Part shown: piece by piece, positions 1 to 64,000 of the stretch
Numbering within the stretch: position 1 is the first letter of the stretch
Layout of the letters: each line of letters begins with the position of its first letter
Assembly (NCBI RefSeq): GCF_000768875.1
Contig: NZ_JRAO01000030.1
Location: forward strand, 62,001 to 126,000
Source of the DNA: Porphyromonas sp. COT-239 OH1446
GTDB taxonomy: Bacteria; Bacteroidota; Bacteroidia; Bacteroidales; Porphyromonadaceae
Length of the DNA stretch: 64,000 nt
Direction: 5' to 3'
Translations under genes and position numbers: made by a program
Notes under the pieces: model-generated
What the model was told of the DNA's origin: nothing
Database searches by the model: none
The model's input: the letters and a program-made list of their open reading frames with translations, nothing else

Positions 1-2
1 TC

Positions 3-167
3 GCCTCGTTGCTTTCGAGGCTCTCAGAGCTGGGCATTCAATCCCTGCTCGTCGAGGGCGGAGGGGCTACGCTACAGCGATTTATCGACCGAGGCCTCTA
101 CGACAGCATCCTCATCGAGCGCAGCCCGATCCTCCTAGGCTCGGGGGTATTAGCACCCAAGCTCTAG
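3..167 (+). CDS. ribD: RibD C-terminal end (riboflavin biosynthesis), partial
   Basis: Only the last 54 codons are in the window; the gene begins upstream. The frame ends at TAG 165-167. It contains the stretch LLVEGGGATLQRFI, the signature near the C-terminus of the RibD reductase domain (5-amino-6-(5-phosphoribosylamino)uracil reductase), followed by a hydrophobic ILLGSGV strand typical of the domain end. RibD carries out the deaminase and reductase steps after GTP cyclohydrolase II. The 3' end runs 18 bp into the end of the convergent prmA gene, so the two stop regions overlap. Family assignment rests on this short motif only. Confidence 0.7.
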   Translation, partial: ASLLSRLSELGIQSLLVEGGGATLQRFIDRGLYDSILIERSPILLGSGVLAPKL

Positions 168-1022
168 CATCGCCCAGCGGTTACGCTCCCTCTTGGAGCA
201 TAGGTGTAGGCCGAGCGTCTCAGCCCTTTGGGAGAGCAGGTCAATGTCCTCGAGGTAGAAACCACTCAAGATCAACCTTCCTCCAGGGCGCAGACAGCGG
301 GCATAGGCGGGCATATCCTCGAGGAGGATGTTGCGGGTGATATTGGCCAGGATCAGGTCGTATTCCCCTGTCTTTGCCTCCAGTGCTCGAGCATCCGAAC
401 AGATCACCTCGTCGATATGTACCCCATTGAGCGAGGCATTCTCCTGTACATTTTGGTAGGCCCATTCGTCGATGTCGATAGCACTCAGATGGCTTGCCCC
501 CCGCTTAAGGGCCAGGATGCCGAGGATGCCTGTCCCGCAACCCATATCGAGTACCGACTTGCCCCTTAGATCCTGCTCCATTAGGTAGGCGATCACCAGC
601 GAGGTGGTCTCGTGATTGCCCGTGCCGAAGGCCATCTTCGGACTGATGATGAGCTCCATCTCTGCTTCTTTTGCGGGTGTGTGAAAGGGGGCTCTGATGA
701 CGCATGCTCCATCGTTGAGGCTGATCGGTTGGAAGTAGTTCTTCTCCCACTCCTCGTTCCAGTTCACCTCAGGCAGTATCTCCTTTTCATAGTCGAAGGT
801 AACGCCCTCTAGGGGGAAGTTTGCTAGCATCGCCTCGAGCGAAGCCTCATTGGTGAGCTCGAGGGGAATATAGGCCTTGAGCCCCCCTCTCTCATACTCG
901 AAGGAGTCGAAGCCTAGAGTGACCAGGCTGTCGGAGAGGATGTCGCAGAGGTCTTCATGGGCAAGCCCTTCCCCTGCCGATCCTTCGGCTTGGAGGGCAA
1001 AGCGATATACTACGTACTGCAT
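150..1022 (-). CDS. prmA: Ribosomal protein L11 methyltransferase PrmA
   Basis: 290 residues, close to the usual PrmA length of about 290. PrmA uses S-adenosylmethionine to trimethylate ribosomal protein L11 in the cytoplasm. The SAM-binding motif I is visible as VLDMGCGTGILGILALKRG at about residues 157-175, and the catalytic-loop motif DLILANITRNILLEDM follows near 225. The N-terminal third is the L11-recognition domain, ending in the family pattern EILPEVNWNEEWEKNYFQP. It lies 21 bp downstream of hemL on the same strand and is probably co-transcribed with it. The stop overlaps the convergent end of ribD. Confidence 0.95.
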   Translation of the reverse strand: MQYVVYRFALQAEGSAGEGLAHEDLCDILSDSLVTLGFDSFEYERGGLKAYIPLELTNEASLEAMLANFPLEGVTFDYEKEILPEVNWNEEWEKNYFQPISLNDGACVIRAPFHTPAKEAEMELIISPKMAFGTGNHETTSLVIAYLMEQDLRGKSVLDMGCGTGILGILALKRGASHLSAIDIDEWAYQNVQENASLNGVHIDEVICSDARALEAKTGEYDLILANITRNILLEDMPAYARCLRPGGRLILSGFYLEDIDLLSQRAETLGLHLCSKRERNRWAMLELGC

Positions 1023-1043
1023 CGTTGTCTAGAGTGTTCGGGG

Positions 1044-2339
1044 TTAGTGTCCTAGAGCCTCTTCGAGGGCCAGGATCATAGCCTGAGCGGTGCGCTCATA
1101 GTCCTCTCGGCTGTGCGCCATCGAGAGGAAGATACATTCGAACTGAGAGGGGGGCAGATAGATCCCCTCCTGCAGCATTCGGCGGAAGAAGCGAGCATAT
1201 TGCTCTGTATTGGCCTGCTTGGCCTCGGCATTGCTGTGCACACCCCCAGGGCGGAAGAAGAGCGTTGCGAGCGATCCCGACCGATTGAAGGACAGGTGCT
1301 CACTATAGCGGTCGATCACTGGGCGGATCAAGCTCTCGAAGAGACGACCCTGCTCCTCAAGCTGTTCGTAGAAGCCCTCTCTAGAGAGCTCTCGGAGCAT
1401 CGCAATGCCAGCCGAGAGAGCTAGAGGATTGCCCGAGAGGGTCCCAGCCTGATAGACATCGCCTAGGGGGGCTAGGTGCTGCATGATGTCTCTCCTTCCT
1501 CCAAATGCACCTACGGGCAGACCTCCCCCGATGATCTTCCCTAGGCAAGTCAGATCGGGTGTGATGCCATAGAGCTCCTGAGCACCTCCTCGAGCCGCAC
1601 GGAAGCCGCTGATCACCTCGTCAAATATGAGCAGTACACCCCTCTCTTGGGTGAGGGCTCTTAGGCTAGATAGGAAGCCCTCTTCGGGTAGGATGAGGCC
1701 CATATTGCCCATGACAGGCTCTAGGATTACGGCTGCAACCTCGTTGGGGTAGCGCTCAAGCAGGTGGCGCACGCTCTCTAGATCGTTGTATGTGGCCACG
1801 AGGGTGTCTACAGCAGTCTCGGGGGTGATGCCTGCACTACCCGCCTGCCCATAGGTCGCTAGCCCCGAACCCGCCTGGATGAGGAAGCTGTCGGCATGAC
1901 CATGATAGCAGCCCTCGAATTTGATGATTTTATTTCGTCCTGTGAAGCCTCTCGCTAGCCGAACGGCACTCATTGTGGCCTCAGTGCCCGAATTAACCAT
2001 GCGCACCATCTCGATCGAGGGGAAGAAGCTGGTGATGAGCTCCGCCATCTCGATCTCTCGGGCATTACAAGCTCCATAGCTTGTCCCCCGCTTGAGCTCC
2101 TCGGCAATAGCCTGCTGCACGGGTGGGTAAGCATGTCCCAGGAGGAGGGGACCCCAGGAGCTGATGTAGTCAATATATTCGTTGCCATCCACGTCGAAGA
2201 CATGCCCTCCGACCCCGTGGTCTATGTAGAGGGGGCTTAGCCCCACCGAGCGGAAGGCTCTCACGGGGCTATTGACCCCGCCAGGGATTAGCTTCGTGGC
2301 ACGGGCAAAAAGCTCTTGCGATTTGTCAAACTGTCTCAT
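1044..2339 (-). CDS. hemL: Glutamate-1-semialdehyde 2,1-aminomutase HemL
   Basis: 431 residues, full length for GSAM. It converts glutamate-1-semialdehyde to 5-aminolevulinate, the last step of the C5 route to tetrapyrroles. PLP-enzyme landmarks are visible: VNSGTEATMSAVRLARG near 115-131, FEGCYHGHAD at 141-150, FDEVISGFR at 239-247, and the PLP lysine K268 in LGKIIGGGLPVGAFGG. The start matches the family N-terminus (S..LF..A..LIPGGVNSPVRAF). It is the first gene of a two-gene unit with prmA, and a Bacteroidota -7 element lies 29 bp upstream of the start codon. Confidence 0.96.
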   Translation of the reverse strand: MRQFDKSQELFARATKLIPGGVNSPVRAFRSVGLSPLYIDHGVGGHVFDVDGNEYIDYISSWGPLLLGHAYPPVQQAIAEELKRGTSYGACNAREIEMAELITSFFPSIEMVRMVNSGTEATMSAVRLARGFTGRNKIIKFEGCYHGHADSFLIQAGSGLATYGQAGSAGITPETAVDTLVATYNDLESVRHLLERYPNEVAAVILEPVMGNMGLILPEEGFLSSLRALTQERGVLLIFDEVISGFRAARGGAQELYGITPDLTCLGKIIGGGLPVGAFGGRRDIMQHLAPLGDVYQAGTLSGNPLALSAGIAMLRELSREGFYEQLEEQGRLFESLIRPVIDRYSEHLSFNRSGSLATLFFRPGGVHSNAEAKQANTEQYARFFRRMLQEGIYLPPSQFECIFLSMAHSREDYERTAQAMILALEEALGH

Positions 2340-2367
2340 CTCGATCTTATCCTAATGATTGTGCGGG

Positions 2368-2375
2368 CAAAGTTA
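2368..2375 (-). promoter_or_regulatory. hemL promoter -7 element
   Basis: On the minus strand this reads TAACTTTG, matching the Bacteroidota -7 consensus TAnnTTTG, 28 nt before the hemL start codon. I see no convincing TTTG -33 element at the expected spacing. Confidence 0.5.
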
Positions 2376-2414
2376 GCCAAAATTAAGCTGCTCCGCCCTC
2401 GAGGGGTAAAGGCT

Positions 2415-2448
2415 CGGGGCATGATGATCCTAAGATCATCATGCCCCG
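2415..2448 (-). terminator. Hairpin after the thioredoxin-fold lipoprotein gene
   Basis: A perfect 15-bp inverted repeat (arm CGGGGCATGATGATC) with a 4-nt loop. It lies 45 bp past the stop of the lipoprotein gene and before hemL on the same strand. There is no strong T-run after the stem on the minus strand, so termination strength is uncertain. Confidence 0.6.
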
Positions 2449-2492
2449 ATAGATAGGTTGTGCCCTGGTGAGCCGGGCTCGAAGGATTGGTC

Positions 2493-3638
2493 TTAGCGTA
2501 GGGCCTCCTCGGGCGAGGATAGACGCTTGAGCTGACCATCCTTGATGAGGAAGAAGGCGGGGAGCTCCTGCACATTGTACACCTGAAGGCTCATCCCTTC
2601 TGGATCATTGACGCTGATCCAGGGTAGGGTGCGGGCTGCATTCTCCCAGTAGTACGAGTCTCCATCGATTGAGACCTCGTAGATATGGAGCTTGCCCGGC
2701 TCGTCATGTATCTTGCGCATCAGAGAGACGAGCATGGGAGACCACTGAGCCGAATAGGCTGTGAAGCTCAGTAGCACGGGGCCCTTGCGAGAGAGCTCGG
2801 TGAGTGAACGCTCGATGCCCTTGTTGTCCCGCTTGCGGATCTCGGGGAAGGCAATAGTCTCGATGCGCTTGCCTATCGAAGCCGCCTCGCTAGAGCGTGC
2901 CCAATTGCGCCGAGCACGACTGCGAGCGATAGCCCTAAGGGCCATGTCCTTGAGGAATGGGGTGTAGGGGGCATCGGCATAGTATGAGTCGTAGGCTGTC
3001 GCCACGGCCGCAAAGGCTCGTTCGTCGCCCTCATCCTCGGCGGAGAAGTAAGCCCCCTCGCCCTTGCGCTGGAAGAGGGCAAAGTAAGAGGCTGGGCTTT
3101 TGGGATCTACATAGATATAGTGCGAGGTCATGGCGTGCTTGAAGTCGATACACACCGAGTCGACAGAGTCTCTTACGGCCTGTAGGCTAAGGTGTCCGGC
3201 CATGTGTTCGGAGACGAGGCTATCGATCCTCCTATCCGTCCTTTGGCGCAGGAGGTTGATGTCTCGGATCTGATGATTGTAGGGATCTCCTTCGTTGATA
3301 GTATACCCCCCGGAGAAGTTATCCGTGCCTGTTGTGATGGATATACGAGTAGCCGAGTCTGCTGCGAAGGGGATAGAAGCTCCATTCTGCAAGCGTAGAC
3401 GATAAAACATGGGGTAGGTCGTCCCGTCGTGGACGAAGCGAAACTGACACAGGTCGTTGATGACCACGGAGTCGAGGGCCAGGACGTTGCCTGTGCCCAC
3501 CTCCTCGAGATAGAGCTTCTGCCCCTGGGCACCGTAGATCGTCCCCTCGGCGATGAACTGCTTGGGGCTCTTGTCCTGGCAACCTGCCAATGCACCCGCC
3601 AGTGTGAGGGTGGCAGCTAGTATAGCTAGTCTATTCAT
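2493..3638 (-). CDS. Lipoprotein with a thioredoxin-like C-terminus lacking CxxC
   Basis: 381 residues from the start chosen at 3638, because it gives a clean lipoprotein signal (MNRLAILAATLTLAGALAGC, lipidated Cys at 20); an upstream ATG at 3707 would bury the signal. The N-terminal part (about 25-130, 'FIAEGTIYGAQGQKLYLEEV') has the look of the DUF4369 domain common in Bacteroidota lipoproteins. The C-terminal part has a thioredoxin-fold pattern (GPVLLSFTAYSAQWSPM, then YNVQELPAFFLIKDG with the cis-Pro region). The redox CxxC is replaced by SAQW, so it is unlikely to act as a disulfide reductase. It stands alone between secDF and hemL, with hairpins on both sides. Confidence 0.75.
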   Translation of the reverse strand: MNRLAILAATLTLAGALAGCQDKSPKQFIAEGTIYGAQGQKLYLEEVGTGNVLALDSVVINDLCQFRFVHDGTTYPMFYRLRLQNGASIPFAADSATRISITTGTDNFSGGYTINEGDPYNHQIRDINLLRQRTDRRIDSLVSEHMAGHLSLQAVRDSVDSVCIDFKHAMTSHYIYVDPKSPASYFALFQRKGEGAYFSAEDEGDERAFAAVATAYDSYYADAPYTPFLKDMALRAIARSRARRNWARSSEAASIGKRIETIAFPEIRKRDNKGIERSLTELSRKGPVLLSFTAYSAQWSPMLVSLMRKIHDEPGKLHIYEVSIDGDSYYWENAARTLPWISVNDPEGMSLQVYNVQELPAFFLIKDGQLKRLSSPEEALR

Positions 3639-3767
3639 GTATCTGTCAAACGAATGTATTGTCTGCCTAGGGCTTTCGAGCCCGTCAGACGAATGTTCTC
3701 TTTGCACTTATGTGGATGCTAAGTTAGCCCTTTTTCTGCAATAGCCCTAATCCTCCGCTTACGAACG

Positions 3768-3826
3768 ACTCGGGGGCTCGGCATCATGGACGCCGAGCCC
3801 CCGAGTTGGACGCCGAGCCCCCGAGT
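3768..3826 (-). terminator. secDF terminator with a duplicated arm
   Basis: One 15-nt arm ACTCGGGGGCTCGGC at 3768-3782 is followed by two copies of its reverse complement, GCCGAGCCCCCGAGT at 3792-3806 and 3812-3826, in a 20-bp tandem duplication. Either copy can pair with the single partner arm, giving two alternative hairpins. It lies just past the secDF stop on the minus strand. Confidence 0.65.
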
Positions 3827-3859
3827 GTCTTGAGGGTTATGGATTAGGCAGAAGCCTCA

Positions 3860-6760
3860 TTAGGCGATCTGCTTAGCCTCTCGGCGGCGAGCCACTTCGT
3901 AGGCAATAGGGGTCGCTACGAAGAGGGTGCAGAACGTACCTAACACGACACCCAAGAGCAGGGTAAAGGTGAAGCTACGCATCGAAGCACCACCGAAGGC
4001 GAATACGATAGCCATCACGAGGAAGGTCGTAAACGAAGTGTTGAGCGTACGAGCCAGCGTAGCATTGAGGGCCTTGTTGATGACTATGAAGCGGTCAGCC
4101 TTGGGGTGTAGTCCAACCTCCTCGCGGATACGGTCGAAGACGATCACCACGTCGTTGATCGCATAACCGATAACGGCTAGGATGGCGGCGATGAAGTTCT
4201 GGTCGATCTCCATGGTGAAGGGCATCACCTTCCACAGGAGGCTATACAGGGCGATGATCATCAGCGTGGTTACCGTTACCGAGGCAAAGGCTCCGATGGA
4301 GAAGGCTACATTGCGGAAGCGGATCAGGATGTACAGAGCCATGAAGATCAGAGAGAGGGTTACTGCGATCAGGGCTCCCTGCTTGATGTCGGCAGACATG
4401 CTGGGGCTTACCTTCTGCGAGCTAACAATCTGCTCGGTTACGAAGTCTTCATAGCTAGGAGCTGTGGTGTAGAAGCCCTGGAGACCGTCGTAGATCTTGC
4501 GAGAGATTTCCTCCTCGATAGCCTCACCCTCCTGATCAATCTTGTAGTTGGTGGAGATACGGATCTGATCGCCATCCGTTCCGATAGAGGTCAGGACGAG
4601 CTTCTGATCGAGGGCAGGGGCGAGAGCAGAGCGCAGCTTGTCATTGTCTACCTTGTTGTCGAACTTAACGATGTAGTTGCGACCTCCTGAGAACTCGATA
4701 CCGTTGTTGAGCCCGATGGTGAAGAGGCTCACAACGCCTGCGATGAGTAGGGCGGCAACGAAGCTGTAGCCACGCTTGCTAGAGCCGAGGATGTTGAAGT
4801 TGTTGTCCACGAGCAGGTTCTTCGTCATCGAAGTGGTGAAGGTAACCTTGCTGAGCTTGCCCTTAGCCTCGAGAGCCTCGAAGATCATACGAGTCAAGAA
4901 CACAGCTGTGATGAAGGAGGCTACTAGACCGATGATGAGCGTCGTGGCAAAGCCTCTGATGGGCCCTGTGCCAAAGTAGAAGAGTACGACGCCAGTGATG
5001 ATGGTCGTTAGGTTCGAGTCGAAGATAGCACTGAAGGCATTGCCATAACCATCGGCTATCGCACGGGCCATAGCCTTACCTGCACGGAGCTCCTCCTTGA
5101 TACGTTCGTTGATCAGCACGTTAGCATCCACGGCCATCCCGAGAGTGAGCACAAGACCCGCAATGCCAGAGAGGGTGAGCACAGCGTGGAAGGAGGCTAA
5201 GATTCCCATCGTAAAGAAGCTATTAATGATCAGTGCCGTATTGGCCACAAGGCCAGGGATGAGGCCGTAGGCCAGGCACATGTAGATCATCAGCAGCACG
5301 AGGGCGATGGCGAAAGAGATAATCCCTGAGCGAATAGACTGCTGTCCGAGGGTTGGCCCTACGACATTCTCCTGTTCGATCACGATGCTGGTCTCCATTT
5401 TACCCGAGTTGAGCACGTTGGCCAGGTCGCTGGCTTCGTCTACGGAGAAGTTGCCCGAGATGCGACTCTGACCATTGGGGATCTCACCCTCCACGTTGGG
5501 GGCAGAGTAGACAACGTTGTCGAGGATTACGGCGATAGAGCGACCGATATTCTCCTTCGTCAGGCGTGCCCACTTCTGTGCGCCTTCGTTATTCATGCTC
5601 ATATTCACCGTAACGGCTGTGTGGCCGTGCTCATTGGTGATTTCGTAGCGCGCATTGGTTACGAGTTCGCCATTGAGGTCGGGCGTCATGCTGCGGTTGG
5701 TGTGGATGGCGTAGAGTTCATAGAGGCCGAGAGGCTTTTTGGTCTGAGGATCTTCGAGCTCCTTAGCTCCCCACATGAGGGTGAGATCTTCTCTGAGGAT
5801 GCGACGCTCCTTGGCCTGCGCGAGTATCTCATCGACCTTGGCCATGTCGGCCTTACGGGCAATCCCGACAGTAGCACCGCCACGACTGCCTACCTGTACG
5901 AGACTGAAGAAGCTCTGCTGCTGTGCCTGTTGGCGAGCAGCTTCGTGCTCTGCCATGCGCTGGGCGCTGGTAGCACTGTCGAGGCCTGTGAGGTCAGGGG
6001 CCTCAATCGAGGCTATGAGCTCCTGAGAGAAGTTGTTTAGGGATACCAAATCCTCCTGAATCTCCTGGATGTTGTAGGTACGCCAAAACTGTAGGTTCGC
6101 ATTGCGAGAGAGAAGCTCTCGTACACGTTTGGGCTCCTTGATACCAGGTAGCTCGACGAGGATGCGTCCCTGTCCCTCGAGGCGTTGCAGGTTGGGGGCA
6201 ACGACACCGAAGCGGTCGATACGAGTACGCAGTACGTTGAATGATGCGTCTACGGCACTGCTATACTTCTCTTTGAGCAGGGCGATGATGTCGCCCTCGG
6301 TGCTGCGTGTAGTGATCTGATCTCGCAGCGTACCTGAGCCGAAGAGGGCGTTGAGGTTGGCATCGGGGGCGAGCTTCTTGTACTGAGCGATGAACACATC
6401 TACATAGTCTCCCTCGGCCGAGCTCTGGCTCGCCAGCTCGATGGCCTTATTGAAGTTGGCATCCTCTGGGTGGTTAGCCAATGAACGGATGAGGTCTCCA
6501 GCGTTGAGCTTGAGCACGACATTCATCCCCCCCTTGAGGTCAAGACCGAGGCCGATCTGCTGATTACGAGCTTCCTTGAGGGTGTAGTTGAACATCACAG
6601 GTTCGTTCTCCATGGAGTCGAGATAGGCGCGACCTGCCTCTTCGCCCATGGCCTCGGCTTTCTTCTCGTAATGGTTGGTTACGAAAGAGAACGAGATGTA
6701 GAGCGCACAGATCAAGGCCAAGCTCACTGTAACGAACGTTACAAATCCTTTGTTTTGCAT
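3860..6760 (-). CDS. secDF: Fused protein translocase subunit SecDF
   Basis: 966 residues, SecD and SecF fused in one chain as is usual in Bacteroidota. It is an inner-membrane, proton-driven partner of SecYEG that helps pull secreted proteins across. The SecD half starts with one TM helix (about 7-27) and the D1 motif IGLGLDLKGGMNVVL, and has the TM4 signature GMAVDANVLINERIKEEL. The SecF half begins near residue 640 with NNGIEFSGGRNYIVKFD and has the signature GYAINDVVIVFDRIREEVG. A further TM bundle closes each half. Start at 6760 gives a normal N-terminus. A -7 element lies about 55 bp upstream. Confidence 0.97.
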   Translation of the reverse strand: MQNKGFVTFVTVSLALICALYISFSFVTNHYEKKAEAMGEEAGRAYLDSMENEPVMFNYTLKEARNQQIGLGLDLKGGMNVVLKLNAGDLIRSLANHPEDANFNKAIELASQSSAEGDYVDVFIAQYKKLAPDANLNALFGSGTLRDQITTRSTEGDIIALLKEKYSSAVDASFNVLRTRIDRFGVVAPNLQRLEGQGRILVELPGIKEPKRVRELLSRNANLQFWRTYNIQEIQEDLVSLNNFSQELIASIEAPDLTGLDSATSAQRMAEHEAARQQAQQQSFFSLVQVGSRGGATVGIARKADMAKVDEILAQAKERRILREDLTLMWGAKELEDPQTKKPLGLYELYAIHTNRSMTPDLNGELVTNARYEITNEHGHTAVTVNMSMNNEGAQKWARLTKENIGRSIAVILDNVVYSAPNVEGEIPNGQSRISGNFSVDEASDLANVLNSGKMETSIVIEQENVVGPTLGQQSIRSGIISFAIALVLLMIYMCLAYGLIPGLVANTALIINSFFTMGILASFHAVLTLSGIAGLVLTLGMAVDANVLINERIKEELRAGKAMARAIADGYGNAFSAIFDSNLTTIITGVVLFYFGTGPIRGFATTLIIGLVASFITAVFLTRMIFEALEAKGKLSKVTFTTSMTKNLLVDNNFNILGSSKRGYSFVAALLIAGVVSLFTIGLNNGIEFSGGRNYIVKFDNKVDNDKLRSALAPALDQKLVLTSIGTDGDQIRISTNYKIDQEGEAIEEEISRKIYDGLQGFYTTAPSYEDFVTEQIVSSQKVSPSMSADIKQGALIAVTLSLIFMALYILIRFRNVAFSIGAFASVTVTTLMIIALYSLLWKVMPFTMEIDQNFIAAILAVIGYAINDVVIVFDRIREEVGLHPKADRFIVINKALNATLARTLNTSFTTFLVMAIVFAFGGASMRSFTFTLLLGVVLGTFCTLFVATPIAYEVARRREAKQIA

Positions 6761-6814
6761 CTTGTACTGAGTTAGTATTTTGTATATTGATTTAGTCTAA
6801 AAATAGCACGGGCG

Positions 6815-6822
6815 CAAAGTTA
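6815..6822 (-). promoter_or_regulatory. secDF promoter -7 element
   Basis: Minus-strand TAACTTTG, an exact TAnnTTTG match, 54 bp upstream of the secDF start codon. A -33 TTTG at the usual 19-20 nt spacing is not evident. Confidence 0.5.
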
Positions 6823-6941
6823 GCTTTTTTTCTGCAAACCCCTGCGCTCCTCTAAGTGCGGCGGTCTGTAGCCTCCTCGGCATTCTTTGTAGGCCTGCTA
6901 TCAAGCCTCTGGTAGGAGCTTGATCGAGCTCCTGGGAAGGC

Positions 6942-7171
6942 CTCTCCTATGCTCCTACTTATATCCCAGTTGCTTCCCTATTGATACCTCTATTGAGATC
7001 CTATCTAGACCTCTATCGAGATCCTACTTGGGTCTCATCTTCGATCCTACTTATATCTCGAGTGAGGCCCTATCTATATCTCCGTTATGATCCTATCTTA
7101 TACTTCAGCTGCATTCCTACTGATGCCTCGATCAAGATCCTAATTGTATCGCTCGATAGGGATTACCTGTA
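6942..7171 (+). repeat. 23-bp phased repeat array 1 (10 units)
   Basis: Ten contiguous units of exactly 23 bp begin at 6942, 6965, 6988, 7011, 7034, 7057, 7080, 7103, 7126 and 7149. A typical unit reads CTCTATTGAGATCCTATCT plus 4 bases. The shared core is ATCCTAYYT, with CTC opening each unit. Units are diverged from each other but the phase is kept. The array fills most of the gap between the divergent secDF and lptD-like genes; no gene is seen in it. Short frames that cross it are artefacts of the repeat. Confidence 0.85.
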
Positions 7172-7275
7172 TCTCTGCGAGCCTGTGCCTGGATCGTAGG
7201 AGAGGCTCATACGCAGGCGCAGTCGAGAGGGCTCAAGGGACTTCGATCGAGCTCCGCCCTATTGTTCAGATTTCA

Positions 7276-7283
7276 TATCTTTG
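7276..7283 (+). promoter_or_regulatory. lptD-like gene promoter -7 element
   Basis: TATCTTTG, an exact TAnnTTTG match, 46 bp before the ATG at 7330. Its position argues for the start at 7330 rather than at the ATG at 7144, which would lie upstream of the promoter. No clear -33 TTTG. Confidence 0.6.
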
Positions 7284-7329
7284 TAGCCAATCCTTTAGTC
7301 GCCCTTGGTGGGCGAAGGAGCTGCTATCA

Positions 7330-10323
7330 ATGTTTTTCGATCAGAAGCTGCATCGTTATATCTATCCCCTCGGGGTCATCTGCCTGCTCGCCCTCTCTGC
7401 CTGTTTCCCTCGCAGAGACCGATCTGTCGTGGATGAGCCTCAGTCGCCTATCTTAGTGGCTCGAGAGGAGTTGCAGGCCGATAGCTTGCGCTTGCCCGTG
7501 CTCGCTCCTGTGATGGATAGCCTTCGAGAGCCGAATTCACCACTGGTGCAGCCCGCTTCTGTGATGGATAGCCCCTCAAGGGACAGCATTGCGGAGGATA
7601 GTCTCTCGGTGCTGGTAGATACCCTTGCTGGAGCACGCTCTCTAGAGAGTCTCGACACACTGGGCGTAGATACGCTCTCCAGGCAGATAGACCCTAGCCT
7701 CAATGCCTTCGACGACATCATCGAATACAAGGCACAAGACTCTATGGTACTCCTAGGGCGCAGTATGGCTTACCTCTTCGGCCCCAGCACGGTCGATTAT
7801 AAGGATAAGGGGATGGAGGCGAACTTCATGCGCCTGAACCTAGACAGCAACTTAATTTACGCTCATTATATCCTAGATAGTACGGGGCAGGCAAGCTCCT
7901 ACCCCAAGTTCAAGGATGGCTCAGAGAACTACGAAGCCAAGAGCATGAGCTATAACCTAAAGACCGCCAAGGGCTTCATCACGGGCGTGGTAACCCAGCA
8001 GGGCGAGGGCTACGTAACAGCCGAGCGAACGAAGAAGGCCGACGAGAGCTGTATGTATATGGAGGGCGGTCGCTATACGACCTGTAGCGATCATGATCAT
8101 CCGCACTTCTACTTCAAGATCACACGGGGCAAGATGCGTCAGAGCAAGAACATCGTTACGGGGCCGGTCTATCTCGTCTTTGCCGATGTGCCGCTGCCGA
8201 TCGGTTTGCCCTTCGGCTTCTTCCCCTTTTCCAGTACCTATTCTTCAGGGATCATTATGCCGAGCTACGGGGAGGAGGCTAGCCGAGGCTTATATCTCAA
8301 AGGTGGAGGATACTATTGGGCCATCAATGACTATGTCGATCTTGCAGCCACGGGGGATTGGTACTCTCGCGGGTCTTGGGGTGTTAATCTGCGTTCGAAT
8401 TATCGTAAGCGTTACCGCTATGGTGGCTCGCTGAACATCAACTACCTCGTAACCAAGACGGGAGATAAGGATGTCGCGGGAGACTTCTCTTCGAGCAAGG
8501 ACTTCCGTATTAGTTGGACACATACCCAAGATCCCAAGGCTAGCCCCTCGAGCTCCTTCTCGGCGAGTGTCAATTTCTCGACCAGTAGCTACAATCACAA
8601 CTCGCTCAATACCCTCTATAACCCGATGATCTCGGGGCAAAATACCAAGAGCTCGTCGATCAGTTACAGCAAGACTTTTGTTGGGACTCCCTTTCGCCTC
8701 TCAGCCTCGATGGATGTGTCGCAGAACTCTGTAGATAGCATGATCTCGCTTAGTCTGCCGAATATATCTTTGAGTATGAGTCGACTACAACCCTTCAAAC
8801 GCAAGAAGCGAGTGGGGAGCGAACGTTGGTACGAGCGCATCAGCCTCAGTTACTCCGGACAGTTCCGAAACTCCATTCATACCAAAGAGCACAAGCTCCT
8901 GGGGAGCAATCTGGTCAAGGACTGGAACAATGGCTTCAGCCACAGTATACCGGTCTCTGCCTCCTACAAGCTATTCGACTATATCGACCTGACTCTAGGG
9001 GCTAGCTATACCGAGCGATGGTATAGCTACAAGACTTTGCAGAGCTATGATCCAGCTACGGACAAGATCGTCAAGGAGCGTCAGTATGGTTTCAACCGAG
9101 CTTATAACTTCGGTACCTCACTCTCGCTCAATACGACTCTCTATGGCTTCTTCAAGCCTTGGCGTATCTTCGGAGATAAGCTACAGATGATTCGGCATCG
9201 CATGACCCCGAGCATTGGGATCAGTTATACCCCTGACTTCGGCGATCCGAAGTGGGGCAATTGGCGGAGGCTACACTATGTGGACAAGGAGGGCCGAGCA
9301 CGAGTACTCGACTATTCACTCTATGAAGGGCAGGTATTCGGTGCTCCAGGAAGAGGCAAGTCCGCCTCGATCAACTTCAGCCTCGACAACAATATCGAGG
9401 CGAAGCTGCGGGTCAAGAGCGACACGACTGAGACCTTCGAGAAGGTCAGCATCATCGACAACTTTGCCCTCAGCTCGAGCTACAATATGGCGGCAGACTC
9501 GTTTCAACTCAGTGACATCAATGCTCGTATCGCCCTCAAACTACCAGGCAATATCAACCTCAACCTTAGTGGGAGCTTCGATCCCTATCTCTATGGGCAT
9601 ACAGTTGGCCCTCAGGGACAGATCAATGTGCATCGAGTCAATAAGTTGCGTATCCTCTCGGGCAAAGGCTTCGGGAGTCTGAGAGGTACAGGGACTTCGT
9701 TCAGCTATGCTCTCAACAATGATAGCTTTGTCAAACTTATTCGCCTCTTCTCTGGCAAGAAGGACAAGGGCGAGGAAAACAAGCAGGAGGGCAAGGGGCA
9801 GAAGAATAAGCGAGATCCAATGGAGTCTCAGAAGTCCAATCGAGACACTTCGCTCGGACAGATGGCCTCGGAGAACAATCAAGATCGCCAGTCCTCTGGA
9901 GGCTCTCTCTATGATAAGAGTAGGCAGGATGAGGGAGAGTATGATGCTGATGGCTACCTTAAGAATAAGATCCCTTGGAATGTCTCCCTGAGCTACGGTG
10001 TCAATCTGAATCGAGCCTCCTTTGACCCTAAGCGAGATGAATACAACTATCGCTTGCAGCATAGCCTAATGTTCTCTGGTAACATTCAACCAACGAAGAA
10101 CTGGACTTTCAACTTCAATGCTAGCTATGACTTCGAGCGAAACAAACTCGCTAATTTGACCATTGGTATTAGTCGAGATCTGCATTGTTGGTCGCTGACT
10201 GCTAGCCTTATCCCGATAGGGCCTTACAAGTCGTACAACATCACTATCGGGGTCAAGAGCTCTATGCTCAAGGATCTTAAGTGGGATAAGCACAGCTATC
10301 CCAATAGAGCAGCAGCCTGGTAG
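7330..10323 (+). CDS. lptD: LptD/OstA-like LPS-assembly outer membrane protein
   Basis: 997 residues. LptD is the outer-membrane barrel that inserts lipopolysaccharide into the outer leaflet. The N-terminus MFFDQKL.. has a signal with a possible lipobox (LSAC). An OstA-like periplasmic segment follows (about 150-260, 'MSYNLKTAKGFITGVVTQQG', 'RYTTCSDHDHPHFYFK'), and then the characteristic 'VPLPIGLPFGFFPF' stretch that enters the long barrel of alternating aromatic strands. Near residues 805-880 there is a highly charged, low-complexity insert rich in K, E, D, Q and N, probably an extracellular loop. Start at 7330 fits the promoter. The gene converges on galK with a 42-bp palindromic terminator between them. 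I call it LptD by the Bacteroidota OstA-like family. Confidence 0.85.
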   Translation: MFFDQKLHRYIYPLGVICLLALSACFPRRDRSVVDEPQSPILVAREELQADSLRLPVLAPVMDSLREPNSPLVQPASVMDSPSRDSIAEDSLSVLVDTLAGARSLESLDTLGVDTLSRQIDPSLNAFDDIIEYKAQDSMVLLGRSMAYLFGPSTVDYKDKGMEANFMRLNLDSNLIYAHYILDSTGQASSYPKFKDGSENYEAKSMSYNLKTAKGFITGVVTQQGEGYVTAERTKKADESCMYMEGGRYTTCSDHDHPHFYFKITRGKMRQSKNIVTGPVYLVFADVPLPIGLPFGFFPFSSTYSSGIIMPSYGEEASRGLYLKGGGYYWAINDYVDLAATGDWYSRGSWGVNLRSNYRKRYRYGGSLNINYLVTKTGDKDVAGDFSSSKDFRISWTHTQDPKASPSSSFSASVNFSTSSYNHNSLNTLYNPMISGQNTKSSSISYSKTFVGTPFRLSASMDVSQNSVDSMISLSLPNISLSMSRLQPFKRKKRVGSERWYERISLSYSGQFRNSIHTKEHKLLGSNLVKDWNNGFSHSIPVSASYKLFDYIDLTLGASYTERWYSYKTLQSYDPATDKIVKERQYGFNRAYNFGTSLSLNTTLYGFFKPWRIFGDKLQMIRHRMTPSIGISYTPDFGDPKWGNWRRLHYVDKEGRARVLDYSLYEGQVFGAPGRGKSASINFSLDNNIEAKLRVKSDTTETFEKVSIIDNFALSSSYNMAADSFQLSDINARIALKLPGNINLNLSGSFDPYLYGHTVGPQGQINVHRVNKLRILSGKGFGSLRGTGTSFSYALNNDSFVKLIRLFSGKKDKGEENKQEGKGQKNKRDPMESQKSNRDTSLGQMASENNQDRQSSGGSLYDKSRQDEGEYDADGYLKNKIPWNVSLSYGVNLNRASFDPKRDEYNYRLQHSLMFSGNIQPTKNWTFNFNASYDFERNKLANLTIGISRDLHCWSLTASLIPIGPYKSYNITIGVKSSMLKDLKWDKHSYPNRAAAW

Positions 10324-10365
10324 TAACTCTTGTGTCCCTCGTCCCTCAGGTTGGTAGGATAAAAG

Positions 10366-10407
10366 GTTTCGGGTGCAGAGAAGTCATGACTTCTCTGCAC
10401 CCGAAAC
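10366..10407. terminator. Bidirectional terminator, perfect 42-bp palindrome
   Basis: Two 21-nt arms, starting GTTTCGGGTGCAGAGAAGTC, meet with no spacer and lie between the convergent lptD-like and galK genes. A T-rich CTTCTTTT follows on the plus strand and AAAA precedes it, so it can serve both directions. Confidence 0.85.
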
Positions 10408-10441
10408 TTCTTTTAGAGGGATCTCTAGAGCTTGATAGAGC

Positions 10442-11590
10442 CTAGGCTAGACGGCGAGCTCCGTCCGAGATCACTACGTCGTAGAACTTCGGCTCTCTGC
10501 CATATTTGGCTGTATAGCGAGCCTTCACTTCGGCCTTGAACTTGTCGTAGAGCTCATCCTTGACGAGATTGATCGTGCAGCCACCGAAGCCGCCGCCCAT
10601 CACTCGAGAGCCTGTTACTCCCATTTCCTTGGCCAGGTCGTTGAGGAAGTCAAGCTCTTCGCAGCTCACCTCATAGAGCTTGCTCATACCATGGTGTGTC
10701 TCATACATCTTCTGACCGACTGTCTCATAGTCGCCACGCTCTAGAGCATCGCACACATCGAGTACACGCTGAACCTCTTCGATGACGTACTCAGAGCGCA
10801 TGTAATCCTCAGCTGTGATCTCGGCCTTGACCTCGTTGAGCTGGGCCATGGAGGCATCTCGCAGATACTTCACCTCTGGGTATTTCTTTGCAATTGCAGC
10901 CACGGCAGCCTCGCAGCTCTCACGACGCTTGTTGTAGGCCGAGCTTGCGAGCTCATGCTTGACGACAGAGTCTACGAGTAGAAGACGATAGCCCTCTGGC
11001 TTGAAGGGAAAATATTCATATTCGAGGCTTTTGCAGTCGAGACGGATCAGATGCCCCTCCTTGCCGAAGACTGAGGCGAACTGATCCATGATACCACACT
11101 TAACACCTACATAGTTGTGCTCAGTAGCCTGACCGATCTTCGCCAGCTCGAACTTGTCGATGCCGAGGTTGAAGAGCTCATTGAGTGCGAAGGCAAAGGT
11201 ACTCTCTAGCGCAGCCGAAGAGCTCATTCCTGCGCCTAGGGGCACATCACCGGCAAACACCGTATCGAAGCCCGAGATCTTACCACCACGCTTGATAATC
11301 TCACGGCAGACGCCGAACACATATCGAGCCCAGCTCTGCTGGGGAGCATTGGCCTCCTCGAGACCGAACTCCGCACTCTCGCCCAGGTCGAGTGCGTAGG
11401 CACGCACACGGTCTGTGCCGTTGAGGCGGATCTCGGCATACATGGCTTTGTCTACAGCCCCAGGGAAGACGAAGGCTCCATTGTAGTCGGTGTGTTCACC
11501 AATGAGGTTGATGCGTCCAGGAGAGGTGAATAGGGCTCCTGCCTCGCCGTAGAGTTCGGCGAATTTGCTTCTAATCTTTGCTGTTTCCAT
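10442..11590 (-). CDS. galK: Galactokinase GalK
   Basis: 382 residues, normal length. It phosphorylates alpha-D-galactose with ATP at C1, the first committed Leloir step. Visible GHMP-kinase motifs: the galactose-binding signature GRINLIGEHTDYNGAFVFPG at about 24-43, the ATP-binding GAGMSSSAALESTFAF near 118-133, and the C-terminal motif GSRVMGGGFGGCTINLV near 335-351. It is the last gene of galM-gluP-galK. galT is not seen here, but galE lies at 39.8 kb in the same window. Confidence 0.97.
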   Translation of the reverse strand: METAKIRSKFAELYGEAGALFTSPGRINLIGEHTDYNGAFVFPGAVDKAMYAEIRLNGTDRVRAYALDLGESAEFGLEEANAPQQSWARYVFGVCREIIKRGGKISGFDTVFAGDVPLGAGMSSSAALESTFAFALNELFNLGIDKFELAKIGQATEHNYVGVKCGIMDQFASVFGKEGHLIRLDCKSLEYEYFPFKPEGYRLLLVDSVVKHELASSAYNKRRESCEAAVAAIAKKYPEVKYLRDASMAQLNEVKAEITAEDYMRSEYVIEEVQRVLDVCDALERGDYETVGQKMYETHHGMSKLYEVSCEELDFLNDLAKEMGVTGSRVMGGGFGGCTINLVKDELYDKFKAEVKARYTAKYGREPKFYDVVISDGARRLA

Positions 11591-11626
11591 TTGTTTATTT
11601 GTTGTTGGAAGTCTATCTATAAAGAG

Positions 11627-11662
11627 GCTGGCGGATGACTGAGTCCTCAGCCATCCGCCAGC
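11627..11662 (-). terminator. Hairpin between gluP and galK
   Basis: Arms GCTGGCGGATGACTGAG (11627-11643) and CTCAGCCATCCGCCAGC (11646-11662) pair with one mismatch around a 2-nt centre. It lies downstream of gluP and upstream of galK on the same strand, with TTTT-containing sequence on its right side. It may be a partial terminator or an RNA-processing stem that sets the galK level within the operon. Confidence 0.5.
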
Positions 11663-11692
11663 TGCTTTTCTCTATTGGGTCTATCTAGAGGA

Positions 11693-13000
11693 CTAAGGCA
11701 GTTGCTTTACCTTGTAACCCACGAGGGCGTAGTAGAGGAGGTAGAGCTCTGCGGCCACTACGATGATCCAAGTCCACTGCCAGCTACCGATGAAGTCTAC
11801 TGCCATGGCCTGGATGAAAGGTAGGATAGCTCCCCCCACGACACCCATCATCAGCACTCCAGTACCAGCTGAGGTGTACTTGCCGAGCTTATCGATCGCC
11901 AGGGAGAAGATAGCAGGCCACATGATTGAGTGGAAGAGTCCTGCGCCGACCATGATCCAGGGGTTGTTCGTAAGCATACCAGCGGCCACCAGGATACCAG
12001 CAGCGGCGGAGGTAACGGCCAGCTGGGCATTGGCACTGATCTTGCTGAGGAAGCTGCCCAGCAGACGACCCACGAGCAGACCGCCCCAGTACATAGAGGT
12101 CATGGTCGCTGCCGAAGAAACGTCGAAGCCACTGTCCTTGGCGTAGAGGGTGATGTTTGCTCCGACAGCTACCTCAACGCCCACATACATGAAGATGGCC
12201 ACGACACCGAGAGCAAGGTGAGAGAAGCTCCATACGCTCTTCTCGAGCACTTCGCCCTCCTTCTTCTCTGCACTAGCAATGCTGGGCAGATGGATCTTGC
12301 CGAGGGCGGCGATGATCAGGCCCACGAGGACAATCAGGGCGAGGATGGGTACATAGAGCGAAGTGATGTCGATGTCCAGTCCGCTCTTCTGCTGGAAGAT
12401 CACATAGGCTACGAAGAGTGGGCCTACGGTAGTCATCAGCGAATTACCAGCCCCTGCGATGCTCTGACGCTGTACAGCGGATGTGCCCTTGACGTCGCAA
12501 GCTACGAGATAAGGGTTCACCACAGCCTGTAGGTAGGTTAGAGCCGTACCGGCGACGAAGGCAGCCACCAGGAATACATAGTAAGCTATGGGCACCTCAA
12601 CAGCACCTGTGTACTTGAAGCTATCGCCTGCTGCCTTAGCCTCGGCGATGATCCCCTCGAAGTTAGCCTTGTCGAAGGTCTCGAAGACATAGGCTGAGAG
12701 CTCATAGAGGCCAAAGGCTGCGATGAGGATGAAGAGTCCGAAGGTCAGAGACTTCTTGTAACCATTCTTGTCCACATAACGATTGGTGAAAGGGCCCATC
12801 ACTAGATAAGCCAAGAAGAAGGAGAAGTTGAGCAGGTTCGTCAGTGTGATGGTCATGCTGCCGCCCTTGATCAAGTAGGCTGCCTGCATAGGGCCTTGGA
12901 ACTGCTGGTTCAGATTGGTAATCAATCCGATGAGCGACATCAGCACCACCATGATGACGAATGGCATGAAGTAGCTCTGCTGTTGTTTGATTTGGTTCAT
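11693..13000 (-). CDS. gluP: Glucose/galactose MFS transporter, GluP/FucP type
   Basis: 435 residues with about 12 predicted membrane spans. It belongs to the FHS group of major facilitator sugar:H+ symporters. The N-terminus (QQSYFMPFVIMVVLMSLIGL) and the PFTNRYVDKNGYKKSL loop after the second span fit the group, as does the internal 'YLQAVVNPYLVACDVKGTSAVQRQS', close to the family pattern of a conserved NPY plus a basic loop. The gene sits between galM and galK, which points to galactose and/or glucose uptake. Gaps are 55 bp to galM and 102 bp to galK, the latter holding a hairpin. Confidence 0.9.
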   Translation of the reverse strand: MNQIKQQQSYFMPFVIMVVLMSLIGLITNLNQQFQGPMQAAYLIKGGSMTITLTNLLNFSFFLAYLVMGPFTNRYVDKNGYKKSLTFGLFILIAAFGLYELSAYVFETFDKANFEGIIAEAKAAGDSFKYTGAVEVPIAYYVFLVAAFVAGTALTYLQAVVNPYLVACDVKGTSAVQRQSIAGAGNSLMTTVGPLFVAYVIFQQKSGLDIDITSLYVPILALIVLVGLIIAALGKIHLPSIASAEKKEGEVLEKSVWSFSHLALGVVAIFMYVGVEVAVGANITLYAKDSGFDVSSAATMTSMYWGGLLVGRLLGSFLSKISANAQLAVTSAAAGILVAAGMLTNNPWIMVGAGLFHSIMWPAIFSLAIDKLGKYTSAGTGVLMMGVVGGAILPFIQAMAVDFIGSWQWTWIIVVAAELYLLYYALVGYKVKQLP

Positions 13001-13055
13001 TGTTTTTTGAAACTACGTATTTGGGTTAAACTTAAACTGTTTCTACCAAAGGGCT

Positions 13056-14126
13056 CTATTGCTTCGTTTGGAAGGCGAAGACTGTGGTCGAGCGAAAGGT
13101 CTCGCCTGGCGAGAGGCGTGTCGAGGGATAATCAGGTCTATTAGGGCTATCGGGGAAGTGCTGCGTCTCGAGGCAGAGAGCTGCGCGGGCAGGGTAACGA
13201 GCATCGTGTTTGCCACGCATGTTGCCACTCATCCAGTTGCCCGTATAGAGCTGTACGCCTGGTTGGTCGGTGTAAACCTCCATGACGATGCCGGTCTTGG
13301 GCGATGAGCATCGGGCTGCGAAGCCGAGCTTACCCAAGGGTTTGTCCAGGATGAAGGTGTGGTCGTAGCCACGAGCCCAAAGGAGCTGGTCGACAGGAGT
13401 GTCAATGCGTTCGCCTATGGTGTGAGGGGTGCGGAAGTCGAAGGGCGTACCTTCTACCGCCTCAGCCTCCTTGTAAGGTATGGCAGTATTGTCCGTGGGC
13501 AGATACTTTTGGGCGTTGATCTCGAGCAGATGATCGTGCACGCTAGCATCGCCGTCGCCAGAGAGGTTGAAGTAGGCGTGATTCGTCAGGTTCAGCACCG
13601 TGGGCCTCGTCGTTGTGGCTTTGTAATCGATGCAGAGCTCGTTGTCGTCGCTCAGGGTGTAGGTAACCTCTACGCTGAGCTCTCCAGGATAGCCCTCCTC
13701 ACCATCGGGCGAGGTGTAGCGCAGGCGGAGCTGGTTGGGAGCTAACTGTTCGGCATCCCAGATGACAGCGTTGAAGCCCTTGAGCCCTCCATGCAGGGCG
13801 TTGGGCCCGTTGTTGATTGCCAGGGTGTACTCCTCTGCATCGAGGCTAAATCGTCCCCGTGCAATGCGGTTGGCGTAGCGTCCACAGATAGCTCCGAAGT
13901 AGGCCTCCTCACTCTGCAAGTAATCTGTCGTGCTGTCGTGTCCGATGACTACGTCGGCCCAGCCGCCAGTCTTGGTGGGGACTACGAGGGAGACGAGCTT
14001 CGCTCCTTGGTTGATGAAGTGTGCTTCTGCTCCGTGCTTATTCTCTAGGGAATACAAACGTACTTGCTTGCCTTCCACAACGGCGTCGAATGCCTCGGGG
14101 TTGAGCCTTGCTTTGTTGTTGGCCAT
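13056..14126 (-). CDS. galM: Aldose 1-epimerase (mutarotase) GalM
   Basis: 356 residues, full length. It interconverts beta- and alpha-galactose so that GalK can act on the alpha anomer. Active-site patterns are clear: NRIARGRFSLDAEEY then NGPNALHGGLKGF (first catalytic-site His region), NLTNHAYFNLSGDG (second His), and the glutamate base in CLETQHFPDSPNRPDYP near the C-terminus. It is the first gene of the galactose operon and has its own -7 element 55 bp upstream. Confidence 0.96.
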   Translation of the reverse strand: MANNKARLNPEAFDAVVEGKQVRLYSLENKHGAEAHFINQGAKLVSLVVPTKTGGWADVVIGHDSTTDYLQSEEAYFGAICGRYANRIARGRFSLDAEEYTLAINNGPNALHGGLKGFNAVIWDAEQLAPNQLRLRYTSPDGEEGYPGELSVEVTYTLSDDNELCIDYKATTTRPTVLNLTNHAYFNLSGDGDASVHDHLLEINAQKYLPTDNTAIPYKEAEAVEGTPFDFRTPHTIGERIDTPVDQLLWARGYDHTFILDKPLGKLGFAARCSSPKTGIVMEVYTDQPGVQLYTGNWMSGNMRGKHDARYPARAALCLETQHFPDSPNRPDYPSTRLSPGETFRSTTVFAFQTKQ

Positions 14127-14180
14127 AGCTTGTCGGGGTATAAGGGTTCTTGTCTTTAGTTCGATGCTATTTCAGCGGGT

Positions 14181-14188
14181 CAAATATA
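14181..14188 (-). promoter_or_regulatory. galM-gluP-galK operon promoter -7 element
   Basis: Minus-strand TATATTTG, an exact TAnnTTTG match, 54 bp before the galM start. No clear -33 element at 19-20 nt. Confidence 0.55.
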
Positions 14189-14236
14189 CAAAAACTTCAG
14201 TTTATTCTCTTTTTTCGCCCGAGCCTGCACTTTTTA

Positions 14237-14557
14237 CTCCAGGTCGATCCTATTCTTCTCTTGAGCGAAGCTCTATCCTCTCCTCACTTAAGTTCTTACT
14301 GATGCCTCTGTGGGGTTCTATTTAGATCTCTATGGAGCTCCTATTTGGATCTCACTTGCGCTCCTATTTGTGCCTCTATTGAGGCCCTATTTAGATCTCT
14401 ATGGAGCTCCTATTTGGATCTCATTTGCGCTCCTATTTGTGCCTCTATTGAGGCCCTATTTAGATCTCTATGGAGCTCCTATTTGGATCTCACTTGCGTT
14501 CCTACTTATGCCTCTATTGAGGCTCTATTTAGATCTCTATGGAGCTACTCCCCAGGC
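14237..14557 (+). repeat. 23-bp phased repeat array 2 (about 14 units) with 69-bp higher-order repeat
   Basis: Units begin at 14237, 14260, 14283, 14306 (this one is 22 bp), 14328, 14351, 14374, 14397, 14420, 14443, 14466, 14489, 14512 and 14535. From 14328 to 14534 three units form a 69-bp block repeated three times almost without change (block starts 14328, 14397, 14466), which implies recent tandem duplication. Because 69 is a multiple of three, open frames run through it, but they are repeat artefacts. The array lies between the divergent galM and tamB genes. Confidence 0.9.
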
Positions 14558-14617
14558 TCTTGTCTCCAGCACGATAGAGCCCCCCTCCGAGGGTAGCTCA
14601 GTACCCCATTCAGGGGC

Positions 14618-14649
14618 TTTGTGCAAATGCTGCGGTCTTAGTACCTTTG
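14618..14649 (+). promoter_or_regulatory. tamB promoter, TTTG-N20-TACCTTTG
   Basis: A complete Bacteroidota promoter: TTTG at 14618-14621, 20 nt, then TACCTTTG at 14642-14649, 64 bp before the tamB start. It is one of the best promoter matches in the window. Confidence 0.75.
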
Positions 14650-14712
14650 TGGGGTTGTATCCATAGGCTCGAGAAAGGCCTTGGAGCAACGTCTAGGGCT
14701 TGAAGATTAGAG

Positions 14713-17700
14713 ATGTGGAAGTGGCAGTTTGACAAGCGAACCATCCGTGTACTCCGTGTAGTGACCATGATCATCGTCGCTGTATGGCTCTTGCTCTATA
14801 TCCTGCCCTCTCTGTTGCTGCGCATCGACTGGGTGCAGCGAGAGGTCGGACGCTTCGCCTCCCGTGAGCTCAGCCAGCTCCTAGGAGCTGAAGTCGAGGT
14901 CGAGCGCATCGGTCTCTCTAGGGGCGATGTGATCGCCATCGACGGGATCAAGCTCAAGGACGAAGAGGGACGTCAAGTACTCAGAGCTCATCGCCTCCTG
15001 GGGACATTCAGCTGGAGAGAGCTCCTCATGGGGCAAGAGGCTCGGATCGCCTCGGCACGCCTCTTCGACCTAGAGATCGAGCTACAGCAAGACCCCGAGA
15101 CTGGGCGACTCAACATCCAGCATATCATCGACCATCTCTCACAGGCCGACTCGACCTCTAACGAGACCCCGATAGTCCTCAATACGCTCCTCATTCGTGA
15201 TGCCCATGTTCGCCTCCTGCGTGGTGCTGATACGCTCCTATGTGTCGAGAGGCTATCGACCAAGATCGATCTTCTGCGTGTCGCTGCAGACGAAGTCTCG
15301 GGCATCATCGATCAGCTCTCGGCCCAGCCTCAGTGGGCCAGTACGCTCGAGCATCTCTCGGCCCAGGTCGAGCTTCGGGCGGGGCGGCTGACCCTCTCCG
15401 ACCTCATGCTGCGCCTTCCCCATAGCCATCTATTCGTTCCCTTACTCTCTATCGACACGCAGCGACCCCTATGGCGAGCCATCGAGAGGCTCGAGCTACA
15501 CGAGCTCTCACTCTCCCCCCTGGACCTCATGCCTTGGCTGCCAAAGCTCGCCTCCGATCATGAGCCCCTGCGCTTAGAGCTGAGGGCAGAGGCAACCGAA
15601 GAGGGACTCAGCATCCGGGGGCTAGAGTCTAGCATCCAGGGCCGCTTCTACTGTACGCTGCCCGAGGGGCAGATGAGGCTCGATGCCGACGGCCATTACC
15701 TCGGGGTTGAGGCTCAAGCCCTAAGCTGGGGCATTCGCTCGCCCCTAGCATTACGACTCCTGGATCTCTTGGGGATTGAGGAGGCTTCTCCCCTTAGACG
15801 GCTCTCTAAGCTCAGTCAGCTACAGTTCTTAGGTCGTGTGGCCCACGAAGAGGGGCGTCGGGCAGAGCTCTCCGGACGTCTATCCTCATCTTTGGGCGAG
15901 CTGCGGGTGAGGCTCGACCTAGGTCTCTCCGGGGGGGAGCTTTCGAGCCTGTCATCCGAGTTGCAGACCGAGGGCTTGCAGCTCGGCCCAGTGCTCGAGG
16001 GCTTGATCCCTCTAGACTACCTGCGGGCTTCACTGCAGATCCATGCGCAGCAGCAGGGCGACCTCTGGAGCGGAGAGCTTGAGGCTGAGCTCCCCGAGTT
16101 CTCCTGGGCTGGGGAGAGCTATGGCGCACTAACGCTTCGGCTGAGCCCTGGGGCTTCATCTCGAGAGCATCATCTCTCTCTCGAGAGCCGAGACCCAAGA
16201 GCCCTAGGGCGGATCGAGGGGGACTTCTCCCTACTGGCGGGTGAACCCCGAGACCTCAGCCTCGAGATCAATATCCCCCATTTCGAGCCAGGTCGGTTAG
16301 GCCTCTGGGACGATCCCGAGGGACGGATCTATGAGCTCCTCAGCTCCATTCGCCTCGAGAGTCTAGGGCTCGAGACCCCATACGCACAGGTAGATCTACA
16401 TCGATTGAGCAGCCGAAGCTCCATTGACACCCTAGAGCTCAAGGGCCTTAGGGCTACCCTCTCCTCCAAGCCAGAGGAGCGTAGCCTGAGCCTGGAGAGC
16501 TCCTGGCTCAACCTTAGAGCTCGAGGTTCGTATGACCTCGTGCGCCTGCCCGAGCAGCTCTGTAGCTCGTTGCTGGGCCGCCTGCCTTCGCTCGCTAAAC
16601 TGAGGCAGCGACGAGCCCAGGGACAGACCAAGATCCATATAGAGGCTAGGGTCGAGCACCTACCGCTAGCCCTGACACGATTAGCCAGCCTCCCGCTCTC
16701 GCTCGAGCGTCCTCTTGATTTCTCAGCCCATTATGACGAGGTCGAGGGCCTCATACGCGCACAGCTGCGAGGGGATGGGCTCGGCTATGGAGGCTACCGC
16801 TTCGATCAGATACAGGCCCGACTAGAGGGCGATAGCCTAAGCCTGGAGAGCGACCTCACGCTGCCTGACGGCTCGACCCGCTACTTCGACACACGCCTCG
16901 ACCTCAGCCTCGTGGGCGAAGAGCTTCGACTCGCACTAGCCCTTGGACGAGATGCCTCAGGGGAGTCGAACGGCTCCCTTAACCTCTCTGCACAGCTGGA
17001 TACTGAGCCAGATATGCTCTCTAGCAGACCGAGGCTTCTCGGGGCGGATATCCGCCTCTCACCCTCGTTAGTGAAGGTGCATGGGCAGATGTGGGCCGTA
17101 TCGCCCGCCTCGATCTCTGTCGGGGGCGACTCGATCATGGTACAGAACCTAAGCCTGCGCACCCAGGATCGATCCCTCAGCATCAACGGAGGGCTCGGCT
17201 CCGAGCCCGATGACCGTCTCTCGATCGAGCTCGAGCGGATCAACCTCGGGTATATACTCTCGGCCATAGGGGTAGACTTCAACCTAGTCGATCTCGATCT
17301 GACGGGTAGAGCCTCGGGACGCCTCGAGGGCACACGCTTCTTGGCCGAGGCAGAGCTGCGCAGCGATAGCCTCCTGCTCGATGGCTATCGGGTAGGGGAG
17401 ATGGATGCTCGCCTCAAGTGGGATAGCCAGGAGATGAATATCTACCTCAATGGTCTCGTTCGCCAGGAGCATGGGGGGCAGACCAAGGTAGATGGTTACA
17501 TCCGCCCTGCCGATGGGGCAGGCATAGACCTTCGTTTCGATGCTGATCGATTGGGGCTGGGCTTCACCTCCGTATTCCTCAGTGCCTTTTCCGATCATGT
17601 AGAGGGTCGTGGCACGGGAATGATGCGCCTCTTCGGTCTCTTCGACGAGGGGGTGTCGATCGAGGGCGAGGTGGACGTCGATGGTGGACAGCTCGGCATC

Positions 17701-19176
17701 ATCCCTTTAGGGACACGCTATCGCTTCGATCATCGTCTGCGCTTCACACCCGAGCAGATGATTTTCGATGGGCTCGAGATCCGAGACGAAGGCAAAGGAA
17801 GGGCCCGTCTCGATGGGGTCATCCACCACCGCTATTTCGATGCGATGCAGCTAGACCTCAAGATCTCCGATGCACGGCAGATCAAGGTCTTGGAGAGTAA
17901 TAGCCGTAGAGGAATGCCTGTCTATGGCTCGGCTTATGGGTCTGGCGAGGCACATCTCTATGGCTCGCTGGATCGCCTACGCATGGAAGTCGATCTCGTC
18001 AGCGAGGCGGGCACGGATGTCGTTTTGGACTTTGCACCGACCAAGGCCTCGAGGGATGACCATCTGATCACCTTTAGGCCGCTTAGGACTGAGGGCGAAC
18101 GCTCCGTAGAGGATGAACTCATTCCTACTATTAGTCCCTCGGGAGCTATAGACATATTGCTGCGGCTGAAGGTAACGCCCGAGGCGAAGCAGACCCTCCG
18201 ACTGGGCGATGGAGTGGGGAACGAGCTCAAGGGACGCACAGAGGGTAGCCTACAGATCCATCTGCCCTATCTTGGAGCATCGAGTGTGTATGGAGTGCTG
18301 AATGTTCTCGAAGGGAACTATGTCTTTCGTTTAGAGCAGTTGGCACACAAACGTTTCAACCTGCGTGAGGGCGGTCGTATCGACTTCAGAGGCGATCCCA
18401 TGAGGGCCAATATTGATCTGCAAGCGATCTATGCCCTAACGGCCAATATCGCAGATCTAGACCAAGAGCTGGCGACAGAGGCTCGCCGAACCAACGTCCC
18501 TGTTCACTGCTTGCTCGAGCTCTCTGGTGAGTTGAGCAAGCCCGATATCGCCTTCGGTATCGAGCTCCCTGGAGCTGAGCGAGAGCTCGAGCGTCGGGTA
18601 CGCTCGCTGCTACACTCGGAGGATGCGATCAATAGACAAATGCTCTACCTAATTGCTCTAGGGAAGTTCTCTCCCCGAGAAGATCGTCTCGAACAGTCGC
18701 AGAGTAGTACAACCTCGAACCTGGCTGCCGTGGCCTCGTCTGCCCTATCGGAGCAGTTGTCTTACCTGCTGGGCAATCTGTCGCAGAACGTCCGTATCGG
18801 GACGAGTATCAAGACCCGTAATGTCTACTTCGAGGACACTGACATTGAGCTCCTATTCTCGGGTAGCTGGTTCGACGACAGGCTCTCGATCCATGGCAAT
18901 GTGGGCTATCATGACAATCCCTTCTTGCAAAATACATACATCGGTGAGTTTGACCTTGAGTATAAGCTCAATCGGTCAGGTTCGTTGCGTCTAAAGGCTT
19001 ACAATCGCTACAACAACATGTATCAGTACCTGAGGCAGTCCTTGACGACACAGGGGCTGGGCCTCCTGCTGCGTCAGCGTTTCGATTCGCTCGGGGAGCT
19101 CTTCCCTTGGGCGAGGAGGAGAACATCCCCCAAGGACAGCCCCCTACCTCCTCCAGTCCAAGTAGAGGGCAAGTAA
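14713..19176 (+). CDS. tamB: TamB-family translocation and assembly module protein
   Basis: 1487 residues. TamB/AsmA-like proteins span the periplasm from an N-terminal inner-membrane helix to the outer membrane and are thought to move phospholipid or aid outer-membrane protein assembly. One TM helix (about 17-37, VTMIIVAVWLLLYILPSLLL) is followed by a very long repetitive beta-rich stretch with many S-L-x-L-E-S repeats. The C-terminal DUF490/TamB domain (about 1150-1487) has 'LSGELSKPDIAFGIELPG', 'LYLIALGKFSP' and 'DIELLFSGSWFDDRLSIHGN', then ends in an aromatic YNRYNNMYQYLRQ stretch. The length suits the Bacteroidota members. The next gene starts 32 bp after the stop. Confidence 0.92.
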   Translation: MWKWQFDKRTIRVLRVVTMIIVAVWLLLYILPSLLLRIDWVQREVGRFASRELSQLLGAEVEVERIGLSRGDVIAIDGIKLKDEEGRQVLRAHRLLGTFSWRELLMGQEARIASARLFDLEIELQQDPETGRLNIQHIIDHLSQADSTSNETPIVLNTLLIRDAHVRLLRGADTLLCVERLSTKIDLLRVAADEVSGIIDQLSAQPQWASTLEHLSAQVELRAGRLTLSDLMLRLPHSHLFVPLLSIDTQRPLWRAIERLELHELSLSPLDLMPWLPKLASDHEPLRLELRAEATEEGLSIRGLESSIQGRFYCTLPEGQMRLDADGHYLGVEAQALSWGIRSPLALRLLDLLGIEEASPLRRLSKLSQLQFLGRVAHEEGRRAELSGRLSSSLGELRVRLDLGLSGGELSSLSSELQTEGLQLGPVLEGLIPLDYLRASLQIHAQQQGDLWSGELEAELPEFSWAGESYGALTLRLSPGASSREHHLSLESRDPRALGRIEGDFSLLAGEPRDLSLEINIPHFEPGRLGLWDDPEGRIYELLSSIRLESLGLETPYAQVDLHRLSSRSSIDTLELKGLRATLSSKPEERSLSLESSWLNLRARGSYDLVRLPEQLCSSLLGRLPSLAKLRQRRAQGQTKIHIEARVEHLPLALTRLASLPLSLERPLDFSAHYDEVEGLIRAQLRGDGLGYGGYRFDQIQARLEGDSLSLESDLTLPDGSTRYFDTRLDLSLVGEELRLALALGRDASGESNGSLNLSAQLDTEPDMLSSRPRLLGADIRLSPSLVKVHGQMWAVSPASISVGGDSIMVQNLSLRTQDRSLSINGGLGSEPDDRLSIELERINLGYILSAIGVDFNLVDLDLTGRASGRLEGTRFLAEAELRSDSLLLDGYRVGEMDARLKWDSQEMNIYLNGLVRQEHGGQTKVDGYIRPADGAGIDLRFDADRLGLGFTSVFLSAFSDHVEGRGTGMMRLFGLFDEGVSIEGEVDVDGGQLGIIPLGTRYRFDHRLRFTPEQMIFDGLEIRDEGKGRARLDGVIHHRYFDAMQLDLKISDARQIKVLESNSRRGMPVYGSAYGSGEAHLYGSLDRLRMEVDLVSEAGTDVVLDFAPTKASRDDHLITFRPLRTEGERSVEDELIPTISPSGAIDILLRLKVTPEAKQTLRLGDGVGNELKGRTEGSLQIHLPYLGASSVYGVLNVLEGNYVFRLEQLAHKRFNLREGGRIDFRGDPMRANIDLQAIYALTANIADLDQELATEARRTNVPVHCLLELSGELSKPDIAFGIELPGAERELERRVRSLLHSEDAINRQMLYLIALGKFSPREDRLEQSQSSTTSNLAAVASSALSEQLSYLLGNLSQNVRIGTSIKTRNVYFEDTDIELLFSGSWFDDRLSIHGNVGYHDNPFLQNTYIGEFDLEYKLNRSGSLRLKAYNRYNNMYQYLRQSLTTQGLGLLLRQRFDSLGELFPWARRRTSPKDSPLPPPVQVEGK

Positions 19177-19208
19177 CCACCTATTTACGTTTAACATCGG
19201 TAACGATT

Positions 19209-20156
19209 ATGAATAAATGGCTTAAAAGAGGGCTTTGGCTTGCCCTTGTTTTGCTCATCGGCATTGTGGGGCTCTCGCACTATATGCTTGAGAGCTCACT
19301 GCGCCCCGCCCCTCGAGGTCGAGACCTTGAGGGTTCGTACGAATACATGTTCGATACCTATCCTCGCCTTGAGGGTTGGGTCGATAGCCTGCGGCGTGTC
19401 GGGGGGCTGCTCGATACGACTATCGTCGCGGATGATGGTGCTCGTCTGCACGCTCTTTATGTCCGGGCCTCGAGACCGACTACGGCCACGGCAGTCATCA
19501 TCCACGGCTATACGGACAATGCCATCCGTATGCTCATGATCGGACAGATGTATCATGCCGATCTTGGCTATAACATTCTGTTGCCTGACCTGCGCAATGC
19601 AGGTCTGAGCGAGGGTGATTACTTTCAAATGGGTTGGCTAGACCGTTGGGATGCTCTGCGTTGGATGGGAGTGGCTAACGAAATTTTTGGAGGCTCTACG
19701 CAGATGGTTGTCCATGGGATTTCAATGGGAGCGTCTACGACAATGATGCTCTCGGGCGAGCGACAGGCGGACTATGTGCGCTGCTTCGTCGAGGATTGTG
19801 GCTATACGAGCGTATGGGAGGAGTTCGCTTATCAGCTGGGTCTGATGTACGGCTTGCCCTCCTTCCCTCTGATGGATGTAGCGAACTTGATCTGCCGCTG
19901 GAGGTATGGCTGGGCGTTGGACGAAGCTTCGGCCCTCGAGCAGCTACGTCGTGCTCGTCTGCCGATGCTTTTCATCCATGGCGACCAAGACCACTTCGTC
20001 CCCACGTCCATGGTGTATCCGCTTTTCGAGGCCAAGGCAGAGCCCAAGGAACTGTGGATTGTGCCCGAGGCTGCGCATGCCATGAGCTACCGAGATCACC
20101 CTGATGAATACACTGCTCGGGTGGGTGCCTTTGTCTCTCGCTACATCTCCCGCTGA
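19209..20156 (+). CDS. Alpha/beta hydrolase anchored by an N-terminal helix
   Basis: 315 residues from the ATG at 19209. An earlier in-frame ATG at 19107 lies inside tamB and is not preferred. A membrane or signal helix spans about 5-23 (KRGLWLALVLLIGIVGLSHY). The serine-hydrolase fold is clear: the strand ATAVIIHGYTDNA (oxyanion HG), the nucleophile elbow VVHGISMGAS (GxSxG, Ser at about 174), an acid in FIHGDQDHFVP and the His in PEAAHAMSYRDHPDEY. The substrate is not predictable; relatives are annotated as esterase- or peptidase-like hydrolases. Probably co-transcribed with tamB. Confidence 0.85.
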   Translation: MNKWLKRGLWLALVLLIGIVGLSHYMLESSLRPAPRGRDLEGSYEYMFDTYPRLEGWVDSLRRVGGLLDTTIVADDGARLHALYVRASRPTTATAVIIHGYTDNAIRMLMIGQMYHADLGYNILLPDLRNAGLSEGDYFQMGWLDRWDALRWMGVANEIFGGSTQMVVHGISMGASTTMMLSGERQADYVRCFVEDCGYTSVWEEFAYQLGLMYGLPSFPLMDVANLICRWRYGWALDEASALEQLRRARLPMLFIHGDQDHFVPTSMVYPLFEAKAEPKELWIVPEAAHAMSYRDHPDEYTARVGAFVSRYISR

Positions 20157-20256
20157 TCGCTCGAGGAGCTCAGGAGCAGTCCTACGGAGATCCTATTTAG
20201 ACCTTGACGAAGGGGGTAGATGAGTCTTCGAATGGAATCTCGGTAGAGCCTCACTC

Positions 20257-20401
20257 GAGGTATAAGTAGGACTTCGATCGAGCTCCTATTTATGTCTCAT
20301 CTGCGATCCTACTTGGGTCTCACTTGTGGCCCTATCTATACCTCCATCGAGGCCCTATCGAGATCTTGACTAGTATCCTATTTGTACCTCGCTCGAACCC
20401 T
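20257..20401 (+). repeat. 23-bp phased repeat array 3, with a direction switch
   Basis: Forward units start at 20273, 20296, 20319, 20342, 20365 and 20388, all 23 bp apart. Immediately upstream a unit lies in the opposite direction. GAGGTATAAGTAGGAC (20257-20272) and CTCCTATTTATGTCTC (20283-20298) form an imperfect inverted repeat around a 10-nt centre. Isolated, weaker units also occur at about 20180-20210. It fills the gap between the hydrolase and antiporter genes, and I see no gene in it. Confidence 0.8.
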
Positions 20402-20506
20402 CGGAGGACGATCGAGCGAGTAGGGATGAGGGAGTGGTCGCTTGTCCTCGAGCACGGTCAATTTACCTCTCTTACAAGTCTCTAAGTTCTTCTGCTGTCG
20501 AATTAC

Positions 20507-20514
20507 TATCTTTG
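20507..20514 (+). promoter_or_regulatory. Antiporter gene promoter -7 element
   Basis: TATCTTTG, an exact TAnnTTTG match, 47 bp before the antiporter start at 20562; it supports that start over the upstream ATG at 20442. Confidence 0.55.
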
Positions 20515-20561
20515 TAGGGCTGGATAGGTACCAGTCGGAAAATCTTTTTACACAACATTTG

Positions 20562-22031
20562 ATGGAATATATTGCTACGACCGAGATCATTCTGCTCATT
20601 GGCTCTCTGCTCATGCTCGCTGGTATTTTGGCTGGTAAGCTGGGCACTCGCTTTGGCGTACCTGCGCTTTTGCTCTTCTTGATCACGGGGATGCTCTTCG
20701 GTAGTTCGGGTCTTGGGCTCGAGTATAGCGATACGGGGGCAACACAGTTCTTCGGCACTGTGGCCCTCTCGGTCATCCTCTTCTTCGGGGGGATGGAGAC
20801 TAAGATTAGTGATATTCGGCCTGTGCTTGGCCCAGGGATTGCCCTCTCGACGGTGGGTGTATTGTTGACGACTTTCTTTTTCGGGGGCTTCCTCTATTGG
20901 ATGGGGACGTTTAGCTACTTCTCGATCCATTTGAGTTTTCCTATCGCTCTGCTGCTGGCCGCTACGATGTCGAGCACAGACTCAGCCTCGGTCTTCGCTC
21001 TGCTGCGCTCGAACAATATGCATCTGAAGGAGGGCATCAAGCCCATTCTCGAGCTAGAGAGTGGAAGTAATGACCCGATGGCTTATATGCTCACCATTGC
21101 CCTCATTCAATTCGTTACAGGCGGCAGCGATGGCTCATGGTGGAACATCCTCTTGACCTTCGTCCTCCAGTTTAGTGTTGGTGCAGGTGTGGGTTTCCTT
21201 TTTGGACGCATTGCTGTACTCTTCCTTAATCGGATCAATATTGACAACGGGGCTCTCTATCCGATTTCACTACTCTGCGCTGTCTTCCTAACCTATTCGA
21301 TTGCTAGCCTTCTACTAGGTAATGGCTATCTTGCTGTTTACATCATGGGAATTATCCTTGGCAGGTACAAGATTGTGCATAAGAAGAGTATCCTGACCTT
21401 CTTTGATGGGATTACTTGGCTACTCCAGATTGTTCTCTTCATCCTTCTTGGTCTGCTTGTCAATGCCGAAGATCTCATTGTTGTTGCTCCCTTCGCTCTG
21501 TTGGCAGGGCTCTTTATGATCTTCGTGGCTCGTCCGCTAGCTGTACATCTGAGCCTCTTGCCTTTCTCCTCGATTAGCTACCGTGCCAAGTCATTCCTCT
21601 CATGGGTCGGTCTGCGTGGGGCTGTGCCTATCATCTTTGCTACTTATCCGCTGATGAACAATGTCGAGGGGGCCGATACGCTCTTCAACATCGTCTTCTT
21701 CATCACTCTGCTCTCTCTGCTCATACAGGGGAGCTCCCTGCCACAGGTAGCTCGTTGGCTTGGCCTCGATGATGAGGTCTATGAGCATGTAAGTCTCTTC
21801 GGTGTCGAGATCCCCCAGCATACTGGGGCGCAGATGGAGGAGAGGCTCGTGGAGCACCAAATGCTCGCCTCAGGAAACAAGCTTATGGAGCTGGATCTAA
21901 GAGAAGAGGAGCTAGTCATTCTAGTACGCCGTGGAGAGGATTATATGGTTCCTAAGGGCAAGCTCGAGATTCATGTGGGGGATGTGCTGCTTATCGTATC
22001 GGCGCGTGATCCTTCTGACCAACACCATTAA
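20562..22031 (+). CDS. Potassium/proton antiporter, NhaP2 (CPA1) type with TrkA-C domain
   Basis: 489 residues from the ATG at 20562. About 12-13 membrane spans make up a Na+/H+-exchanger domain (about 5-395), with the family's 'GVPALLLFLITGMLFG' near the start and 'SSTDSASVFALLRS' and 'LELESGSNDPMAYMLT' in the ion-binding core. The ND in the last of these is the pair expected for cation/proton antiport. A short cytoplasmic RCK-C/TrkA-C domain (about 410-489; VILVRRGEDYMVPKGKLEIH) follows, as in NhaP2/CvrA proteins that export K+. Ion choice is inferred. The next gene starts 17 bp after the stop, so the two are probably one operon. Confidence 0.9.
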   Translation: MEYIATTEIILLIGSLLMLAGILAGKLGTRFGVPALLLFLITGMLFGSSGLGLEYSDTGATQFFGTVALSVILFFGGMETKISDIRPVLGPGIALSTVGVLLTTFFFGGFLYWMGTFSYFSIHLSFPIALLLAATMSSTDSASVFALLRSNNMHLKEGIKPILELESGSNDPMAYMLTIALIQFVTGGSDGSWWNILLTFVLQFSVGAGVGFLFGRIAVLFLNRINIDNGALYPISLLCAVFLTYSIASLLLGNGYLAVYIMGIILGRYKIVHKKSILTFFDGITWLLQIVLFILLGLLVNAEDLIVVAPFALLAGLFMIFVARPLAVHLSLLPFSSISYRAKSFLSWVGLRGAVPIIFATYPLMNNVEGADTLFNIVFFITLLSLLIQGSSLPQVARWLGLDDEVYEHVSLFGVEIPQHTGAQMEERLVEHQMLASGNKLMELDLREEELVILVRRGEDYMVPKGKLEIHVGDVLLIVSARDPSDQHH

Positions 22032-22048
22032 CTATATTACCTCATTAA

Positions 22049-23134
22049 ATGAATAAAAATATTACTCGTATCGCCCTGACAGGAGGCCCCTGTGCAGGTA
22101 AGACTACGGCATTGGCCAAGATCATCGAACGCTTCAGCGACTTGGGCTACTTGGTCTATGCCCTGCCCGAGACCCCAACGCTCTTCAGCAATGCCTCGAT
22201 CAACTTTGCTACGCCCGACAAGCATTACTTCTACAATATAGAGAAGGCTGTGCTGAGGTTTCAGCTCCAAATGGAGGATGTTTTCATGGATCTAGCACGA
22301 CAGGCGAAGCAGCCTGTGATCATCATTGCCGACCGAGGCACGATGGATATATCCGCCTACATGGAGCCTACGATCTGGCAGGCCATGCTCGACGAGCTTG
22401 GTCTATCTGAGGTTAAGCTCCGCGATGCTCGCTACGATGCCGTGATCCACATGGTAACGGCAGCTATCGGTGCGGAGGAGTTCTACACGACCGAGAATAA
22501 TAATGCTCGCCACGAGAGCGTCGAGGAGGCTCGAGAGCTCGATAGTCGCATCCTCAAGGCTTGGACGGGACATCCTGAGCTGCATATCGTCGAGAATAAC
22601 GTAGACTTCGACCTGAAGATCAAGCAGACCCTCAAGGCCATCCGCTCCATCCTCGGCGAGGAGGATGGCAGCACGGGGGCAGAGCAGCGGCGTAAGTTTC
22701 TCGTCCGAGTGGTGGGCGAGATCCCCTATGGTGTCGAGGCCGAGATCTATCAGACTTATATCACCGAGGAGGATGGTAGTAGTATTCGCCTGCGCAAGCG
22801 AGGTCTCCGAGGCAATTACGTTTACTTCCTTAGCCAAAAGCATCGCTTGAGCCAAGCCTCCAAGAGTATCATCACCGAGCGTCAGATTAGCCCCGACGAG
22901 TATCTCAACCGTATGAATCTCATCAGCGCGCAGGCACAGGTAACCTCGCATCATCTCTTGCGCAAGAGCTTCATCTGGGCCAAGCAGTACTTCGAGCTCG
23001 ATCAAGTCCTCGAGCCTCTCATGCAGGAGTATGTCCTCGAGGTCAAGATGGCTCGAGGCCTTGAGGTCAAGCTCCCCCCCTTCCTCGAGCTGATCCGAGA
23101 GGTTACAGGCGATGCCGATTACGCTCGTCTCTAG
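22049..23134 (+). CDS. AAA_28 P-loop NTPase fused to a CYTH-like domain (TTD14-like)
   Basis: 361 residues. The N-terminal half (about 1-195) is a P-loop NTPase of the AAA_28 type: Walker A GGPCAGKTT at about 10-18, then YALPETPTLF and IIIADRGTMD, which fits Walker B. The C-terminal half (about 210-361) has the charged beta-strand pattern of a CYTH/triphosphate-tunnel domain (FLVRVVGEIPYGVEAEIYQT, IRLRKRGLRGNYVYFLS, YVLEVKMARGLEVKLPPFLE). The same two-domain order occurs in the animal protein TTD14, reported to bind GTP and phosphatidic acid. The bacterial role is unknown. It follows the antiporter by 17 bp and ends before a strong terminator shared with tRNA-Leu. Confidence 0.82.
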   Translation: MNKNITRIALTGGPCAGKTTALAKIIERFSDLGYLVYALPETPTLFSNASINFATPDKHYFYNIEKAVLRFQLQMEDVFMDLARQAKQPVIIIADRGTMDISAYMEPTIWQAMLDELGLSEVKLRDARYDAVIHMVTAAIGAEEFYTTENNNARHESVEEARELDSRILKAWTGHPELHIVENNVDFDLKIKQTLKAIRSILGEEDGSTGAEQRRKFLVRVVGEIPYGVEAEIYQTYITEEDGSSIRLRKRGLRGNYVYFLSQKHRLSQASKSIITERQISPDEYLNRMNLISAQAQVTSHHLLRKSFIWAKQYFELDQVLEPLMQEYVLEVKMARGLEVKLPPFLELIREVTGDADYARL

Positions 23135-23155
23135 AGCCCTAAGAGGGCAAACGAA

Positions 23156-23191
23156 AGATCCCGTCCCTAGAGAGCTCTAGGAACGGGATCT
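23156..23191. terminator. Bidirectional hairpin between the AAA_28-CYTH gene and tRNA-Leu
   Basis: Arms AGATCCCGTCCCTAGAG (23156-23172) and CTCTAGGAACGGGATCT (23175-23191) pair with one mismatch. It lies between the convergent protein gene and tRNA gene, 5 bp from the tRNA 3' end. Confidence 0.75.
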
Positions 23192-23196
23192 ACTAG

Positions 23197-23280
23197 TACC
23201 CGGAGCCGGAATCGAACCGGCACGAACTTGCATTCATTGGTGTTTGAGACCAACGCGTCTACCAATTCCGCCATCCGGGC
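23197..23280 (-). tRNA. tRNA-Leu (anticodon CAA)
   Basis: The reverse strand folds as an 84-nt class II tRNA: acceptor GCCCGGA with UCCGGGU (G1:U72 as in E. coli leucine tRNAs), D arm GCGGAAUUGGUAGACGC, anticodon stem UUGGU/ACCAA enclosing CUCAAAC (anticodon CAA, reads UUG), a long variable arm and T arm GCCGGUUCGAUUCCGGC. Discriminator A. CCA is not encoded. Confidence 0.97.
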
Positions 23281-23295
23281 TTGGCTTAGCGAGGG

Positions 23296-23326
23296 CAAAG
23301 ATATGTATTTCGGTTCGTTTTCCAAA
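23296..23326 (-). promoter_or_regulatory. tRNA-Leu promoter, TTTG-N19-TATCTTTG
   Basis: On the minus strand, TTTG at 23326-23323, 19 nt, then TATCTTTG at 23303-23296, ending 15 bp before the tRNA 5' end. It is divergent from the rpmH promoter. Confidence 0.75.
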
Positions 23327-23442
23327 GTATCAGTCCCTCTTTACCTCTTTTCTCCCTCTTGGTTCATCTCCCGAGGGGGTCAAGGCTTCGCTCGTGAAGG
23401 TTATTTCGTATCTATCAAACGAGCAGTTCGCAGGAGAATGTG

Positions 23443-23474
23443 TTTGGAGTTTAGGGAAGAAATCACTACCTTTG
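23443..23474 (+). promoter_or_regulatory. rpmH promoter, TTTG-N20-TACCTTTG
   Basis: TTTG at 23443-23446, 20 nt, TACCTTTG at 23467-23474, 56 bp before the rpmH start. A full consensus match, as expected for a ribosomal protein gene. Confidence 0.78.
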
Positions 23475-23530
23475 CGCTCCAAAGTGTCAACGACCTAGAG
23501 AGTAATAAGTAAATCAAAATAATAATCGAG

Positions 23531-23683
23531 ATGAAGAGAACGTTCCAACCATCCAACCGCAAGAGAAAGAATAAGCACGGTTTCCGCTCACGCATGGCCA
23601 CTGCCAATGGTCGTCGTGTGCTGGCTGCTCGTCGTGCCAAGGGTCGTGCTAAGCTGACCGTTTCTGACGAGTATGTAGGCTAG
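23531..23683 (+). CDS. rpmH: 50S ribosomal protein L34
   Basis: 50 residues: [20 protein letters not shown] at the start and a basic, Ala/Arg-rich helix to the end. This is the near-invariant L34 sequence (KRTFQPS, then RMAT..GR.VL..RRAKGR..L). It is a component of the large ribosomal subunit. It stands alone with its own promoter and a strong terminator; the usual neighbours rnpA and dnaA are not here. Confidence 0.98.
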
Positions 23684-23770
23684 GCCAAAGCTCATCCCCC
23701 CTCGCCCTAGCTCTCGCAATAGCGGCATCATCCTAGAGCCAAGGCCGAGATCGAGCGACACAAAACAGAT

Positions 23771-23818
23771 GAGAGCTGTGCGATGGAACGACAAGGATCG
23801 TTCCATCGCACAGCTCTC
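23771..23818 (+). terminator. rpmH terminator
   Basis: A perfect 21-bp stem (arms start GAGAGCTGTGCGATGGAACG) with loop CAAGGA, followed by the T-rich tail TCTTTCTTTATC. It lies 88 bp past the rpmH stop. Confidence 0.88.
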
Positions 23819-23905
23819 TCTTTCTTTATCCCCATAGTCTCTCTCTGCCGAGGCATCCCCAGGGAGAATAAAACTGAGGCTTGGCATTCTCTTGCACAAA
23901 ATGAT

Positions 23906-23913
23906 TACCTTTG
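23906..23913 (+). promoter_or_regulatory. fabI promoter -7 element
   Basis: TACCTTTG, an exact TAnnTTTG match, 43 bp before the fabI start at 23956. A TTGG at 23881-23884, 21 nt upstream, may act as a weak -33 element. Confidence 0.6.
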
Positions 23914-23955
23914 TGCCAAATAAACGAGTATTCACTCAAAGCAAAACGAATTATC

Positions 23956-24798
23956 ATGGCTTATAATCTACTCAAGGGCAAGAAGGGGATCATCTTCGGA
24001 GCCCTCAACGAACAGTCTATCGCTTGGAAGGTTGCCGAGCGTGCCGTAGAAGAGGGTGCAGAGATCATCCTGACCAATACCGCCGTAGCTGTACGCATGG
24101 GACAGCTCAACGAACTGGGCGAGAAGCTCGGTGCTAAGATCGTCCCCGCAGACGCTACCAGCGAGGCTGACCTCGAGGTGGTATTCCAAACGGCAATGGA
24201 TACCTTCGGTGGGCAGGTAGACTTCGTCCTACACTCTATCGGCATGAGCCCCAATGTGCGCAAGGGTCGTAGCTACGACAATCTCGACTACAAGATGCTG
24301 CAGTCCACGCTCGATATTTCTGCCATCTCGTTCCACAAGATGCTACAGACGGCCAAGCGTCTCGACGCTATTGCTCGTGGAGGCTCAGTTGTCGCTCTGA
24401 CCTACATTGCTGCACAGCGCATCTTCTTGGGTTATGGAGACATGGCTGATGCTAAGAGCTTGCTCGAGTCCATCGCCCGTAGCTTCGGCTACTACTATGG
24501 CCGTGAGAAGGGGGTACGCATCAATACCGTGTCTCAGTCCCCCACCATGACGACGGCTGGCAGCGGTGTCAAGGGGATGACAGACCTACTCAACTTCGCA
24601 GAGGACATCTCGCCCCTAGGCAATGCCGATGCCGACGACTGCGCCGACTACTGCATCACCCTATTCAGTGATCTTACGCGCAAGATTACGATGCAGAACC
24701 TCTTCAACGACGGGGGGTTCAGCTCCATGGCTATGAGCTACGAGGCTATGGAGGCCTATGCTGCTGGTCGTGAGCAGAGAGAGGCTGTCAAGCAGTAA
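23956..24798 (+). CDS. fabI: Enoyl-[acyl-carrier-protein] reductase FabI
   Basis: 280 residues from the ATG at 23956; the in-frame ATG at 23911 lies within the promoter. FabI performs the NAD(P)H-dependent last reduction of each fatty-acid elongation cycle. Short-chain dehydrogenase features are visible: nucleotide-binding GIIFGALNEQSIAWKVAE (about 11-28), DFVLHSIGMSP (89-99) and the FabI active-site spacing Y160-x6-K167 (YGDMADAK). It ends 11 bp before the left 90-bp repeat, whose hairpin serves as its terminator. Confidence 0.96.
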   Translation: MAYNLLKGKKGIIFGALNEQSIAWKVAERAVEEGAEIILTNTAVAVRMGQLNELGEKLGAKIVPADATSEADLEVVFQTAMDTFGGQVDFVLHSIGMSPNVRKGRSYDNLDYKMLQSTLDISAISFHKMLQTAKRLDAIARGGSVVALTYIAAQRIFLGYGDMADAKSLLESIARSFGYYYGREKGVRINTVSQSPTMTTAGSGVKGMTDLLNFAEDISPLGNADADDCADYCITLFSDLTRKITMQNLFNDGGFSSMAMSYEAMEAYAAGREQREAVKQ

Positions 24799-24808
24799 TT
24801 CCCGTCCC

Positions 24809-24898
24809 CTCTCCCCTCTGCCTAGCGCAGGCGCAGCACCAGCCATAGCTGCTGCTCTCTAGCAGATAGCCTACCTCTCTCGAGGTGGGCTATCTTTG
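24809..24898. repeat. Left 90-bp direct repeat flanking the sialylation cassette
   Basis: Identical base for base to 27240-27329. It contains an imperfect hairpin at about 24863-24895 (AGATAGCCTACCT pairs with AGGTGGGCTATCT through one G:U) that looks like the native fabI terminator. Confidence 0.95.
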
Positions 24899-27239
24899 CT
24901 TTGCTTCTAAATGCAATTTCATTGTGGAATTGGGATAAAATACTTTCCTTTGCATGTGTGTTGGTCGGAGAGCGTTTGCATACATCAAATATGTACAAAT
25001 CATGAAAAAAATAGCCATCATTACTGCCCGGTCTGGATCGAAGGGTTTGCGTAATAAGAATATGCTCATGGTTGATGGTAAGCCAGTTTTGGCTTACTCC
25101 ATAGAGGCAGCTCTAGACTCTGGTATCTTTGACAAGATTATTTTGACAACAGACTCACAGGAGTATATCGATTTCCTTTCATACTACCCAATAGATTTCG
25201 TTAAGCGTGCCCCTCACCTGGCCACAGATAAGGCCTCCAGTTATCAGGTTCTAGAGGATGTTCTCCTGCGCTACTCCTGGTATGACTATGACTATTTTGC
25301 CCTACTACAGCCTACTACTCCGATGCGTACTGCGCAGCACTGCATCGATGTCTGCAGAGCCTTCGAGGAGCGTTATGAGGACTTCGACTTCCTGGCCTCA
25401 GTAACTGAAGCCTCTAAGCCCACGGTCTTGACCCATGTCATCGATGAGGACTTGTCGATGAAGCATTGGTCGATCGATTATTCTAACTACTATAGGCAGA
25501 TGTATCCAACTGAGTACTCGGCCAATGGAGTCTTCTATATTGCCAAACCTGAGGCATATCTTCAGCAGAAGCACTTCTATGGAGCCCGCAGTATGGCCTA
25601 CAAGATGGATAAGTTTGTTTCCGTAGACATAGATACCCGACATGATTTCGAGTACTTCTATTTCTTGATGCAGCAAAGCAAGAGAGAGGAGCTCCTGCTT
25701 GCTCAGGCCAAAAGAGAAATAAAACTCAAGGATGCCTGCTTCGGACTTCTGGCCGACGTTTCTTTACTTGGAGGATCTCTTTTGGCTCTTTTCGATCACT
25801 CTGAGTACACCTCACTTCGGATTCAGAATCTAGCTATAACTGCAGCTCTAGCAGATCCTTATAGGAGTCTTGTTTTACAGCGAGAGGATCTTACCCTGGC
25901 CAAGAAAGTTGTCCTAGACCTTGGTCGTGATGACTTGCGTAAGGGCAAAGGAAGCCCAAAAGAGATTGCTCATCGTGTAGAGGGAGTGCTAGAATTGCTG
26001 CTGCAGAGAGACTCAGAGATAAAGGTTTGCCTACTGGAGTGCCTCAAGGGTCTGTTCCGTGTAGACTATGACAATACTCAGGTACAGGTGCTTAATGAAT
26101 TGCTCCAGGCAATCTCTCAAAAATATGAGCGAGTGCATTGGGTGTCGCTCAACGAGCACTTCGTGGACTCCTACGGGAAGCTCTCGCGCATTTATACCAG
26201 TGATGGGCTGAATCTGAACACACAAGGGTATGATCGGTTATATGAAATCCTCTCCCCAATCCTGAAGCCCTGAGTATGAATTTGATTATTTGTTGTACAC
26301 CACTTCAGGTTTTGATTGCGGAGCGCATCATAGATCTTTTCCCTGATGAAGATTTCATGGGGGTGATGTACTCCCTTACATGGAATAAAAAGTATGCCTA
26401 CTATGCTCAAAGGCTAGAGGCCAAGTGCAGTAGATTTATCAGGGTCAAAGGCCTTGCATGCGATTCGAAGCAGCTGCGCAATAGGCCTTTGGCCTATTGG
26501 CAAACCCTGAAGCTTCTGCGACAAGGATTCAAGATGAGGGGGGGGCGCAAGGTCTTCCTCGCCAACATTGGAATCAATGACCTGAAGTTTCTTCTGCATC
26601 AATGCCGAGAGGCGACTTTCTATTCTTATGATGACGGAACCTTGAATCTTTCCAAGAAAGCCTTTCAAGCCGCTTTTCTTTTGGCATCGCAGGAGGATGG
26701 CGGTTACGAGAGACTTCTAAGGAAATTCTTCTGGCTTCCTCGTGCTCCAGAGCTTGTAGCCCGATTTGCCCATCACTATACGATCTACAAGCTTGAGAAT
26801 GTCTTCGAGCCGAATACATACGTCGGGTTGTTCTCCTCAAGCGACAGACCTTCGATTGCACAAGCAAAAGAGGTCTCAGTTTTCCTCGGTCAGCCCGTCT
26901 ATGAATTCGAGGACGTTACAGGAGAGAAGGATAAGAGGGTTACTAAGGTGATTTTAGAGCGATATAATATTCCTTATTATCTACCCCATCCTCGAGAGGG
27001 CTATCATGTCGATGGAGTTCAGTATATAGATACCCCGCTCATTGCGGAGGACTATTTCCTCTCGAGGCTTAAGGAGGACTCCTCGCTCTGCTTCAAGGTC
27101 TTCACTTACTGTAGTACAACGGCTGTCAATCTAGGAGAGAATCCTCGTGTTCGCTTTGTAGCCATTAAGCCAGAGGATCTCCCGAACAATCTATTGGAGA
27201 CTTACGAGATCATTGAAAGAGCTGGTACTCCGATAGAAT
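24899..27239 (+). mobile_element. Putative sialylation cassette bounded by 90-bp direct repeats
   Basis: 2341 bp holding two co-directional genes (NeuA-like and GT52) that are visibly less GC-rich than the genes on either side. The flanking 90-bp repeats are identical, which is what single-crossover integration of a circular DNA carrying one repeat copy would leave, and the same pair could remove the cassette. No transposase or integrase is encoded inside. Without it, fabI and the helix-hairpin-helix gene would converge on one repeat copy. Confidence 0.7.
25002..26273 (+). CDS. neuA: CMP-sialic acid synthetase (NeuA-like) with a degenerate SGNH-like tail
   Basis: 423 residues from the ATG at 25002; an upstream ATG at 24954 adds 16 unconvincing residues. 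The N-terminal cytidylyltransferase domain (1 to about 225) has the nucleotide-binding signature IITARSGSKGLRNKN at 6-20, LLQPTTPMR at 101-109 and SVDIDTRHDFE at 207-217. It would join CMP to N-acetylneuraminate or a related nonulosonate. The C-terminal part (about 240-423) resembles the SGNH esterase half of bifunctional streptococcal NeuA, but its blocks are altered: GGS at 257-259, GRDD at 308-311 and DGLNLN at 401-406 where DxxH is expected. No neuB or neuC is nearby, so scavenged sialic acid is likely. The downstream sialyltransferase starts 2 bp after the stop. Confidence 0.87.
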   Translation: MKKIAIITARSGSKGLRNKNMLMVDGKPVLAYSIEAALDSGIFDKIILTTDSQEYIDFLSYYPIDFVKRAPHLATDKASSYQVLEDVLLRYSWYDYDYFALLQPTTPMRTAQHCIDVCRAFEERYEDFDFLASVTEASKPTVLTHVIDEDLSMKHWSIDYSNYYRQMYPTEYSANGVFYIAKPEAYLQQKHFYGARSMAYKMDKFVSVDIDTRHDFEYFYFLMQQSKREELLLAQAKREIKLKDACFGLLADVSLLGGSLLALFDHSEYTSLRIQNLAITAALADPYRSLVLQREDLTLAKKVVLDLGRDDLRKGKGSPKEIAHRVEGVLELLLQRDSEIKVCLLECLKGLFRVDYDNTQVQVLNELLQAISQKYERVHWVSLNEHFVDSYGKLSRIYTSDGLNLNTQGYDRLYEILSPILKP

Positions 27240-27256
27240 CTCTCCCCTCTGCCTAG
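26276..27256 (+). CDS. lst: GT52 sialyltransferase, Lst-like (LOS sialylation)
   Basis: 326 residues. It follows the glycosyltransferase family 52 pattern of neisserial Lst: CTPLQVLIAERII near the N-terminus, SYDDGTLNL at 117-125, LPHPREGYHVDGVQYID near 240, AEDYFLSRLK, and VAIKPEDLP near the C-terminus. Such enzymes move sialic acid from CMP-sialic acid to the terminal sugar of lipooligosaccharide at the inner membrane. The partner NeuA-like gene ends 2 bp upstream. The last codons (SLPSA and the stop) lie inside the right 90-bp repeat, so the native C-terminus seems to have been replaced at the junction. Acceptor and linkage cannot be told from sequence. Confidence 0.86.
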   Translation: MNLIICCTPLQVLIAERIIDLFPDEDFMGVMYSLTWNKKYAYYAQRLEAKCSRFIRVKGLACDSKQLRNRPLAYWQTLKLLRQGFKMRGGRKVFLANIGINDLKFLLHQCREATFYSYDDGTLNLSKKAFQAAFLLASQEDGGYERLLRKFFWLPRAPELVARFAHHYTIYKLENVFEPNTYVGLFSSSDRPSIAQAKEVSVFLGQPVYEFEDVTGEKDKRVTKVILERYNIPYYLPHPREGYHVDGVQYIDTPLIAEDYFLSRLKEDSSLCFKVFTYCSTTAVNLGENPRVRFVAIKPEDLPNNLLETYEIIERAGTPIESLPSA

Positions 27257-27329
27257 CGCAGGCGCAGCACCAGCCATAGCTGCTGCTCTCTAGCAGATAG
27301 CCTACCTCTCTCGAGGTGGGCTATCTTTG
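27240..27329. repeat. Right 90-bp direct repeat flanking the sialylation cassette
   Basis: Identical to 24809-24898. It holds the last codons and stop of the sialyltransferase gene on the plus strand and the final codons of the helix-hairpin-helix gene on the minus strand. Its hairpin (about 27294-27326) probably terminates the cassette transcript. Confidence 0.95.
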
Positions 27330-29198
27330 GCCTAGCCTATTGGCTATGCGCCACTTGACCCCTAGGGTCAGACGCCAACCTTTGCCCCAAACGAAGTGCG
27401 GGGTATAGTCGAAGCTTGTACGAGGTTCATAGCTGTAGAGGCGTGTCTGCCAAAGGGGAGCATCGAAGTAGAGGCCACTGATCCACCAGTGAGTGCCGCT
27501 GTCTATTTGACCGCTTAGTCGAGCGTCGAAGGCCCACGCCCTTTGGTTTGATTGTCTCTTAGTCCTGTGGCCTATATTCAGGAGTGTTGTTCCTAGGCGA
27601 AGGGTAGCTTCGCTGGAGGAGAAGGTAGCGGCGAGCCTAATGCGCTGCCTCTTCGTCCCTTCGGGGCGTTGGTGGTGTCTAATCAGGAGCGTGAGCGCGA
27701 GAGAGGGTTGAGGGTGATAGAGCAGGTCTAGAGCGAGCAGATGAGCTCTGCTCTGCTTCGGCTCGGAGGCACGGCCTACGGCTCGGTATAGATCTACGGC
27801 AGCCCCGAGCTCAAGGCCTCGAGAGAGCTCGACCCTCTCGAGCGAGAGCCTGACCCCCTCTTCGTCTCGTGGTCTCGGGCGCATCCCAACGCCTGCGCTG
27901 TAGTAGGCCCAGTAGAGGGGCGAGAAGTATCTCAGTTCGAGGGCGAGGTCGCCCACTCCCTCGAAGCGATGCCAAAGCTGCTGTACCACGGCCCAAGACC
28001 CGAGTGCCGAGCGGGCAAGCTCGCCCGAGAGCTGCGTAGCTCCTGAGCCTGAGAGCCAAAGATAGGAGAGGGAGCTATTGCCATGGCCTGACAGATGGCT
28101 TAGCTGCTCTATCCCCATCGCTCCCTGTGCTGTTGCCAGGCGATAGCCCGCCCATCGGTAGGATAGATGCTGGAGTGCAAGCCGTAGCTGAGTGGTGCTG
28201 TATCCCAGTCGTAGGCCCCAGGCCGACATCGGTATCTGTGCCCGACGCCTCCACTCGGCAGCACTGCGATGTAGGCCGCTCTCGCTGAGGCCATAGATCA
28301 CCCCCTGCTCGTCGATGCGTCCATCGAGCCACCTCTTGGAGAGGAAGGCTGAGAGCTGCCACGGGCCCTCCTCCCATTCGAGAGCTAGGCCTCGTAGCTT
28401 ATTCCCCTCGGCAGTGCCTGAGACTGGGGTGAGGCCTCGTCCGGGGCGGGGGCGCAGAGGTCGCCCCAGGCTCGAGAGCATGTAGCCCTGGCTGAGGACC
28501 AAGCCCAGCCCCCAAGCGGCTCGATAGTCTCCGAGGACGATCCGCCTAAGACTGCCCAGGCGGGTGATGCTCAAGTGGCCGCTGTAGGCGTCGAAGCCCT
28601 TGTACCCCTCGTAGCTCCAGGGCTCTCCCTGGTCTTGCGCGGCGGCGAAGAAGGCGGAGAGGCCTCCTCGGGTGTGGTACTGCCAGCGGATCGAAGTCGC
28701 TAGAGGCCCTCCGAGAGCTTCCCTGAGGGGGCGATTGCTCCAGGAGGAAGTTAGAGCTGCACTCGAAGCTCCGCCCTCGAGGAGACGAGGCCGAGGCTTC
28801 GCCCTTGGGACTACCCGAACGAAGGGCATGAGGCGACGTAGGAGTCGCTCGTCCCAACCTTGGACGAGCTTGAGGTCATAGATAGAGCCGAAGAAGCCCC
28901 CTCGGTCGGTGCGAGCCTTGATGAGATGATAAATTTGATACTCGGAGAGTAGGGCGAACTGCCTCAGCTCCTCGCTCGAGGCTGTGTTGAGGTCTAGTGG
29001 TTCGGCAAGCCAGTGCTCAAGGAGCTCGAGCTGGGCCTGGCTCTGCTCAGGCGAGATCAATCCCTCGGCAAGGAGCTGCTCGAGGCTCTCGAGGGCAAGA
29101 GCCTTGATCTGCTCCACTTCGAGGCTCTGAGCCCTGAGGGGCGAGAGGAGGAGAGGAAGGAGGAGGAGGGTGATGTAGCAGGCTCTCAGAGGTCTCAT
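27321..29198 (-). CDS. Helix-hairpin-helix protein with a large outer-membrane-type domain
   Basis: 625 residues. A signal peptide (1 to about 24, TLLLLPLLLSPLRAQ) leads into a ComEA-like helix-hairpin-helix segment (about 70-128) with DLNTASSEELRQFALLSEYQ and GGFFGSIYDLKLVQGWDERL. The remaining ~490 residues are rich in alternating aromatic, Arg, Ser and Gly strands (WYHTRGGLSAFF, YFSPLYWAYYSAGVG, and the ending GKGWRLTLGVKWRI), which looks like a beta-barrel. In other bacteria ComEA binds DNA during uptake, but the barrel fusion is a Bacteroidota arrangement whose role I do not know. The stop codon sits within the right 90-bp repeat. Confidence 0.75.
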   Translation of the reverse strand: MRPLRACYITLLLLPLLLSPLRAQSLEVEQIKALALESLEQLLAEGLISPEQSQAQLELLEHWLAEPLDLNTASSEELRQFALLSEYQIYHLIKARTDRGGFFGSIYDLKLVQGWDERLLRRLMPFVRVVPRAKPRPRLLEGGASSAALTSSWSNRPLREALGGPLATSIRWQYHTRGGLSAFFAAAQDQGEPWSYEGYKGFDAYSGHLSITRLGSLRRIVLGDYRAAWGLGLVLSQGYMLSSLGRPLRPRPGRGLTPVSGTAEGNKLRGLALEWEEGPWQLSAFLSKRWLDGRIDEQGVIYGLSESGLHRSAAEWRRRAQIPMSAWGLRLGYSTTQLRLALQHLSYRWAGYRLATAQGAMGIEQLSHLSGHGNSSLSYLWLSGSGATQLSGELARSALGSWAVVQQLWHRFEGVGDLALELRYFSPLYWAYYSAGVGMRPRPRDEEGVRLSLERVELSRGLELGAAVDLYRAVGRASEPKQSRAHLLALDLLYHPQPSLALTLLIRHHQRPEGTKRQRIRLAATFSSSEATLRLGTTLLNIGHRTKRQSNQRAWAFDARLSGQIDSGTHWWISGLYFDAPLWQTRLYSYEPRTSFDYTPHFVWGKGWRLTLGVKWRIANRLGQR

Positions 29199-29274
29199 GA
29201 TGCTGTGGGCTAGGGAGGCGTTCTCCTAGCGAAGTTAGGCAAATAAGCCCAATGTCCATCGGACGAATACAAAG

Positions 29275-29316
29275 CCTAGGGGGAGGCCATGCGACTCTGC
29301 ATGGCCTCCCCCTAGG
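29275..29316 (-). terminator. dpp4 terminator
   Basis: A perfect 18-bp stem (arm CCTAGGGGGAGGCCATGC) with loop GACTCT, 26 bp beyond the dpp4 stop on the minus strand. Confidence 0.85.
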
Positions 29317-29341
29317 TTTATCTGTTCCTCGACGGATCTCT

Positions 29342-31516
29342 CTAGAGATGATCCTTGAGGTACTGCACCATCTTGGTGTAGATGTGCTTGGAGGTATTGC
29401 CCCCTCGGATGCTGTGATCTCGGTCGGGGTAGATCATCAGATCGAACTGCTTGTCGGCTCGGACAAACTGCTCGATGAGGTCTAGGCTATTCTGCACGTG
29501 GACGTTGTCGTCTGCACTGCCGTGGATCAAGAGCAGCCTGCCCTGTAAGCCTGAGGCGGCCTCGAGGACGGAGGAGATCTTGTACCCCTTGGGGTTCTCC
29601 TTAGGGGTGCGCATATAACGCTCGGTGTAGATGGTGTCGTAATAACGCCAGTCGGTTACTGGAGCGACGGCGATCCCCACCTTGAAAGTCCCAGCCCCGT
29701 GGCAGAGGCTCATGAGCGTGTTGTAGCCTCCGAAGCTCCAACCCCAAATTGCCATGCGTGCCCCATCGACGAAAGGCAGGCGGGCAAGGGACTGGGCGGC
29801 CTCGATCTGCCCTTGGCTCTCACGTACCCCAAGCTCGAGGTAGGTCTGCTTGCGCCACTGCTCGCCCCGAGCCCCTGTGCCTGGCCCGTCTACGCAGACG
29901 ACGATGAAGCCCTCATGCGATAGATGGTACTCCCAACCGAAGCTGTAGCGGTCGAGTACCTGCTGCGAATTGGGCCCGCTGTACTGTACCATGACGACGG
30001 GGTAGCGACGATTGGGGTCGAAGTTCACGGGCTTGAGCATCCAGCCGTTGAGCTTGCCGAAGCTCTTCGTATCGACCTGGATGAACTCCTTCTCGGCAAA
30101 GCGATACTCCGAGAGCCGCTGCTTGAGGACGGAGTTGTCCTGTAGGGTACGCAGAGCCTGATTGCCCTGGGTACGATAGAGGGCCGTGTGCATCGGGCTA
30201 TTGAGACTGGTGTGTGAGCCGATGAAGTAGGTGAAGCCCTTGCTGAAGACGGCTCGGTTCGTCCCGCCAGCCTGACCGAGGAGCTGCTTGCGCCCCTTGG
30301 GGTCTATGCGGTAGATGGTGCGCTCCATGGGGCTGGTCTCGGCACTCTGATAGTAGAGGTTGCCCGAGCGATCTACCCCGTAGAAGGCTGTTACGTCGTA
30401 AGCCCCTCGAGTGGCTTGTCTCTGGAGCACGCCCTTGTCTGAGAAGAGGTAGAGGTGTGCATAGCCATCTCGCTCGCTCAGGTAGGCAAAGCCCGTGGGG
30501 GTAAAGGCGAGCGACTGTACATTGTCGCTGTCTATGTAGGCCTCCTCCTGCTCCTGGAAGACGAGCTTGGGCACGAGCGTCTTGCTGTGGACGTAGAAGA
30601 GGCGCAGGTGGTTCTGCTGCCGGTTGAGGGTGAAGATGGCCAGCGAACGCCCCCTGCCTACATACTCGAGACGAGGGATGTAGTAGTCCGTCCCCTCGGG
30701 CAGGGTGATACGCTGCTCGGAGCGATCCTTGACGTTGTACACATGCACCGAGAGGCGGCTATTGTCCATCCCGGCCTTGGGGTACTTGTAGACGTAGTCC
30801 TCGGGGTAAGTCTGCCCCCGATACATGGGCATCTCGTACTGCTTGACGGCACTCTCGTCGGTCTTAGCGAAGGCGAGGAACTCGCTATCCTCACTCCAGC
30901 TCATCAGCTGCGTGGTGGTGAACTCCTCCTCGTACACCCAGTCCGTCGTCCCATTCATGATCGCATTGGCTCTGCCATCTCGGGTAACCTGCACCTCGGT
31001 GTCGAAGTCAAACTTCTTGATGAAGATGTTCCCCTCTCGCACGAAAGCCACCATACGACCATCGGGGCTGAAGGTCGGGATCATCACCTTGCCCGGGCTG
31101 CTGCTCAGCGGCTCGACCCGATTGCGTCGCACGTCGTAGTGCCAGACGAGGCTGCGGGACGAGCGGCGGTAGATGGGTTCGGTCTCTGTCATCAGGAGGA
31201 TGTGGCGGCCATCCTCCGAGAGGATGTAGTCGTCGAACTGTTTGAAGTTGCAGTCTCGAGCCCGAGAGGTACTGAAGAGGGTGTCTATTGCCTCCCCCGT
31301 GGCGAAGCTGTAGCGGACGATCGCACCCCGCTCTGGGGTGATGAGCGTGTAGTGCTCGCCATCGGGCAGCGAACGTACGCCATAGCCTGCACCATGGGCG
31401 GCGAAGTGTCCCTGGACGATAGCTCCGAGCTCAGGCGTTCGAGAGCCGTGCTGTGCCACCAAAGTCAGGGGGCTAAGGCCCGTGATGAGCCCCAGCAGCA
31501 GAGGAAGTACTTTCAT
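29342..31516 (-). CDS. dpp4: Dipeptidyl peptidase IV (S9B), Porphyromonas DPP4
   Basis: 724 residues, matching the length of P. gingivalis DPPIV and resembling it throughout. It removes Xaa-Pro dipeptides from peptides in the periplasm or at the surface. A signal peptide (1-21, ending LTLVAQ) precedes an N-terminal beta-propeller (VMIPTFSPDGRMVAFVREGN, TDWVYEEEF with the paired Glu that binds the substrate N-terminus). The C-terminal hydrolase has nucleophile motif GWSFGGYNTLM (Ser near 592), acid in HGSADDNVH (near 667) and His in PDRDHSIRGG (near 699). The small OMP gene upstream ends 33 bp before this start, suggesting co-transcription. It fits peptide-based nutrition. Confidence 0.97.
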   Translation of the reverse strand: MKVLPLLLGLITGLSPLTLVAQHGSRTPELGAIVQGHFAAHGAGYGVRSLPDGEHYTLITPERGAIVRYSFATGEAIDTLFSTSRARDCNFKQFDDYILSEDGRHILLMTETEPIYRRSSRSLVWHYDVRRNRVEPLSSSPGKVMIPTFSPDGRMVAFVREGNIFIKKFDFDTEVQVTRDGRANAIMNGTTDWVYEEEFTTTQLMSWSEDSEFLAFAKTDESAVKQYEMPMYRGQTYPEDYVYKYPKAGMDNSRLSVHVYNVKDRSEQRITLPEGTDYYIPRLEYVGRGRSLAIFTLNRQQNHLRLFYVHSKTLVPKLVFQEQEEAYIDSDNVQSLAFTPTGFAYLSERDGYAHLYLFSDKGVLQRQATRGAYDVTAFYGVDRSGNLYYQSAETSPMERTIYRIDPKGRKQLLGQAGGTNRAVFSKGFTYFIGSHTSLNSPMHTALYRTQGNQALRTLQDNSVLKQRLSEYRFAEKEFIQVDTKSFGKLNGWMLKPVNFDPNRRYPVVMVQYSGPNSQQVLDRYSFGWEYHLSHEGFIVVCVDGPGTGARGEQWRKQTYLELGVRESQGQIEAAQSLARLPFVDGARMAIWGWSFGGYNTLMSLCHGAGTFKVGIAVAPVTDWRYYDTIYTERYMRTPKENPKGYKISSVLEAASGLQGRLLLIHGSADDNVHVQNSLDLIEQFVRADKQFDLMIYPDRDHSIRGGNTSKHIYTKMVQYLKDHL

Positions 31517-31549
31517 TGATACGGATGTCTATACGGTGGTGGTTAGGGG

Positions 31550-32068
31550 TTAGAAACTAAATGATGCACCTACCTTGAGTACAGAGATCCCAGTGCCGAC
31601 CTCGCCGAAGATCCCGAAGCCTGGAGAGAGCGCATAGCGTATCCCCACGGTGAAGTAGGGCATGAAGCCCACCTTGCTCTTGGTGTCATTGTCCACGAAA
31701 CGGGTCTGATAGTGGAAGCCTGCATGAGCTGCGATATAGGTGTCAAGGTTGTCTACGAACTCATAATGGAAGGAGGCACGAGGGCCAATAAAGATAGCAC
31801 TACCGTTGAGCGAACCCTGTGTGTAGCCTCGAAACTCGATGACACCTCCGAGACCGAATGAGCCTCGCTGGATCAGTCTATCGGCTACTGAACGCTCGTA
31901 AGTAATCGAGAGTGGAGGGAAGGTGGTCTCATACGTGGAGCTCGATAGGCCTACACCCACGCTGAGGACTTGGTCGTCGTGTGAGAAGACGTCCTGCGCT
32001 GCTGCTTGATGCGTTGCTGCTCCGAGGAGGGTGAGGGAGCAGAGGGCTGAGAGAATGAACTTTTTCAT
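31550..32068 (-). CDS. Small outer-membrane beta-barrel protein
   Basis: 172 residues from the ATG at 32068, chosen because it begins a typical signal peptide (MKKFILSALCSLTLLGAA, cleavage after ATHQAAAQ); an in-frame start at 32224 would add an unrelated segment. The mature part has alternating-residue strands (QVLSVGVGLSSSTYETT, IGPRASFHYEFV, AAHAGFHYQTRFV, FMPYFTVGIRYALS) and ends in Phe, as barrel proteins do. No specific function is recognisable. It probably heads a unit with dpp4. Confidence 0.72.
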   Translation of the reverse strand: MKKFILSALCSLTLLGAATHQAAAQDVFSHDDQVLSVGVGLSSSTYETTFPPLSITYERSVADRLIQRGSFGLGGVIEFRGYTQGSLNGSAIFIGPRASFHYEFVDNLDTYIAAHAGFHYQTRFVDNDTKSKVGFMPYFTVGIRYALSPGFGIFGEVGTGISVLKVGASFSF

Positions 32069-32211
32069 AACGGTGATCGCTTGCTTTGATTGTGAATAAT
32101 GAGATGCTTTGCCTCTAGGTGAATGTGGTATATGGGCTGCTTGTGTGAGCAGGCTTTGAGTAAATTTCCATCGGGGTACACCATAACCAATGTAAATACC
32201 TAGGACAAAGG

Positions 32212-32219
32212 CAAAGATA
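32212..32219 (-). promoter_or_regulatory. Promoter -7 element for the OMP-dpp4 unit
   Basis: Minus-strand TATCTTTG, an exact TAnnTTTG match, 143 bp upstream of the OMP start codon, which would give a leader of about 135 nt. A -33 element is not clear. Confidence 0.45.
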
Positions 32220-32430
32220 ATCATTGTTTACAGTTTTTGCTCATCCTCGGCACACTTTGTCGTCGTTGGCTCTTGAGAGGCTCTCTCTGTCCTCATCATG
32301 CCCCCTCTTCGAGGGGCACTCGATGGGGCTTGGGCTTCGCTGGGGTTGGGGTGGGGAGAGGCCCTCTGTCCCTCTGTGCAGAGAACTCCTGGGGACATCT
32401 CTCCCGAGCTCTCGATAGGCTCTCTCCTGA

Positions 32431-32478
32431 GCTCTCGTCTAGCTCCTCGCCTGCGCTCTCGTCTAGCTCCTCGCCTGC
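32431..32478 (+). repeat. 24-bp tandem repeat, two copies
   Basis: GCTCTCGTCTAGCTCCTCGC plus CTGC occurs at 32431-32454 and 32455-32478, followed by the start of a third copy. It lies in the C/T-rich gap upstream of the OMP gene. Confidence 0.8.
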
Positions 32479-32499
32479 GCTCTCGGATGGAGCTCACTA

Positions 32500-32561
32500 G
32501 AGACCCAAGTAGGATCTCCATCGAGACTCAAATAGGATCTCAACAGAGACCCAAGTAGGAT
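32500..32561 (-). repeat. 23-bp phased repeat array 4 (3 units, reverse direction)
   Basis: Units at 32500, 32523 and 32546 each begin GAGAC and carry AAGTAGGATC or AAATAGGATC, the reverse complement of the core in the other arrays. The gap 32069-32594 otherwise holds only the -7 element and the 24-bp tandem repeat; I see no gene there. Confidence 0.75.
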
Positions 32562-32594
32562 CAATAGGCAGGGACGAACTTACGGCCTATCCCA

Positions 32595-33338
32595 CTACAG
32601 ATCAGAGTTCAAAATCTGTTGTAATAGCTCAGGTGTAGGACGTTTCTCTCTCTTGGTGTATTGGCTGATATGACTGGTAAATAACACAAATGTGCCGATA
32701 AGAGCAGTTTCTGTAATCTCTGGAGCGATACGCTCTGGAGAATCTATAAGCCCAGTAATCCTCCATAGCTCCCCACAAGGCAGACTCTCACAAATAGGCT
32801 CAAATGTATATCCCATCCATATCCAGCCCTTTTCTTGAGCATATCTGCCAAAGTATGCCCAAGACTCTTTATTCTTCACAATGATCAGCTTAGGCTTAAT
32901 AATTTCCTCTATAATATGCATCGTGAGATTGAGCTGCTCAGCAACAAATCGAATGCCTTCGGGCTTAGAAAGCAATTGGGATCGAAGGAAAGTCTGATCT
33001 TTTTCTCGGAAATAGAAGATATCGAGATAGCTTGCTCTCGCACGCAAATCAATGCCATTCCCATGTAAAATCTTCCTTATAGGAGACCAATAAACATCAT
33101 ACTTCCTCTCGTTCTCATTCTTCTCGGGATACCAGGTTTGCTCCATATTCCATTGAAGTACTCCTTCGCTTTCTCCATTCCTAAATGAAGGGTTAATCCC
33201 AGTAATCAGAATGTCTTTCTGATCTTGATTATGAGCAAATGCATACCGACGCTTTCTAATCAACGTGCTAATCGAAGAGGGTAAGTTGTTGATATAATCT
33301 GAGTTCCAAATCTCTTCCAGTCTTTGTGTTATATCCAT
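32595..33338 (-). CDS. Hypothetical protein, weakly uracil-DNA-glycosylase-like
   Basis: 247 residues, noticeably AT-rich next to its neighbours. After an N-terminal helix comes DILITGINPSFRNGES (about 42-57), which resembles the GxNPS/G active-site loop of the uracil-DNA glycosylase superfamily. Later the strand KPKLIIVKNKESWAYFG (near 148-164) and SHISQYTKRE near the C-terminus sit where the second substrate-binding segment would be. I cannot name the family with confidence; it could equally be an uncharacterised nucleobase-binding protein. It stands alone, with repeats on one side and a gene-free stretch on the other, which suggests horizontal acquisition. Confidence 0.6.
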   Translation of the reverse strand: MDITQRLEEIWNSDYINNLPSSISTLIRKRRYAFAHNQDQKDILITGINPSFRNGESEGVLQWNMEQTWYPEKNENERKYDVYWSPIRKILHGNGIDLRARASYLDIFYFREKDQTFLRSQLLSKPEGIRFVAEQLNLTMHIIEEIIKPKLIIVKNKESWAYFGRYAQEKGWIWMGYTFEPICESLPCGELWRITGLIDSPERIAPEITETALIGTFVLFTSHISQYTKREKRPTPELLQQILNSDL

Positions 33339-33423
33339 GCTTTGTATCCTATTATTTGAGATGAATGACCCCGCTTAGAGAGGGTTTTGTTTGTTTTTAG
33401 TTTGTGTTCTGACTTTGTGCGAA

Positions 33424-33700
33424 GTTAATCTTCTTAGGCAATATATTACTATACGTGAGTTCGGAATAAGCTTAGGTAACTAGGTCTTGACTATCAATGT
33501 GTTCTAGATTAAGAGCAGGCTTCTTCTCGAGTGTTTGCAAGGCAATAAGCCCAGCCAGGGGGCGGGATGCAGCTGTGATGAATGCCCACCTCAAGGGAGC
33601 TCGGGCATCCATCGCTCTGTGGGTGAGTTGAACCTTTTACCTGCCTGGCATCACCTTGATTGGGGGCGTCTTAGCTAGGTGGTTGTTTAGAGACCCCTCT
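33424..33700 (+). ncRNA. Candidate structured RNA (6S-like rod?)
   Basis: The stretch has no gene but has nested pairing: CAAGG (33538-33542) with CCTTG (33654-33658), GCCAGG (33554-33559) with CCTGGC (33644-33649), and a terminal hairpin GATGAATGCCC (33577-33587) with GGGCATCCATC (33603-33613), one mismatch. Between the inner stems is an internal bubble of about 17 nt (left) and 30 nt (right), a shape like 6S RNA. A promoter-like TTTG (33386-33389), N20, TGACTTTG (33410-33417) lies upstream. Ends are estimated; strand is inferred from that promoter. 33701-33942 shows nothing else I can name. Confidence 0.3.
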
Positions 33701-33942
33701 CTCTCGCTCTGAGATCTAGCGGCTTAATTTTCCTGCTAATACTCCTATATATTAGATCATTGTAGCCCTCTAAGGGCCCCCCTCTAGAGCCCCCTCCTCT
33801 TGCATAGGTGGAGAAAATCGCCTTACTTTGCACCCACGGATTGGGCCTCTAGGACTACTCAGGGCGCATTATATTCCCCACGCCAGGAGATCTCTGAGGG
33901 CTACCCCTCGCTTGTTTATTCACCTATATACTTACGATCTCT

Positions 33943-34236
33943 ATGGAAACTCCATCTCGTCGCCCTGGGCGGGCGACACCAGCGACTCACCTGCTAGAGT
34001 ATCGCTGCTATGGCTTCAAGGAGCTGGCTGTGCTCTTCTATCCAGGTGTTTCGCCTCGCTCGGCGAGCCGTTCATTCAGGTACTTGATCCACCACGACCC
34101 TGAGTTGCTCTCGCAGCTCCTGGGCAGGGGGTATCGGCCTACTTGTCGACAGCTTAGTCCCGCTCTTGTTTCGTGCATCCTGCAGTATTTGGGTTCGCCC
34201 CATTCATTTTACGAGATTCAGCAGCGTATTGACTAA
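33943..34236 (+). CDS. DUF4248 family small protein
   Basis: 97 residues. After a Pro/Arg-rich N-terminus the protein matches the DUF4248 pattern common in Bacteroidales: EYRCYGFKELAVLFYPGVSP (about 19-38), then SRSFRYLIHHDPELLSQLL and 'YRPTCRQLSPALVSCILQYL' near the end. Members are short, helical and DNA-binding-like in appearance, often near HU-type genes, but their role is unknown. It reads alone on the plus strand. A TACTTTG sequence near 33824-33830 may be its -7 region. Confidence 0.72.
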   Translation: METPSRRPGRATPATHLLEYRCYGFKELAVLFYPGVSPRSASRSFRYLIHHDPELLSQLLGRGYRPTCRQLSPALVSCILQYLGSPHSFYEIQQRID

Positions 34237-34365
34237 GCGACCTCTGTGCTCCTCCCCCACCATGCGTCCCGAGAGGCGATGGTGCTATGACTTGCCTCAG
34301 TCCCCTCTCTGTCTATAAAAGACCGAGGGATGAGATATAAACATTAATTTAATTCAATTCAAAAA

Positions 34366-34677
34366 ATGAAGAAAGTATCATTTGTACTCGCTCTTGCACT
34401 TGCTCTCGTGGTTAGTGCTTGTAACTCAAACAAGCAGGCTACTGCTACAAGCGAAGAGGCTACCAAGACTTGCGTATGCCAGGACTCTTGTGCTTGCACG
34501 CCCGACAACTTCTGCTCAGATGCCTGTGCTGTAGCTGAGAAGAAGGATTGCTGCGCTGGTGAGGCTCAGGGCGAAGGCTCTTGCGAAGAAGGCAAGGGTT
34601 GCGAGGAAGGTAAGGGCTGCGACAAGGCCAAGGGTTGTGAAGAAGCCAAGGGCTCCGCAGAGGCTAAGGCTAACTAA
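34366..34677 (+). CDS. Cysteine-rich lipoprotein with GC-x-x-x-KG repeats
   Basis: 103 residues. A lipoprotein signal (MKKVSFVLALALALVVSAC, lipid Cys at 19) is followed by a mature chain with 14 further cysteines: clusters CVCQDSCAC, FCSDACA and DCC, then a C-terminal tract repeating GCEEGKG / GCDKAKG / GCEEAKG. Cys spacing like this can bind metals, as in metallothioneins, but no homologous family is recognised. It is monocistronic with a strong terminator. Metal storage or redox buffering at the cell envelope is a guess. Confidence 0.8.
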   Translation: MKKVSFVLALALALVVSACNSNKQATATSEEATKTCVCQDSCACTPDNFCSDACAVAEKKDCCAGEAQGEGSCEEGKGCEEGKGCDKAKGCEEAKGSAEAKAN

Positions 34678-34708
34678 GCCTCAGGTATTTGTACATAGAC
34701 CTTAAACA

Positions 34709-34741
34709 AGAGCGGTGGAGGCCCTGGGCCTCCACCGCTCT
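34709..34741. terminator. Terminator hairpin, copy A
   Basis: A perfect 15-bp stem (AGAGCGGTGGAGGCC) with loop CTG, followed by CTCTTTGC on the plus strand. It lies between the convergent Cys-rich lipoprotein and SGNH hydrolase genes. The same hairpin and flanks recur at 39758-39790. Confidence 0.85.
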
Positions 34742-34815
34742 CTCTTTGCTAGGCTCGATGTGTGGGGCTACCCCCTTATCCTGATTGGCCTAGCTTCTTG
34801 GCCTGCCCCTAGCCC

Positions 34816-35481
34816 CTATAGGTAGGTGCGGATCGCTTCGGCCCAATGCTCATAGGCTGGTCGGAGTAGGTGTAGACCGTCGTTGGTGAACTCCTCCCTG
34901 AGCCTTCCAGACCCATCCGTCATACGGCTATGTAGGTCGATGTAGGTGTACCGACGCTGGGCGGCATTTTCCTCTAGGACTTGATTGACTAGCGGTATGA
35001 GGGAGGCCCTCTTCATCACCCCAGGGAACTTGGTGAACCGATCGTTTACGGGCAAGATGCTCTGCACATAGATCTGAGTCTCTGGTGAGCCCTCCTGGAT
35101 GTGCTCTAGGATGGTGAAGATGTTGTGGCAGATAGCCTCCACGCTTGCTCCTCGGGCGATGTCGTTGATACCGATGAGGAGGAAGATCTTCTTGGGCTGG
35201 TGGCGTATAACCTCGTCTAGGCGGTCGAGCACACCCGCAGAGGTATCGCCACTGATGCCTCGATTCAGTACCTTTTTGGGGGAGAATAGCTCCCCCCATT
35301 CAGCTCCGTCCGTGATGCTATCTCCGAGGAAGATGACACACTTTTTCTTGGCCGGTAGCGAGCGGAAGTGGCTCACACGCTGCTCGTAGTAGGTCGAGTG
35401 TGTGGCTTGCCTCTCCTGAGCCACAAGCATGTTGCTGCTCAGTAGGCTTAGAGCTAAGCAATAGCAAATTAATTTCTTCAT
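34816..35481 (-). CDS. Secreted SGNH/GDSL-type hydrolase
   Basis: 221 residues from the ATG at 35481, which gives a signal peptide (MKKLICYCLALSLLSSNMLVAQ). All four SGNH blocks are present: block I VIFLGDSITDGAEW with the nucleophile Ser, block II NRGISGDTSAGVLDRL with the oxyanion Gly, block III LIGINDIARG with the Asn, and block V NDGLHLLRPAYEHW with Asp and His. The family contains platelet-activating-factor-acetylhydrolase-like lipases and carbohydrate esterases; the substrate is not clear. selD ends 70 bp upstream on the same strand, so read-through from the selenium operon is possible. Confidence 0.9.
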   Translation of the reverse strand: MKKLICYCLALSLLSSNMLVAQERQATHSTYYEQRVSHFRSLPAKKKCVIFLGDSITDGAEWGELFSPKKVLNRGISGDTSAGVLDRLDEVIRHQPKKIFLLIGINDIARGASVEAICHNIFTILEHIQEGSPETQIYVQSILPVNDRFTKFPGVMKRASLIPLVNQVLEENAAQRRYTYIDLHSRMTDGSGRLREEFTNDGLHLLRPAYEHWAEAIRTYL

Positions 35482-35551
35482 TTTGAGCTTGTTTGAGTTA
35501 TAGAGAAGTGATACCATGCTAGAAGACCCATGCCCCCTTGCTGGAAGGCTG

Positions 35552-36601
35552 CTAGTACAGAGACAAATACGGCTTACCAGGCTCATGCTCTGTTACCATG
35601 CCCACTATAGCTGCCTCGGGGTGTAGCCCCGAAGCCCTTAGATCTGCCACCAAAGCCTCTGCCACAGAGGCATCTACCGCCATCAACAGCCCCCCGGAGG
35701 TCTGTGCGTCGGCCATCAGCATCTTGTGAGCCAGCGAGCAATGCACGGCTAGATCGTCGCCTGCGAAGCGAATGTTGCGAAAGGCTGCCCCGGGGATGCA
35801 GCCCTCGTCTAGAAGCTGTCGCACCCCTGGCAGTGCGGGCACGGCGGCCGTGTCTATATCCATGCTTACCTGAGAGGCCTGGGCCATACCTAGGGCATGC
35901 CCCACGAGGCCAAAGCCTGTAACGTCCGTTGCCCCCCTGACGCCATATTGCTGCATCAGCTCAGCCCCAGTCTTGTTGAGTAGCTGCATGCTCCTGAGTG
36001 CCGCCTCGTAGTCGTCAGGGGCGATCATCCCCAGGCGATGGGCTGCGATGGCAACGCCAGTACCCAACGGCTTGGACAGAACGAGTACCTGCCCAGCCCT
36101 TGCGCCTGCATTCGTAATCAGCTTGTTGGGGTGCACACGCCCCACTACGGCTAGGCCATATTTGGGCGGCGCATCATCTATCGTATGGCCGCCCATGGTG
36201 AGGGCTCCGCTCTCGTTGATAGCATCCTGCCCCCCACGCAAAATATCGGCCAATACCTCTAGGGGAATGTCCTTGCTCGGGAAGAGGGTGAGGTTGAGTG
36301 CCAGTAGTGGTATCCCCCCCATGGCGTAGACATCCGAGAGGGCATTCACAGCGGCTATCCTGCCGAAGGTATAGGCATCGGAGCATACCGGTGGGAAGAA
36401 GTCGGTGGTTACGATCAGGGCCTCCTCCTCACTAATGCGGTACACACCAGCATCGTCGTGGGTCGTTACATCCACCATCACCCGCTCATCGTGCAGGAGG
36501 GGGAGGCCTCGGAGTAGCTCCTTGAGCTTGAGAGGGTCTAGCTTGGCCGAACAGCCACCATACTCCACAGTATCGAGGAGGTCAAAGGTCTGAGTACTCA
36601 T
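35552..36601 (-). CDS. selD: Selenide, water dikinase SelD
   Basis: 349 residues from the ATG at 36601. With this start the catalytic pair falls at Cys17 and Lys20 (YGGCSAK), the same numbers as in E. coli SelD; a GTG at 36613 would add four residues. SelD makes selenophosphate from selenide and ATP. Further motifs are VTTDFFPPVCSDAYTFGRIA (metal/ATP region), GGHTIDDAPPKYGLAVVG and TDVTGFGLVGHALGMA. The catalytic residue is Cys, not selenocysteine. It starts 1 bp after the DUF3343 stop and closes the selenium operon. Confidence 0.96.
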   Translation of the reverse strand: MSTQTFDLLDTVEYGGCSAKLDPLKLKELLRGLPLLHDERVMVDVTTHDDAGVYRISEEEALIVTTDFFPPVCSDAYTFGRIAAVNALSDVYAMGGIPLLALNLTLFPSKDIPLEVLADILRGGQDAINESGALTMGGHTIDDAPPKYGLAVVGRVHPNKLITNAGARAGQVLVLSKPLGTGVAIAAHRLGMIAPDDYEAALRSMQLLNKTGAELMQQYGVRGATDVTGFGLVGHALGMAQASQVSMDIDTAAVPALPGVRQLLDEGCIPGAAFRNIRFAGDDLAVHCSLAHKMLMADAQTSGGLLMAVDASVAEALVADLRASGLHPEAAIVGMVTEHEPGKPYLSLY

Positions 36602-36602
36602 C

Positions 36603-36824
36603 TTATTGCTCACTAATAATTTGATATTCTATTTGCTCGTGCTCTAGAGCGGTCTTTAGGGCCGCCAGCATCTCGGCATCGTGTTCTATCTCGAGGCACA
36701 TGCCACATTGGTGGGTGATGTGCGTGGGCACAGCCCTCACCCTGTGGGGGATGGAGGCGGCCTTGGCGGCCTTCATCCCTCGGATAAATGTTCGAGTCGT
36801 GGGGAAGAGGATGTAATTAGTCAT
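36603..36824 (-). CDS. DUF3343 protein (putative Se/S carrier-like)
   Basis: 73 residues. It fits the DUF3343 family of small proteins found beside selD and yedF: an N-terminal FPTTRTFIRGMKAAKAA helix, a middle VRAVPTHITHQCGMCLEI containing a CGMC pair, and a short C-terminal strand. The CxxC pair may carry selenium or sulfur; this is a family-based suggestion. Its start overlaps the end of the aminotransferase gene by 8 bp and selD begins 1 bp after its stop, so the three are translationally close. Confidence 0.85.
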   Translation of the reverse strand: MTNYILFPTTRTFIRGMKAAKAASIPHRVRAVPTHITHQCGMCLEIEHDAEMLAALKTALEHEQIEYQIISEQ

Positions 36825-37962
36825 GCAGCACTTGCCTCAGAGCATTCGTAAGATAGTCCCAATCCTCCAAGGTCTGATAAGGGGAGATAGAGATGCGCAG
36901 TGCTCCGCCCACCTCGAGTGTGCCCAGCGTCTTATGAGCCAAGGGGGCGCAGTGCAGACCAGAGCGCACGATGATGCCGAAGCGATGGTGTAGCCTCGTG
37001 GCCAGCTCTGAGGGGCTCAGACACTCGTGCGTGAGGGAGAAGAGGTAGCCCTGGTGCTCGGCCTCTAGAGCGTGGTAGAGCCGTATGCTCGGCAGCTTGT
37101 CCCACTCTCTGAGTGCCTCCCACCACATTGAGGGCGAGATCGAATAGCTCGGGATCTGCTCCATAGCAGCAGCCCAAGCGGTAAGCCCCAGGAGGTTAGG
37201 CGTGCCAGCTAAGAAGCGGTCGGGCATCTCCCTTGTCGCCAGGAGGCTCTCGGAGTGATGACCATTGCCCCCCAGCGTGAGTGGCTCTACCTCCTCTGGT
37301 CTACGGATATAGTACCCTCCTGTCCCCGAAGGCCCGAGCAGGCCTTTGTGTCCCGTAAAGGCGACGAAGTCTACCCCCCACTCATCGATCTGTAGAGGCA
37401 TAGACCCTGCACACTGTGTCGCATCGCACAGGAGGGGTATGCCCCATCGGTGCATGGCAGCAGCGATCTGAGCCATCGGCTGGATGACCCCATTCACATT
37501 GCTCTCTATATTCACGATGGCTAGGGCTGGGAGGGTAGCTCGAGGCAGTGTGCTGAGACGCTCCACATCCACTCGCCCATCGGGTAGGTGGGGCATCACC
37601 TCGTAGCGTAATCCATACTGAGTGCCTAGAGCTGCTAGGGGGCGCATCACAGCATTATGCTCCATCGGGCTGATCCAAACCCAGGCATCGTGCTGTCTGA
37701 GGGGGGCATAGCCTCGCAAGATGGTGTTGAGGCCAAAGGTGGCATTCTCGCACAGCACCACCCGATCGGCATCCTCGACCCCGAGCCAGCAGGCCAGGGC
37801 GTCTCTGAGCTGCTCGACCTGTAGGGTAGCCTGCATGGTGACCTCATCTAGGCTACGGCCATAGCTGCCTATCGGCTGGTCGTAGAAGGAGGCCAATGCC
37901 TCTCGCAGTACAGGAGGCTTGGGGTAGGAGGTTGTAGCGTTGTCGAAGTAGAGTAGGGGCAT
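36817..37962 (-). CDS. Class V aminotransferase / cysteine-desulfurase-like, selenium-associated
   Basis: 381 residues. The PLP-enzyme fold is clear: YFDNATTSYPKPP near the N-terminus, VVLCENATFGLNTILRG, HNAVMRPL, and the PLP lysine in FVAFTGHKGLLGPSGTGG near residue 204. A reactive Cys occurs near the C-terminus in RSGLHCAPLAHKTLG, as in IscS/SufS-type enzymes. It resembles the EF2568-type subfamily (TIGR01977) that travels with selD, yedF and DUF3343, so it probably supplies selenium (or sulfur) from selenocysteine or cysteine to SelD. It is the third gene of the operon, 22 bp after yedF. Confidence 0.88.
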   Translation of the reverse strand: MPLLYFDNATTSYPKPPVLREALASFYDQPIGSYGRSLDEVTMQATLQVEQLRDALACWLGVEDADRVVLCENATFGLNTILRGYAPLRQHDAWVWISPMEHNAVMRPLAALGTQYGLRYEVMPHLPDGRVDVERLSTLPRATLPALAIVNIESNVNGVIQPMAQIAAAMHRWGIPLLCDATQCAGSMPLQIDEWGVDFVAFTGHKGLLGPSGTGGYYIRRPEEVEPLTLGGNGHHSESLLATREMPDRFLAGTPNLLGLTAWAAAMEQIPSYSISPSMWWEALREWDKLPSIRLYHALEAEHQGYLFSLTHECLSPSELATRLHHRFGIIVRSGLHCAPLAHKTLGTLEVGGALRISISPYQTLEDWDYLTNALRQVLHD

Positions 37963-37984
37963 ACCGAGCGTAGATCTGATGGGT

Positions 37985-38617
37985 CTAGGGACGCAAAATG
38001 CGGCTCACTCGGCTCTGTATCTCCATGATGGTGTACATGTTGCTTATTCGCCCCACCTGGAGGTCGCCCTGTAGACCATAGTAATCGACACAGGTGCCGC
38101 AGCAGACTATGTCTACCCCCCTCTCCCTCTTCATCCGCTCCAGTGTTTGGGCGGTGTCTGTCTGCCTCGTAGCGAGGTAGACCCCACGATTGTAGAGGAT
38201 GACAAACTGAGGCATGTGGGGCATCTCTATGAGGGCATTGACGAAGGCTCGCATCAGTATCTTACCCAGCTCCGAGTCTCCACCGCCCATCTCATCTGAG
38301 TCGATAATTACTCCATAGGGTGTCTCAGCACTAGGCATCGTGGGGCAAGAGGGTTCGGCTGCCTGGGCTGTGGCTCCGTTGATGGTCTCGGGTGTTGAGA
38401 AGTGTAGCTCGGTGTAAGTCTCTCCATTGGAGTTCGTTACCTCCTCTTGTTGGATCTCGGCCCGTAGCTCATGCAGGTAGTCATTGAGGTTGGCACAGGC
38501 TGTTGCGTTGTCGGTGAGCACGCAGATCTCCTCGCCAGTGCGACACTCAGCGAGCCCTTTCTTGAGCATAATCAATGGGATGGGGCATAGCTTGCCCCTT
38601 GTATCGATCGTCTTCAT
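37985..38617 (-). CDS. yedF: Selenium metabolism protein YedF
   Basis: 210 residues in two parts. The N-terminal TusA-like domain has DTRGKLCPIPLIMLKKGL, with Cys11 in the CPxP motif. The C-terminal DsrE-like domain (about 100-210) has PYGVIIDSDEMGGGDSELGK, FVILYNRGVYLA and VDIVCCGTCVDYYGL. This order is typical of selenium-associated YedF (TIGR03527), thought to carry persulfide or selenium. It starts 15 bp after mnmH. Confidence 0.92.
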   Translation of the reverse strand: MKTIDTRGKLCPIPLIMLKKGLAECRTGEEICVLTDNATACANLNDYLHELRAEIQQEEVTNSNGETYTELHFSTPETINGATAQAAEPSCPTMPSAETPYGVIIDSDEMGGGDSELGKILMRAFVNALIEMPHMPQFVILYNRGVYLATRQTDTAQTLERMKRERGVDIVCCGTCVDYYGLQGDLQVGRISNMYTIMEIQSRVSRILRP

Positions 38618-38632
38618 AACATATTCTGATGG

Positions 38633-39664
38633 TTATTGATTTAGATGTTTCTGCACCTCCTCGAGCAATAGGCGGGCGGTCTGGGAGGGGCAGTCCTCGT
38701 GGACAGAGAGGGTGAGCATCGGAGTGCCCCAGTCCTTGGCTAGGGAGCGGCTGTAGGCCTTGTCGTAATAGCCCAAAGCGATGACTACGGCAGTCCTGAG
38801 GTCTCCCGAGAGGAGAGCCTCCTGGGCACGCTGCTTCTGCTCCCCTCCAAGCCGCTTGGCTATGCGCTCGAAGGGGGGCATGAGCTCGGCGATAGGGGCT
38901 GTGCCATACTCTGCTACAATATGTTCTGCTCGTACCTCTAGCGGAATATCCAGGAGCACCATGGGCGCACGGCATACAGCTCCCCACAAGGTGTCGGGGA
39001 TAAATACCCGACCGATGAGCTTGCTCTCGCTCTCTAGCCAGATCCTTCTCGTGGGGTCTAGCATCGTAAGCTCACGGTAGAGCAGGTTGATGAACTGTTC
39101 GGTGGTGGGCTGAGGAGGCTGTCCGATCGCTCCAAAGACCGAGCCCTTGTGATGTGCCAGGGCCTCTAGGTCTAGGACTTGCTCGCCAAGGTGCTGCAGC
39201 TCACGGAGAATAGGGGTTTTCCCACTCCCAGTAGCTCCGCCCAGTACGACAAACGGCCATGGGGTGTTGGCTATCAGAGCTTCGCCATAGCGACGAAAGG
39301 CCTTATATCCCCCTTTGAGCCTACTCACCTTCATCCCCCCCATACCGAGGAGCCATGCTACAAATTCGCTGCGCATCCCTCCTCGCCAGCAGTACACAGA
39401 GAGCGGCCTACCCGAGGCTATGGTACGAGCCTCGGACACATACTCCCACAGCCGAGGGCCTAGGAGGCGTATGCCTTCGTCCACGGCCCTCTGCCGCCCC
39501 TCCTGTACATAGAACGTGCCTATGACCACCCGCTCTGCATCGCTGAAGAGGGGCAAATTCACTGCATGAGGGATATGCCCCTGGGCAAACTCGGCAGGTG
39601 TGCGTACATCCAGCAGCACACTATTTGTTCTTTGTTTGAGCCACTGGCTCACCTCTATATCCAT
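38633..39664 (-). CDS. mnmH: tRNA 2-selenouridine synthase MnmH (SelU)
   Basis: 343 residues from the ATG at 39664; a longer frame to 39784 runs through the terminator and promoter upstream. MnmH replaces sulfur with selenium at 2-thiouridine-34 of tRNAs for Lys, Glu and Gln, using selenophosphate. The rhodanese domain (1 to about 115) has VLLDVRTPAEFAQGHIPHAV and the catalytic Cys92 in YCWRGGMRS. The P-loop domain has GGATGSGKT at 142-150. It leads the selenium operon, so the operon's product is probably the selenium-modified tRNA base. Confidence 0.95.
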   Translation of the reverse strand: MDIEVSQWLKQRTNSVLLDVRTPAEFAQGHIPHAVNLPLFSDAERVVIGTFYVQEGRQRAVDEGIRLLGPRLWEYVSEARTIASGRPLSVYCWRGGMRSEFVAWLLGMGGMKVSRLKGGYKAFRRYGEALIANTPWPFVVLGGATGSGKTPILRELQHLGEQVLDLEALAHHKGSVFGAIGQPPQPTTEQFINLLYRELTMLDPTRRIWLESESKLIGRVFIPDTLWGAVCRAPMVLLDIPLEVRAEHIVAEYGTAPIAELMPPFERIAKRLGGEQKQRAQEALLSGDLRTAVVIALGYYDKAYSRSLAKDWGTPMLTLSVHEDCPSQTARLLLEEVQKHLNQ

Positions 39665-39670
39665 AGTATA

Positions 39671-39678
39671 CAAAGGTA
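39671..39678 (-). promoter_or_regulatory. mnmH operon promoter -7 element, close to the start codon
   Basis: Minus-strand TACCTTTG, an exact TAnnTTTG match, only 6 bp from the mnmH ATG. Transcription would begin at or just before the start codon, so the mRNA may be leaderless or nearly so, unless a promoter lies further upstream. Confidence 0.45.
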
Positions 39679-39757
39679 CGACTTTCCTGGCACTGCCATC
39701 GATTATTGACCTATAAAGCCTTGGTCGTATAGGACTATTTACACTCAACGTAAGGCA

Positions 39758-39790
39758 AGAGCGGTGGAGGCCCTGGGCCTCCACCGCTCT
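39758..39790 (-). terminator. Terminator hairpin, copy B
   Basis: Same 33-nt hairpin as at 34709-34741, with matching CA before it and CTCT after it. It lies 34 bp past the galE stop on the minus strand and serves engB-galE, ahead of the mnmH operon. Confidence 0.85.
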
Positions 39791-39823
39791 CTCTCTCTGG
39801 TATCGCTTGTGTCTCCGATGGGG

Positions 39824-40855
39824 CTATGCCTTGGGTGTGATGTGCTTCTGCCAAGCCCAAGCCGAGCGTAGGGTGTCGGCGAGGCTCTCCTCTGCCTTCC
39901 AGCCGAGGACTTCGTTGGCATGCTTAGGATCGGCCCATACCTGCTCGATGTCGCCCTCTCTGCGGCCGACGATCTTGTGAGGCACGGGGACGCCGGTTAC
40001 CTGCTCGAAGGTTCGGATCAGCTCCAGCACACTGACCCCACGACCCGTCCCTACGTTGAAGGTCTCTAGGGCTGGGCTACCGAGCTCGGGGTTAAGAATG
40101 CGCTCGATCGCCTTGACATGGGCTTTGGCCAGGTCTACTACGTTGATGTAGTCTCGGATGCAAGAGCCGTCAGGCGTATTGTAGTCGTCGCCGAAGACAC
40201 TGAGCTCCCTGCGAATGCCTGCAGCCGTCTGCGTGAGGTAGGGGATGAGGTTTTGGGGGACGCCGAGGGGTAGCTCTCCGATGAGGGCCGAGGGATGTGC
40301 CCCGATGGGGTTGAAGTAGCGTAGGAGGATTGCCTTGAAGGGTGCTCCTGCATGGATCGTATCACGCACGATCTCTTCGTTGATCTGCTTCGTATTGCCG
40401 TAGGGCGAGAGGGCTTCCTGGATAGGGGCTTGCTCGGTAACGGGTAGCTGCTCGGGCTGGCCATAGACAGTGCAGGAGGAGGAGAAGACGATCCCCTTCG
40501 TCCCATGACGCTGCATGGCCTCGAGCATCACGATGAGCGAGAGTAGGTTGTTGCGGTAGTAGAGTAGGGGCTTCTGTACAGACTCGCCCACAGCCTTGCT
40601 GGCTGCGAAGTGGATCAGCCCACAAATATCAGGGTGTGCCGAGAAGATACGCTCGACAGCAGCCTCGTCGTTGCAGTCTGCCTCGTAGAAAGTGGGGCAT
40701 ACGCCTGTAATGGCCTCGATACCTTTGAGAACCTCGACGTTGGAGTTGGAGAGATTGTCCATGATCACCACCTGATAGCCCGAGTTGATGAGCTCGACAG
40801 TGGTGTGCGAACCGATATAACCAGTCCCACCGGTTACTAGAATTGTTCCTTTCAT
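39824..40855 (-). CDS. galE: UDP-glucose 4-epimerase GalE
   Basis: 343 residues. It interconverts UDP-glucose and UDP-galactose using bound NAD. The Rossmann motif [14 protein letters not shown] is at about 8-21, the Ser-x-Tyr-x3-Lys active site appears as [14 protein letters not shown] followed by [12 protein letters not shown] (Tyr and Lys about 150), and the substrate region has [11 protein letters not shown]. It would link the galactose operon at 10.4-14.1 kb with surface polysaccharide precursors. Its ATG overlaps the engB stop by 4 bp (ATGA). Confidence 0.96.
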
Positions 40856-41463
40856 ACGTTAGATATAGAATTAGATGTATTGATCTCGTCAATGTAGTCG
40901 AGCAGCTCCTCTCGGCCGAGCTTCGCCTCGGATGAGGTGATGAAGATCGGGGGAAGCTCTTCCCAGCTCTCGAGTAGTCGCTCTCGGTAGCCCTCTATGT
41001 TTGCTATGAGGCGACCTCGGCTGAGCTTGTCCGCCTTGGTAAAGACCAGGGCAAAGGGGATGCCCTCCTGCCCAGCCCACTGGATGAACTCCAGGTCGAT
41101 GCGCTGGGGCTCGTGGCGGCAGTCTATGAGGATGAAGAGTGAGGTTAGCTGTCTGCGCTCTAGGATATAACCCTCGATCAGCCTGCGTAGCCCCTCTCGG
41201 GCACTCTGCCCTAGACGAGCGTAGCCATAGCCTGGCAGATCGACTAGATGCCAAGCCTCGTTGATGAGGAAGTGGTTGATGAGTTGTGTCTTGCCAGGCT
41301 TCTGCGAGGTCATGGCCAGTCCCTTGTGCCCGGTGAGCATATTGATCAGAGAGGATTTGCCTACATTGGAGCGACCTATGAAGGCATACTCGGGCAGATC
41401 GCTCTCAGGGCACTTGCGGACATCTGTATTGCTGACGACGAACTTTGCCGATTTGATGATCAT
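40852..41463 (-). CDS. engB: Ribosome biogenesis GTPase EngB (YihA/YsxC)
   Basis: 203 residues. GTPase motifs are complete: G1 [12 protein letters not shown] (about 30-41), G2/G3 region with [12 protein letters not shown] and [11 protein letters not shown]4 FTKADK and G5 ITSSEA. EngB assists large-subunit assembly in the cytoplasm. It leads a two-gene unit with galE, coupled through a 4-bp overlap. Confidence 0.96.
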
Positions 41464-41491
41464 AGGATCGATGTATGAGCCGAATTAGTTT

Positions 41492-41499
41492 TACCTTTG
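41492..41499 (+). promoter_or_regulatory. Promoter -7 element for the QC-like lipoprotein gene
   Basis: TACCTTTG, an exact TAnnTTTG match. The predicted transcription start near 41505 falls on the opposing engB -7 element, which is only 7 bp away. Confidence 0.5.
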
Positions 41500-41506
41500 T
41501 GCTCTG

Positions 41507-41514
41507 CAAAAGTA
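41507..41514 (-). promoter_or_regulatory. Promoter -7 element for engB-galE
   Basis: Minus-strand TACTTTTG, an exact TAnnTTTG match, 43 bp before the engB start. It faces the plus-strand -7 element at 41492-41499. Confidence 0.45.
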
Positions 41515-41620
41515 AATTAAATTAGTCATATAGATGGTATCAGCCGCCTCTACCTCGCCCCTAAGTCTCGGATGCGAGAGCTCTGTCTCCGGTGCTGCCG
41601 TCGCCCTTAGATCTCCGACT

Positions 41621-42607
41621 ATGCTTAGATCCTATTCCGTCCCGATGATCCTCTCCCTAGCGATCGCCCTCCTCTCCTGCTCTGGCTCTCAGACGGGGAA
41701 GGCCCAGGGCGGCGAAGCCCCCGAGGCTACGACCGAGCTGCTCAGTGCCCCTTTCGATGCCGATAGTGCTTATAGCTATGTCGCCCAACAGGTGGCCTTC
41801 GGCCCTCGTACGCCTGGCTCCGAGGGGCATAAGCTCTGTGGCGACTGGATCGTCAGCCTGCTCAAGGGGTGGGGCTATGAGGTGCAGGAGCAGACCTTCC
41901 CCTCGCAGGACTACCATGGGCGTCGGGTCAAGGGGCGCAATATCATCGCCTCTCGCTCGGGGGCTTCGCCCGATAGGGTGCTGCTCATGGCCCACTGGGA
42001 CACTCGCCCCGTGGCAGACCATGATCCCATCGCCTCACGTCAGTCTAGCCCGATCCTCGGGGCAGATGATGGGGGGAGCGGTGTGGCCGTCCTACTTGAG
42101 CTCGCCCGCCAGTATGCCTTGGGCGGGAGTCCTGTCGGGGTAGACTTCCTCTTCTTTGACCTAGAGGATGGCGGTTCAATGGGCGATGACGAGACCTGGT
42201 GTCTAGGCTCTCAGTACTGGGCACAGCACCCCCACGCCCCACAGGATCGAACGAAGTACGGCATCCTGGTCGATATGGTGGGCGCACGAGGGGCCCGCTT
42301 CTACTACGAGGGGTATTCGAAGGCCTACGCTGCTCCGCTCCTGCGTGAGCTTTGGTCTACAGCCGCTCGGCTGGGATGGGGAGCTTACTTCAAACCCAGC
42401 GAGGGGGGGGCACTCATCGATGACCATGTGCCTGTGATCAAGCACCTGCGTATCCCCTGCGTAGACATCGTGCATTACAACCCTAGCAACGACAAGGGCT
42501 TCGGAGATCATTGGCATACTCATGCTGATGACCTTGAGATCATCGACCGAGAGACCCTGCTCGCTGTCGGGCAGACTGTGGCCACGACCATCGCCCAGAG
42601 ACATTGA
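41621..42607 (+). CDS. M28-fold lipoprotein, glutaminyl-cyclase-like
   Basis: 328 residues from the ATG at 41621, chosen because it opens a lipoprotein signal (MLRSYSVPMILSLAIALLSC); an ATG at 41534 adds 29 residues without a signal pattern. The fold is the M28 zinc-peptidase type: LLMAHWDTRPVA, ILGADDGGSGVAVLLELAR, FLFFDLEDGG and FGDHWHTHADD supply the metal ligands and acid. In Bacteroidota this pattern fits type I glutaminyl-peptide cyclotransferases, which form N-terminal pyroglutamate on exported proteins; an aminopeptidase is the alternative. Its signal implies envelope location. Confidence 0.85.
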   Translation: MLRSYSVPMILSLAIALLSCSGSQTGKAQGGEAPEATTELLSAPFDADSAYSYVAQQVAFGPRTPGSEGHKLCGDWIVSLLKGWGYEVQEQTFPSQDYHGRRVKGRNIIASRSGASPDRVLLMAHWDTRPVADHDPIASRQSSPILGADDGGSGVAVLLELARQYALGGSPVGVDFLFFDLEDGGSMGDDETWCLGSQYWAQHPHAPQDRTKYGILVDMVGARGARFYYEGYSKAYAAPLLRELWSTAARLGWGAYFKPSEGGALIDDHVPVIKHLRIPCVDIVHYNPSNDKGFGDHWHTHADDLEIIDRETLLAVGQTVATTIAQRH

Positions 42608-42641
42608 TGCCGTCGGACGACACCTCAAACGACATGAACCT

Positions 42642-43067
42642 ATGACAATCAACCAAATACAAGACGAGATCATCGAGGAGTTCAGTGCCCTGGATGATTG
42701 GATGGATCGCTATGCCCTAATCATCGAGATGGGCAATGCCCTCCCCCCGATGAGGGCAGAGGATAAGACACCCCAAAACATCATCGAGGGCTGTCAGAGC
42801 CGAGTATGGATCACAGCCCAGCTCTTGCCCGATGGGCGAGTACACTTCGAGGGCGAGAGCGATGCCATCATCGTTCGGGGCATCGTTAGCCTGCTGCTCA
42901 GGGTATTGGGCGATCAGCCTGCCTCGGACATCGTGGCAGCGGATCTCTACTTCATCCGAGAGATTGGTCTCTCTGACCACCTCTCCCCCACACGCTCCAA
43001 TGGCCTCGTCTCGATGCTGCGACAGATGAAGCTCTTCGCTGCCGCCTTCGTCGCTCAGTCGAGCTAA
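42642..43067 (+). CDS. sufE: SufE-family cysteine desulfuration protein
   Basis: 141 residues from the ATG at 42642; an earlier frame start at 42522 is inside the upstream gene. SufE accepts sulfur from SufS at its conserved cysteine, here Cys51 in IIEGCQSRVWI, for Fe-S cluster assembly. Other family marks are DDWMDRYALIIEMG near 18-31 and LSPTRSNGLVSML near the end. It lies 34 bp after the QC-like gene. Confidence 0.93.
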   Translation: MTINQIQDEIIEEFSALDDWMDRYALIIEMGNALPPMRAEDKTPQNIIEGCQSRVWITAQLLPDGRVHFEGESDAIIVRGIVSLLLRVLGDQPASDIVAADLYFIREIGLSDHLSPTRSNGLVSMLRQMKLFAAAFVAQSS

Positions 43068-43190
43068 AGCTAAGCCTCTCGCTCTATCTAGCAGGGTCGG
43101 CTCAGCCTCCCAAAGATCATGATTTGGACAGAGATGCACCTTTGTTCAACTAAGTCTCTCTATCCCGATATCTAGGTTTCGCAATATTCG

Positions 43191-43198
43191 TATATTTG
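43191..43198 (+). promoter_or_regulatory. Promoter -7 element for the TonB-receptor-type gene
   Basis: TATATTTG, an exact TAnnTTTG match, 18 bp before the ATG at 43217, giving a short leader of about 12 nt. No clear -33 element. Confidence 0.5.
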
Positions 43199-43216
43199 CG
43201 GATATAAACCCCTTTC

Positions 43217-45868
43217 ATGTTCGGGATGAAAACACGATTGTACCTTCTCCTCCTCGGGGCTCTCCTCCTTGTCCCCGAGTTGCTCTGGGCTCAGACCTTG
43301 CTCTCAGGCCGGGTGCGGGACACCTCCGGTCGAGGACTGCCCTTCGCCTCTGTGCGGGTGCTCCATCCTCGAGACAGTAGTCTCGTCTCCGGGATGACTA
43401 CGACCGAGCAGGGGGCATACCGCTTCGACCAGCTCCCCCAGGGAAGCTACCTCGTACGCACCAGCTTCACCGGCTACGAGACCGAGATCCGACGGGTGAT
43501 GCTCTTCCGCTCTCGCCCCGTCGTCCTGGACTTCACTCTCAGGGAGGAGGGGCGAGAGCTCCGAGAGCTTGTCGTGCGAGCTCAGGGAGTTCGGGTCAAG
43601 GGCGATACGACGATCTACAGTCCCAGCTTCTACCGCAAGGGTGGCGAGCGCAACCTCGGCGAGCTACTCGAGACCTTGCCAGGCGTGCGGGTCGATCATG
43701 AGCAGAGCACCCTAACGATCAATGGCAAGCCGATACGCAAGATCCTCATGGAGAGCCACGACATCTTCCAGGGTAATACGGCCGTGCCTCTGAAGAACCT
43801 CTCGGCCGATGGTGTCCAGAGCATCGAGGTCATAGACAATTACTCTGAGTATAGCATCCTCGACGGCTTCCGTACCAGCAACGAGACGGTAGTCAATCTG
43901 CGTATGGATGACAAGATGCGTGGACGTATCCGTGGCGAGACAGAGCTCTTGGGAGGGCTGAGCAGCAAGTATCAGCTCAAGGGTAATGGCCTACTCATCG
44001 GGCGCAAGGCCATGATCTCGAGCATCCTCTCGGGCAATAATATCGGTAGACAAGTCCTCACCACCTCCGACGTGATCAATATGAACGGGGGGCTCAGCTC
44101 GATCATCTCGGGCGAGAACCCTCGTGAAGCCATGCAGCGCACCCTCTCCAGTTACCAGGCCTTTCTGGATGCACGAAGCAATGTCTATCAGAGGGACAAT
44201 GGCCTGCTCTCACTCAATAGCTCGATCAATCCTTCGCCTAAGATCCGGCTACAGTGGAGCGGCCTCTTTGGCCTCGAGGCCTATCGCCTTCGTAGCCGAG
44301 ACCGCTACGACTACCTCTCGGGGCTGAGCTATGAGGACTCCATGCGAGAGCGGCAGAGGCGTAGGCATCTGATGACAGGCCTGAGGCTCTCGCTACAGCC
44401 CTCGTCCCTCTTCAATCTCATCTATTCGGGGCGTCTCTACCTTGGGGGCAGTCGGCAGAACCTCTCTTCGAGCATCTTCTCCAATCCCCTCAAGGTGCGG
44501 GACGATGACGACCTATTGACCACCGAGCATAGCCTCGTAGGCATTCGTCGTATAGGCAAGCATAGCCTCAATCTAGCCCTCGAGAGTAGCTATACGGGGA
44601 CGAAGTCGGACTATGGCTTCAGTCCCGAACGACCCTTCTATTCAGGTCTTATGGGGCTACCCGAGGGCTATCGTTATGCCCAGAGGCAGCAGCTACAGCA
44701 CCACACGGCTCGTTTGTCATGGTTGTATCGCCTTAGTCCTAGCTACTTCGTTCGCCTCGCCCTCGGGGCGGGCTACGATGCCAGCTGCCTCGAGGCTTCG
44801 CTAGACCCTCGTGCTCAGAGTGCGGAGGGGGGCTCTTTTGATCAGCAGCATTGGCTCGAGCATCGCTCTCTCGAGGCCGGGCTACAGCTCCACCGAGATC
44901 GCGGAGCTCTGACCTTTACCCTCGGGGCACGGCTACAGAGGCTGCTGCCCGAGGGCAAGCTCTCACGGCCCTTACCCTCGGGGCGAGAGACGGCTTTGCT
45001 GCCTACCCTCAAGCTCAACTATCGCCTCTCGACCACCCACTTTGCCCTTCTCGAGCATGATCATGCCCTCGAGATATACGCTGCCGACCAGCTGGCTGGG
45101 GGCTATCGTATCAATAGTTACAAGAGTCTCTCGAGTAGCTCTGTCGATCGCCTCTATGCCCGCAGCTCCCGTACGATGCTCATCCATGTGCTCATGTATC
45201 CCCTCTATGGATTTCAGATCACGAACGTCCTCTCATGGGAGCAGTCGAAGCACAGCCTCGTCGATGACTACCGGCAGCAGGGTTTAGTCTCTATCATCGA
45301 CAGGCGCACGGCTTCGGGGGCGTATAGCCTGAGCTGGATGTCGGCCCTTGAGCAAAAGTTCCTCTTCATGCCTCTGAATGCTAAGCTCGAGGGGATGTAT
45401 ATGCGTCGTCATACCCCTTACTATCAGACCCAGCGGCTCTCGAGCCTCGACGTCGATCTCCTGAGGTTTAAGGGCCGTCTGACAACCTTCTACAAACATG
45501 GGCTCAACGCAGACCTCTCCGTCGAGCACCTGCGCACGGCTTATCGCAATGTCTCCGTCAAGAGTGAGGTCTATAGCACCGACTATCGGGCGGCTCTCTC
45601 TTGGCGTTCGCCTAAGCTGCATGCCGAGGCTGCCCTGCGCTACAGAGACTTCCGACAGAGTAGTCTGCACACCAAGCAGATCTACTACGACTGTACCTTG
45701 CGCTACGAGCTGAGCTCCAAGCTAAGCCTCGAGCTCGTCGGGCAAGATATTCTCCATACCAACGAGCGGGTACAGACCGACATCCACATCGGCCCCTACC
45801 TGACCTCTACCCGAACGATGTACTATATGCCTGGGCATCTTATGCTTGGGCTTAAGGTCAAATATTAG
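43217..45868 (+). CDS. TonB-dependent-receptor-type outer membrane protein
   Basis: 883 residues. A signal peptide (RLYLLLLGALLLVPELLWAQ) is followed by a carboxypeptidase-regulatory-like domain (about 27-110: LLSGRVRDTSGRGLPFASVR, GSYLVRTSFTGYETEIRRV) and a plug-like region (about 118-240: NLGELLETLPGVRVDHE, NGKPIRKILME, DGVQSIEVIDNYSEY). The remaining ~640 residues alternate aromatic and polar strands and end in LMLGLKVKY, as barrels do. I see no clear TonB box. It is followed within 21 bp by a GLPGLI protein gene, a pairing common in Bacteroidota. The cargo is unknown. An ATG at 43226 is an alternative start. Confidence 0.85.
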   Translation: MFGMKTRLYLLLLGALLLVPELLWAQTLLSGRVRDTSGRGLPFASVRVLHPRDSSLVSGMTTTEQGAYRFDQLPQGSYLVRTSFTGYETEIRRVMLFRSRPVVLDFTLREEGRELRELVVRAQGVRVKGDTTIYSPSFYRKGGERNLGELLETLPGVRVDHEQSTLTINGKPIRKILMESHDIFQGNTAVPLKNLSADGVQSIEVIDNYSEYSILDGFRTSNETVVNLRMDDKMRGRIRGETELLGGLSSKYQLKGNGLLIGRKAMISSILSGNNIGRQVLTTSDVINMNGGLSSIISGENPREAMQRTLSSYQAFLDARSNVYQRDNGLLSLNSSINPSPKIRLQWSGLFGLEAYRLRSRDRYDYLSGLSYEDSMRERQRRRHLMTGLRLSLQPSSLFNLIYSGRLYLGGSRQNLSSSIFSNPLKVRDDDDLLTTEHSLVGIRRIGKHSLNLALESSYTGTKSDYGFSPERPFYSGLMGLPEGYRYAQRQQLQHHTARLSWLYRLSPSYFVRLALGAGYDASCLEASLDPRAQSAEGGSFDQQHWLEHRSLEAGLQLHRDRGALTFTLGARLQRLLPEGKLSRPLPSGRETALLPTLKLNYRLSTTHFALLEHDHALEIYAADQLAGGYRINSYKSLSSSSVDRLYARSSRTMLIHVLMYPLYGFQITNVLSWEQSKHSLVDDYRQQGLVSIIDRRTASGAYSLSWMSALEQKFLFMPLNAKLEGMYMRRHTPYYQTQRLSSLDVDLLRFKGRLTTFYKHGLNADLSVEHLRTAYRNVSVKSEVYSTDYRAALSWRSPKLHAEAALRYRDFRQSSLHTKQIYYDCTLRYELSSKLSLELVGQDILHTNERVQTDIHIGPYLTSTRTMYYMPGHLMLGLKVKY

Positions 45869-45889
45869 TGTTCATCCTCCAATCCTCCA

Positions 45890-46639
45890 ATGATTATGAA
45901 ACGCCTCATCACCCTCAGCCTCGCCCTATGGGCACTCTTTTTCTCGAGCCACAACCTCTCAGCTCAGGAGCTTAGCGTACGCTATAGTGTACGCTTCAAT
46001 ACCGATTCGCCCACGCTTTTTGCTCAGTCTAATCTGCCCGAGCAGATGCGCAAGTCGCTTGTCTATGCCTATCGCAATGTTGTCTTCAACTACAGCCTGG
46101 TCTATGTCAATGGAGAGAGCGAACTGCGCCTCATCCCCTCCAAGGAGCGGCAGGAGATCGAGTTCATGGGGCAGAAGATTGATGTCAATGCCAGCCTCGG
46201 CGAGCAGGCCAAGAACATGACCTACAAGAACCATACGACTGGAGAGAGCCTCAGCCAGGTCAATGCCTTTGGCAAGGTCTATCTCATCACTGAGCGGATC
46301 AATAGCATAGAGTTCGACATCCTACCCGATGAGAAGAAGGAGATCCTTGGCTATGAATGCAAGAAGGCCGTCTCGAAGGACAAGAAGCAGACTGTTTGGT
46401 TCACCGAACATATCCCCATCGCCGAGGGCCCTATCAATGCCAATGTACCTGGGCTCATCCTCGAGGCTGTGCTCGAGGATAATATCTTCCAAGCCGTAGA
46501 GATCCTCACCTCGGTCGATCGTAAGATCTCTGCCCCTACCGAGGGGAAGCGTATGGAGCGAGAGGCCTTCAAGAAAATGGTCCAGGAGCGTGTCGAGATG
46601 CTGCGCCGCGGCTCGGGTAATTCGATCTTTGGCGAATAA
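45890..46639 (+). CDS. GLPGLI family protein
   Basis: 249 residues (or 247 from the ATG at 45896). A signal peptide (MKRLITLSLALWALFFSSHNLSA) precedes a beta-rich domain containing the family's core motif in the variant form NVPGLILEAV (near 185), just after 'KKQTVWFTEHIPIAEGP', as in TIGR01200 members. They are periplasmic or outer-membrane-associated proteins of unknown function, usually coded next to TonB-type receptors, as here. Confidence 0.88.
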   Translation: MIMKRLITLSLALWALFFSSHNLSAQELSVRYSVRFNTDSPTLFAQSNLPEQMRKSLVYAYRNVVFNYSLVYVNGESELRLIPSKERQEIEFMGQKIDVNASLGEQAKNMTYKNHTTGESLSQVNAFGKVYLITERINSIEFDILPDEKKEILGYECKKAVSKDKKQTVWFTEHIPIAEGPINANVPGLILEAVLEDNIFQAVEILTSVDRKISAPTEGKRMEREAFKKMVQERVEMLRRGSGNSIFGE

Positions 46640-46658
46640 AGCCTTCGTCTGAGTGGAT

Positions 46659-48248
46659 ATGACCGGTAGAGTCTCTCTTCGTCTGCTGCTTCTGTGCCTC
46701 CTTCTGCTTGATGGGCTCGGTAAGGCTGAGCTGAGAGCTCAGTCGTGGCGAGCAAACTGGGGTGAGGGACGACATCCTTCCTCTCCTGAGTGGAGATATG
46801 ATCTCGAGGCTTTCGAGATCCAGGAGGGTTGGCTCTCGCTTTCTGCCCACGAGGGGTTGGCTAATGCTCAGAGTACGCTCATGACCTCTGTTACTCTGCC
46901 CCCTAAGGTGCGCTGGAGGGGGCGAGTACGCCTAGATCTACCGCTCAGCAAGCGCAATCATAGCTACATCCTCCTGGCCTGCTTCGCTGCCAATACGACA
47001 CTCAAGCAGTATGATTATGTTGCCCTTAGCCTCGGGGGAGGCGATCGGTCGAATGCCTCCCTGGTGAGCCTTCGACTGAGTCCTCGAGGTTTAGGTTCTG
47101 GAGCTCGCTTCTCCCTATCTCACGAGCGGATACTCATCTCGGGGAGGGGCTTTTCGATGACCTCTGCTCTAGAGCTACGCTATGACGTTCGCTACGAGGA
47201 GGGGCACTGGAGGCTCTATCTCCAGCGTGTCGGAGAGGCTCAGGCCTTTCAGCTGATTGGGCAGACGGAGGAGGAGCTACGCCTCTCCGATCTGCGCAAT
47301 ACCTTCGGCTTCGTCTGTCTCTCGACCCCTCGCTACCGCTCGGCTACACACTTCACCGATATAGAGTTCGATGACAAGGTCGACGAGGGGATGGAGATGC
47401 CTCAGCCCTCACCCGAGGATGACCCCTCTTCCTCGTATCTCCTCCTGACCGAGATCATGGCGCATCCCGAGCCAGGAGGGGAGGAGTATATTGAGATCCA
47501 TAATCCTACTTCTCGAGAGATTTCTACCGATGGGGTTGGTTTGCTCATTGGTAAAAATTCAGAGCAGGCGAAGTATTATCCTCTGCCTAAGTCCGTGGTT
47601 ATCCCTCCCGAGACTTACCTTGTGCTGACGAAGTCCCCCTCGGCTGTGCAGATGACGCATCCGAATGTGTATGTGGAGGATATTATACAAGCCCCTCTGC
47701 CTCGCTTGAACAATTCGGGTTGCTACATTGGCCTCTATCGGGCAGGTGTTGGGGTTATCGATGACGTCCTCTATCTGCCTCGGCTCAAGGAAGAGGGGCT
47801 TCGCAGCCGGGCGGGTGTCGCGCTGGAGCGTATCCGCCTCTCCGACAGATCCCGATACCCTAACAATACTGGCAATTGGACCTCGGCTCTCTCCTCGGGA
47901 GGCTTTGCCTCACCCACACGGCCCAATACCCGCTTGAGAGACCCCTTCGGCCGAGACTCGCAGGGGGAGGGGGGAGAGCGTATCGCTCGGCTTGTCGATC
48001 TGTTGCAAGAGCTGCGGAGTGATCCCCAGGCTTCGGTACTCCTGATGCTGTACGATCTCTCGGGCTGTCGCCTCGTCGAGATGAGGGGCGAGAGGGCTAT
48101 CGGCTGGCTGGAGACGCTGACGAGCCATGCTCCGAGTGCTTTGGAGGCCCTACCGACAATACATCGAGGAGTGATGATCCTGCAACTAGTTGTCCGCTCG
48201 CGTGAGCGGGGGGTGCAGACCTATTCTCTATCCTTTCTCCGCCCTTAG
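46659..48248 (+). CDS. Secreted lamin-tail-domain protein with a T9SS-like C-terminus
   Basis: 529 residues from the ATG at 46659 (a GTG at 46653 is possible). A signal peptide (LRLLLLCLLLLDGLGKAEL) is followed by a beta-sandwich segment of about 200 residues, then a lamin-tail domain (about 265-400) with LLTEIMAHPEPGGEEYIEIHNP and VVIPPETYLVLTKS. The last ~70 residues (LLMLYDLSGCRLVE, then HRGVMILQLVVRS) resemble a type IX secretion sorting domain, so it may be exported to the surface by that route. It follows the GLPGLI gene by 19 bp and probably completes a three-gene surface unit. Confidence 0.82.
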   Translation: MTGRVSLRLLLLCLLLLDGLGKAELRAQSWRANWGEGRHPSSPEWRYDLEAFEIQEGWLSLSAHEGLANAQSTLMTSVTLPPKVRWRGRVRLDLPLSKRNHSYILLACFAANTTLKQYDYVALSLGGGDRSNASLVSLRLSPRGLGSGARFSLSHERILISGRGFSMTSALELRYDVRYEEGHWRLYLQRVGEAQAFQLIGQTEEELRLSDLRNTFGFVCLSTPRYRSATHFTDIEFDDKVDEGMEMPQPSPEDDPSSSYLLLTEIMAHPEPGGEEYIEIHNPTSREISTDGVGLLIGKNSEQAKYYPLPKSVVIPPETYLVLTKSPSAVQMTHPNVYVEDIIQAPLPRLNNSGCYIGLYRAGVGVIDDVLYLPRLKEEGLRSRAGVALERIRLSDRSRYPNNTGNWTSALSSGGFASPTRPNTRLRDPFGRDSQGEGGERIARLVDLLQELRSDPQASVLLMLYDLSGCRLVEMRGERAIGWLETLTSHAPSALEALPTIHRGVMILQLVVRSRERGVQTYSLSFLRP

Positions 48249-48341
48249 CTCCTCTCCCCATCCACTTTTTCAGTACACATTAGTTTTTTGTACCTTAGCA
48301 GGCAATTTGACTGTTGCATCAAACCAAACTACACTATCTAT

Positions 48342-49340
48342 ATGAATAGAATCAATGCTGCCATCACGGCTGTCGGGGGGTATCTGCCCGAGGACAAGCT
48401 GACCAATGCCGACCTGGAGAAGATGGTCGATACCAACGACGAGTGGATTATGACCCGTGTGGGAATCAAGGAGCGTCGCATCCTCAAGGATCCCAACAAG
48501 GGCGCATCTTTCCTTGCTATTCAGGCTGTTAAGGATCTGCTCGGGCGCAGCCAGATCGATCCCGCTAGCATCGACGGATTGATCTTAGCCACTAATACTC
48601 AAGACTATCACTTCCCTACGACGGCCTCGATTGTGGCTCATGAGACGGGTTGTGTGAATGCCTTTACTTTTGACCTGATCTCGGCCTGTCCTAGCTTCCT
48701 CTACGCTCTAGAGACGGGGGCGAACTACATCCGTTCGGGCCGCTATCAGCGTCTGCTCATCGTGGCTACGGAGAAGATGTCTGCAGCTATCGACTATACC
48801 GATAGGGCGACTTGCCCTCTCTTTGGGGATGGATCTGGCTGTGTCCTGCTTGAGCCTACAACGGAGGAGCTTGGGGTGATGGATGCCCACTTCCGCACCG
48901 ATGGTTCGGGCCGTGATCACCTCATCTGCAAGGCTGGGGGCTCGGCTCGTCCTGCTAGCCATGAGACGGTGGATAGGCGTGAGCACTATGTTTACCAGGA
49001 GGGAGCAGCGGTCTTCAAGCATGCTGTGCGGGCCATGGCCTCTAGCTGCCGAGTGGTGATGGAGCGCAATAACCTGCGTTACGAGGATATCAACTGGGTC
49101 GTTCCTCATCAGGCGAACCAGCGCATTATCGATGCTGTTGCCCGTGAGATGGAGGCCCCTATGGAGCGTGTCATGGTCAATATCCAGTACTGCGGCAATA
49201 CGAGCTCGGCCACGATCCCCATCCTCCTATGGGAGCGTGAGCGAGACCTCAAGAAGGGCGACAACCTCATCCTAACGAGCTTCGGGGCTGGCTTCACTTG
49301 GGGAGCCATTTATCTCAAGTGGGCTTACGATCCCAAGTAA
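48342..49340 (+). CDS. fabH: Beta-ketoacyl-ACP synthase III FabH
   Basis: 332 residues from the ATG at 48342. FabH starts fatty-acid synthesis by condensing acetyl-CoA (or branched acyl-CoA) with malonyl-ACP. The catalytic triad is visible: Cys116 in [13 protein letters not shown], His in [11 protein letters not shown] near 243 and Asn in [11 protein letters not shown] near 273. The N-terminal [15 protein letters not shown] and [11 protein letters not shown] fit the family. It stands alone, away from acpP or plsX. Confidence 0.95.
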
Positions 49341-49430
49341 TTTGCTTCTCAACACTATCGAGCGACCTCGTCTCTCCCTCCTCATCGGAGGGGAGTGATG
49401 GGGTCGCTTCTTCATTTTATCTTGACACCT

Positions 49431-50639
49431 ATGTCTGTGGATGTTACTGCTGAGGGCCTACTCGAGGCTTTTGTACGCTATATGGCATATGAGCGCAATG
49501 CTTCGGAGCAGACCCTGGTGGGCTATCGAGGAGATCTCGAGGCCTATATCGCTTACTGTCGGGAGCGTTTGGGTGAGGAGTTTGCGCCCAGTGCAGGCGA
49601 TCTTGACCTTGTGCGAGGCTGGCTCTCGGGGATGATGGATCGGGGGGGGAAGGCCAGTTCGGTGGCTCGGCGTCTATCCTCGGCGAAGAGCTGGTATCGA
49701 TACCTCGTTAAGGTGGGTTATCTCTCCAGCTCCCCCATCGTCTCGCTCAAGGCTCCTCGGCAGGAGCGGCCTTTGCCAGCCTATGTGCCTACGAGCGAGC
49801 TGGAGCGCATCCTCGAGCCTGTGGAGTCCCCCTCGTTGCGAGAGGTGCGAGATCGGCTCGTTGTGGCCACGCTCTACGAATGTGGCCTAAGACGAAGCGA
49901 GCTGGCTGCTCTGCGCACGATTGATGTAGACCTGGAGCGTCGTAGCCTCAAGGTTGTGGGCAAGGGCGATAAGGAGCGCATTGTCCCCTTTGGGATCTCT
50001 TTGGCTCAGATGATGCAGCAGTGGAGTGAAATCAGGGATCGTGAATTTGGTGGTTCTGATTCTTTTTTTTTAACTTTGAAGGGAAAGCCTATGAAAGGGA
50101 GCGATGTCTACTCCATCGTAAGGGCGCAGCTAGCCTCTGTCCCCAATCTCGCTCGCCGTGGGGCGCATACGCTGAGGCATTCGTTTGCCACGGATATGCT
50201 CAACTCGGGAGCTGATCTGCTCAAGCTCAAGGAGCTTATGGGACACAGCTCTGTCGCCACGACTGTACAGTACACGCACACTTCCTTCAGACAGCTACAA
50301 CAGGTGTATCACGCTCATCCTAGAGCACAAAACAACACAACGATTATGGACATCAGAATTCAAGCCTTGCATTTCGATGCAACCGAGCAGCTCAAAGAGT
50401 TTATCCGTAAGAAGCTCGACAAGCTCAACCGCTTTGCCGACGATATTCAGGCGGCAGAGGTATTGCTCAAGGTGGTTAAGCCCGAGGTCTCCGAAAATAA
50501 AGAAGCGTCTGTTAAGCTGCTCATCAGCGGTAATGATCTATTCGTGGACAAGGTCGCAGACACCTTCGAGGAGGCAATAGACCTCTGTGTAGATGTCCTC
50601 AAGAGGGGATTGGAGAAGCGCAAGGAGGCACATAAGTAG
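49431..50639 (+). CDS. xerC: XerC-type tyrosine recombinase fused in frame to HPF
   Basis: 402 residues in a single uninterrupted frame. Residues 1-299 are a tyrosine recombinase: SAM-like N-domain (about 5-95), then catalytic residues Arg154/155 (CGLRRSEL), His246-xx-Arg249 (AHTLRH), His272 (LMGHSS) and the nucleophile Tyr281 (VQYTHTS). Recombinases of this kind resolve chromosome dimers at dif. They normally end about HAHPRA, but here the frame continues through QNNTTI into Met306, the first residue of a complete hibernation factor. In Bacteroidota the two genes are usual neighbours, so loss of the intervening stop is the simplest explanation. Start 49431 is preferred; ATG 49398 is possible. 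A run of nine T lies inside the gene near 50063-50071. Confidence 0.85.
   Translation: MSVDVTAEGLLEAFVRYMAYERNASEQTLVGYRGDLEAYIAYCRERLGEEFAPSAGDLDLVRGWLSGMMDRGGKASSVARRLSSAKSWYRYLVKVGYLSSSPIVSLKAPRQERPLPAYVPTSELERILEPVESPSLREVRDRLVVATLYECGLRRSELAALRTIDVDLERRSLKVVGKGDKERIVPFGISLAQMMQQWSEIRDREFGGSDSFFLTLKGKPMKGSDVYSIVRAQLASVPNLARRGAHTLRHSFATDMLNSGADLLKLKELMGHSSVATTVQYTHTSFRQLQQVYHAHPRAQNNTTIMDIRIQALHFDATEQLKEFIRKKLDKLNRFADDIQAAEVLLKVVKPEVSENKEASVKLLISGNDLFVDKVADTFEEAIDLCVDVLKRGLEKRKEAHK
50346..50639 (+). CDS. hpf: Ribosome hibernation promoting factor HPF, in frame with xerC
   Basis: 97 residues if translation starts at the ATG at 50346, which is also codon 306 of the joined frame. The sequence fits short HPF/RaiA: MDIRIQALHFDATEQLKEFI, KLDKLNRFADDIQAAEVLLK, and 'ADTFEEAIDLCVDVLKRGLE'. 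HPF binds idle ribosomes and blocks the mRNA channel. It may be made on its own from this ATG, as an extension of XerC, or both; the sequence alone does not decide. A strong terminator follows 22 bp after the stop. Confidence 0.88.
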   Translation: MDIRIQALHFDATEQLKEFIRKKLDKLNRFADDIQAAEVLLKVVKPEVSENKEASVKLLISGNDLFVDKVADTFEEAIDLCVDVLKRGLEKRKEAHK

Positions 50640-50660
50640 ATTCTCCCCTCTCGCCTTATT

Positions 50661-50710
50661 AAAGCAAATCCCCCAGTAGTGCTCTTGAGCACTACTGGGG
50701 GATTTGCTTT
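50661..50710. terminator. Bidirectional terminator after xerC-hpf
   Basis: A perfect 24-bp stem (arms begin AAAGCAAATCCCCCAGTAGT) with a 2-nt loop, ending in GCTTT. It lies between the convergent xerC-hpf and the DUF4488-like gene. Confidence 0.9.
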
Positions 50711-50731
50711 GTGCGGCTCTCAAGAGGAGCT

Positions 50732-51244
50732 CTAGGACTGGGCTGCCGAGGGGACTCTCGAGAGTTTGAGCGGACGGATGCGGCGGTAGACCTCGAACAT
50801 GTACCGCTCTGTCCCCTCGATCTTGTATCGGAGGATGAAGTGCTCGTCGTCGTAGCGATAGGTGCGGATCTTGGAGCTTCGCCCCTTCATCTCTGGGGAG
50901 GTCAGATGCTGTGTGATGTGCTCGGTATGGATACCCTCCTCGGGGGAGAACTCGTACGTCCCCTCCTGGATGATGAGTGGCGTAGGGTAGATGCTGTTCA
51001 TATTGAGGGTGAAGTAGCGACCTGGCTCGATGGATTTGTAGAAGAAGGTTGGCGTCCCCTGCTTGATGGCCTCGGAGTAGTCCTTGAGCCCTGACTTGGG
51101 AATGATGCTCTGCCAAATACCATAGTAGAACTCAACGGGCACAACTTGATCGCCCGAGAGGGCACGAGGCTGATCCCCACTCTGTGCCCAGGCCTGGCTG
51201 GTGCTGAGGGTGAAGAGAAGCAGCAGTGAGACGAGCGAACGCAT
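50732..51244 (-). CDS. Secreted DUF4488-like protein, paralogue 1
   Basis: 170 residues from the ATG at 51244, which gives a signal peptide (MRSLVSLLLLFTLSTSQAWAQ). The mature part has YYGIWQSIIPKSG, GRYFTLNMNS and GRSSKIRTYRYDDEHFILRY, a lipocalin-like strand pattern similar to Bacteroidales DUF4488 proteins; the family name is tentative. It shares these blocks with the next upstream gene, from which it is 45 bp away, so the two arose by duplication and are probably co-transcribed. No function is known. Confidence 0.7.
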   Translation of the reverse strand: MRSLVSLLLLFTLSTSQAWAQSGDQPRALSGDQVVPVEFYYGIWQSIIPKSGLKDYSEAIKQGTPTFFYKSIEPGRYFTLNMNSIYPTPLIIQEGTYEFSPEEGIHTEHITQHLTSPEMKGRSSKIRTYRYDDEHFILRYKIEGTERYMFEVYRRIRPLKLSRVPSAAQS

Positions 51245-51289
51245 ACAGCGAATGATCATATACATGTCAATAGGATATTTGCAGGTGAA

Positions 51290-51859
51290 TTATTTACTGG
51301 GTGAAGTCTTCTCCTTGAAAAAGCCCTTGGCCACGAGCTCCTTGAGATAGTATTCTTCGGGCCTATCGACGAACTTAACTCGTCTCATCAGCTCTCGGCC
51401 GACGATCCCATCCTGGGTCTCGTAGGTGAGTAGGAAGTGATCCTGGTCGATGATCTTCGTCTGTATCTTCGAGCTCTGCCCGACCATCTTGGGCTCTGCC
51501 GTGTGCCCTAAAATTCGTTCCTGGATGATATTGCCCTCTTTGTCCTGACGGTAGGTGCCGTAGTGCGAGTAGAAGAGATGAACGGGAGAGAAGGCAATGT
51601 AGTTTGTAAACGAGCCATTGGCATCATACCGCTTGTAGTGCCCCGATCGAGAGTTGGGGAGAGCGTATTGTGCCTGCTTGAGTTCGTCGTTCTCATAGCT
51701 TTGCCGAGGAGCAACCTCGACCCAAAGGCCGTGGAAGTAGTTGGATCGAGGGGTGAGCTCTTGCTTGGGTTTGGCCGAGGCCTGGGCGATCCTTTGAGTA
51801 CTGCACCCGGCTAGGGCCAGTACTCCCGAGAGGAGGAGTAGGGTAGGGAATACCTTCAT
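51290..51859 (-). CDS. DUF4488-like lipoprotein, paralogue 2
   Basis: 189 residues. A lipoprotein signal (MKVFPTLLLLSGVLALAGC, Cys at 19) precedes a domain with FHGLWVEVAPRQSYE, GHYKRYDANGSFTNY and GQSSKIQTKIIDQDHFLLTY, matching block for block the downstream gene. One paralogue is a lipoprotein, the other appears soluble in the periplasm. A -7 element lies 82 bp upstream of the start codon. No function is known. Confidence 0.72.
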   Translation of the reverse strand: MKVFPTLLLLSGVLALAGCSTQRIAQASAKPKQELTPRSNYFHGLWVEVAPRQSYENDELKQAQYALPNSRSGHYKRYDANGSFTNYIAFSPVHLFYSHYGTYRQDKEGNIIQERILGHTAEPKMVGQSSKIQTKIIDQDHFLLTYETQDGIVGRELMRRVKFVDRPEEYYLKELVAKGFFKEKTSPSK

Positions 51860-51941
51860 TGTTTCGTGAGGTTGTTGTGTAAATTATGAATTGGATGCGC
51901 TTTGTGGGCGGCTCATCCGTGTGAGAAACTTTCAGTGAGTG

Positions 51942-51949
51942 CAAATGTA
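51942..51949 (-). promoter_or_regulatory. Promoter -7 element for the DUF4488-like pair
   Basis: Minus-strand TACATTTG, an exact TAnnTTTG match, 82 bp before the lipoprotein start codon. No clear -33 element. Confidence 0.45.
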
Positions 51950-52003
51950 CGTAAACTTTTCTGCTCTCGGACCCCATCATGCAGGAAAATACTCCCCCTG
52001 ATG

Positions 52004-52185
52004 GAGACCTCAATAGGTCGACCTCGAGGTCTAAATAGGATTATTTTTGAGATCTAAATAAGGCCTTCGTTGAGGGTCTTATTAGGGTTGTCGTTGAGGC
52101 ATAAGTAGGAGTTCGGTTGCGCTCCTACTTATGCCTCGATCGAGATCCTATCTATGTCTCAGTCGAGATCTTTACAAGATCTCAT
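52004..52185. repeat. 23-bp phased repeat array 5, with a perfect head-to-head hairpin
   Basis: Reverse-direction units occupy about 52004-52111 (starts 52026, 52049, then one 24-nt unit at 52072, then 52096). Forward units follow from 52119. At the switch, GAGGCATAAGTAGGAG (52096-52111) and CTCCTACTTATGCCTC (52122-52137) are perfectly complementary around the 10-nt centre TTCGGTTGCG. Confidence 0.85.
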
Positions 52186-52189
52186 CTGT

Positions 52190-52905
52190 AGCTCCACCGT
52201 TAATTTTGCGAGTTTTTCATTTAACTTCTAGCCATAAGACCATGAGCTATCCCTCACTTTGTAAGTGAAAATACTCTTGGATTAGTCTTCATAGCATCCT
52301 CGATGATCTCGAAATGATCATGTTTATTCTGATTGTTTTTACTATTAGTCCTTTTTCCTTCTTGTGTTCATGAACTGATACGGTTTTTTTAGTGTTACTT
52401 TTTCCTTTATCTTTGCCTCTGACGTTTAGGTAGGCTCTTTGAAATATGTCAATAGAGACGTTGTGTTTTGCTTCCCCCATTTTGGTGCGAAATAAGGGGG
52501 GTGGAGTGGTTGGAAGAGATTCGATGAGCGACAGAGATAATATGATTGTTCCCTATACTGATGAGTGTGGGTGTAGGTGCTTCGTGTTTTTGTTTTGCTT
52601 TGGTTTACTCTAGAGTGGTCTTGCTTTTGGCTAGGTTGTTCACGCAGTTTCATGTCTTCATTATTTTATGATATAAATATATATCCATGGACTGAGAATA
52701 CTAGAGACCTGTGGCATGCTTTGTGGGTCATCTTTGCAATGCTGTTGATGTCGGGCGAACTAATCCCTCCTCTTATGTGTTAGTGGAGAGGCTTTGCTCT
52801 ACTCCTTTTCGTCGCTGTCTTATTGTTCTGTACGCGAAGCTCAGTTTGTATATTGAGGAGGTAGAGTATTGTACTAATTTTTAATATAAAGAAAATAAGC
52901 TATTT
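52190..52905. other. AT-rich stretch without a recognisable gene
   Basis: About 700 bp, clearly more AT-rich than the neighbours. Short minus-strand frames (52289-52480 and 52426-52653) have no signal, domain or conserved pattern and I do not regard them as genes. It probably includes the promoter of the lipoprotein gene at 52906, but no good TAnnTTTG element could be assigned. Confidence 0.5.
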
Positions 52906-55299
52906 ATGAAGGATATTTGTCTATTTGGCCATCTGTCTCAAAAGGAGGGTGGCGGTGGCATCTTAGTCAAGATATGCTATCCCATCATTGGGAGGGTTTC
53001 GGCTTTCTTTCTATTCGTTTTGTTGCTTCTTGCATCTTGCAAAAAGAATGGAGAGCCAGAGAAGCCTAAACCGAATCCGATGCCTACGGAGGCAACGGTC
53101 GTTTCTGTGTCTTTGGATTTTGATGCAGTGCAAGATGTTTCTAAAGCCTTGATGTATCTCAGTGAGTCCAACGGCAATAAACTGAGTGCCCAGCTCGATA
53201 CTAGCCCTACAGTGCCCGTCTGCATGGTCATTTGGAGTGATGATCTTGCTCAGCCCGTAACTTATCTGATCGAGGATTGGTATCGTGTGGATGATCGTCT
53301 TCTCCGATTCAATCCCAACAAGGATGTCCCAGGCAAACCTAAGAGGCCTGTAACCATCAACTTCGTTGGCTCCAACATCACGCAGGGCAGTCGTAGGTGG
53401 TACATCACAGGCCTCATGGGGCCAGAGGCCCTCAAGACTGATAAGGCTGGTGTCCTAAACAAACTGCGCTCTGGACAGGGATTACAATATGCTACCGAGC
53501 GGGCAGTAGTGCCAGGGGCAGACAATAAGTTTGGTTATGATGCTCCTTGGGCCTTCCCTTGGGTTGAGCTGAAGATCTCAGGAACGAACAATGAGGATGC
53601 TCACGCATATCCCGCCAATAATCAGCCTGCGAAGTTTAGTCTTCAGGGGGCTTTCCTTAAGCTATCGGTTACGAATAAGCTTAACAGGGGAGTCCGTCTG
53701 AATAAGATTTATATGGAGTCTTCTGTCTTCCACAATAGGGGCAAGTTCGTATGGTCTAGACCCTCCTCTGCTGGGGCTTATCCAGCATGGCAGAGCCTTA
53801 TGGCCAGCGACCTACAATCAGATGACCTCCTCAAAAGCCACAAACCCTATGTAACGGGCAATAATGTCTCTGGTAGAGGCTTCTACAAGAGGCCTGCTCC
53901 AGGTGTGCAGCGGTTTCGCTACTTCATGAAGTATCTCAAGAGCGGCATCGAGGCAGGGGAGAGCAGTGGTACTCAGCCAGATGACCAAGTAGATACTGGG
54001 GCTGAGCATCTCTACCAGTTCCTCGAGAAGGATGCGACACTCTCTCGAGACGGCAAAGACTACTTCTACGCCTGGGTGATGCCCGTTGCTGATATAACCG
54101 CAGGGCAAGGACATACCAGGGTGTATGCAGACGTTACATCTTGGAAGAATAACATAACGAATGCCAATACAGCATTCGGTCAAGTATCTTCGTCTATGAT
54201 CAATAGAGGCTACGCTGAGGTTCGCTTGGCTTATCCGAATATCGACAGGACAAAGTCTCTCGTAAGTCAGATCCCTGCCCGCTCAAAGGCTGATCTGATG
54301 AAGAAAGTCCTCGGGATGAAGCTCCAGATCAGAGAGCCGCGCGTGCCTCTAGACAATTTTAGCTTGACTCCACTCAGAAGGATCGGGGAGTTTTATACTT
54401 ATAATGAGAATGATATCAAAAAGTATTCGGGATATCCGCGAGACTCTTTCTTCCCTTTTCAGCAGGCTTCAACTGCGTTTGGATCATCTGGAATCCATTG
54501 GATGCTCCCCACTAGAGAGCACTGGGCAAGTATCCTAGGTGGTCTAGCATCCTCAACTGTCCAGAATGAGCCTAGTGGTATTCGTTTCAATACATACGGC
54601 TCTGTGGTGGTGCAGCCCTCTATGCCGAATCAGAAGGAATATGTCCAGTTGGGGGGAGAAGATCAGGCCGTATATATCAGATCCAACTACTATAACCTCG
54701 GTGAGAACGTTAATCCTGGTTCTAGTTGGCCTGGAGATCTCGCTCAACAACGGATGAAGAGGATCACCTATGCCCTGAGGTATCTGCCAGACGGCCTGGA
54801 TGGTGAGGAGGTTGCACCAGCCCCCTCTAGTCCTCTGATCTCTACTCACTATCACTTATCCGCATGGCGTTACGAGTTCGTCGTCAACCATAGTGGCGAG
54901 ATAGGGTATGTTATGATTGCTACTCGCAATTTAGGGTTTGGTTACAGAGACTTTGGCTATCGTCTCTCAGAGATGGATATGAGGGACGATAATTGTGAGA
55001 GTTTTTGGGGCTCTGAGATGGCGACTTGGGATGTTACTCGCCATTTCCCTCTCGCTGGTTACCATGTCAAGGAGCCAGACAAAAATGAGTATTATGCCGC
55101 TTCTCAAGGTGGTGGCGGGCTTCATCGTCTTTTCGATTACTGGGCGCAGGGGACTATCGCTGGGGGTTCTCAGGGGGTAGGAGCTCAAGGATCTTGGTTT
55201 ACTACCCGATCCAACCTGCATCTGCCACCAAGTCATATATATGCGCTCCAGATACGAGGATACCGCAAGGTGGACAAGAATAATATTCCTATTCCTTAA
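52906..55299 (+). CDS. Large surface lipoprotein of unknown function
   Basis: 797 residues. An unusually long N-terminal region (1-30) precedes the hydrophobic core and lipobox (FFLFVLLLLASC, Cys at 45); the true start may be a later non-ATG codon. The mature start is a Pro/Lys-rich linker (GEPEKPKPNPMPTE). Next comes a beta-rich segment, reminiscent of fimbrial or SusE-like surface lipoproteins in Bacteroidales, and a C-terminal half with IHWMLPTREHWASILGG and WRYEFVVNHSGEIGYVMI. No catalytic motif is seen. Base composition is lower in GC than the core genes. A 54-residue small protein gene follows 69 bp downstream. Attachment or nutrient binding at the cell surface is only a possibility. 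Confidence 0.75.
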   Translation: MKDICLFGHLSQKEGGGGILVKICYPIIGRVSAFFLFVLLLLASCKKNGEPEKPKPNPMPTEATVVSVSLDFDAVQDVSKALMYLSESNGNKLSAQLDTSPTVPVCMVIWSDDLAQPVTYLIEDWYRVDDRLLRFNPNKDVPGKPKRPVTINFVGSNITQGSRRWYITGLMGPEALKTDKAGVLNKLRSGQGLQYATERAVVPGADNKFGYDAPWAFPWVELKISGTNNEDAHAYPANNQPAKFSLQGAFLKLSVTNKLNRGVRLNKIYMESSVFHNRGKFVWSRPSSAGAYPAWQSLMASDLQSDDLLKSHKPYVTGNNVSGRGFYKRPAPGVQRFRYFMKYLKSGIEAGESSGTQPDDQVDTGAEHLYQFLEKDATLSRDGKDYFYAWVMPVADITAGQGHTRVYADVTSWKNNITNANTAFGQVSSSMINRGYAEVRLAYPNIDRTKSLVSQIPARSKADLMKKVLGMKLQIREPRVPLDNFSLTPLRRIGEFYTYNENDIKKYSGYPRDSFFPFQQASTAFGSSGIHWMLPTREHWASILGGLASSTVQNEPSGIRFNTYGSVVVQPSMPNQKEYVQLGGEDQAVYIRSNYYNLGENVNPGSSWPGDLAQQRMKRITYALRYLPDGLDGEEVAPAPSSPLISTHYHLSAWRYEFVVNHSGEIGYVMIATRNLGFGYRDFGYRLSEMDMRDDNCESFWGSEMATWDVTRHFPLAGYHVKEPDKNEYYAASQGGGGLHRLFDYWAQGTIAGGSQGVGAQGSWFTTRSNLHLPPSHIYALQIRGYRKVDKNNIPIP

Positions 55300-55368
55300 C
55301 CGAGTCCTCTTGCAATGCTCCAGTAGCCTGGAGAGAGATTTGTTAGACTTAATAGTAATGAAATAGTT

Positions 55369-55533
55369 ATGAAAAAGGGTTCAGTTGTTCCCGCATATGA
55401 GGCTCCAACTATTATTGGAGTGGAGCCGCTCCAGCTATCCAATCTGCTCCTCACGCTCTCTATGGAGGCTTATGTCGAGGATTTTGATCTCGGAGCAGAG
55501 TTTGAAGATATAGAGTGGGGGGGAGATCTATAA
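55369..55533 (+). CDS. Small acidic protein downstream of the surface lipoprotein
   Basis: 54 residues: it begins MKKGSVVPAYEAPTIIGVEP and ends in an acidic tail (DFDLGAEFEDIEWGGDL). The layout (MKK, a Y-x-x-P element, a middle VEP..LS stretch and an acidic or Gly/Asp-rich end) matches a class of very short uncharacterised Bacteroidota proteins often found beside surface lipoprotein genes. The ATG and TAA are clear and a terminator follows within 65 bp. There is no signal peptide. A role as a secreted or processed peptide is speculative. Confidence 0.6.
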   Translation: MKKGSVVPAYEAPTIIGVEPLQLSNLLLTLSMEAYVEDFDLGAEFEDIEWGGDL

Positions 55534-55597
55534 GAAGAGAGGCGCAAACCTAGGTCGCAGGCCACTGCAAAGATCGAATAGGATCGTGATGCAGGTA

Positions 55598-55642
55598 AAT
55601 TTCCGTATGTGAGGGAGAGCAACCCCTTCACATACGGAAATT
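55598..55642. terminator. Terminator after the lipoprotein/small-protein unit
   Basis: Arms AATTTCCGTATGTGA (55598-55612) and TCACATACGGAAATT (55628-55642) pair perfectly around a 15-nt loop and are followed by CATTTTTT. Confidence 0.85.
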
Positions 55643-55808
55643 CATTTTTTCTGCATATAGGGCTTCTCATGTGCCCTTGAAGCTCGTAGTATTTGAGGAA
55701 GAGAGGCGTTTTGAATCGATTGTGAGGTAGCCCTTCTTCGATGGCTTTGCTCTTCCTCGCAAGGGCGACTTCCGAGTGAGGCGATAAGACAAAATACGTA
55801 TGCTGGAC

Positions 55809-55912
55809 AAAACGTATACGTTTCGCGTCGAAAACGTATACGTTTTGGGCTGAAAACGTATACGTTTTGCATTGAAAACGTATACGTTTTAGGCGGGAAA
55901 GGTATACGTCTT
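55809..55912. repeat. 22-bp tandem array of the palindrome AAAACGTATACGTTTT
   Basis: Five units start at 55809, 55831, 55853, 55875 and 55897. The middle three have the exact 16-bp palindrome AAAACGTATACGTTTT, the first has AAAACGTATACGTTTC and the last GAAAGGTATACGTCTT. Spacers of 6 bp differ in sequence (CGCGTCGA region, GGGCTG, GCATTG, AGGCGG), while the period is constant. The centres are about two helical turns apart, as expected for a dimeric regulator binding one face of DNA. It ends about 138 bp before the DUF6361 gene. Confidence 0.92.
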
Positions 55913-55944
55913 GCTTGAGAAGGGTATTGGGGAGGGCTCAACCC

Positions 55945-55974
55945 CTTGCCACTTGTGCGAAAAGTACTACCTTG
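55945..55974 (+). promoter_or_regulatory. Possible promoter of the DUF6361-PLD-helicase operon
   Basis: CTTG at 55945-55948, 19 nt, then TACCTTG at 55968-55974, one base short of TAnnTTTG. It lies 33 bp past the palindrome array and 75 bp before the DUF6361 start. A weak promoter of this kind may need an activator. Confidence 0.35.
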
Positions 55975-56049
55975 CGCCCCGCTTCCCGTGGAGCACCCTT
56001 TCACACAACGACGAATAGCCCTCGCATCACCTTATCCTATAGTAGCCCC

Positions 56050-57294
56050 ATGATCGGATGGATAGACTTCTCTGCTGAGGATCGTGCATTAGCCCTACAG
56101 ATCCTCAATCAAGGCATTCAACCCCTTGACGAGCTGGGTGTCGGAGCGATCCGAGACACCTTCTCAGACCTCCTCTTCCCAGGCCTAACGACGCAGCAGA
56201 CAAGGGCGAAGTACTTCTGCCTCATCCCTCGTCTCTTGCAGGAGCTCGTCGCCCATGCCCCCCTCGAGGCAAGCACGGACGAACTGCTCGAGAAGCTACA
56301 CCTCGAGGAGCGAACTCTAGCCGAGCAGATGATCAAGCAGGCAGAGCGGCCATTGGGTATTATTGGGCATCGCTCGCTGCGCTCAGGGCGTTGGGTCAAG
56401 ATCGCTCCCTCGAGCATCTATTGGAGTGGTCTGAGGCGTTGGGGGATCTTCCTCGGTAGGGAAAGGAGCATCCGAGAGTACCTCGACGAGGCGATGGACG
56501 AGCGGCGGATGCGTAGGGAGGCCCAAGCCTTCCGCAAGGGAGGAGCTTATAGAGCCCCTCATGATGATCCCTGGGACGATGACCTCCAGGGAGCTGGGAG
56601 CATGGCTCGAGAGCCCTCGTGGCATCGAGACTTTCGCCCCGAGAGGGCAGGCTGGCGCATGGAGATCTCGATCCAGCTGACTAGAGACGAGGCCGAGGCT
56701 TTGGTCGATCGGATCTCGTCCGCCTGCCGAGATTCCCTCCTGCCCTATATGCTCTCGCCTTCGCTGGCCGAGCTGCTCGGGGCTTCGTATACAGCCTTCG
56801 CCGAGAGGCTGCTCGAGGAGGGCTCTCTTCCCGAGCAGCTCGCAGAGACTCTTCGGCTGAGCCTAGAGTTCTCCACCTTCATGGGTCAGGCCCTAGGGGT
56901 GTACAAAGCCCTTGTGGAGGTGGGTGAGGCCGAGCTCAACCCCGAGGATATTGCTCCGCTACCGCTTCGTCTAGAGCATATCTTCGCCCTTAGGTCTCAA
57001 CCTCTGCATGCTATAGATCTCGAGACGCAGACCTTCGTTCGTCGATTGAGCGAGGCCTTCGCCTTGGAGTATAGCCCTGAGAAGGTTGAGCTCGTCTGTC
57101 GCCTTATTCGTGAGCGGGAGCGTAGCCTCAAGGCCGAGCATAGCCGCATTGGCCGCTCGGAGCAACGTCCTATCTCTCGCTCCGAACTGACCTATCGCTT
57201 CCCCACGGCTTGCCAGCTGGCGAAGGATATTACCCAAGCCTTGAACGAACCCTCATCCCCCTCCACCTCTCCGTATGTTTCGCCCCGAGCATGA
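56050..57294 (+). CDS. DUF6361 family protein, first gene of a nuclease-helicase operon
   Basis: 414 residues from the ATG at 56050; an open frame continues upstream to 55915 but the family begins at MIGWIDFSAEDRALALQILN. Further family-like stretches are LDELGVGAIRDTFSDLLFPG (about 26-45) and TRAKYFCLIPRLLQELV (51-67). The rest is mainly helical and charged, with a low-complexity RRMRREAQAFRKGG stretch. No enzymatic motif is visible. In this operon it probably acts as the structural or recognition partner of the PLD and helicase proteins. The next gene starts 20 bp before its stop, so translation is likely coupled. Confidence 0.85.
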   Translation: MIGWIDFSAEDRALALQILNQGIQPLDELGVGAIRDTFSDLLFPGLTTQQTRAKYFCLIPRLLQELVAHAPLEASTDELLEKLHLEERTLAEQMIKQAERPLGIIGHRSLRSGRWVKIAPSSIYWSGLRRWGIFLGRERSIREYLDEAMDERRMRREAQAFRKGGAYRAPHDDPWDDDLQGAGSMAREPSWHRDFRPERAGWRMEISIQLTRDEAEALVDRISSACRDSLLPYMLSPSLAELLGASYTAFAERLLEEGSLPEQLAETLRLSLEFSTFMGQALGVYKALVEVGEAELNPEDIAPLPLRLEHIFALRSQPLHAIDLETQTFVRRLSEAFALEYSPEKVELVCRLIRERERSLKAEHSRIGRSEQRPISRSELTYRFPTACQLAKDITQALNEPSSPSTSPYVSPRA

Positions 57295-59116
57295 TCGCTT
57301 AGACTACGTTCGCCTCCTCCTCCCCCCAGAGGGCTACAGCCTGGAGGCGGCCCTCGGCACCAGCTATAGCGTGGAGCTCGAATATTTGCTGTCGGTGTGT
57401 ATGCGCCTGCATGCTGGGGGGAGGGGCGAGGGCCCTTCGGCTTCTATTCGTCCGCTGGAGGCCTGGATGGCACTGAGGCATCTCGAGGGGCGTTTGCTGT
57501 TCTTTCACGACAACCGCAGGCTTTCGGCTCGGACCGAGGGGGCATGGAGCGGCTTCGCCCACTTCGAATCAATCCTTGTCCCGATCCGCATGCGCCGAGG
57601 GGAGGCCTCCTTCCACCCCAAAATGTGGCTCTTGTGCTACAAGAGTCGAGAGACTGAGGAGCGTCGCTGCCGCCTCGTCGTCATGAGCCGTAACCTGACG
57701 AGCGACCGAAGTTGGGATGTCGCCGTTGCCCTCGAGGGATACGAGGCCGCCCAAGCTCCCAAGGGTGTTGTCAGTCTTGAGGGCCTTCGCCCCATGCTCG
57801 ACTACCTTCATCGTCGAATTCCCACTTCCGTCCATGCTAGGGTGCAGAGGCAGCTGATGGGACGGATGATGCAGTGCTCCGAGGGGTTGCTCTGGCAGCT
57901 ACCCCGAGGCTTCAAAGCTGCCGAGCTCATTCCCCTACTGCCCGGTGGAGCACGAATGGACTGGGACGAGCTGGGACGAGCCCACCAGCTCACGGTCATC
58001 ACCCCCTTCCTCACGCCCCAGGTGATCCGGAGGTTACTCCCCGACAAACCCTCCTCGGCGAGGCATCGACGGGTGCTCTTCTCACGACGTCGGGCCCTCT
58101 CGGCCTTGCCTCGTGAGAGCTTCGATGCCTTCGAGATCTATGCCCTAAGGGAGGGCATCGTCGAGGGAGAGCGAGCCCTAGAGCAGTCCGAGTATGAGCC
58201 CCGCCCACAGGATATACATGCCAAGATGTACCTCTACGAGAGGGGCGCAGACAGACGTCTCTACCTCGGATCGTTGAATGCCACGAGAGCGGCCCTCGAG
58301 TACAACGTCGAGCTCCTGCTGAGGTTAGATCTCTCTGGGCAGAGCTTGACTACCGAAGCCCTTCTAGACGAACTGTTGGGTGCTGGGAAGGAGGGGAGTC
58401 GATCGCCCTTCTTCCTCCTTGAGGAAGGCTGCCTCGAAGCTGCAGATACAGAGGCCGAGAGCGAAGTCGAGCGGATGAAGCATCTGCTCGACAGCCTTTG
58501 CCGTCTCTCTTGTACCACTCACCTCGAGCAGATGCCTGGGGTCTCGACAGATCTACCTCGCTATCGGTTATGCCTCAGTTTCGACAAGCTCCCCAGGAGC
58601 GAATATTCGCTCTTGATACGCCCTCTCCTGGGGCATCGCTGGCAGGCCCTCTCGTCCGAGATCACCTTCGATGACCTCTTGCTCACGGAGGTATCCGATT
58701 ACTTCCTCGTGGCCCTCGATGGCAGTAGTATGCATCGTGTGCTTACCCTGCCATTGCATTGGCCCGAGGGCTCTGCCCTGAGGGAGCAGAGGGAGCATGA
58801 GCTCTATGCCGAAACCATCCCCGATGAGGAGACGCTGCTCGAGGCCCTTTGGCTTCACCTGACTGGTAGGCCTCGGTTTGCCCTTCGAGAGGCTATAGAT
58901 TTGGAGGGATGCCCCGCCCCTCTAGGGCAGCGATCCGCTAGAGGCCTCTTTGCCCCCTCGCTCTACGAGAGCGTGCTGAGAGCCTGCGCCGAACGGCCCG
59001 AGCAGATCCTGGGGCTGGTGCGTGAGATCCAAATGTACCGCCAGTATAGCTCCGCAGAGCTCTCCTTTGAGCTCCTCGGACTCTATCAGGTATTATCACA
59101 GATGTTTAAGTCATGA
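57275..59116 (+). CDS. Phospholipase-D-like protein with two HKD motifs
   Basis: 613 residues. Two HKD half-sites are visible. The first is SFHPKMWLL (His114, Lys116) followed by VVMSRNLTSD (Ser138, Asn140); the second is DIHAKMYLY (His315, Lys317) followed by LYLGSLNATRAAL (Gly332, Ser333, Asn335). This is the pseudo-dimer layout of PLD-superfamily enzymes. Given the helicase partner, a nuclease is more likely than a lipase. The C-terminal ~250 residues contain no recognisable motif. There is no signal peptide or membrane span, so it acts in the cytoplasm. Its stop overlaps the helicase ATG by 4 bp (ATGA). Confidence 0.88.
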   Translation: MFRPEHDRLDYVRLLLPPEGYSLEAALGTSYSVELEYLLSVCMRLHAGGRGEGPSASIRPLEAWMALRHLEGRLLFFHDNRRLSARTEGAWSGFAHFESILVPIRMRRGEASFHPKMWLLCYKSRETEERRCRLVVMSRNLTSDRSWDVAVALEGYEAAQAPKGVVSLEGLRPMLDYLHRRIPTSVHARVQRQLMGRMMQCSEGLLWQLPRGFKAAELIPLLPGGARMDWDELGRAHQLTVITPFLTPQVIRRLLPDKPSSARHRRVLFSRRRALSALPRESFDAFEIYALREGIVEGERALEQSEYEPRPQDIHAKMYLYERGADRRLYLGSLNATRAALEYNVELLLRLDLSGQSLTTEALLDELLGAGKEGSRSPFFLLEEGCLEAADTEAESEVERMKHLLDSLCRLSCTTHLEQMPGVSTDLPRYRLCLSFDKLPRSEYSLLIRPLLGHRWQALSSEITFDDLLLTEVSDYFLVALDGSSMHRVLTLPLHWPEGSALREQREHELYAETIPDEETLLEALWLHLTGRPRFALREAIDLEGCPAPLGQRSARGLFAPSLYESVLRACAERPEQILGLVREIQMYRQYSSAELSFELLGLYQVLSQMFKS

Positions 59117-62100
59117 CTGAAGAACTGCACCTTGAGCCTTGTGAGATCGAGCGGGCAAATGAGCAGGTAGACCGAGAGCTTCGAGACTTCCAACGCTCTA
59201 CGGTCGATCGAGTTGCCGAGCGGTTTGCCTCGGGGCAAATGCGTGTCTTGGTGGCCGATGAGGTGGGCCTGGGAAAGACCTACGTCGCCCGAGGAGTGAT
59301 CGCTCGGGTTGCGAGGCAGTTGAGGGGGCAAGGGCTTCGGGTTGTCTATATCTGCTCGAGCCAGACCATTGCTCGGCAAAACCTTGCCAAGCTGAGCCTA
59401 GAGGGCTTGGCCCGTACCCCCTCCTACCGGAGCAATCTGCGCCTCTCGATGCAGCACCTTGAGCTCGCTCGATTGCGCTACGACACCCCTAGGCAGCCTT
59501 CTGCTGTACAGCTCATTGGCCTCTCGCCCTCGACCTCCTTCGAGATGACACGGGGTGAGGGCCTTGTGGACGAGCGGGCCCTGCTCTACGCCCTACTCTC
59601 AAGGCTTGGGAGCTTGAAGAGAAGCTCACGCAAGCTCTCCGATCTGCTGTGTGGATCGGTCGTCATCGAACGCTGGCAGAGGCTTCGTCAGCAATATCGA
59701 GATGAGCTCAAGAGGCTCGAGCTCTTGAGCGGTGGGGCTTATCCGATGGGGCTTCTCGAGCAGCTGGGTCGAGATCCCATCCTCCGAGAGATCGAGGCCT
59801 GCTTGAGAGGGGAGGAGGGGGCGATGCCTAGAGGCGAACTTATCCGCCGCCTTCGCCTATCGATGGCTCGGTACAGTGTCGGTGAGCTCAGGGCTGACCT
59901 AGTCATCATGGATGAGTTTCAACGCTTCCGCTCCATGCTCGACCTCTCTGATGAGAGTGAGATGGGGATGCTTACGAGAGCCTTCTTCGAGCGGGAAGAG
60001 ACCCGCATCCTGCTGCTCTCGGCGACTCCGTACAAGCTCTACGAGACCATGGATGAAGTTGAGGAGCGGGGCGGCGAGGAGCTACACGAGCGAGACTTCA
60101 GAGCGGTGCGAGAGTTCCTTCTGTCCTCTGCCCAGGCTCGAGAGGCTTTCGATCGCTCCTGGGGGGCTTATGCCCGTTCACTGAGGCAGGCCAAAGGACT
60201 CTCTGAGGAGATGCTAGCCCTCAAGAGCAGCTCTGAAGAGCTCCTCTACAGCATCATCTGCCGCACCGAACGAGTGGCCATGGCTGGCGGGATAGACAGC
60301 CTCGATGATAGCTCGACGAGGCGATCGCTGGAGATCCATGAGCAGGATCTGAGGGGATATATCGACCTAAGTCGCTTGCTCCGAGCCGCAGGACTCGGCG
60401 AACGTCTACTCGTAGACTATGCCAAGAGCTGCCCCTGTCCGCTCTCTTTCCTCTCGGGCTATGACATCCGCAATCGTCTCGTGAAGGCCGCTCGAGAGCA
60501 ACCCCATCTGCGCTCCCGAAAGGCCCTGGGCCTGCCTCGTCTGTGGATCGACAAGGGGGGGGTCATCGAGCACTATAAGCCACTGCGTCTGCACCATGCG
60601 AGCCTCGATTATCTCAGGCGAGAGGCCTTCGCCCACTCGGCTGAGAGGCTGCTGTGGATCCCCCCATCCCTTCCCTATTACCCCCTCCGAGGGGCCTATG
60701 CCGGGGCTCAAGGGTTCAGTAAGATCCTGGCTTTCTCGTCCTGGGAGATGGCCCCTCGTATGATCGCCACCCTCCTCTCCTACGAGGCAGAGCAGCGCAC
60801 TATTGGTCGGCTCGTGGGTAGTCAAAAGGCTGGCTACTTCAAGCCTCGCACTCCCTCGCCTCAGCTGAGGGTGCAGCTTCGGGAGGGGCGTATCAGTGGA
60901 GGAACGGCCCTCACACTCCTCTATCCTGCTCACAGCTTGGCTGAGCTGTGGAGGCCTGCCGACAGTCTGCGCTTGGGGCAGAGCCCAGCCCAGCTTCGCT
61001 CGCAGATCAAGAAGGTCCTAGGCTCGCATATAGAGCAGCTCGAGAGGCTCTACCAAAGGCCTGGGGCTCGTCGAGTGGATGAGGATTGGTACTTCTTGGC
61101 TCCGATGTTGCTTGATGATCGAACCTACTGCCTAGACTGGCTAAGAGCCCAGTCTGTCCTCGCCTCAGAGGGGAGCTTGACAGGACGAGGAAGGGTCGCA
61201 AGGCTTCTAGACCAGAGGTTGGATGCCCTCTATACTCGCACCAAACTGCTTGGGGCGATGCCCTCCGATCTCATCGATGTGCTCTGCGACATGACCCTGG
61301 CCTCGCCTGCTGTCTGCTGGCGGAGGACTATGGGTGGGGAGATTGAGCTTCGGAAGGTCGTGCGGGTCGTCGAAGCCTTTGTCTGCCAGCTCGATAGCCC
61401 CGAGAGCATTGCGGCTGTGCTGCTAGCCCAGGGGCATAGACGCACCAGGGGATACTGGCGCAACCTCTTGTCCTACTGTCGAGATGGCTGCCTACAGGCT
61501 GTGGTCGATGAATATTGGCATCTCGTGGGAGAGTCTCCCGAGGCCCCTCAGCTTATCGAGGAGGCTCTTAGTCTGCAAACAGCCTCGTACAAGGTCGATA
61601 CCTATAGGAGCTTCTTGACCGAATGCCTCTCACCCGAGGTCAAGAGCAGGTCTCGTATGTCGATGCGCACGCACTTTGCCGTCTGTCTCTCCTCTGGGGA
61701 GGAGGGCACACGGAGGATAGATCGTAGAGAGCAGGTTCGTCTGGCCTTCAATAGTCCTCTTAGGCCCTTTGTCCTGGCCTCTACGTCGGTAGGGCAAGAG
61801 GGCTTAGACTTTCACCTCTATTGTCGCAGGGTGATGCACTGGAATTTACCTCGTAACCCCATAGATCTAGAGCAGCGAGAGGGGCGAGTCAATCGCTACA
61901 AATGCCTCTCGGTGCGGCAGAGCTTGCCCGACCTCTTCGCCGATTGGAGAGATCTCCGAGGGGGGGAGATCTGGTCAGAGCTCTTCGATCTAGCCCAGGG
62001 GCTAAGACCGCAGGATCAGCCCTCGGATCTCTTCCCCTACTGGAGTCTGGGGAAGTGGCAATCGGTTAAGATCGAACGCCTTGTGCCGATGTACCCTCTG

Positions 62101-62328
62101 AGCCAAGATCAGGGGCGATACGAACGGATCAAGCAGATTGTCTCGCTCTATAGGATGACGCTCGGTCAGCCGAGGCAGGAGGAGCTGCTCGATGCTCTGA
62201 GGGCAAGGATGACCAGGCAGGAGTGTGCTCGTCTCTTCTTTGATCTGAGCCCTTACTCGAGGGAGCTTCGCCCTGAGGGGCTCGAGGAGGAAGGAGAGCA
62301 GGACGGTTGCCCTGCTGCGGGCAGTTGA
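59113..62328 (+). CDS. Large SNF2-type (superfamily 2) DNA helicase
   Basis: 1071 residues. After an N-terminal [19 protein letters not shown] (about 23-41) come Walker A DEVGLGKT (49-56), motif II DEFQ (267-270) in [13 protein letters not shown], and motif [14 protein letters not shown] (near 300-310). A long insert (about 310-870) with little recognisable motif separates the two RecA-like halves. The second half has [16 protein letters not shown] (motif V, near 888) and [15 protein letters not shown] (motif VI, arginine finger). This is the SNF2-like pattern of helicases in defence loci. It ends the operon, and the rsgA promoter overlaps its end. Confidence 0.9.
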
Positions 62329-62337
62329 TTATCTTTG
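62306..62337 (+). promoter_or_regulatory. rsgA promoter
   Basis: GTTG at 62306-62309, 20 nt, TATCTTTG at 62330-62337, an exact -7 match 31 bp before the rsgA start. The -33 part lies inside the helicase gene. Confidence 0.6.
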
Positions 62338-62368
62338 CGAGCGAAAGTATGATGAAATTAAGAGACTT

Positions 62369-63325
62369 ATGAAGGTAATCCAAGGCTTAGTCATTCGCAA
62401 TACAGGCAGCCATTATCTGACCCTCTGCGACGATGGAGAGGAGCGTGCCTGTCTAGCCAAGGGCAATCTGCGCCTCAGGGGCATTCGCTCGACCAACCCT
62501 ATCGCTGTGGGCGATCGGGTGGAGGTAGTCATCACGCCCGAGGGGGCAGGGGAGGCACATTACATTCGTGAGATCCTGCCTCGGCGCAACTATATTGTTC
62601 GTCGGGCGGCCAACCTTTCCAAGCTCTCGCATATCTTGGCAGCCAATGTCGATGCCTCCTTCCTCATCTGTACGATCGCAGCCCCCGAGACCAGCACGAC
62701 TTTCATTGATCGCTTCCTCGCCACGGCCGAGGCCTATCGAGTGCCGACGGAGTTGGTCTTCAACAAGGTCGATCTCTACACCCCCGAGGCCTTGGCTTAC
62801 CTCGAGGAATTGGTTGAGCTCTATACGGGCATCGGTTACCCCTGTCATCGAGTCTCAGCCATCACGGGGGTGGGGATGGATGCATTGCGTTCTCGTATCT
62901 CGGGCCGCATTACCCTCTTCAGTGGCCACTCGGGGGTGGGCAAGAGTACGCTCATCAATGCCCTCATCCCTGGGGCTGATCTGCGAACGGGCGACATTTC
63001 GATGGCGCATGATACAGGGATGCACACGACGACCTTCTCACAGATGATCCCCCTACCTGGGGGGGACAGAGGCTACCTGATCGATACGCCTGGCATCAAA
63101 GGCTTTGGCACGCTGGATATGCAGGAGAGCGAAGTCTCGCACTACTTCCCCGAGATCTTCGCCCGAGCTGAGGAATGCCGCTTCGGCAACTGTACCCATA
63201 CCCACGAGCCAGGCTGTGCTGTGCGGGTGGCTCTCGATAGGGGAGAGATCGCCGCCTCTCGTTACATCAGCTATCTCGGCATCCTAGAGGATAAAGAGGA
63301 GGGCAAATATCGTCCCGAATACTAA
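62369..63325 (+). CDS. rsgA: Ribosome small-subunit-dependent GTPase RsgA
   Basis: 318 residues. The order of parts is that of circularly permuted RsgA: an OB domain ([30 protein letters not shown]), G4 FNKVDL, G1 [15 protein letters not shown], the DTGMHTT switch and G3 DTPGIKGFG, and a C-terminal zinc site [14 protein letters not shown]. It checks late 30S ribosome assembly. It has its own promoter, so it is not tied to the upstream defence-like operon. Confidence 0.96.
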
Positions 63326-63331
63326 TACTCC

Positions 63332-64000
63332 ATGATCACACCTAAGACCCTAGGTACTCGACTTCTCAGCCTCTTTGTGCCCCTGCTGCTCGTCTCCTGC
63401 ACCCACAGCGAGGCCTCTCGTGGGGCAAGTGAGCAGAGCGCAGACACTACCATTCGGAACGAATATCGCCTGCTCTTCGTCGGCGACATCATGATACATG
63501 GCCCTCAGATCAAGGCCGCTCGACGGCCTAAGCTCAAGGCTGGATACGACTTCTCTGCGAGCTTTGATTCGATCAGTCCGCTGCTGCGCTCGGCGGATCT
63601 GTGCATCGGCAATCTCGAGACAACCCTTGCAGGCAAGCCTTATAGTGGCTATCCGATGTTCTCCTCACCCGATGCGCTGGCTGTCGCCCTCAAGGAGGCA
63701 GGCTTCGACATCCTCACTACGGCCAATAATCACTCGGCCGACCGGGGGCGTAGAGGTATTGTTCGCACGTTGGATCTCCTCGATAGCCTTGGTATTGCCC
63801 ACACGGGCTCGTACCGTAAGGCCGACGACCGAGAGCAACAGACCCCACTTGTGGTCGAGCTGGGGGGAAGTATCAAGCTCGGCATCCTGGCCTATACCTA
63901 TGGCACGAATGGTATGCCGATCCCAAAGCCCACCCAGATCGACCTTATCGATACCCTCGTCATCGCCCAAGATCTAGAACGAGCCCAAAGGCTCGGGGTG
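63332..64000 (+). CDS. CapA-family lipoprotein (poly-gamma-glutamate-type), partial
   Basis: The frame opens at the ATG at 63332 and runs 223 codons to the window edge without a stop. A lipoprotein signal has its Cys at 23 (LLLVSC). The PGA_cap/CapA domain follows: LFVGDIMIHGPQIKA, CIGNLETTLAG and TTANNHSADRGRRG, with the metal-dependent-phosphatase-like GD, GNxE and NNH motifs. CapA-type proteins are linked to poly-gamma-glutamate or other surface polymer handling; the actual substrate here is unknown. It begins 6 bp after rsgA and is likely co-transcribed. Confidence 0.85.
   Translation, partial: MITPKTLGTRLLSLFVPLLLVSCTHSEASRGASEQSADTTIRNEYRLLFVGDIMIHGPQIKAARRPKLKAGYDFSASFDSISPLLRSADLCIGNLETTLAGKPYSGYPMFSSPDALAVALKEAGFDILTTANNHSADRGRRGIVRTLDLLDSLGIAHTGSYRKADDREQQTPLVVELGGSIKLGILAYTYGTNGMPIPKPTQIDLIDTLVIAQDLERAQRLGV

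Follow-up and report, generated by a model that had tools for sequence, protein, structure and literature searches.

Organization of the locus

The window, i.e., the 64,000-nucleotide stretch of Porphyromonas sp. COT-239 OH1446 DNA that was analyzed here, harbors three co-directional genes on the plus strand at positions 56050-62328, which are designated zacA, zacB, and zacC in accordance with the assignment given below. The zacA gene (56050-57294) encodes a DUF6361 protein of 414 aa, zacB (57275-59116) a PLD-superfamily protein of 613 aa with two HKD half-sites, and zacC (59113-62328) a SNF2-type SF2 helicase/translocase of 1071 aa. The mechanical ORF list begins zacA at an upstream TTG (55915); the ATG at 56050 was used throughout. 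The first two genes overlap by 20 bp (57275-57294) and the last two by the tetranucleotide ATGA (59113-59116). Simple scans of the locus for promoters and terminators yielded numbers close to those of shuffled sequences (3 vs. a mean of 2.2, and 4 vs. a mean of 4.6, respectively), and the reading of zacABC as a single unit is thus based on the gene overlaps and on their conservation among relatives.

Downstream of zacC lies rsgA (62369-63325). In the seven genomes examined of the 25 others available for the genus, the genes directly preceding rsgA were read as pyrH and frr. The frr gene of the window's genome is located on a different contig from the operon and rsgA, thus indicating that the operon occupies a junction unlike that of its relatives. 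The window contains 30 other ORFs of 250 aa or more; nine of these were examined, and no further defense gene was detected among them, so that they give no indication of a defense island around this copy. An array of a 22-bp palindrome is located directly upstream of zacA, and the palindrome is found at five places in the same genome. Arrays of two units are also present in three of the 25 other genomes of the genus, none of which has a match to ZacC. We therefore rejected the idea that the array is a specific operator or self-recognition site of the operon, since it represents a genome-wide repeat that also forms arrays in genomes without a ZacC match.

Assignment to the Azaca system

The comparison with PADLOC-DB returned a nearly full-length match for each of the three proteins. 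ZacA matches the model PDLC03828 (9.7e-80; residues 1-399 of 414 vs. profile positions 4-395 of 396), ZacB the model PDLC03829 (1e-117; residues 1-612 vs. 1-582 of 586), and ZacC the model PDLC03830 (7e-285; residues 16-1049 vs. 6-1018 of 1019). For none of the three did an NCBIfam model reach its cut-off. Nearly full-length matches in the range of 1e-80 to 1e-285, together with the conserved synteny described below, place the trio beyond chance similarity. All components of Azaca are found at the locus: a ZacA homolog, a PLD protein with its predicted catalytic residues intact, and a SNF2-type helicase with its motifs intact, encoded in one operon in the order A-B-C, with overlaps of 20 and 4 bp and the same order in the relatives. 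Judged from these sequence comparisons, the family identity of the trio as Azaca is close to certain, and the operon very probably represents an intact Azaca anti-phage system (ZacA-ZacB-ZacC). It is, on the same evidence, a new copy of an already named system with an ordinary make-up, and not a new system.

Azaca was reportedly validated against phage by Millman et al. in 2022. In the Hachiman paper, “Azaca (ZacC)” appears among the DefenseFinder systems (PMC12278908), and the Hachiman preprint places ZacC in SF2_SNF2 (PMC10925250). The domain table of a review assigns a PLD-like domain to Azaca, for which it cites Millman et al. 2022 (PMC10952713). Further papers give the mechanism of Azaca as unknown (PMC12926258; PMC10482375), report the system from a genomic-island hotspot of Pseudomonas (PMC12629846), and describe it as rare in archaea (PMC13321033). 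A paper on the mechanism of Azaca was not found in the open-access literature searched, and a search of this literature for DUF6361 gave no result.

The preliminary description of this locus had reported three overlapping genes (56050-62328; overlaps of 20 bp and ATGA) for a DUF6361 protein, a two-HKD PLD protein, and a SNF2 helicase, which it took to form one operon, a candidate system for DNA-targeting defense distinct from DISARM. The anatomy is confirmed by the ORF coordinates and the composition by the family matches, the operon is borne out by the overlaps and their conservation among relatives, and a role in DNA-targeting defense remains probable. Component make-up and scores also agree with the exclusion of DISARM (see below). 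The statement that no validated, named system has exactly these parts does not hold, because the trio matches Azaca in PADLOC, and the literature names Azaca and its ZacC. A new defense system was rejected on these grounds, and the former candidate is now assigned to Azaca. The trio is thus a characterized system with respect to name and components; its mechanism is uncharacterized in the literature consulted.

Conserved motifs of the three proteins

ZacC matches the Helicase_C, ResIII, and DEAD families of Pfam. Its motifs, as located by alignment, are GKT (54-56), DEFQ (267-270), SAT (303-305), and QREGRVNR (921-928). GKT, DEFQ, SAT, and GQEG as well as Q921, R922, G924, R925, and R928 are invariant in all 80 aligned sequences, and E923 is retained in 77 of them. 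The next PADLOC matches of ZacC are PDC-M27C (1.2e-22), DrmD (4.4e-15), DrmA (5.7e-13), BrxHI (1.1e-12), and DpdE (1.4e-10), the best stretches of which correspond to the helicase motifs. The single sequence found no solved structure, and the search with the ZacC profile gave weak similarity to RapA (2.8e-4) and to a Dicer-related helicase (9.3e-4) across the motif region.

In ZacB, the alignment defines the first HKD half-site as H114-P-K116...N140 and the second as H315-A-K317...N335. All six residues are invariant in the 78 full-length sequences. This invariance, together with that of the helicase motifs in 80 of 80 ZacC sequences, argues for a predicted active nuclease-type site and a predicted active ATPase, for the present copy as well as for the family.

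Lipid enzymes are among the members of the PLD superfamily, and annotators label ZacB a “phospholipase D family protein”, which would fit a phospholipase D that acts on lipids or an enzyme directed at membranes. In such a scenario, ZacC would lie outside any DNA-cutting machine. The Pfam match of the window's ZacB is to PLDc_2 (6.6e-5; 23.2 bits, under the cut-off of 27 of this model), and as a single sequence it has no match among solved structures. The profile of 49 ZacB members weakly matches exactly three solved structures at E ≤0.1, namely, NucT (3e-4), the restriction endonuclease 2c1l (4.5e-4), and R.NgoVII (6.6e-4). All of them are PLD-type nucleases, and the matching stretches are partial and cover the second HKD half and beyond. 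Eight Pfam families are matched at 0.01 by any of the 49 members: the generic PLDc_2 (43/49), the restriction-enzyme PLD domain RE_NgoFVII (19/49), PP_kinase_C, Tyr-DNA_phospho, and four that are found in a single member each; a lipid-specific PLD model is absent among them. In PADLOC, all 49 members match ZacB, up to 13 match one DrmC model, and two match DpdK. The similarities of ZacB, though weak and mainly located at the second half-site, hence point to nucleic-acid enzymes, and the partner ZacC is a DNA-type SNF2 motor. Because the solved-structure matches of the profile, weak as they are, are all to nucleases, and given the spectrum of Pfam families, a lipid enzyme is unlikely, and we rejected this identity; the corresponding scenario as a whole appears very improbable.

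The Pfam match of ZacA to DUF6361 (2.3e-17) covers residues 2-134 only, and the protein carries no functional annotation. Eight residues are invariant in the 80-sequence alignment (G30, P44, Y55, G106, Y124, L210, F329, R383). No enzymatic motif was recognized in the 414 aa of the protein, its invariant residues included, and the search of the ZacA profile against solved structures returned a designed helical repeat alone, at an E-value of 0.073 that is not meaningful. The chances that ZacA serves as an adaptor are about even. The motif assignments of the preliminary description hold for all three proteins: the SF2/SNF2 motifs that it had placed at Walker A, DEFQ (267-270), and VI near position 925 correspond to GKT, DEFQ, and QREGRVNR, both HKD half-sites are intact, and the DUF6361 protein is devoid of a recognizable enzymatic motif.

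Conservation of the trio among relatives

A scan of genome contigs with an alignment of five ZacC sequences, which was used instead of a single protein because the latter retrieved no relatives, revealed at least 538 relatives, the best 80 of which were kept, a selection that leans to the closer ones. Among these 80 loci, 73 harbor zacA, zacB, and zacC on one strand in that order, as judged by the three profiles; in some of the 73 (e.g., L040, L087, L112) one gene is matched in part. In the remaining seven (L060, L062, L067, L071, L075, L106, L108), a contig end falls within the operon or next to it. Plasmid records were matched by ZacB (36) and by ZacC (58), and all four plasmid loci taken carry the trio; no relative was found in the viral contigs searched. 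Together with the window and four stretches from further genomes, the data set comprised 89 loci. A full-length filter retained 80 ZacA, 78 ZacB, and 80 ZacC sequences (9, 11, and 9 dropped), and all three genes passed it in 71 of the 89 loci. The overlaps are widely conserved. The distance between zacA and zacB is negative in 63 of 76 full-length pairs and amounts to 7 bp at most; that between zacB and zacC is negative in 48 of 72 pairs, with -4 as the commonest value (27 pairs) and a single outlier of 937 bp.

Distribution and phylogeny

Across 395 sampled genomes of the phylum, the searches for ZacB (E ≤1e-20), DUF6361 (≤1e-6), and ZacC (≤1e-60) each matched the same three genomes, one of which is the window's own, and none of 14 control genomes at these strict limits. 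DUF6361 was thus not seen outside Azaca in this sample. The shared distribution and the synteny in 73 of 80 loci document that the three genes are conserved together. Of 100 relatives, 37 match the ZacC profile at the loose limit of E ≤0.001, at which six of the 14 control genomes match too. Full-length ZacC is present in only two of them (G000, G092), a third match is a fragment at a contig end (G078), and the others are short helicase-core stretches. Within the genus (26 genomes), full-length ZacC is restricted to the window's genome; several others, some of them incomplete, exhibit short helicase-core matches.

In a quick ZacC tree of 80 sequences, the window protein is located on a long branch (1.34) with a top identity of 43%, and the sequences from the same order (L029) and the same class (L031) are placed elsewhere. 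The patchy distribution and the tree position fit a mobile system; a quick tree with a long branch is no proof of transfer.

Proposed mechanism

A DNA-targeting mechanism of the helicase-nuclease type is the reading that we moderately favor. ZacC would act as a SNF2/RapA-type translocase that uses ATP to move along double-stranded DNA, engages the incoming DNA of phages or plasmids, and delivers ZacB to it or activates ZacB there. Within the single chain of ZacB, the two HKD sites would come together as one PLD active site, as in metal-independent nucleases (NucT, NgoVII-type), and ZacB would then cut the foreign DNA. ZacA may be an adaptor or a specificity or regulatory subunit that holds ZacB and ZacC together or restrains both in uninfected cells. 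The movement of ZacC on DNA and the cutting by ZacB are deduced from what is known of SNF2 motors and PLD nucleases. One of the plasmid copies of Azaca is flanked by the hsdS and hsdR genes of a type I restriction operon, a second adjoins genes for a UvrD-type helicase and SbcCD-like proteins, and a third has an integrase and metabolic genes as neighbors. The first two neighborhoods suit a DNA-targeting role.

Tentatively, Azaca can be envisaged as a modification-free restriction machine composed of a SNF2 translocase, a single-chain two-HKD nuclease, and a DUF6361 recognition subunit. It would spare the host without a DNA methyltransferase by sensing a physical feature of the invading DNA, such as ends, replication forks, supercoiling, or phage base modification. 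An abortive or suicide response, a scenario to which we assign a rather low probability, would instead imply that the complex responds to damaged DNA or to intermediates of phage replication and that ZacB then degrades all DNA, the host chromosome included, comparable to Hachiman, in which sensing falls to the helicase and the partner nuclease is set free. The conserved trio itself, without a methyltransferase to mark self, is in agreement with this scenario, as is the helicase-nuclease logic shared with Hachiman (described as sensor helicase HamB and effector nuclease HamA), whereas the assignment of ZacC to SF2_SNF2 and of HamB to SF2_Ski2 speaks against it. In the samples examined, zacABC represents a unit across many phyla with invariant predicted catalytic residues. 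These data sharpen the question of how Azaca works and make a helicase-nuclease mechanism that requires all three parts directly testable via catalytic mutants in a laboratory strain.

Comparison with known defense systems

The combination of a helicase with a PLD-superfamily protein is reminiscent of DISARM: the helicase cores of DrmD and DrmA are remotely similar to ZacC, and DrmC to those 13 or fewer of the 49 ZacB members that match its model. However, the window's ZacB is not among these (no DrmC match at E ≤1), the DrmA and DrmD matches of ZacC have their best stretches in the helicase motifs, and each protein scores far better with its Zac model, e.g., ZacC with 7e-285 compared with 4.4e-15 for DrmD and 5.7e-13 for DrmA; full-length equivalents of DrmC, DrmA, or DrmD were not found. 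Neither DrmB (DUF1998) nor a DNA methyltransferase is present among the three operon proteins and nine other large proteins of the window scanned with PADLOC; a Pfam scan of the operon proteins and of nine nearby proteins likewise revealed no methyltransferase. Azaca contains a DUF6361 subunit in addition. The probability that the operon is DISARM or a DISARM-like variant is hence negligible.

The Dpd system modifies DNA with 7-deazaguanine. Its SNF2-type helicase DpdE is matched by the helicase core of ZacC and DpdK by two of the 49 ZacB members, but a gene for 7-deazaguanine DNA modification is absent from the Azaca trio (Pfam). HamA of Hachiman is not known to be a PLD protein. The design of a sensor helicase with an effector nuclease would be common to Hachiman and Azaca, and the two differ in that HamB is Ski2-like and ZacC SNF2-like, according to the Hachiman preprint. 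Membership in DISARM, Dpd, or Hachiman was rejected based on component make-up and scores.

The only solved structures resembling the ZacB profile at E ≤0.1 are the PLD-type restriction endonucleases R.NgoVII and 2c1l and the nuclease NucT, in comparison with which ZacB combines both HKD halves in a single chain with a long C-terminal region. With Azaca itself, the present copy shares the nearly full length of all three proteins, their order and strand, the overlapping genes, and the intact catalytic motifs. It differs in sequence divergence only, its ZacC being at most 43% identical to the other 79 sequences of the tree.

Gene neighborhood of the Azaca operon

The gene junction at the Azaca anti-phage defence operon is altered relative to that of its relatives. 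The rsgA gene (62369-63325) follows zacC, the last gene of the trio, whereas it is preceded by genes read as pyrH-frr in all seven of the relatives examined. In the genome of the window the pyrH-frr-like genes are located on a separate contig (C33, locus L122) and not beside rsgA.

Tandem arrays and a composite reading frame

The opposite flank of the operon harbors, immediately 5' of zacA, a tandem array of about five 22-bp units (55809-55918), four of which contain the exact palindrome AAACGTATACGTTT. This palindrome is found at five places in the genome, and the four remaining ones are each situated between ORFs interpreted as housekeeping genes. Two-unit arrays are present in three of the 25 other genomes of the genus. 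Four further short tandem arrays within the window (14318-14546, 32399-32562, 34581-34669 and 52123-52170) consist of units of about 12-24 bp, plus one higher unit of 69 bp.

A single open frame at 49395-50639 combines a tyrosine recombinase (Phage_integrase) with a Ribosomal_S30AE domain. Matches to its two halves fall in separate frames in the relatives L114 and L115, and the joined frame may reflect either a real fusion or a sequencing slip.

Azaca within a restriction operon

On the Haliscomenobacter plasmid pHALHY01 (locus L026), the Azaca trio lies inside a type I restriction operon, flanked by hsdS on one side and hsdR on the other.
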